A DNA stretch of 23,403 nt, taken from positions 1 to 23,403 of the IMG/VR virus record IMGVR_UViG_3300031141_000042. One strand, given 5' to 3'. The translations under genes were made by a program, and so were the position numbers. Position 1 is the stretch's first letter. Each line of letters opens with the position of its first letter. The notes beneath the pieces were generated by a model. It was not told the DNA's origin. It was given only the letters and a program-made list of their open reading frames with translations, and did not search any database. Origin of the DNA: a virus. Positions 1 to 23,403 of the stretch are shown piece after piece.

Positions 1-1
1 A

Positions 2-355
2 TTCAATAAAAAAGAAGAAACTGTTGAATTACAGGGAGTTAATGATGACGAGAATGAATATTCATTAGTATCTACTGATTTACAATTCTTCGAATCATTT
101 ACTTCAACACTAAACGAAAAAGACTGGTCAGATCCAGACATGTGGAATATCGCGGATGAATTTGCATACGACATGAATAAAATGTACGACAAAAAATCTG
201 AAGCAACTAACGATGATTTAGACGAATGGCTAGATCAATTTTCTCAAAACGCAAACATCGGTAGAAGAGGATGGAGAGACGCTAAAGTAGATCTTTTAGA
301 CGCAATAAAGGATTTAGGATTTAAAAACGTTACTGACACTGACTTTTTGTCATAA
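2..355 (+). CDS. Partial head-internal-type protein (5' end outside window)
   Basis: The reading frame is open from base 2 to the stop at 353-355, so the gene begins before the window; the ATG at 140 is only an internal methionine. About 117 residues are visible. Residues 29-39 read FFESFTSTLNE, the same aromatic-E-S-F ... L-N-E arrangement found near the start of several following genes and similar to the T4 capsid-targeting sequence (MKTYQEFIAE) with its prohead-protease site. If cut after LNE (base 118), a 78-residue acidic, tryptophan-containing product remains (starting KDWSDPD). I do not recognise a domain in it. Its neighbours carry the same signal, so it is most likely another internal head protein or the tail end of a modular polyprotein. 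The reading frame is secure; the role is inferred. Confidence 0.75.
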   Translation, partial: FNKKEETVELQGVNDDENEYSLVSTDLQFFESFTSTLNEKDWSDPDMWNIADEFAYDMNKMYDKKSEATNDDLDEWLDQFSQNANIGRRGWRDAKVDLLDAIKDLGFKNVTDTDFLS

Positions 356-371
356 ACAAAAACAAACAACA

Positions 372-680
372 ATGAAACAGGTTAGATTATTTGAACAATA
401 TGTTCATGAGAATATCTTTATAAATAATACAGAAAAGATCGTGGGAGACCATGATCTTAACCTGTTTATAAAGGCATATAAGTCATTACATAAGAATAAC
501 ATAGTAATTCACGATAAGAAGGAAGACATCACCTGGGGTTACCGAAAGGGTTCTAAGGAAGGACATTGGAAATACGATCACGAAGATTACAAATTACATT
601 CTGATTTAAACGATAATCAAACCGTAACATTAATTAACTTTAAAAAATTAGTGGATAAGAATCATCCATGGTCTAAGTAA
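372..680 (+). CDS. Small unknown protein of the internal-head cassette
   Basis: A 102-residue protein that I cannot assign to a family. It starts MKQVRLFEQYVHENIF, where an F-E-Q-Y core followed by V-H-E resembles the capsid-targeting/cleavage signal of the neighbouring genes, though less exactly. Residues 56-66 read GYRKGSKEGHW, which matches GVRKGSKSGPW at residues 336-346 of the 753-residue protein two genes downstream, suggesting a shared small domain. It has no signal peptide or membrane segment. The ATG is preceded by an A-rich leader (aaacaaaaacaaacaaca) with no Shine-Dalgarno sequence, and the stop lies one base before the next start. The reading frame is clear; the function is unknown. 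Confidence 0.7.
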   Translation: MKQVRLFEQYVHENIFINNTEKIVGDHDLNLFIKAYKSLHKNNIVIHDKKEDITWGYRKGSKEGHWKYDHEDYKLHSDLNDNQTVTLINFKKLVDKNHPWSK

Positions 681-681
681 T

Positions 682-1968
682 ATGAAAAAGATTTTATCAT
701 ACAACAATTTTATTATAGAAAAAGCACGACAAGATATTAATAACTCTGAGTTAATTCTTGAGGGTGGTGCTGCGGGTCACATGAGTCACCCCTTTGACGA
801 AAAGGACTTAACCTTTGGAGATTTCAAGAAAATCATAGAGGCAGGCTTGAGTGGTGAACTCAACTTCGAAGAGGATCCAACAGAGAAGACCGACGGCCAG
901 AATGTTTTTGCAACATATCAAGATGGCGAAGTTAAATTTGCTAGGAATAAGGGTGAAATGAAGAATCCAATGGATCTTAAAACATTCAAGCAAAAATTCG
1001 AAGGTCATCCATCTAAAATGGTTGAAGAAACTTTCCAATTTGCAGCAGAGGATTTAGCTAAAGCATTAGTTAAATTATCTTCTAAAGATTTAGAAGTATT
1101 TGCAAACGGGCTTAACTTCATGAATATGGAATTAATATATTCAAAGAATCCTAATGTAATTTATTATGATAGAGATATTATCCAATTCCATGGTATTAAA
1201 AAGACTGACGGTGAAGGAAACTTTATCGGAGAAGATGGAGCTCCAGCAAAATCAATTGTAGCTGCTCTTGCTAAAGTTAATGCAAACGTTGGAAAGGTAT
1301 TTACAATAATACCTCCACAGATAGTGAAATTAGGTAAAGATATAGATTTTGAAAAGAATAAAGATAAATTTACTAAGAAAGTTGAAGACTTAAAGAACAA
1401 ATATAAATTAACAGATGCTGATGAAGTTTCAAAGTATCACGAAATGTGGTGGAGAGATCAAATCGAATCTAATTTTCCGGATTTAACACAAGATAAAAAA
1501 GAAGGTCTATTATTAAGATGGGCTTACGGAGATAAAAAGACACTTAATTTAAGAGCTCTTGATAAAGAACTTGGAAAAGACAAAGCATCTGTAATCAAGA
1601 AGTTTGATAAAGAAGATGTTAAAAAGAAACAAAAAGAAAACATTAGACCATTTGAAGATTTATTCTTAGAATTAGGAAGTGTTATTCTTAAAAATGCAAG
1701 TAACTTTGTTGCTGCAAATCCTGCAGCTGAAATGCAAAGACTGCATACTCAAATTAGAACAGAGGCCGATAAGATTAAAAAGGGCGGAGAAGTTGCTCAA
1801 GTTAATAAAGTAATGTCTGAGCTAGAAAGATTAGATAGAATCGGAGGTATTGAGTCTATTATACCAACTGAAGGTATTGTATTTAAGTACAAAGGAAAGA
1901 TAATGAAATTAACAGGAACATTTGCTGCAATTAACCAGTTAATGGGGATCATAAAATACGGAAGATAA
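682..1968 (+). CDS. KxDG nucleotidyltransferase (DNA/RNA ligase-fold) with capsid-targeting-like N-terminus
   Basis: A 428-residue protein with motifs of the covalent nucleotidyltransferase (ligase/capping enzyme) superfamily: motif I K69-T-D-G72 with the lysine that would be nucleotidylated, a motif III-like NMELIY with E150, motif IV EGIVFK at 397-402 and motif V lysines at 406/409 (KIMKLTG). Such enzymes attach AMP or GMP to themselves and pass it to a nucleic-acid end. About 245 residues separate motifs III and IV, far more than in a minimal ligase, and this insert is mostly lysine-rich and predicted helical. The N-terminus (SYNNFIIEKARQ, then SELILEGG) has I-I-E at 13 and I-L-E at 27, suitable for prohead-protease cleavage, so the enzyme may be packaged in the head. 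No OB-fold typical of a replicative DNA ligase is evident. Substrate unknown. Confidence 0.65.
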   Translation: MKKILSYNNFIIEKARQDINNSELILEGGAAGHMSHPFDEKDLTFGDFKKIIEAGLSGELNFEEDPTEKTDGQNVFATYQDGEVKFARNKGEMKNPMDLKTFKQKFEGHPSKMVEETFQFAAEDLAKALVKLSSKDLEVFANGLNFMNMELIYSKNPNVIYYDRDIIQFHGIKKTDGEGNFIGEDGAPAKSIVAALAKVNANVGKVFTIIPPQIVKLGKDIDFEKNKDKFTKKVEDLKNKYKLTDADEVSKYHEMWWRDQIESNFPDLTQDKKEGLLLRWAYGDKKTLNLRALDKELGKDKASVIKKFDKEDVKKKQKENIRPFEDLFLELGSVILKNASNFVAANPAAEMQRLHTQIRTEADKIKKGGEVAQVNKVMSELERLDRIGGIESIIPTEGIVFKYKGKIMKLTGTFAAINQLMGIIKYGR

Positions 1969-1975
1969 ATAGAAT

Positions 1976-4237
1976 ATGAAGACACAAACAACATTTGAAT
2001 CATTTATAAATGGTTCTATCAATGAGAAAACAGACTTATATAAATATAAAAGTTCTGGAATTTATGACTTACATTTCGAGACAGACGCAGATACTGCAAA
2101 GGAACTTAAAAAGGCATACGGTAAAAAAGCAGGAGAGCGTACTGATGCAAAGCAAATTGATGCTGCTGATTATTCACTAAAAAAGTTTAGAAAAGAAATC
2201 GGTTTCGGTAATAAGGATGAAGAATATACTGGAGTATTTTTACCAGGATCTTACGCTGCTGCAATTTCTGAATTAGGAGATGGGCCTCATAAAGGATCTG
2301 TTAAGAAAGTAAAGTGGAATCAAAAGAAGTATAATAAGTGGTTAGATGATAATGCGTCAGACGGTGGAGCAGATAATGCTAATGATATGGCACAAAATGC
2401 TAAGAACGAACCGGGACTTATTGATTGGGTAAAGAAGCAATTCAAAGGAGATGATCCATTACAAAGAATCCAATGGGATATTGAAGCTTTCACAGAATCT
2501 ATAGTTACTGAATCAGTAGATACTGAAACAGTTAATTTCGTAGCATTGTATAAAAACAAAGATGATAAGAACACAATCACTAGAAGTTCAGGATTTAATG
2601 TACAATCTGAAGCTATTGAGTTTTTAAAAGATATTGAGAAAAATGGCGGTGATGGTTTAGTTGCTACAAAAGACGATGCTGTAAAACAACATTTAACTAC
2701 AAAGAAAGAATGGGACACTGCTAAGAAAACAGTTGGAATAAAAGAATCAACTATCACTGAAGGTAAATCTAAAGAAGATTACCAAGGTGAAATTGATAAA
2801 CTTAGAGATTATAATGATGAAATATTTAAAACAAAATCTAAGTCAAAATCTGATCAAGAAAGAAAGAATTTAACAAAATTAACTAACAATAATGATGCTA
2901 AGATTCAAAAATTAACTAACAAATTAGATAAGTTCTCAGAATCAGTAATTACTGAGGGTAAATGGTCTAACATTATGAAAGGAGTTAGAAAAGGATCTAA
3001 ATCTGGACCATGGACTATAGTATCTATCGAAAACGGCAAAGTTATTAATCAAGAATTAGTAACTATAATGGATGCAATTCCTGCGCATTATGAAGAAGTT
3101 AAGAAAGGATTCCCTAACGCTAAACTATCTATTGAAGATAATGAAGGTAAGCAAGTTTATAACGAATCATACTCAGTTAATTTAGAAAATTCACTTATAA
3201 AACCTCAAATGCTTAGAGAAGCATTTAGAAAAATGGGTATACCATACAAAGTAACATCAAGTGCCGATATAATGAATATCGGAGAAATACAGATTGAAAG
3301 AGTAGATTATACTGAAAAAAGAGATGAAGCTGTATTTGAATTATTAAATAATTTAGATATAACAGGATGTCAGTTAATAGAAGAATCTTCTGGTGAAACT
3401 GTAGTTGATAAAAAAGATGGATTAGTTTTATTTGATGAAGGAGTTCAATATCCTATCAGTAAATTCATATCTATTGCTAAAAAATCAACTGAAGGTAAAT
3501 ATGAGCTTAAACAAAACAATTCATTCGGTAAAGGTATTCAATTAGCACAATTCTTAAAAAAGAATTTAAAATTACAATTTCAAGCTAAAGTATACAGATC
3601 GGAATGGAATTATGGTGGAAACATGGTAGTGAGAATAACTCTTAAAGGAGATGATCGTGGTGAATTCTTTAGTTTTGGTTCAAACAATAGTACATCAAGC
3701 CCTAGATATTCTTTTGGAGATGTATTTAGTGGAGTTAAACAAAAAGACGGTACTGAATTCGAATCAGGTTATGGAATTGTACACGGATCATTTAAACAAA
3801 TAAGTAACTTCAAAGGAGTTATGGATGATATCTTACATTTATTTAACGACTATGAAAGAGTTAACGGCGTTCCTTTCACGACAAGAGCTGCTATTAAAAT
3901 CAAAAAGGTCGGAGCTAAATTAAATGCAGAATGGAGAGACAAAGTTTATCCAAAAATCATGAAAGAATATGGAATTGCTCAGAAAATGGCATCGGGAGTA
4001 TCTCGTGGTATTGAAATGAGAAGACCCACTCTTAAATCAAATAATAAGGTAGTGCATTTCTATCATGATGAGCCTAGATCACTAAGACATCCTGATGAAA
4101 ATCCAGAGTGGTCTGATAAACTAATGTCAAAACCTGAATATAACAAATACGAAAAAGCAATTTCAAAGATAGCAGATTTATGTACGAAGTTTACAGATAA
4201 GCATAGTATATCATTTGAATGGAACGCTAATAGATAA
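1976..4237 (+). CDS. Modular internal-head polyprotein with multiple prohead-protease-like sites
   Basis: A 753-residue protein that I do not recognise as a named family. It starts MKTQTTFESFINGSINEK, very close in layout to the T4 capsid-targeting sequence, with I-N-E ending at residue 17. Three more sites of the form E-S-x-[I/V]-T-E end at residues 179, 262 and 327. They divide the chain into a 162-aa block, an 83-aa block, a lysine-rich 65-aa helical block and a 426-aa C-terminal block. The 65-aa block is homologous to one in the 452-aa protein at 7712-9070. The last block contains GVRKGSKSGPW (336-346), shared with the 102-aa protein at 372-680, then a long mixed region without a catalytic motif I can name. 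The likely role is a prohead-core or injected internal protein processed into pieces. Processing is inferred from site spacing only. Confidence 0.6.
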   Translation: MKTQTTFESFINGSINEKTDLYKYKSSGIYDLHFETDADTAKELKKAYGKKAGERTDAKQIDAADYSLKKFRKEIGFGNKDEEYTGVFLPGSYAAAISELGDGPHKGSVKKVKWNQKKYNKWLDDNASDGGADNANDMAQNAKNEPGLIDWVKKQFKGDDPLQRIQWDIEAFTESIVTESVDTETVNFVALYKNKDDKNTITRSSGFNVQSEAIEFLKDIEKNGGDGLVATKDDAVKQHLTTKKEWDTAKKTVGIKESTITEGKSKEDYQGEIDKLRDYNDEIFKTKSKSKSDQERKNLTKLTNNNDAKIQKLTNKLDKFSESVITEGKWSNIMKGVRKGSKSGPWTIVSIENGKVINQELVTIMDAIPAHYEEVKKGFPNAKLSIEDNEGKQVYNESYSVNLENSLIKPQMLREAFRKMGIPYKVTSSADIMNIGEIQIERVDYTEKRDEAVFELLNNLDITGCQLIEESSGETVVDKKDGLVLFDEGVQYPISKFISIAKKSTEGKYELKQNNSFGKGIQLAQFLKKNLKLQFQAKVYRSEWNYGGNMVVRITLKGDDRGEFFSFGSNNSTSSPRYSFGDVFSGVKQKDGTEFESGYGIVHGSFKQISNFKGVMDDILHLFNDYERVNGVPFTTRAAIKIKKVGAKLNAEWRDKVYPKIMKEYGIAQKMASGVSRGIEMRRPTLKSNNKVVHFYHDEPRSLRHPDENPEWSDKLMSKPEYNKYEKAISKIADLCTKFTDKHSISFEWNANR
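2762..2956 (+). repeat. Shared 65-residue polyprotein module, copy 1
   Basis: Residues 263-327 of the 753-aa protein. They align end to end with residues 289-352 of the 452-aa protein: a conserved D-Y-Q-x-x-I-D near the start, a lysine-rich helical middle with D-K/Q-x-x-R, then L-x-K/N-L-S/F-S-E and a final V-x-x-E cleavage-like site. Each copy is bounded on both sides by [I/V]-[T/A/N]-E motifs, so the homologous unit coincides with the predicted proteolytic fragment. The similarity is at protein level; the DNA has diverged. Confidence 0.6.
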
Positions 4238-4259
4238 GACTTAAAAAGAAAAAAGATAT

Positions 4260-6140
4260 ATGGCACTTCAAAAATTAAGAGAACATTTCCAAGGAGCTAA
4301 TACTAATGAATTCCAAAGATTGTTAAAAAATAGAGTGATGGTAGTTGAGAAAATCTCAGCTCCATCTTTCTACGTTAGGAGAGTGAATGACAAGTTTGAA
4401 TACTATAAGTCTTCAAATGGAAAGCCACTTACAATTATTGATAGGACTATAATGTCCTTGTATGAGGTCGCTATCAAACACATACAGAGTTTAAATCCAA
4501 CAAACAAAGAGGAATTACCTCAAGATTATAGATTTGGATTTGAATACTTACCAGAGGCTAATGTTTCTTCAATGTCATATGACAAAGCACCTTACAATAA
4601 CTTAATATTGACACATGTTCAACAGATGACCGAGTCGGGAAAGGTTAAGAAGACTATAATAGATCCAGTTATTTTAACAAAATGGTCTAAAGTATTAGAT
4701 GTTCAACAACAAGATGTTATATTCGATGGGGTATTGAATCAATTACAAGTTGAAAAGTTAATTAAATTATTAGAGATGAATGATAAGGAATTCTCTCAAT
4801 CATTTGATTATGATATTGAAACTGACGTTGAAACTAGTTTTACTAAAGAAGTTTATAAAATATTTAATCCAAATGCAAGAGCAACAGTTCTTCATGAGGA
4901 TTTAGAACAAGAAATAGATGCATTGGTATTAAATTTTGCAGAAGGAAAGAAAATCTCTTCATTTAAATTAGAAGATTTTAGTAGAACTTCTATAAATGAA
5001 AATAGAGAAAGCTCACATATGTATCAAATTGCAATCGCAGATATACTGGAGCACTTTATCAAGTATGATTTCAAAGCAGTTCAGTTAGTTGAAGAGAGTG
5101 CAAACAGGAGATACCTGGAACTAATGTCTGTTGTATTTAACGAATATATTAATAAGAATGCATCAAGATATATTGGAGTAAATTTTGACAATGCAGAATT
5201 CTCAAACTCAGACTCATTTAAATTAAACACGAACTTTATTAAGAATGAAAAGACATTAAGACATGTTTCAAACGAAGTTCTTTCGTCTTTATTCAAAATA
5301 ACACTAGGTACATTTAGAAAACAAAAATCAAAGTCTTCAGATATTATTAACGATGACATGGTTCTTCAACTAAATAGTATTATAGATAAAATTAATGAAG
5401 CAATATTCGTAGAAAATACTGATGAAAATTCAATATATGACTATAATAACTTTATGATGCACGGCAAGATTAAAGCTAGTGTTGATATTAATGAAGCTTT
5501 AACAGTAACTCATGGAGAACAAGGTAAAGAGCTTGTAAATATATTTGTTGGAAGATTTCAACCATTTACATTAGGTCATGCTAAAGTATTAGAAGCAATT
5601 CACAAAGAGAACGGCCATCCAGTTATTGTATTTTTAATTAAAGGAAAAGCAGTAAAGAAAGGTGATGATTTTAGAAAGCCATATTCTGAGGAAATGCAAA
5701 TTGACATGTTCAAGAAAGTTAAGAAGCAGTATACATTCTTAAAAGAAATAATGGTTTTACCAAGTGCGGCAATCGATAAAATGTTTAATGCATTAAGACC
5801 TAAATACGAACCAATTCTATGGGGAACAGGAACTGATAGAATGAAATCATACGGATATCAAGTAAACAATGATTCATATAGAGATCAATTAAACGTAAAT
5901 AAAGATTTTGGTCTTTTTGAAATACCAAGGAATGATGACAATATTTCAGCAACTGCTGTTCGTAATGCATTATTAGATGGTGATGAAAAGACATTCAAGA
6001 AAATGACACCAAAGGGAATTCACAAGATGTATTCTTTATTAAAGTCAGAATTAGAAAATTCAATGGAATTAGTATCGGCATCAGCTACGATAGATAGCAA
6101 CCTAATGACGTTCGAACAATATATGAACAACCTAAAATAA
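4260..6140 (+). CDS. Two-domain protein: ligase-like N-terminal domain and NadR-type nucleotide adenylyltransferase C-terminal domain
   Basis: 626 residues. The C-terminal part is clear: G431-R-F-Q-P-F-T-L-G-H440 and ISATAVR (562-568) are the two nucleotide-binding signatures of NMN adenylyltransferases of the NadR/NadM type, which make NAD+ from NMN and ATP. The N-terminal part resembles a nucleotidyltransferase core (VVEKISAPSF around K31, then FGFEYLP and NLILTHV as motif III/IIIa-like strands). However, the usual glycine after K-x-[D/H] is replaced by Ala-Pro, so catalysis there is doubtful. V-D-I-N-E at 408-412 lies just before the adenylyltransferase domain, as if a prohead-protease-type cut could free it. 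The extreme C-terminus reads MTFEQYMNNLK, recalling the FEQY targeting core. Phage NAD+ salvage genes are known in KVP40-like phages. The adenylyltransferase assignment is firm, the N-terminal one tentative. Confidence 0.7.
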   Translation: MALQKLREHFQGANTNEFQRLLKNRVMVVEKISAPSFYVRRVNDKFEYYKSSNGKPLTIIDRTIMSLYEVAIKHIQSLNPTNKEELPQDYRFGFEYLPEANVSSMSYDKAPYNNLILTHVQQMTESGKVKKTIIDPVILTKWSKVLDVQQQDVIFDGVLNQLQVEKLIKLLEMNDKEFSQSFDYDIETDVETSFTKEVYKIFNPNARATVLHEDLEQEIDALVLNFAEGKKISSFKLEDFSRTSINENRESSHMYQIAIADILEHFIKYDFKAVQLVEESANRRYLELMSVVFNEYINKNASRYIGVNFDNAEFSNSDSFKLNTNFIKNEKTLRHVSNEVLSSLFKITLGTFRKQKSKSSDIINDDMVLQLNSIIDKINEAIFVENTDENSIYDYNNFMMHGKIKASVDINEALTVTHGEQGKELVNIFVGRFQPFTLGHAKVLEAIHKENGHPVIVFLIKGKAVKKGDDFRKPYSEEMQIDMFKKVKKQYTFLKEIMVLPSAAIDKMFNALRPKYEPILWGTGTDRMKSYGYQVNNDSYRDQLNVNKDFGLFEIPRNDDNISATAVRNALLDGDEKTFKKMTPKGIHKMYSLLKSELENSMELVSASATIDSNLMTFEQYMNNLK

Positions 6141-6183
6141 TTCTTAGATATATAATCCTATAATATAAAACATAAAATAAATA

Positions 6184-7710
6184 ATGAGCGATAATTCACA
6201 TATAAATCAATCAGACCGATTCCTTAATGAAGGAAGAGTACAGTTAAAGAGGAGATATACTGAAAATCATCCTGCTAAAACTGCTGGAATGTCTGGTAAA
6301 ATCAGAAACAAAGTATTAGAAGCTATTAAAGATGGTAAAATATCTCAAACAGATTTTGATACATTAGTCTCAGAATTATCGAATGATTCTAAAAGATGGT
6401 CTTCTAGAAACTCGAAATACTTTAGTGTTTCTGAGGAAGGAATTTCATTATCTAAATTCGGAATGAAAATCTTTAATTCAATAACAGTAAACGAAAAAAC
6501 AGAGGAGAATCCAGAAATATGGGTACCTGGTGGTTTTGATAAAGCAATATCTAAATTCCCTAATTCTCAAATCACACTAGATTTAATAAAAAAATTAGCA
6601 AAAAAATATAAAGTATTTTTAGATGATGCTGTCAAATACGTTGAGTATGGATGGGCATTAGACTTACAAGAAAACAAAAACAATATGGAAAACACTAAAT
6701 TTATTTTTGAATCATTTACGGAATTCGTAGGTTCATTAAACGAAGATTCTAATGAATCTTTAAACGAAGCATTTAAATCTTCTAAATTAAGAAATTTATT
6801 AACAATGTCATCAGCGAATGGCGGTAAACCGGAAGCTAGCTTAGGTAAAAGATTTTACGAATATACTAAAATTAAATTAGACCAAGTTGATGATAGCCAT
6901 ATATTAGATATGGATATGAACGACGCTTTTAAAGCATCTAAGGACGATGATAGAGTAATCTTTTATGTAATAGATACTGAAAAAAGAAGTCCTTATGGTG
7001 ATGATAATCCATACCCGTTGAAACCAGGTCTTTTAGCAATTTCTAGAGGAAAAGATTTCTTAGGATATGATTATAAAGGTGGAGGAAGATTTAAAGCAGG
7101 TACAAAAACACTTTCTAAAAAAGGACAAGATTTAGGAGCTGATAAAAGATATAAAGGATATGGTGCAACTGGATTATCTTCAGTTAAAAGAATTATAGAA
7201 GTTGCAGATAGAGCTTATTCAATAAGTATCTCAGCATTACAAACTCTTTTAGGATCAGCATCTAAATCGGCTGATCGTAAAGCTGCAAAAGCAGGAGCAA
7301 TCGCGTTTTTATCGCATGATGACTTTAAGAAACAAAACCAATCAAGATATATGTCGATATTGGCTAACAAAGCAGCATCACTTCCATTAGATAAATTAGT
7401 TGCAACTGCAATTGATGAAATCACTGAACAAATCAAAAATGGAATTAAATCAGGAGAAGTTGGAAGATATGGAGATCCAATCATCGGTAAGAGTAAAAAA
7501 GGAAAAGAAGTTAAATTAAAAGATGCAGGAAATCATATGTCAAATATATTAGATGATTATTCTAGATATGTTGATTATGTTAAACAAGAAGAAGAAGTTG
7601 TTGCAAAATACGGTAAGTCAGAATCTTGGTATGCTAAATCTGTTAAGGAATATGCTAAAAGAACTGCTGATAAAATCAAACAAGTAAAGGACATGTCTTA
7701 CGCTTGGTAA
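6184..7710 (+). CDS. Composite internal-head protein with a second, internal targeting-like segment
   Basis: 508 residues, family not recognised. The N-terminus has DRFLNEGR (L-N-E ending at 16). From Met168 the sequence reads MENTKFIFESF, followed by SLNE (187) and SLNE (195), which looks like a fresh capsid-targeting sequence in mid-protein. The ATG for Met168 (6685) is preceded by the A-rich stretch gaaaacaaaaacaat, the kind of leader used at true starts here, so internal initiation is possible. The first 167 residues contain IWVPGGFDKAISKFP and a KYKVFLDDAVKYVEYGW segment. The C-terminal 300 residues include a glycine-rich GYDYKGGGRFKAG run and a basic, helical tail. The upstream gap (6141-6183) is AT-rich with GATATATAAT and a TAAA-rich leader. 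Probably a fusion of two internal proteins; function unknown. Confidence 0.6.
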   Translation: MSDNSHINQSDRFLNEGRVQLKRRYTENHPAKTAGMSGKIRNKVLEAIKDGKISQTDFDTLVSELSNDSKRWSSRNSKYFSVSEEGISLSKFGMKIFNSITVNEKTEENPEIWVPGGFDKAISKFPNSQITLDLIKKLAKKYKVFLDDAVKYVEYGWALDLQENKNNMENTKFIFESFTEFVGSLNEDSNESLNEAFKSSKLRNLLTMSSANGGKPEASLGKRFYEYTKIKLDQVDDSHILDMDMNDAFKASKDDDRVIFYVIDTEKRSPYGDDNPYPLKPGLLAISRGKDFLGYDYKGGGRFKAGTKTLSKKGQDLGADKRYKGYGATGLSSVKRIIEVADRAYSISISALQTLLGSASKSADRKAAKAGAIAFLSHDDFKKQNQSRYMSILANKAASLPLDKLVATAIDEITEQIKNGIKSGEVGRYGDPIIGKSKKGKEVKLKDAGNHMSNILDDYSRYVDYVKQEEEVVAKYGKSESWYAKSVKEYAKRTADKIKQVKDMSYAW

Positions 7711-7711
7711 T

Positions 7712-9070
7712 ATGAAAGTACTTAAAGAAAATATAACACCAGCAGATATTACAGGAATGGGACCTATAAGTCTACCAACGCCAACGAAAGATGGTAGTGG
7801 AGATATTCCTGCAGGATCTGGCGATGCTAAACAAGAATACAAAAAGAAAAAAAGAATAATGGCAAAATTAAAAACATTTAAAGCATTCACTGAATCTACA
7901 TCAGTTGAAGAATCTATTATAACTGAAGCTAAATTTACTTTCTCAGAAAAAGAAGTAAAAGACGTTGCAGATAGATTAGCTAAAGCAATGGCAAAGGTAG
8001 ATAATGTACATGTTGGAGTTCATGACTTTGAATATGACAAAGGTAAAGGAGCAGGATGGGAATTATCGTTTGGTGGTGAAGACTATGATGGTGGAAGTTA
8101 TTTTATTAGAGCAAACGGAGATGTAGTTAACGCTGCAATCGGCGGAGGAACTGTTTATGGTAATATTAAATCTACAGAAAAAGACTTCATTAAATGGTTT
8201 AAAGCTAACGAATCAGTTTCTTTATTTGAAGGCGGAATGTCAGACATTTATATAATAGCACAAGACGCTAAGGATGAAACATCGTTTCTTAAAGATTTCT
8301 TTAAAGAATTTGGAGATAAAGTTAAAAAAACAGCAGATTCTATAGATTGGGCTAAATCAATATATGCCGATGCTAAAGCAATGACTTTAGAGTCTATATT
8401 AACTGAAGCTAGAGGAGATCAATTCCTTATCATAAAAGATGGTAAAGATGTTAAAGGATTCAAATCATGGAAAGGTGCAAAGAAATTTGTATCAGGAGAT
8501 AATGAATTTTCAACAGATGATATTCAATCAGCAGAATGGTACCATGACAATAAAAGTGAATCAGTAATAGCTGAAGCTAAAACAGCGCAAGATTATCAAG
8601 AAGTTATTGATAGTGCAGAATCTAAGATATGGGAATTGCAAAATTCTAAAAAATCATGGATTCCTGAAGATAAATCAAAACGAGATAAAATGATTGGATC
8701 TTTTCAAAAGAAAGTGGATGCCGCTCAAAAGAAATTAGATAATTTATCTGAAGCAGTCGTTAATGAAAAAGAAGTATCTATGCCAAGGGGTTTAGAATCA
8801 TTCGCGAATGATTTAGAATCAGAAAACAGAGACCCTCAAATACATTTAGCTACATTTGATGGAACTTCGTTTCAAGCACAATCAACTAATAAGACATGGG
8901 ACGATGGAGTTCCAGTAACTAAGAACTTTACAAGAGGAGGTTATAAGTCAGTTGGTCCTAAAGGAGAACATCACATAATTGAAGTTGACACATTCTGGTA
9001 TTTTGTAATTGGAAGAACATGGTATGCTGTTAAGAGAAAAGATTATGGAACTCCTCCGTTCGAATATTAA
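7712..9070 (+). CDS. Modular internal-head polyprotein, second example
   Basis: 452 residues, family not recognised. The first 49 residues (ITGMGPISLPTPTKDGSGD, then a lysine-rich stretch) are followed by Met50 and MAKLKTFKAFTEST, a targeting-like segment ending in I-I-T-E at 72. Further cleavage-like sites end at 173 (SLFE), 232 (SILTE), 288 (SVIAE) and 352 (AVVNE). They split the rest into pieces of about 101, 59, 56, 64 and 100 residues. The 64-aa piece is homologous to one in the 753-aa protein. The pieces look like small alpha/beta or helical domains (for example YIIAQDAKDETSFLKDF and FLIIKDGKDVKGFKSWKGA). ATG 7859 for Met50 lies behind an A-rich run, so a shorter product may also be made. 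Likely role: packaged small proteins delivered as one chain. Confidence 0.6.
   Translation: MKVLKENITPADITGMGPISLPTPTKDGSGDIPAGSGDAKQEYKKKKRIMAKLKTFKAFTESTSVEESIITEAKFTFSEKEVKDVADRLAKAMAKVDNVHVGVHDFEYDKGKGAGWELSFGGEDYDGGSYFIRANGDVVNAAIGGGTVYGNIKSTEKDFIKWFKANESVSLFEGGMSDIYIIAQDAKDETSFLKDFFKEFGDKVKKTADSIDWAKSIYADAKAMTLESILTEARGDQFLIIKDGKDVKGFKSWKGAKKFVSGDNEFSTDDIQSAEWYHDNKSESVIAEAKTAQDYQEVIDSAESKIWELQNSKKSWIPEDKSKRDKMIGSFQKKVDAAQKKLDNLSEAVVNEKEVSMPRGLESFANDLESENRDPQIHLATFDGTSFQAQSTNKTWDDGVPVTKNFTRGGYKSVGPKGEHHIIEVDTFWYFVIGRTWYAVKRKDYGTPPFEY
8576..8767 (+). repeat. Shared 64-residue polyprotein module, copy 2
   Basis: Residues 289-352 of the 452-aa protein, homologous to residues 263-327 of the 753-aa protein. 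Both start with [A/G]-K-[T/S]-x-x-D-Y-Q and end with [K/N]-[F/L]-S-E-[S/A]-V-[I/V]-[T/N]-E. See copy 1 for the alignment. Confidence 0.6.
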
Positions 9071-9089
9071 ACAAATATAAGATATAACA

Positions 9090-9494
9090 ATGAAACATTT
9101 AAAATCAATAGAATCATTCTCAGTAACAGAATCATCTAATACGGAGATTAACGAATCTATCGAATCATATTACTTTAACAAAAGTAATTTTAAAGGATTT
9201 GATTTACCAGGAAAGGGAGAAACTTTATACGCAGTTATTTCGCATAATAAAGTAGAGATAAACAAAGAACAAATACACTTAAAATTACAGAGTGATAATG
9301 TCATAGGTTCATCTTTTAAACCAGTCGTTTTATTTGTATTAAAAGACGAAGCTAGTGCAAAATCAGCGTATGACTTAGAAGTTAAAAAAGGAGGATCAGG
9401 TGCAAATCTATCGTTTTCTTTTGGAACTATTGGATCTAAAGGTTCAAATGTACCTTACGAACAAATTGAAGGTATTATCAAGACTTTAAAATAA
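9090..9494 (+). CDS. Small internal-head-type protein with targeting-like N-terminus
   Basis: 134 residues, no family recognised. The N-terminus MKHLKSIESFSVTESSNTE, followed by I-N-E-S, has the I-E-S-F core and two cleavage-like triplets (V-T-E, I-N-E) seen in the preceding genes. Cutting after INE would leave a roughly 110-residue compact domain. It contains GETLYAVISHNKVEINKEQ and a glycine/serine-rich stretch (KKGGSGANLSFSFGTIGSKG). It is the last gene of the cassette and is followed within 10 bases by a region of hairpins and a terminator. The start has an A-rich leader. The reading frame is secure; the role as a packaged protein is inferred from the signal and position. Confidence 0.65.
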   Translation: MKHLKSIESFSVTESSNTEINESIESYYFNKSNFKGFDLPGKGETLYAVISHNKVEINKEQIHLKLQSDNVIGSSFKPVVLFVLKDEASAKSAYDLEVKKGGSGANLSFSFGTIGSKGSNVPYEQIEGIIKTLK

Positions 9495-9502
9495 TTAAAA
9501 CA

Positions 9503-9540
9503 TTCCGCGTATCATCGGAACTATCAACCACATGTGTTGA
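9503..9540 (+). other. Two small hairpins in the 3' untranslated region
   Basis: TTCCG (9503-9507) pairs with CGGAA (9516-9520) around an 8-nt loop. TCAAC (9524-9528) pairs with GTTGA (9536-9540) around a 7-nt loop. They lie immediately before the terminator at 9552-9581 and are richer in GC than their surroundings. They could protect the 3' end, form a small RNA or be fortuitous. Confidence 0.4.
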
Positions 9541-9551
9541 AACAATCAAAG

Positions 9552-9581
9552 AATGCTCTGTATAAACTACAGAGCATTTTT
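9552..9581 (+). terminator. Rho-independent terminator after the internal-head cassette
   Basis: AATGCTCTGTA (9552-9562) and TACAGAGCATT (9568-9578) form a perfect 11-bp stem with loop TAAAC, and a five-T run covers 9577-9581. It separates the cassette from the sugar-nucleotide operon. Confidence 0.85.
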
Positions 9582-9600
9582 AATTTAAAAAGATACGTAA

Positions 9601-9840
9601 ATGAATAATCAATTCTTATTTAAACCGGGTAATTACGAAGATTGGTCAATCTCGGCCCTTGATAAAGTAACAAAGGTAATAGATTCGTGTAATACTATAG
9701 AACATATTGAAACTGCTAAAAATATGGTAGATCATTTCATATTAATGATGGCAATTAACGAGACATACCCAGACGAAACAATACAAGACATTTCAAAACA
9801 ACTTTATCTTTATTTAACATTAAAGAAAAACAAAATATGA
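9601..9840 (+). CDS. Small unknown protein, coupled to the nucleotidyltransferase gene
   Basis: 79 residues, not recognised. It has an amphipathic helical central part (ALDKVTKVIDSCNTIEHIETAKN) and a hydrophobic/aromatic end (YLYLTLKKNKI). It is the first gene after the terminator and overlaps the following nucleotidyltransferase gene by 4 bases (ATGA), suggesting translational coupling. The leader aaaaagatacgtaa is A-rich without a Shine-Dalgarno sequence. A real gene is likely from position, fit and coupling. Confidence 0.6.
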   Translation: MNNQFLFKPGNYEDWSISALDKVTKVIDSCNTIEHIETAKNMVDHFILMMAINETYPDETIQDISKQLYLYLTLKKNKI

Positions 9841-10415
9841 TTAACCCAAAAGGAATAGTAGGATTTACTGCAGGTAATTTCGATCTTCTGCACCCAGGTT
9901 ACATATATACCTTTGAAACTGCGAAAGAACATTGTGATTATTTCATGGTGTTTCTACAGATAGATCCATCAGAAACTAGATTCACTAAATACAAACCAGT
10001 TATTCCTCTATATGAGAGATATAAGACGTTAATGGCAATTAAATACATTGATGAGGTTGTAACTTACCAAACAGAAGAAGATCTAATACAATTAATTGAA
10101 TTTTATAAACCAGATGTAAGAATCCTAGGGGATGATTATATCGGTAAGAGATTCTCAGGAGATAATTTAAGCCCTGAAGTAGTTTACACAACAAGATCAC
10201 ATGGATGGTCTACTACTAAATTAAAGGATCTTATTACAATGCAAACTGTAAAGCAAAATCCGGAATTAATTGATAGAGCAAAGAACGAAGATTCAACATC
10301 AGCTGCCCAGAAATTAATGCTAGAAATTAGAGATCAAATCGCACAATATTCTGAGGGTAAATTAACAGAGGTTGAATATAAGACTGGAATTAAAAAACTA
10401 ATAGAACAAGCATGA
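9837..10415 (+). CDS. TagD/RfaE-type nucleotidyltransferase (sugar- or polyol-phosphate cytidylyltransferase-like)
   Basis: 192 residues. GNFDLLHPGY (13-22) corresponds to the first signature of the cytidylyltransferase-like family (F-D-L-L-H-x-G-H), and GWSTTKLKDLI to the second (I-S-T-T-x-L/I). Enzymes of this group join a sugar- or alcohol-phosphate to CTP or ATP, for example glycerol-3-phosphate cytidylyltransferase and the nucleotidyltransferase part of HldE. The second histidine of H-x-G-H is tyrosine here (H19-P-G-Y22), which may change activity or mark a subfamily. Residues after about 135 form a helical extension. The gene overlaps both neighbours by 4 bases and is followed by a nucleotide-sugar dehydratase, so it probably makes the activated sugar for the same pathway. 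The substrate cannot be read from the sequence. Confidence 0.75.
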   Translation: MINPKGIVGFTAGNFDLLHPGYIYTFETAKEHCDYFMVFLQIDPSETRFTKYKPVIPLYERYKTLMAIKYIDEVVTYQTEEDLIQLIEFYKPDVRILGDDYIGKRFSGDNLSPEVVYTTRSHGWSTTKLKDLITMQTVKQNPELIDRAKNEDSTSAAQKLMLEIRDQIAQYSEGKLTEVEYKTGIKKLIEQA

Positions 10416-11335
10416 GAATAATCGTAACAGGAGGACTTGGATTTATAGGATCATCATTCGTAAACTTACTTAACAGAAGATTACCAAATGATGAGATAGT
10501 TATTTTAGATAAAATGACATATGCTGCAAATCCTAATAATATTAAAGTGGCGACAACCCTCATAATGAAAGATATATGTGATGTTGTCGCTGAAGACTTG
10601 GGGGACTATGATTACATGGTTCACTTTGCTGCGGAGAGCCATGTTGATAACTCTATTAAAGACGGTAAACCGTTTATTAGAACTAATGTAGAAGGAACAT
10701 TCAATCTATTAGAGTGTGCCAGACAGAACCCTAACTTAAAGAAGTTCATACATATATCAACTGACGAAGTATACGGAGATATGGCAGATATTGGTTTATT
10801 AGCGGAAGCTAACGAATCTTTCGGACTAACAGGATCTTCATACTATTCAGCATCAAAAGCTGCTAGTGATTTATTAGTTGAAGCATGTGGAAGGACGTTT
10901 GGATTACCGTATTTAATTACAAGAACATGTAATAATTATGGAGAACACCAGAACGAAGAGAAATTCATTCCAAAGATAATGAAATCCATAGCAAATGATT
11001 TAACCATTCCAGTTTATGGAGATGGTAGACAGGTTAGAGAATGGATCGACACTGAAGATAACGTCCAATTAATTTACGAATTAATGTTATCTGATATGGA
11101 AGGAGAAGTATATAATATCGGAAGTGGAGAAAAGTATGAGAATATAGAGATCATTAATATGATAGGAGAAATGTTAGGAAAGACTCCTAAGTTTGAATTC
11201 GTAGAAGATAGATTAGGTCATGATAAAAGATATGCATTAGATTCTACTAAAGTTAGGGAAGTATTCTCAGATTGGGAAACATTATCATTCAAAGAATTTT
11301 TATTGGAACAAATAAATGCATTAAAGAACAAATAA
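10412..11335 (+). CDS. Nucleotide-sugar 4,6-dehydratase (dTDP-glucose 4,6-dehydratase-like)
   Basis: 307 residues of the extended short-chain dehydrogenase family. Seen in order are the NAD-binding GGLGFIG (7-13), HFAAESHVDNS (71-81), the T-D-E triad STDEVYGD (116-123) whose Asp-Glu pair drives dehydration in RmlB, the YSASK motif (Y145, K149) and CNNYGEHQNEEKFIPK. The C-terminus has the family's RYALDSTKVREVF. RmlB converts dTDP-glucose to dTDP-4-keto-6-deoxyglucose. The protein is somewhat shorter than the usual 330-360 residues. UDP- or CDP-sugar dehydratase/decarboxylase activity cannot be excluded, but the T-D-E triad favours 4,6-dehydration. Coupled by an ATGA overlap to the nucleotidyltransferase, it probably supplies a deoxysugar donor for DNA or surface glycosylation. 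Confidence 0.85.
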   Translation: MRIIVTGGLGFIGSSFVNLLNRRLPNDEIVILDKMTYAANPNNIKVATTLIMKDICDVVAEDLGDYDYMVHFAAESHVDNSIKDGKPFIRTNVEGTFNLLECARQNPNLKKFIHISTDEVYGDMADIGLLAEANESFGLTGSSYYSASKAASDLLVEACGRTFGLPYLITRTCNNYGEHQNEEKFIPKIMKSIANDLTIPVYGDGRQVREWIDTEDNVQLIYELMLSDMEGEVYNIGSGEKYENIEIINMIGEMLGKTPKFEFVEDRLGHDKRYALDSTKVREVFSDWETLSFKEFLLEQINALKNK

Positions 11336-11340
11336 ATGCA
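11306..11340 (+). repeat. 15-bp direct repeat at the end of the dehydratase gene
   Basis: GAACAAATAAATGCA occurs at 11306-11320 and exactly again at 11326-11340, a 20-bp period across the last codons and stop of the dehydratase gene. This could be a small slippage or recombination duplication; no function is evident. Confidence 0.55.
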
Positions 11341-11424
11341 ATTGTTAATAACTTTTATAAAATAAGTGAGTCAGGATTTTTCTGGTTCACTTTTTTTGTT
11401 TATATTTACTTATAACTAATAAAC
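11341..11424 (+). promoter_or_regulatory. Conserved upstream regulatory module, copy 1 (promoter candidate)
   Basis: Two blocks are shared exactly with the region before the gene at 11946. Block A is ATTGTTAATAACTTT (11341-11355). Block B is 25 bp (11400-11424) and begins TTATATTTACTTATAAC. In both copies B begins 59 bp after A, although most of the intervening sequence differs. Block B contains TATATTTA, one base from the Bacteroidota -7 box TAnnTTTG, and ends 10 bp before the start codon. It is probably a phage promoter with an upstream factor site. The dehydratase terminator lies between the two blocks. Confidence 0.55.
11365..11397 (+). terminator. Rho-independent terminator after the dehydratase gene
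   Basis: AGTGAGTCAG (11365-11374) pairs with CTGGTTCACT (11382-11391) through ten pairs including two G-T wobbles, with a 7-nt loop and a seven-T run (11391-11397). It ends the sugar-nucleotide operon. Confidence 0.8.
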
Positions 11425-11434
11425 AACATATATT

Positions 11435-11854
11435 ATGATGAAAGTACAAGATTTAAAAGAAGGAGATATTGTTAACATGGATCCTAATAATATCAATGGA
11501 GATATTGTTTTAATTACAGGTAAATTGATAAGATACAACGGTATGAATAAATACCTTATGGAAGTTGAAGGTACTGACATGTTAATTGACGGTGAAACTA
11601 CTGTCAATTTAATAGAAAGCAATTATACTCCTAAATCTGAACAAGATAGATTTAATGAGATAATGAATACTAAGGAATATTTAACGCAAGAGGAATATGA
11701 CTTTTGTTTTGGTGTTGATGGGTCTATTAGGATTGATACTTCATATGTCGGTAATAACGGTGAAACTCGATTGGGTGTTTATTTGAATTTAAGACTTTAC
11801 TCAGAACATGATGAAGAAATATATGACGGTGATGATTGTAACAATATGTACTAA
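11435..11854 (+). CDS. Unknown acidic protein behind a shared promoter module
   Basis: 139 residues, strongly acidic towards the end (EEIYDGDDCNNMY); no family recognised. The first 60 residues (KVQDLKEGDIVNMDP, then ITGKLIRYNG and YLMEVEGTDM) look like a small beta-barrel of the SH3/KOW kind, an inference from alternating hydrophobics only. Two ATGs (11435 and 11438) are possible starts. It stands alone between a terminator and the second regulatory module, so it is probably transcribed from its own promoter, perhaps early in infection. Function unknown. Confidence 0.6.
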   Translation: MMKVQDLKEGDIVNMDPNNINGDIVLITGKLIRYNGMNKYLMEVEGTDMLIDGETTVNLIESNYTPKSEQDRFNEIMNTKEYLTQEEYDFCFGVDGSIRIDTSYVGNNGETRLGVYLNLRLYSEHDEEIYDGDDCNNMY

Positions 11855-11937
11855 TTGTTAATAACTTTGTGAAAACAGTTGCACAAAAGTTTTTTTATAT
11901 GACATAAAATGCTTATATTTACTTATAACTAATAAAC
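11854..11937 (+). promoter_or_regulatory. Conserved upstream regulatory module, copy 2 (promoter candidate)
   Basis: Block A ATTGTTAATAACTTT is at 11854-11868 and the 25-bp block B at 11913-11937, with the same 59-bp phase as copy 1. Block B ends 8 bp before the ATG at 11946. Between the blocks is an A/T-rich stretch with a seven-T run at 11890-11896. Block A touches the stop codon of the preceding gene. Confidence 0.55.
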
Positions 11938-11945
11938 TAAAAGAT

Positions 11946-12287
11946 ATGCCATTCATTACTAAAGATCAAATTACTACTAAAAGAAAACAATTAAAAGCTG
12001 CACTTCCACAGTATAAGCTTTCAGTAACAAACAAACACTTCTCGGGAATTAACGTAGCAATCATAGAGGGACCTAACGATCTTGGACATGAATACAATCA
12101 ATTGAACGAAAATTGTGCCGATTGGTATAATGCAGAAGTTCAATCTATATTATCTACAATAATGCCAATATTAAACGAAGGAAAAGGAGCTTCAACTGAA
12201 GACGGTGATTACGGAATGATTCCAGATTTTTACACATGGGTCCAGATTGGAAAATGGGACAAGCCATATATTTTAAAGAATAAATAA
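11946..12287 (+). CDS. Small protein resembling the LPD29-type phage domain
   Basis: 113 residues. The run KRKQLKAALPQYKLSVTNK followed by FSGINVAIIEGP has the layout of the large-polyvalent-protein-associated domain LPD29, in which a basic helix precedes a K-x-S-V strand and an I-x-V-x-x-x-x-G-P strand. This domain is common in phage and mobile-element proteins of unknown role. The rest (NQLNENCADWYNAEVQSIL and GDYGMIPDFYTWVQIGKW) is consistent with a small alpha/beta protein. It sits behind the second copy of the regulatory module and heads a run of four small genes before the glucosyltransferase. The family call comes from memory of the pattern. Confidence 0.5.
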   Translation: MPFITKDQITTKRKQLKAALPQYKLSVTNKHFSGINVAIIEGPNDLGHEYNQLNENCADWYNAEVQSILSTIMPILNEGKGASTEDGDYGMIPDFYTWVQIGKWDKPYILKNK

Positions 12288-12290
12288 ATT

Positions 12291-12437
12291 ATGACAGATG
12301 AAGAAACAATAGCACTGCTAGAAAAAGAAGCAGAAGATTTAAAGTACAGAGATCCTATTGATACTACACAATGGGCATATAACGAAGGAATAGAAGATTT
12401 AATAATTAAATTCAGTAATAAACTAAAAATAAACTAA
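12291..12437 (+). CDS. Very small unknown protein
   Basis: A 48-residue reading frame starting MTDEETIALLEKEAEDLK and ending KFSNKLKIN. It starts 3 bases after the preceding stop and ends 5 bases before the next start, so it fills the gap exactly in an otherwise tightly packed run. The protein is acidic then basic, and helical. No family recognised. The fit between neighbours and the A-rich leader (aataaatt) support it; there is no other evidence. Confidence 0.5.
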   Translation: MTDEETIALLEKEAEDLKYRDPIDTTQWAYNEGIEDLIIKFSNKLKIN

Positions 12438-12442
12438 AAACT

Positions 12443-12643
12443 ATGGCAATCAACTACAAACATCATTGGGAAAAGAATCCAGTACTTAGCAGAACATTAA
12501 CAAACAAAGAAGATTTCGATGCTGTAAACAAGAAAGCTCTTGCTAAGAATGAGAAAGAAACAGTATTTCCATCGTATATTATGATGGATGGAGTTCCTCA
12601 CAAAATGACAAAGGACGGATGGGTTGCTTTTACTAAAATGTAA
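12443..12643 (+). CDS. Small unknown protein
   Basis: 66 residues, basic, with HHWEKNPVLSRTLTNKEDF and a C-terminal MMDGVPHKMTKDGWVAFTK that may form a small beta hairpin. Not recognised. It has an A-rich leader (aaaaataaactaaaaact) and lies in the same orientation and spacing as its neighbours in the accessory run. Confidence 0.55.
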   Translation: MAINYKHHWEKNPVLSRTLTNKEDFDAVNKKALAKNEKETVFPSYIMMDGVPHKMTKDGWVAFTKM

Positions 12644-12684
12644 ACAAATCCATTTAATAGAGTATAAGAATCAAACACAAATTT

Positions 12685-12954
12685 ATGAGGAGTATTTTAG
12701 AAGAAGCAAATGATATAGTAAACAATCGTAGCGAAGAAGCAGATAGATCTTACGGACCTTTTTCAGAAGGAATGGACAGAGCCGCTATGATTTTTCAAGG
12801 AATGACAGGGCACGAAGTAACGGGTGCAGATATGTTTAAAGCACTAGTAGCACTTAAATTCTCTAGGGAATCTTATAATCACAAGAAGGATAATTTATTA
12901 GATGCAGTAGCATACATACAAGGATTAGAAAATTACGTTAACGAAAAAGGATAA
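12685..12954 (+). CDS. DUF6378-like small phage protein
   Basis: 89 residues. ILEEANDIVNNR, then YGPFSEGMDRAAMIFQGMTG, MFKALVALKFSRE and NHKKDNLLDAVAYIQGLE match the layout I associate with the phage family DUF6378: helix with I-L-x-E-A, an R..YG segment, an M-x-x-L-K-x-x-R-E helix, then H-K-D-N-x-x-D-x-x-x-Y. The function of that family is unknown. The acidic and H-K-K-D-N residues recall MazG-like folds, but the ExxE/ExxD pairs are not complete. It ends one base before the glucosyltransferase start, so the two are probably co-translated. The family is recalled from its pattern. Confidence 0.6.
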   Translation: MRSILEEANDIVNNRSEEADRSYGPFSEGMDRAAMIFQGMTGHEVTGADMFKALVALKFSRESYNHKKDNLLDAVAYIQGLENYVNEKG

Positions 12955-12955
12955 C

Positions 12956-13984
12956 ATGAAAGTAGCAATCACATCAGTTTTTTCTAACTTGACATACAAT
13001 AAAAAGAATCATAGAGGTTTGGAGATTGTATATTTTAAACAATTGTTAGAAGAAAACAATTACGAAGTAGATCTTATAGGAAAGAAAGGACGCAACACCG
13101 CAGATTTAGATTTCTATGTAGATTACAAAGACGCTAAATGGGATGAATATGATGCAATCTTTATTCAATTAAGTACTGCTAACTTCTTCGGAGGTAAAGT
13201 TGGAGACCATACAGAATCTGTCGCTAGAGAAATAGCTGGATATGGCGGAAAGATCTTCACTCTCGTGAATGATCCTCGTATTGATTTCTTGAATCCAGTA
13301 GAAAAATTGAAGAGATTCAATCTAATCCAAGATCTTGAATCTGAGTGGTCCGATGTGATTGAGAATGCAACCTACTTATTCCCTGGTAAAGATATTAGTA
13401 AATTCTTAGGAAGAACACCTAAAAACTGGAAACAATTAGACTGGTTCACTTATATGTTCAAGCAAAGAATGTCTAGTAATATGACAAAACCAACAAACTC
13501 TTTATTCGACTTCGACACACCTAAAAAAGAAAATGATTTAATTTATTATGGTGATAATCGCGCAGCATTTAGAGAGAAGCAAATTAGAAAGTACTTTCCA
13601 GATAGCGAAAACAATTTACTAATAGGATATAAAACTAAAAAAGTAAATGCACCTTTTGTAAAGAAGATGGAACACTCTGTTTTATTAGATACAATTTCAA
13701 AAAGTAAAGCAAGTTTAATTATAGGAGACGCAGAACACTTAGATAATGTAATAACATACAGGTTCTATGAAACTATGGCATCTGATTGTCTTGCTGCAAT
13801 TCAAATAGAATACGATCCAAACAAAGAATTAATTAGTGATCCGGTTTTACGTGATATACTATATGTAAAATCAAAGTCTGATGTTGAGAAGTTAATAAGT
13901 TCTTACTCAGAAGATTTAATTTCACGACAAAAGAAAGAATTAGAAAACATTTTCAATAATCTTGATATAACCTTTAAAATATAA
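12956..13984 (+). CDS. DNA beta-glucosyltransferase homologue (T4 BGT-like)
   Basis: 342 residues (T4 enzyme 351). The resemblance to T4 beta-glucosyltransferase runs the whole length: LEIVYFKQLL with E23 near T4 E22, STANFFGGK against T4 SSINFFGGK, LVNDPRIDF with D106 at the catalytic Asp100 position, IYYGDNRAAFRE with R202 and R206 at the UDP-binding R191/R195 spacing, and SLIIGDAEHLDN with YETMASD, which place D258 and E272 at the same numbers as in T4. The T4 enzyme transfers glucose from UDP-glucose to 5-hydroxymethylcytosine in DNA, protecting it from restriction. The next gene is the gp56 homologue, which supports a modified-cytosine genome. The sugar actually used is uncertain because a 4,6-dehydratase and a sugar nucleotidyltransferase are encoded nearby. 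Confidence 0.85.
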   Translation: MKVAITSVFSNLTYNKKNHRGLEIVYFKQLLEENNYEVDLIGKKGRNTADLDFYVDYKDAKWDEYDAIFIQLSTANFFGGKVGDHTESVAREIAGYGGKIFTLVNDPRIDFLNPVEKLKRFNLIQDLESEWSDVIENATYLFPGKDISKFLGRTPKNWKQLDWFTYMFKQRMSSNMTKPTNSLFDFDTPKKENDLIYYGDNRAAFREKQIRKYFPDSENNLLIGYKTKKVNAPFVKKMEHSVLLDTISKSKASLIIGDAEHLDNVITYRFYETMASDCLAAIQIEYDPNKELISDPVLRDILYVKSKSDVEKLISSYSEDLISRQKKELENIFNNLDITFKI

Positions 13985-13987
13985 CAA

Positions 13988-14455
13988 ATGGCAAATATAG
14001 ACAATGAATGTAAAGATCTAGAAGTAAAAGATTTTTACACAAACTCAACAACACATTTAGCGGACATCATGGAAAACCAAAAAAAGATGCAAGAGCAGAC
14101 TTATGGTTTTAACTTTGAAGACATGTCAATACGAGAAGTAATGGATTTTTGGCATGTTAATACACATGCACTAGTCGATGAAATTCATGAAATGACTGAC
14201 GCACTTGGAGGTATTAAAGATGGTTCTGGAAACGCAGTATGGAAATACTGGAAAAAAGACTTTAAGAAATATGATACAATGAAAGTATCAGATCTTTCTG
14301 AAGGAGATAAAAAAGAACTGTATATGGAATGGGTAGATATTTTACACTTCTTTATGAATTATGCATCCTCAATTGGATTAGATGCAAAAACTGCTTTTAA
14401 TTACTACTTCGCAAAAGCTGAAGAGAATGTTCAGAGGCAGAAACGCAATTATTAA
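13988..14455 (+). CDS. 56: dCTP/dUTP pyrophosphatase, T4 gp56-like
   Basis: 155 residues. The C-terminal half closely follows T4 gp56: AVWKYWKKDF, then MEWVDILHFFMNYASSIGLD and AKAEENVQRQKRNY (T4: AVWKKWKARY ... LVDIFHFVLNMFVGLGMN ... NKENFARQDKNY). The E65-x-x-E68 and E114-x-x-D117 pairs are the magnesium ligands of the all-alpha NTP pyrophosphatase fold. The enzyme hydrolyses dCTP and dUTP to monophosphates, keeping unmodified cytosine and uracil out of phage DNA. It fits with the glucosyltransferase three bases upstream. Symbol given by analogy with T4. Confidence 0.85.
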   Translation: MANIDNECKDLEVKDFYTNSTTHLADIMENQKKMQEQTYGFNFEDMSIREVMDFWHVNTHALVDEIHEMTDALGGIKDGSGNAVWKYWKKDFKKYDTMKVSDLSEGDKKELYMEWVDILHFFMNYASSIGLDAKTAFNYYFAKAEENVQRQKRNY

Positions 14456-14474
14456 TTAAAATTGTCATAATGGG

Positions 14475-14495
14475 AAAGGTTCTCATTTACCTTTG
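14475..14495 (+). promoter_or_regulatory. Hairpin and promoter-like box before the homing endonuclease
   Basis: AAAGGT (14475-14480) pairs with ACCTTT (14489-14494) around an 8-nt loop. TACCTTTG (14488-14495) fits the Bacteroidota -7 box TAnnTTTG, with a TTG at 14462-14464. A start from this box would leave a leader of only a few bases before the ATG at 14507. Alternatively the hairpin limits translation from upstream transcripts, as described for some T4 homing-endonuclease genes. Confidence 0.35.
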
Positions 14496-14506
14496 ATATA
14501 TAATGT

Positions 14507-15385
14507 ATGAAGAAAGCATTTATATATCAGTGGATTAACAAAATTAATAATAAGAAATATATTGGATCTCACATTGGAGTGCCTGAAGACAATTATACTG
14601 GCTCAGGCACTTACTTTAAGAACGCATATCTTAAAAATCCAGAATCATTCACTAGAGTTATTTTAGAAGTAATAGAAAGTGAAGACATACATTCGGAAAT
14701 AAGAATTCTTGAAGAAAGTTATTTAAATAAAGTAGATGCTGCAAATAGCGTTGAATATTATAACATAACTAATAGATACTACGGAGGAGATACTTATTCA
14801 GGACTTAGTACTGAAGACAAGGCAAAAATGATTAAAGGTTGGAGCGAATCTGGAAGATTAGACAGATTACATAATCCACAGAAGTATATTGAATTAAAGA
14901 GAAAACAAAGTATCGCACAGAGAATTACAGGAAAGAATGTTTATCAATTTAGTAAAGATGGTTATTTGTTAAATGAGTATGATTGTTTAGAAGTAGCAGC
15001 AAATAAAACCAATACATCTAAAGGTAACTTACATAGTGCGCTGAATGAATCTAGAAATACCGCAGGAGGATTCCGATGGTCTTATAGTAAAAAACCTAAT
15101 GATTTGATACCAGTTAAACCTAGGGTATATTCTAAAACAGGAAAACAAAAGAATCCAAGTGGAAAAACAAATAAAATATTCACACAAGTATTACAATATG
15201 ACTTAGAGAATAATTTATTAAGAACTTGGAATAGTAGAAACGAAATTGAAGAAGAATTAGGTATTAGCAAAGGTATGATTAACCATGCACTTAATAACAA
15301 AGTAAAGAAAACCGGAGAATATAAAGGTTTTATTTGGAAAAAAGGTAAACAAATCACAATTGTAGAATATAATAACAAATCTTAA
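14507..15385 (+). CDS. Free-standing GIY-YIG homing endonuclease (Seg-like)
   Basis: 292 residues. F5-I-Y7 and Y18-I-G20 form the GIY-YIG signature, R50 and an ILEESYLNK segment (E69/E70) supply likely catalytic residues, and GGDTYSGLSTEDKAKMIKG is a NUMOD-like linker. Two repeats, VYQFSKDG...FRWSY (145-193) and VLQYDLEN...FIWKK (228-279), look like NUMOD1/IENR-type DNA-binding helix-turn-helix modules. Such enzymes cut a specific site in related phage genomes and spread themselves and flanking markers. It stands between the gp56 homologue and the polymerase N-terminal half, 10 bases before the latter. T4 segF is also next to gene 56. It is not inside an intron or intein as far as can be seen. 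Confidence 0.85.
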   Translation: MKKAFIYQWINKINNKKYIGSHIGVPEDNYTGSGTYFKNAYLKNPESFTRVILEVIESEDIHSEIRILEESYLNKVDAANSVEYYNITNRYYGGDTYSGLSTEDKAKMIKGWSESGRLDRLHNPQKYIELKRKQSIAQRITGKNVYQFSKDGYLLNEYDCLEVAANKTNTSKGNLHSALNESRNTAGGFRWSYSKKPNDLIPVKPRVYSKTGKQKNPSGKTNKIFTQVLQYDLENNLLRTWNSRNEIEEELGISKGMINHALNNKVKKTGEYKGFIWKKGKQITIVEYNNKS

Positions 15386-15395
15386 AAATACATTA

Positions 15396-16793
15396 ATGAT
15401 ATTAGATATTGAGCAAAGAGACAAGGACGTAATTGTATCGTATTACGATAAAGAAGGAAAAGTTGCATATAAACAATATCCAATAGCACAATATCAGAAT
15501 TGGTATATTTGTGGTGAAAAAGAAAAAGGAGTAAGTAAGGAATATACAAATTGGGATGGCCGCCCTGTTAAATTAGGATACGGTCGTCAATTTAATAAGT
15601 TTTCTCTTAATTACTTCATTGATGGTTTACCGGAAAAAGATCGTGAAGAGATCTTAGCATATAACTTGCCAAAGACATATTTCGTAGATATTGAAACAGA
15701 AATTGTTGATGGTTTTCCAAAAGCAGAAGAAGCGAAAACAAGAATCTTATCATTCTCAATTATTACACCTGATCGTAAGGCAATCGTTTTAGGATTAGAA
15801 GATATGGCCCCTGATAAAATTCAAAAGATCGAAGATGATACTAACGAATATTTTAAAGACTTTGATCAAGATTGGGAATTTAAATACCATAAGTTCAAGA
15901 GCGAGTATGATATGGTTTATACTTTCTTAATGAAGTTCTTACCCAAGTTCCCTATGATGACTGGTTGGAATTTTATAAACTATGACTGGCAATATATCGT
16001 AAACAGAAGTAAAATATTACAGATAGATATTACTGAAGTTGGTATGACGGGGAAAGTTGATAGAAACGACAGTAGACCTTTGCATATCGGAATCTTAGAT
16101 TACATGCAACTGTATGACAAATACGATCGTAGTGTTAAAGTGAAAGAATCTAATTCACTCGATTACGTATCAGGTCAAGTTTTAAATGTTAAAAAAATAA
16201 AGTATACTGGGGGATTACAAGATCTATACAGAGATAACTTTGTTAAATACATTTATTATAATGTAGTCGATTCAGTATTGGTATATTATATAGACCAGAA
16301 ACTTAAATCAATGGAAGTTCTTTTAACATTGGCAAATATTACAAAGATGCCTCTTTATAAAGCAGCTTCGCCAGTGGCAGTTACAGAATCCCTAATGGCT
16401 AGGAAATTAGCAGAACAAGGAATGCGAATTGGAACTGAACAAAAGGAAGACTTTGAAAAAAGCACACAATACGCAGGAGCTTATGTTAAAGAACCATTAG
16501 TTGGATATTATGAAGGAGTAACGGCATTTGATTTTGCTTCCCTATATCCTTCAATAATGAGACAATTTAATATATCACCAGATGCATATATTGAACAAGT
16601 TAAGAAACACGAAATAAAAGAGAGAAGAAAGGATAATGAAGTAATTGTATGTGATAATGGCGTTGTATATTCAAAAGAAGATTCTGTTCTTAAGAAAATA
16701 CTTTCAGATTTATATAATCAACGTGTGGAATACAAAGATGAGTCATATAAATACTTTACTAAAGCTGATAATCTCAAAAAAAGATTAAAATAA
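15396..16793 (+). CDS. 43A: DNA polymerase, N-terminal half (exonuclease and palm motif A), split gp43
   Basis: 465 residues of a T4 gp43-type family B polymerase. Exonuclease motifs are complete: ExoI D98-I-E100, ExoII WNFINYDWQYI with D197, ExoIII YYNVVDSVLVYYID with D292. Palm motif A is FDFASLYPSIMRQFNISPD (D379, SLYPS 382-386), almost the gp43 consensus. The protein stops after SDLYNQRVEYKDESYKYFT and a basic tail, where gp43 enters the first long fingers helix, so motifs B and C are missing. They are encoded 3.6 kb downstream at 20416-21618. The end is a normal stop with no intein-like sequence, so this is a true split gene whose product must pair with the other half. Proofreading residues are intact. 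Confidence 0.9.
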   Translation: MILDIEQRDKDVIVSYYDKEGKVAYKQYPIAQYQNWYICGEKEKGVSKEYTNWDGRPVKLGYGRQFNKFSLNYFIDGLPEKDREEILAYNLPKTYFVDIETEIVDGFPKAEEAKTRILSFSIITPDRKAIVLGLEDMAPDKIQKIEDDTNEYFKDFDQDWEFKYHKFKSEYDMVYTFLMKFLPKFPMMTGWNFINYDWQYIVNRSKILQIDITEVGMTGKVDRNDSRPLHIGILDYMQLYDKYDRSVKVKESNSLDYVSGQVLNVKKIKYTGGLQDLYRDNFVKYIYYNVVDSVLVYYIDQKLKSMEVLLTLANITKMPLYKAASPVAVTESLMARKLAEQGMRIGTEQKEDFEKSTQYAGAYVKEPLVGYYEGVTAFDFASLYPSIMRQFNISPDAYIEQVKKHEIKERRKDNEVIVCDNGVVYSKEDSVLKKILSDLYNQRVEYKDESYKYFTKADNLKKRLK

Positions 16794-16802
16794 ATATAAC
16801 CT

Positions 16803-17783
16803 ATGAAAAACAATATTTTCGAAAAGAGGGTAAATATTCTACCATATGAATACCCATCGCTATTAGCATATAAAGACGCTATTAGACACTCATACTGGAT
16901 TCATACTGAATTTAATTTCACAACCGACATTGATGATTTTAAAACTAAAATAACAGAACCAGAACGTGAAGTAATTAAAAGATCTATGTTAGCAATTGCA
17001 CAGATCGAAGTTAGTGTTAAAACATTTTGGGCAGATCTTTATAAAAGAATGCCAATTACAGAAATAGGAGATGTTGGAATGACATTTGCAGAATCTGAAG
17101 TTAGACATAAAGATGCGTATGCACAGTTACTTAGAATTTTAGGACTTGAAGAAGAGTTTGAACATGTTATTGAGATTCCTGCAATTAAGGACAGAATAGC
17201 ATACCTAACAAAATATCTTGATGGAACTAGAAGCAAGGATAACAGAATGTACACCAAATCAGTACTGTTATTTTCATTGTTTATAGAGCATGTTAGTTTA
17301 TTTAGTCAGTTTTTAATCATGATGTCTTTCAATAAAGATAGGAACTTATTTAAGGGAATTTCTAATGTAGTTGAAGCAACTTCAAAAGAGGAAGAAATTC
17401 ACGGAAATTTCGGAGCAGAACTTATTAACATTATTAAATCAGAAAATCCCGAATGGTTTGATGCAGAGTTTGAAAAGGTTATTGATTCAGCATGCAAGAA
17501 AGCATATTTAGCAGAGGTTAAGATTTTAGATTGGATCTTTGAAAAAGGAGAACTTAGTTTTTTATCTAAAGACACTATTAAAAACTTCATACAAAACAGA
17601 TTCAACAACTCGTTACAAAGAATTGGGATGAAGCCAGTATTTGAAGTAGATTTCACAGAAATCGAAAAAACATTATGGTTTGACGTGGAGATTCTTTCAA
17701 CTAAAGAAGGGGATTTCTTTTACAAAAAATCAATAGATTATAATAAAAAATCAAAATCAATAACCGAGGATGATTTATTCTAA
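16803..17783 (+). CDS. nrdB: Ribonucleotide reductase small subunit (class I R2)
   Basis: 326 residues. The radical-generating subunit of aerobic ribonucleotide reductase holds a dimetal centre and a tyrosyl radical. Visible ligands are E99-V-R-H102 with the radical tyrosine Y106 four residues after the histidine (as H118/Y122 in E. coli), E162 in FIEHVSLF and E197-E-I-H200. The first ligand, Asp in E. coli R2, is less obvious; E69 in IAQIEV is the best candidate. The C-terminus (ITEDDLF) has the acidic-aromatic character of the tail that docks to the large subunit. The gene lies 9 bases after the polymerase N-terminal half and before nrdA. The sequence style (MTFAESEVRHKDAY) resembles R2 proteins of Bacteroidota, perhaps acquired from a host. 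Confidence 0.9.
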   Translation: MKNNIFEKRVNILPYEYPSLLAYKDAIRHSYWIHTEFNFTTDIDDFKTKITEPEREVIKRSMLAIAQIEVSVKTFWADLYKRMPITEIGDVGMTFAESEVRHKDAYAQLLRILGLEEEFEHVIEIPAIKDRIAYLTKYLDGTRSKDNRMYTKSVLLFSLFIEHVSLFSQFLIMMSFNKDRNLFKGISNVVEATSKEEEIHGNFGAELINIIKSENPEWFDAEFEKVIDSACKKAYLAEVKILDWIFEKGELSFLSKDTIKNFIQNRFNNSLQRIGMKPVFEVDFTEIEKTLWFDVEILSTKEGDFFYKKSIDYNKKSKSITEDDLF

Positions 17784-17833
17784 AGAATAATATTTTTAAT
17801 TTAAAACCAAACAAAAATAACAGACAAATTTAA

Positions 17834-19459
17834 ATGGATTACGAAAAAAATTATTGGCTAAACGAAGACAGTCGAACATTCTTAAATAGAGGTTACATTT
17901 CAGAATCTCCAGAGCAACGAATCAAAGACGTTGCAAATACAGCAGAACATTACTTAAAAATTGAAGGATTCGCAAAGAAATTTGAAGACTATATGACTAG
18001 AGGTTTTTATAGTTTATCAACACCGGTTTGGATTAACTTTGGAAAAGATAAAGGATTACCAGTTAGTTGTTACGGATCAAACGTTGATGATACGTTAGAT
18101 AGTATTTTAAACGCAAGTAGAGAAATTGGAATGATGTCCAAATACGGTGGAGGAACTTCTGCATATTTAGGTAACATTAGAGCAAGAGGAACAGTTATTT
18201 CAACAGGAGGAACAGCAGATGGACCTGTTCATTACGCTAGGATGTATGATACTACAGTTGATGTATGTAAACAATCTGAAGCTAGAAGAGGGGCATGTGC
18301 TGCATGGCTACCGGTTGAACATAATGATATTTTAGAATTCTTAGATATCGGAACAGATGGTAACCCTATTCAGAATTTACAATACGGAGTAACAGTTACT
18401 GATAAGTGGATTCAAGAAATGAAAGATGGCGATGTATCTAAGCGTAAGATATGGGCTAAAGTTATTCAAAGAAGAAATGAATTTGGATTTCCATATATAA
18501 TGTTTAAAGATAATTCAAATAACAATTCACCATATAAAGAATTAGGACTTGAAATTACAGCATCTAATTTATGTAGTGAAATACAATTACCAACAGATTC
18601 TTTTAATTCATTCGTATGTTGTTTAGGTTCTATTAACCTTTTACACTGGGATGAAATTAAAAAGACAGATGCAATCGAAACTTACGTATTGTTCTTAAAC
18701 GCAGTGATGGATGAATTCATTAAAAAATCAGGAGCATTACCTGGAATGCAAAGAGCACATAGATTCGCAGAACAGCATAGGGCATTAGGATTAGGAGTTC
18801 TTGGATATCATTCATTATTTCAATCTAAATTAATAGCATTCGATTCTTTACAATCAAAGGGATTAAACCACGATATATTCTCAACACTTCAAGAAAGAAG
18901 TGAAAAGGCATCAAGATGGTTACATGATGAAAGAGGTTATAGATCTATTAGAGATGGTTATGCAAATACAACTTTAAACGCAATAGCACCAACTAAATCT
19001 AGTTCTTTTATATTAGGTCAAGTTTCAATGGGAATCGAACCTATCAAATCTAATTATTTTATTAAGGATTTAGCGAAATCTAAAACCATTTATAAGAATC
19101 CATTTCTTATAGAGGAATTAAATAAATATGATTTAAATACAACAGATGTTTGGGAAGGAATTCTTAAAAGAGATGGAAGTGTTCAGCACTTAGATTTCCC
19201 AACTAAAGAAGTTTTTAAATCGTTTGTGGAAATTACACCAAAGGAAATAGTTTTACAAGCAGCACAAAGACAGAAGTTTATAGATCAATCACAATCTTTA
19301 AATTTAATGATACACCCTAGCGTTCCAGCAAAAGATATTAATCAATTATATTTATTTGCCCACGAAGAAGGAGTAAAAACTTTATACTATCAATTTAGTC
19401 AAAGTTCAGCTCAATCATTTGCAAGAGATATCCTAGACTGCGCATCCTGTGAAGGATAA
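17834..19459 (+). CDS. nrdA: Ribonucleotide reductase large subunit (class I R1), short form
   Basis: 541 residues. The catalytic subunit reduces ribonucleoside diphosphates to deoxy forms. Present are PVSCYGS (C79, the redox cysteine), NLCSEIQLP (N245, thiyl-radical C247, E249), CCLGSINL (second redox cysteine C262/C263), LYYQFSQ (Y518-Y519 of the radical pathway) and C-terminal DCASCEG (C536/C539), the thioredoxin/glutaredoxin-exchange pair. The protein begins directly at the catalytic barrel: the N-terminal ATP cone that mediates dATP feedback inhibition is absent, so the reductase is probably not shut down by high dATP, which suits a phage. It is much shorter than the roughly 760 residues of E. 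coli NrdA. It sits between the halves of the split polymerase. Confidence 0.92.
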   Translation: MDYEKNYWLNEDSRTFLNRGYISESPEQRIKDVANTAEHYLKIEGFAKKFEDYMTRGFYSLSTPVWINFGKDKGLPVSCYGSNVDDTLDSILNASREIGMMSKYGGGTSAYLGNIRARGTVISTGGTADGPVHYARMYDTTVDVCKQSEARRGACAAWLPVEHNDILEFLDIGTDGNPIQNLQYGVTVTDKWIQEMKDGDVSKRKIWAKVIQRRNEFGFPYIMFKDNSNNNSPYKELGLEITASNLCSEIQLPTDSFNSFVCCLGSINLLHWDEIKKTDAIETYVLFLNAVMDEFIKKSGALPGMQRAHRFAEQHRALGLGVLGYHSLFQSKLIAFDSLQSKGLNHDIFSTLQERSEKASRWLHDERGYRSIRDGYANTTLNAIAPTKSSSFILGQVSMGIEPIKSNYFIKDLAKSKTIYKNPFLIEELNKYDLNTTDVWEGILKRDGSVQHLDFPTKEVFKSFVEITPKEIVLQAAQRQKFIDQSQSLNLMIHPSVPAKDINQLYLFAHEEGVKTLYYQFSQSSAQSFARDILDCASCEG

Positions 19460-19463
19460 CAGT

Positions 19464-19513
19464 TAAGAAACGGTGGTTTGAATACCACTCTTAGGACCGA
19501 AACTAGTTTTCGG
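19464..19513 (+). ncRNA. Structured 3' untranslated RNA: two hairpins after nrdA
   Basis: GGTGGT (19472-19477) pairs with ACCACT (19484-19489), extended by TAAG (19464-19467) with CTTA (19490-19493) across an AAAC bulge. CCGAAA (19497-19502) pairs with TTTCGG (19508-19513). The strong terminator at 19518 follows after 4 nt. The arrangement parallels the hairpin pair before the terminator at 9552. It could be a processed small RNA, an mRNA-stabilising 3' end or a regulatory leader of the clamp gene. No riboswitch class is recognised. Confidence 0.4.
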
Positions 19514-19517
19514 ATTA

Positions 19518-19554
19518 GATGCCAGGGGTTCGCTACTTCCTGGCATCACTTTTT
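19518..19554 (+). terminator. Rho-independent terminator after nrdA
   Basis: GATGCCAGG (19518-19526) and CCTGGCATC (19539-19547) form a perfect 9-bp stem with a 12-nt loop, and a five-T run follows (19550-19554). It separates the nrdBA transcript from the clamp and polymerase C-terminal genes. Confidence 0.8.
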
Positions 19555-19566
19555 AGTTAGGAATAA

Positions 19567-19574
19567 TATCTTTG
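19567..19574 (+). promoter_or_regulatory. Bacteroidota-type promoter -7 box before the clamp gene
   Basis: TATCTTTG matches TAnnTTTG exactly, 12 bp after the terminator T-run. No good -33 TTG is seen at the expected distance. A second candidate, gttataataccta near 19604, lies closer to the gene. The 19555-19652 stretch is otherwise AT-rich leader without a gene. Confidence 0.35.
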
Positions 19575-19652
19575 ATTAATTAATGAAACTTTATGTAAAT
19601 TCTCGTTATAATACCTACAAATAAAATATTGTATTATAAATCCAAAAGAAAC

Positions 19653-20408
19653 ATGAAAATCACAATTAAAAAAGTAGATCAAACGAATTTCATCAACTTC
19701 ATCAATAGATTGAAGGTAATTGATTCATTCGTTTATTTTAAGATTAAAGATGGTATCGTTCAAGCATCAGCTTACTTACCACAAAGAGATGCTGTAAAGC
19801 ACCACAGACTTCCGGTTAGTCAATTATTTCAAATTGAAGAAGGAACAATCACAACAACCAAAGAACTTAAAGTTGCTTTCTTTGATGCACAGAAATTAAC
19901 AGATGCATTCAAGCAATTCGAGTATGATTCTATTCAAGGTGAAATTGAATTCATTGAGAATGACGAAGATTTCGTAGCATCTAGCTTCCGTATCTTTAAT
20001 GACGAATTAGAAATTAAATTAGCTTGTTCTGAACCATCATTAGGATATAAAGATCTTACGGATTCTCAAATCGCAACTATTTTCAATGTAGAAGATGCAA
20101 GTTTTAAATTTGACATGGATTACACTACATTAAACAAAGTTAAATCACTTTTTGGATTAGATAAAGAAGAAACATTCTCTATCGAAGCAAATGGAAAAGG
20201 AGTTAAATTAACAGGTAACACTTACAATATGTTAGTTACACCGGATTATGAAGGTACTGCAGGTAAAAAAGTTACATTATTCAAAAAATATTTAAATCTA
20301 TTAGACAAAGAAGACTATACAGCGAATGTATTAGATAATCGTGTTGTATTGAGATCAAATGACTCAGAGACATTATTAACTATTGCAACTTGCCAAACCG
20401 CTGAATAA
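19653..20408 (+). CDS. 45: Sliding clamp, gp45-like
   Basis: 251 residues from the ATG at 19653 (MKITIKKVDQTNF), chosen over an upstream in-frame TTG at 19629 because the ATG has an A-rich leader and the extra eight residues look non-coding. The second half (FDMDYTTLNKVKSLFGLD, then FSIEANGKGVKLTGNTYN) follows the gp45 pattern of a D-x-x-x-L helix followed by an x-I-x-x-x-G-K-x-x-x-x-G strand pair. The size fits the 228-residue T4 clamp. The trimeric ring would tether the polymerase and, in T4, also activates late transcription. It lies 7 bases before the polymerase C-terminal half. Similarity within this family is weak in general, so position carries part of the argument. Confidence 0.65.
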   Translation: MKITIKKVDQTNFINFINRLKVIDSFVYFKIKDGIVQASAYLPQRDAVKHHRLPVSQLFQIEEGTITTTKELKVAFFDAQKLTDAFKQFEYDSIQGEIEFIENDEDFVASSFRIFNDELEIKLACSEPSLGYKDLTDSQIATIFNVEDASFKFDMDYTTLNKVKSLFGLDKEETFSIEANGKGVKLTGNTYNMLVTPDYEGTAGKKVTLFKKYLNLLDKEDYTANVLDNRVVLRSNDSETLLTIATCQTAE

Positions 20409-20415
20409 ATAAAAC

Positions 20416-21618
20416 ATGACTGATATAGAACAATTAATAGAGAAACCAGAAAACGAACTTAGCGTTGAAGAAACGACAGTATTGATAGCACATTACGAAC
20501 AGATGTCTGCTAAATATACTGCATATGAGCAAGCTGTCAAAGTAACGTTAAACTCGATTTATGGTGCATTTGGAAATAAATGGTTTCATTTCTTTGATAT
20601 AGAAATTGCAGAGTCAATTACCTTACAAGGTCAATCTGCTATTTTATATTCTGAAAAGATACTTAATAAGTATTTTCAAGAATTCTGGCCAAAGGATACT
20701 GCAGCTCACGAGCATTTTAATATTAAAGTAAAAGGAAGGTTAGTTAGACCATCAGTTGTTTATATTGACACAGATTCATGTTATGTTCAGTTTGAAGAAA
20801 TGTATGAATCTATTGAATGGTTAGGGCCAGACGAGCTTTCAATAGATAAATTCATTATGGAGTTGTATAATTTTAGAATTAAAGATTATATATCAAAATG
20901 TATGCAGAAATATGCAGAAGTAACTAATACAGAAAACTTCTTATATTTTGATATGGAAACAATAGCATACTCTGGAATATGGTTAGCTAAGAAAAAATAC
21001 TTGCAGAATATCGCGTGGGAAGATAAACTTGATATTGATGATAGATACCCTTCTCTTAAGAAGATTAAAACTATCGGATTCGATACGATACAGAGTTCTA
21101 CACCGGCGCTTGCACGTAAGCATTTAACAGAGGCACTTCAATTAGTACTTTCTGAGAAACCAACAGCAGATCTTTTAAAGAAGCTTGTTGAATATCTTAA
21201 GAAATGTAAGAAGGAATTCAGACTTGCAGATATAGACCAAATTGCGTTTAACAAAAGAACGAACAACATCGAGAAATATATTGTAGATGATACCATCGAA
21301 TTCCAGATTGGACTTAAATGTCCTCCTAATGTAAGAGCTGCTGGATTCTACAATTTCTTAATGAATACCAATCCTAAGTACAAGAACAAGTATAAGATGA
21401 TAGGTAACGGAGAAAAGTTAAAACTATATAATTGTAAACATCATGTATCAGACATGTTCGCATATATGCCAGGTGATCACCCTTATGAGATTGCGCCTGA
21501 GGTTGATTATGAAATTCAATTTGAAAAAAGTGTAATCGATCCTTTGAATAGGGTATTAAAAGCTGTAGGTTTACAACTACTAAATAGAAACTTAATTTAC
21601 TCAACATCATTATTTTAA
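20416..21618 (+). CDS. 43B: DNA polymerase, C-terminal half (fingers, palm motifs B/C, thumb), split gp43
   Basis: 400 residues completing the gp43-type polymerase. Motif B is QAVKVTLNSIYGAFGN (K42, N46, Y49, G50) and motif C VVYIDTDSCYV (D118, D120). KKKYLQNIAWEDK and the thumb segment RAAGFYNFLM are typical. The N-terminus (IEQLIEKPENELSVEETT) corresponds to the fingers loop of T4 gp43, so with the 465-aa half the total is 865 residues against 898 in T4 and nothing essential is missing. The distance from motif A to motif B would be about 128 residues (152 in T4). The C-terminus ends STSLF, just where T4 gp43 has ASLFDMFDF, the clamp-binding tail, which is therefore shortened. The split falls in a solvent-exposed helical hairpin, a plausible place for two chains to reassemble. 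Confidence 0.9.
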   Translation: MTDIEQLIEKPENELSVEETTVLIAHYEQMSAKYTAYEQAVKVTLNSIYGAFGNKWFHFFDIEIAESITLQGQSAILYSEKILNKYFQEFWPKDTAAHEHFNIKVKGRLVRPSVVYIDTDSCYVQFEEMYESIEWLGPDELSIDKFIMELYNFRIKDYISKCMQKYAEVTNTENFLYFDMETIAYSGIWLAKKKYLQNIAWEDKLDIDDRYPSLKKIKTIGFDTIQSSTPALARKHLTEALQLVLSEKPTADLLKKLVEYLKKCKKEFRLADIDQIAFNKRTNNIEKYIVDDTIEFQIGLKCPPNVRAAGFYNFLMNTNPKYKNKYKMIGNGEKLKLYNCKHHVSDMFAYMPGDHPYEIAPEVDYEIQFEKSVIDPLNRVLKAVGLQLLNRNLIYSTSLF

Positions 21619-21621
21619 ATT

Positions 21622-21813
21622 ATGAAAGCATCATTTTTCGACACAGTATTATCGATAGTTAAAAGCGAACCAAACAATATGAAGTTAGGAGCTATCATCA
21701 GAGAGTTTATAGATAAAAAGGTATTAGCAGACAACGAAGCAAAGACACAACAAATAATTAAAAGTCAAATAACAATATTTGACGACTTAAACAATTATGA
21801 AAATAGATCCTAA
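21622..21813 (+). CDS. Small unknown protein directly after the polymerase
   Basis: 63 residues, helical, not recognised. It starts three bases after the polymerase stop and in the same frame (stop, one codon, ATG). Its first residues, MKASFFDTVLSIV, resemble the clamp-binding tail KASLFDMFDF of T4 gp43, which the polymerase half upstream lacks in full. It could be a small clamp- or polymerase-associated protein, or a gene formed by a stop codon splitting the polymerase tail. The next gene overlaps it by 17 bases. The reading frame is plausible; the function is unknown. Confidence 0.5.
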   Translation: MKASFFDTVLSIVKSEPNNMKLGAIIREFIDKKVLADNEAKTQQIIKSQITIFDDLNNYENRS

Positions 21814-21997
21814 AAAACTAATGGAAGATTTAACAGCTGAACAAAAAGAACAGTTGATTGAATATCAAAAAGTGTTTATGAGATTAAAAACTCTAAAAAC
21901 ACAGATGACAGATATACAAGAAGAAACAACAGATCTTCTTGCAATGCTCGGTAAAATGAGAGTAAAGGATAAAAATAAAAAAGAAAACAATGGCTAA
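21797..21997 (+). CDS. Small coiled-coil protein before uvsX
   Basis: 66 residues, almost entirely helical with heptad-like spacing (LIEYQKVFMRLKTLKTQMTD, then LLAMLGKMRV) and a basic tail (KDKNKKENN). Not recognised. It overlaps the previous gene by 17 bases and uvsX by 8, so it belongs to a translationally coupled unit with uvsX. A small accessory factor of recombination or replication is possible but not shown. Confidence 0.55.
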   Translation: MKIDPKKLMEDLTAEQKEQLIEYQKVFMRLKTLKTQMTDIQEETTDLLAMLGKMRVKDKNKKENNG

Positions 21998-23105
21998 AAA
22001 AGATTTTACATTTGGCGATTTAAATAAGCAACTAGCAGATTTAAATCCACTAGGATCCGTTATGGATAAATCTAGTTTCAGTGAAGTTACTGAATGGATT
22101 CATACAGGGAACTATCATTTAAATGCGTGTGTATCAGGTTCATTATTCGGCGGATGGCCTAATAATAGATCTTGTTCAGTTGCAGGTCCTTCAGGTACTG
22201 GGAAAACATTCCTTACATTGAATTCAGTTAGAGAGGCAATCAACATGGGTTATCATATAATCTATTATGATTCAGAAGCTGCTGTTGACAAAGAACAGAT
22301 GATTAAGTTTGGTATTGATATTACTAAAGTAAATTATCAACCAATGAATACAGTTCAAGATTTCAGAACATCTATTACTACAATTACTCAAAAGATGCAA
22401 GAGATCAAGCATAATGGCGGGAAGATTCCTAAAATCATGATTATCTTAGATTCTGCAGGTAACTTAGCAACTAGAAAAGAAATTGATGATGCTGCATCTG
22501 GTTCTGAAAAATCAGATATGACTCGTTCTAAAATTCTTAAATCAATCTTTAGAATTATAATGACACCTTTAGCGGATCTTAAGATTCCATTCATTTTTAC
22601 AAATCACACGTACCAGTCACAGTCTTTTATTCCAATGCAAATTGCAGGTGGAGGAACAGGTCCTGAATATGCTGCATCGATTGTATTAATGTTAAACAAA
22701 GCACAGTTAAAAGACGGTGCAGATAAAGTAGGTATTATTGTTACGGCAAAACCAACCAAAAATAGATTTGCAAAACCAACCCCTATTAAATTCCACCTAA
22801 ACTTTAGTGAAGGTATGAATCCTTATGTTGGATTAGAACAATATGCAACATGGGATATTTGTGGAATTACTAAAGGAACTATTGAAAAAGGAGTTAAAAC
22901 TCCTAAAGCAACAGCAAGAGGATGGATTTGCGATCACTTAGATGCAACCGTTCCTAATAAGGAATTCTTTACTGAGAAAGTATTTACAAGAGAGGTTTTA
23001 GAGAAAATTGAAAAACACATCAAACCAATATTTAATTACAATTCTGATTCATCAACCATGGATATAGAGGGAATGTTAGATGATATTGAAGATACTGACG
23101 AATAA
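21990..23105 (+). CDS. uvsX: UvsX RecA-like recombinase
   Basis: 371 residues (T4 UvsX 391). Walker A GPSGTGKT (66-73), Walker B-like IMIILDSAGNL with the catalytic aspartate, and the loop regions FTNHTYQSQSF and AGGGTGPEYAASIV are all in place for a RecA-family ATPase. AKPTKNRFAKPT and FHLNFSEGMNPYVGL are typical of UvsX. The C-terminus is an acidic tail (MDIEGMLDDIEDTDE), which in the family modulates DNA binding. The protein forms filaments on single-stranded DNA for strand exchange and recombination-dependent replication. It is coupled to the coiled-coil gene upstream and its stop overlaps the next start (TAATG). Adjacency to the polymerase C-terminal half recalls the T4 replication-recombination region. 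Confidence 0.92.
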   Translation: MAKKDFTFGDLNKQLADLNPLGSVMDKSSFSEVTEWIHTGNYHLNACVSGSLFGGWPNNRSCSVAGPSGTGKTFLTLNSVREAINMGYHIIYYDSEAAVDKEQMIKFGIDITKVNYQPMNTVQDFRTSITTITQKMQEIKHNGGKIPKIMIILDSAGNLATRKEIDDAASGSEKSDMTRSKILKSIFRIIMTPLADLKIPFIFTNHTYQSQSFIPMQIAGGGTGPEYAASIVLMLNKAQLKDGADKVGIIVTAKPTKNRFAKPTPIKFHLNFSEGMNPYVGLEQYATWDICGITKGTIEKGVKTPKATARGWICDHLDATVPNKEFFTEKVFTREVLEKIEKHIKPIFNYNSDSSTMDIEGMLDDIEDTDE

Positions 23106-23403
23106 TGAAAGTGGACGTTCATTCAATAGTTGATGACAAACTACCAATAAAATATATACTAGGCATTCAGGATCAGTTAGAAGCTTTTCCTGATGCTTAT
23201 GATATTTTATACATATTCATCAACGAAGCTGTAAGAAGGCCAGACAGACAAAAGGAAACATTTACTAAGCATGCTTTAATGAGATACCATTCAAAGGGTA
23301 ACCATAAAAATGCAGAAGAAGGTTTAAAAAGAGCAATGCAATTAGGTTTAATTGAACAAGTTAAATTTGATGAAGGCAAGGAAACATACGAAATAAAAAT
23401 AAA
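23105..23403 (+). CDS. Unknown protein, truncated by window end (winged-helix-like)
   Basis: Begins MKVDVHSIVDDKLPIKYILG at the ATG overlapping the uvsX stop and stays open to the last base (about 99 codons visible). The segment KETFTKHALMRYHSKGNHKN, then EGLKRAMQLGLIEQVKF and TYEIKI looks like a winged helix: helix, helix, then a two-strand wing. This is an inference from pattern only. It is not the DnaB-like gp41 helicase that often follows uvsX, at least in the visible part. The position suggests replication or recombination, perhaps DNA binding. Confidence 0.6.
   Translation, partial: MKVDVHSIVDDKLPIKYILGIQDQLEAFPDAYDILYIFINEAVRRPDRQKETFTKHALMRYHSKGNHKNAEEGLKRAMQLGLIEQVKFDEGKETYEIKI

Follow-up and report, generated by a model that had tools for sequence, protein, structure and literature searches.

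The window, a 23.4-kb stretch of DNA that constitutes a complete virus record by itself, raises the question of what is encoded at positions 2-9494, where eight genes form a single closely spaced run on the + strand and just one, the gene for a 626-aa protein, has a significant Pfam match. We conclude that this run is very probably a head-cargo cassette, most of whose products carry a T4-type leader, would be cut by the prohead protease behind the leader and, in the long proteins, at internal sites as well, and are probably ejected; targeting, cleavage and ejection are all inferred.

The leader and the genes that carry it

The window is a fragment of a marine T4-like phage. Its family-B DNA polymerase is split and has matches in T4-like and giant phages (LR756500, Sphingomonas PAU, Chryseobacterium MA9V), and a search of an annotated phage collection with the window returned no near-identical phage. 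The two polymerase ORFs (15396-16793 and 20416-21618) are separated by ribonucleotide reductase-like genes and a clamp-like gene, and 14507-15385 resembles a GIY-YIG endonuclease. Relatives were collected by homology to the 428-aa protein of the cassette; T4, PAU, MA9V-2, Mel-JY01 and S-SCSM1 were also compared.

Table 1. Cassette genes at positions 2-9494 of the window, with predicted leaders, modules and cleavage sites (a slash marks the putative cut)
Feature	Coordinates	Strand	Leader, modules and putative sites
Truncated gene, C-terminal piece	2..355	+	FFESFTSTLNE/KDW, putative internal site, E at 116-118
Small protein, predicted cargo	372..680	+	Leader MKQVRLFEQYVHE/N, E at 408-410; profile score 18.3, exact T4 register
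Ligase-like nucleotidyltransferase, predicted cargo, 428 aa	682..1968	+	Leader MKKILSYNNFIIE/K, E at 718-720
753-aa string, about five modules	1976..4237	+	Sites SINE 17, IVTE 179, TITE 262, VITE 327
626-aa protein	4260..6140	+	N-terminal domain, DINE/A site (E at 5493-5495), NMN-adenylyltransferase-like domain
508-aa fusion	6184..7710	+	FLNE/GR, KRRYTENHPA module, embedded leader MENTKFIFESF..SLNE, SLNE/AF module
452-aa string	7712..9070	+	ENITP head, embedded leader MAKLKTFKAF..IITE, site IITE 72
Small protein, predicted cargo	9090..9494	+	Degenerate leader MKHLKSIESFSVTE

In the relatives, an N-terminal leader, MKhIKLFExF[ILV]NE, heads up to about 30 genes with otherwise unrelated products. 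Its general form, M-K-x(1-6)-[FY]-x-x-[FY]-[ILV]-x-E, has the aromatic-xx-aromatic-hydrophobic-x-E register of the T4 capsid-targeting sequence. In published work, mutants of the ten-residue T4 leader assign targeting to residues 4 and 7 and processing to residues 8 and 10, and the spacing of these residues is identical in the relatives' leader (PMC9026906). Matches to the strict T4 register, [FY]xx[FYW][ILVM]xE close to the N terminus, far exceeded those in shuffled sequences: 28 versus 0.8 in the 236-kb relative G012, 26 versus 0.9 in G011, 14 versus 0.5 in G004, 9 versus 0.4 in G002, 9 versus 0.5 in G003 and 8 versus 0.7 in G006. The same expression placed at residue 100 of the proteins gave 0-2 matches. 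Two window genes fit the strict register (0.085 in shuffles), 372-680 with FEQYVHE and 682-1968 with YNNFIIE. No gene right of 9494 does, which agrees with the remark in a preliminary description of this DNA that the replication genes further right lack the motif.

As a second test, a leader profile was trained on G012 alone, with the window left out. Above 10 bits it matched 30 genes in G011, 10-12 in each of G002, G003 and G004, and 5 in G006; a small gene between portal and protease was among the leader genes recovered in relatives. In the window, the 753-aa string scored 13.0 and the small gene at 372-680 scored 18.3. The profile gave a single match above 10 bits in T4, not an internal protein, and the MKTYQEFIAE genes scored 6.4. 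Leaders in the same scans were few in T4 and numbered 5 to 31 in large relatives, bearing out the proposal that the toolkit is large next to that of T4; the largest relatives carry about 30 leader genes in 17-20 kb. An alignment of 99 leader proteins was conserved over the first 13 or so residues only (MKxIKLFExFxNE), the mature parts being unrelated. The late promoter motif TATAAAT was not enriched upstream of leader genes.

Lineage-specific leaders were seen elsewhere, as MKT[LI]xxLYExxLNE on several small genes of PAU and as MKTFxxFINEA in MA9V-2; they look like the outcome of co-evolution of the leader with the protease or core.

Every peptide quoted in the preliminary description is present in the translated ORFs, but the T4-like layout ascribed to them is exact only in the two strict-register genes and is degenerate or internal in the genes starting at 1976, 6184, 7712 and 9090. 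Orthologs partly rescue the degenerate segments: FESFINGSINE, at the head of the 753-aa string, reads FESFVNE in an ortholog, and the start and embedded segment of the 508-aa fusion read FEEFIGE and FEQFINE. The last gene has IESFSVTE, off register by one residue, and its orthologs are either standalone (MKHLKNFESF, MKNIKTFESF) or embedded behind ES or NE sites. A convincing N-terminal leader was looked for in the 626-aa protein and is absent. Orthologs of the small gene at 372-680 begin MKHIKLYEQFVSE and MKHVKLFEQFVNE. No homolog of the left-edge ORF was found in relatives; because this ORF is also truncated, its assignment is weak and its leader segment undecided. The gene 5' of the ligase-like gene in relatives is a multi-site leader protein.

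In the 428-aa protein the leader is followed by a linker and then by a second site, LILE/GGAAGH (E at 760-762). Its family comprises 81 homologs with 44 distinct N-termini, nearly all of which keep M-K..[YF]xxF[ILV]xE with a free linker behind it (one variant leader reads FEQWLTD), and the second [LIV]xE lies immediately 5' of an invariant GGAAGHM in 44/44. K69-T-D71-G72 (KxDG), E397-G398-x-V400 (EGxV) and K409 are invariant, as in ATP-dependent ligases. Foldseek returned T4 Rnl1/Rnl2 and an archaeal RNA ligase only weakly (E 0.2-4) from a mediocre model (pLDDT 68); ligase identity is a lead, not a proof. The C-terminal domain of the 626-aa protein matches PF01467 / CTP_transf_like (E 1.8e-8, 35.1 bits versus a cut-off of 21) and is likely NMNAT-like and NAD-related, enzyme activity and substrate being inferred. 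Most cassette modules have no known function; ligase-like and NMNAT-like activities are likely, again by inference.

Head genes and virion proteins

Peptidase_S77, the gp21-type prohead protease, exceeds the Pfam cut-off in 13 of 16 relatives, but the window, a fragment, contains no protease, capsid or core gene. In relatives, the protease, portal and capsid genes neighbour a leader-bearing small gene: a small acidic one sits between a portal-like gene and the protease, and a second leader gene lies 3' of the capsid-like gene. The capsid protein itself starts MANLINE/A; capsid and protease identity is supported also by matches to S-SCSM1. With a core-binding address one would expect core-type genes to share the cargo leader, although this remains an inference.

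The ORF that holds the protease domain is unusually long (640-820 aa, e.g. G004 104769-106973) and extends far beyond the domain on the C-terminal side, and G012, G013 and G014 have an additional short S77 match. A module at aa 115-230 of a G011 gene (L198, 1790-2488) is shared with haloarchaeal and marine viruses, where it is annotated as portal, prohead protease or capsid.

Evidence from virions comes from cyanophages. ORF89-93 of S-SCSM1 (MK867354) are adjacent genes annotated as virion proteins, and mass spectrometry of its virions identified 45 proteins, NMNAT included (PMC9602691). This NMNAT (ORF91) is homologous to the adenylyltransferase domain of the window family (E about 1e-8) and starts MKSFLQFLKE/A, in exact T4 register. 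ORF93, a small protein, is homologous (58%) to the relatives' MPSTSKAQQ module; these two are the only sequence matches to the cassette family among ORF89-93. NMNAT-like proteins are also reported from virions of S-CBWM1 and one more phage (PMC9602691), and a cytidylyltransferase was detected in those of S-CREM2 (PMC10665884). The S-SCSM1 authors caution that such proteins may persist in suspension after purification (PMC9602691). Collectively, the genome-wide leader, its T4 register, the S77 protease of relatives, the leader on core-type genes adjacent to those for portal, protease and capsid, and the S-SCSM1 virion block with its two homologs support the earlier proposal of head loading and prohead-protease processing.

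Leader proteins of relatives include an Acb1-like 2H enzyme (above the Pfam cut-off), ATP-grasp ligases, acetyltransferases and a DUF5824 domain; PADLOC returned few and weak matches to leader proteins. The Acb1-like anti-CBASS 2H phosphoesterase has a perfect leader, MKRIKLFEEFLNE, in G011 (L198:2454-3017) and G012 (L107:4977-5540, - strand), near leader genes for an ATP-grasp ligase or DUF5824.

Module strings and putative internal sites

The large cassette proteins look like strings of beads, with modules that are separate leader genes in one phage and fused in another. The 753-aa protein has its counterpart in three leader-tagged proteins that are separate in relatives and match it at aa 1-173 (169-176 aa long), at about 328-400 (84 or 180 aa) and at 474-750 (292 aa). 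It has a further possible site at LIE 469. The 508-aa protein equals two separate leader genes, and modules of the 452-aa protein, which has additional sites at SLFE 173, ILTE 232, VIAE 288 and VVNE 352, recur in other orders and with other neighbours. Such shuffling was seen over 80 loci and six genomes. The window strings matched no peptidase family.

Sites between modules are of the [ILV]xE, ES[IV]xTE type. Strict ES[IV]xTE matches number 5 in the window (0.13 in shuffles), 8 in G012 (0.07) and 5 in G006 (0.23), and 0 or 1 in T4, PAU, MA9V-2 and Mel-JY01. Directly before the AF module (6769-7707 in the window), for which a fold search found no relative, E at -1 and a hydrophobic residue at -3 are kept in 43/43 distinct contexts of widely differing origin (standalone leader, embedded fossil leader, ESVVNE, ESLITE). 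The KRRYTENHPA module has [ILVMF]xE at its boundary in 43/43 contexts, and the 626-aa family has [ILV]xE/[AG]L at a constant distance 5' of the adenylyltransferase GRFxP motif in 46/46 distinct contexts. Since 2.2% of random positions carry [ILVMF]xE, lone sites prove little; moreover, contexts of one module family are related, so these counts are not independent trials. When embedded and standalone copies were compared in a leader-specific test, a site lay within 4 aa of the junction in 39 of 159 cases versus 5.3 expected by chance; on the complete protein set, such a test was diluted (117 versus 54). Embedded copies frequently retain the entire former leader. At L074:4144-5685, where the upstream module is missing, the inner site just behind the leader reads VVNK, not VVNE, as if relaxed. 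The conserved DINE/A site of the 626-aa protein, the repeated internal ES[IV]xTE sites and the concatenated, shuffled-module architecture had not been part of the preliminary description.

Proposed mechanism, alternatives and known systems

We propose that the leader of most cassette proteins would bind the prohead core, drawing the proteins into the prohead, where a gp21/S77-type protease would cut behind the E of [ILV]xE and remove the leader. In long proteins the same protease would also cut at internal [ILV]xE sites, either ES[IV]xTE or a fossil leader, to yield separate mature modules that would remain in the head and probably be ejected with the DNA. Because a single leader brings in the whole string, modules could be added, dropped and rearranged as genes fuse or split at the sites. 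Loading into the head is likely, with targeting inferred and no proteomics for the window phage or close relatives. Cleavage is likely at N-terminal leaders and probable between modules, in both cases inferred from sequence conservation, and ejection into the host is plausible, also by inference. On balance we favor the wider view that, in a clade of marine T4-like phages, much of the injected arsenal is encoded as head-targeted polyproteins, whose interchangeable modules are cut apart by the prohead protease inside the capsid and recombine by fusion and fission, the cargo including an Acb1-like anti-CBASS enzyme in some relatives.

The leaders might instead be true head-targeting signals on long proteins that lose only the leader and otherwise stay whole as polyvalent proteins, with ES[IV]xTE serving as a flexible linker. 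Linkers rich in Glu, Ser and Thr are common, which counts for this explanation, and multidomain injected proteins exist in other phages (PMC5512222). We nonetheless consider it unlikely: E at -1 and the hydrophobic residue at -3 persist in every AF-module and 626-aa-family context while the flanks differ, the L074 module that moved behind its own leader has lost the inner Glu, and embedded copies often keep an entire former leader.

Cleavage within the head would also be misplaced if the leader directed proteins elsewhere, such as the host membrane or the phage replication compartment, and another protease cut the E site. Direct localization data are absent, and some leader proteins (ATP-grasp, GNAT, Acb1-like) match enzymes usually thought to act in the infected cell. 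Yet the small gene flanked by portal and protease has the leader too, as does the gene 3' of the capsid gene, the capsid gene starts with NLINE/A, and NMNAT and MPSTSKAQQ homologs are among S-SCSM1 virion proteins, making another destination very improbable. Tight tandem gene packing, heavy reshuffling and raised third-base identity in the leader's K and L codons could point to a DNA- or translation-level element, such as a recombination repeat or start-codon context. However, third-base identity at F7, F10, N12 and E13 does not exceed the approximate codon-usage expectation, F and Y as well as I, L and V replace one another, and T4, MA9V-2 and S-SCSM1 show the same register among different surrounding residues. 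The leader codons being largely saturated synonymously, selection has acted on the protein and recent DNA copying is not indicated; an origin as a DNA repeat was rejected on the third-base evidence, and we give a nucleic acid-level element scarcely any credence.

If head targeting and internal cleavage hold true, the leader is a sequence-only marker of phage head contents, and predicted injected cargo becomes countable in uncultured phages. Genomes would yield a candidate list of early counter-defence and take-over proteins, two relatives having a leader-headed Acb1-like protein. It would further suggest that a prohead protease can process polyproteins and that modules are shuffled with the cleavage sites as joints, the virus probably delivering a variable assortment of finished proteins to the cell together with its DNA. 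In the literature, with only open-licence papers covered, no account of a prohead protease cutting strings of this kind was found.

Known systems share parts of this design. The ejection proteins of phiKZ and SPN3US resemble the cassette in forming a large packaged set in which a gp21-like protease cuts behind Glu, at several places per propeptide; those cuts remove propeptides, and the portions of the reports available to us contain neither a short common leader nor release of several mature modules (PMC10052503, PMC9026906). Polyvalent proteins of the DarA/DdrB type are, like the cassette strings, multi-domain and mosaic, with mobile domains in varying order (PMC5512222). They are predicted to be packaged and released as units, and their authors drew a comparison with eukaryotic-virus polyproteins (PMC5512222). 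Their proposed processor is an embedded metallopeptidase, frequent but not universal (PMC5512222), whereas in the cassette strings the prohead protease would cut [ILV]xE. S-SCSM1 is alike in its leader-headed NMNAT, its MPSTSKAQQ-type small protein and their adjoining genes, but has few leaders and a free-standing NMNAT gene. The closest parallel is with T4 IPI-III (MKTYQEFIAE, cut by gp21 at [LI]xE), which share with the relatives the aromatic4-xx-aromatic7-hydrophobic8-x-E10 spacing, the N-terminal place, a gp21-family protease and unrelated mature proteins with the leader alone in common; T4 genes were picked up by the same scan as the relatives' leaders. In the relatives the leader is as a rule three residues longer and heads as many as about 30 genes, where T4 has a handful, and what looks new relative to the T4 capsid-targeting sequence is large proteins built as strings of modules joined at putative [ILV]xE cleavage sites.
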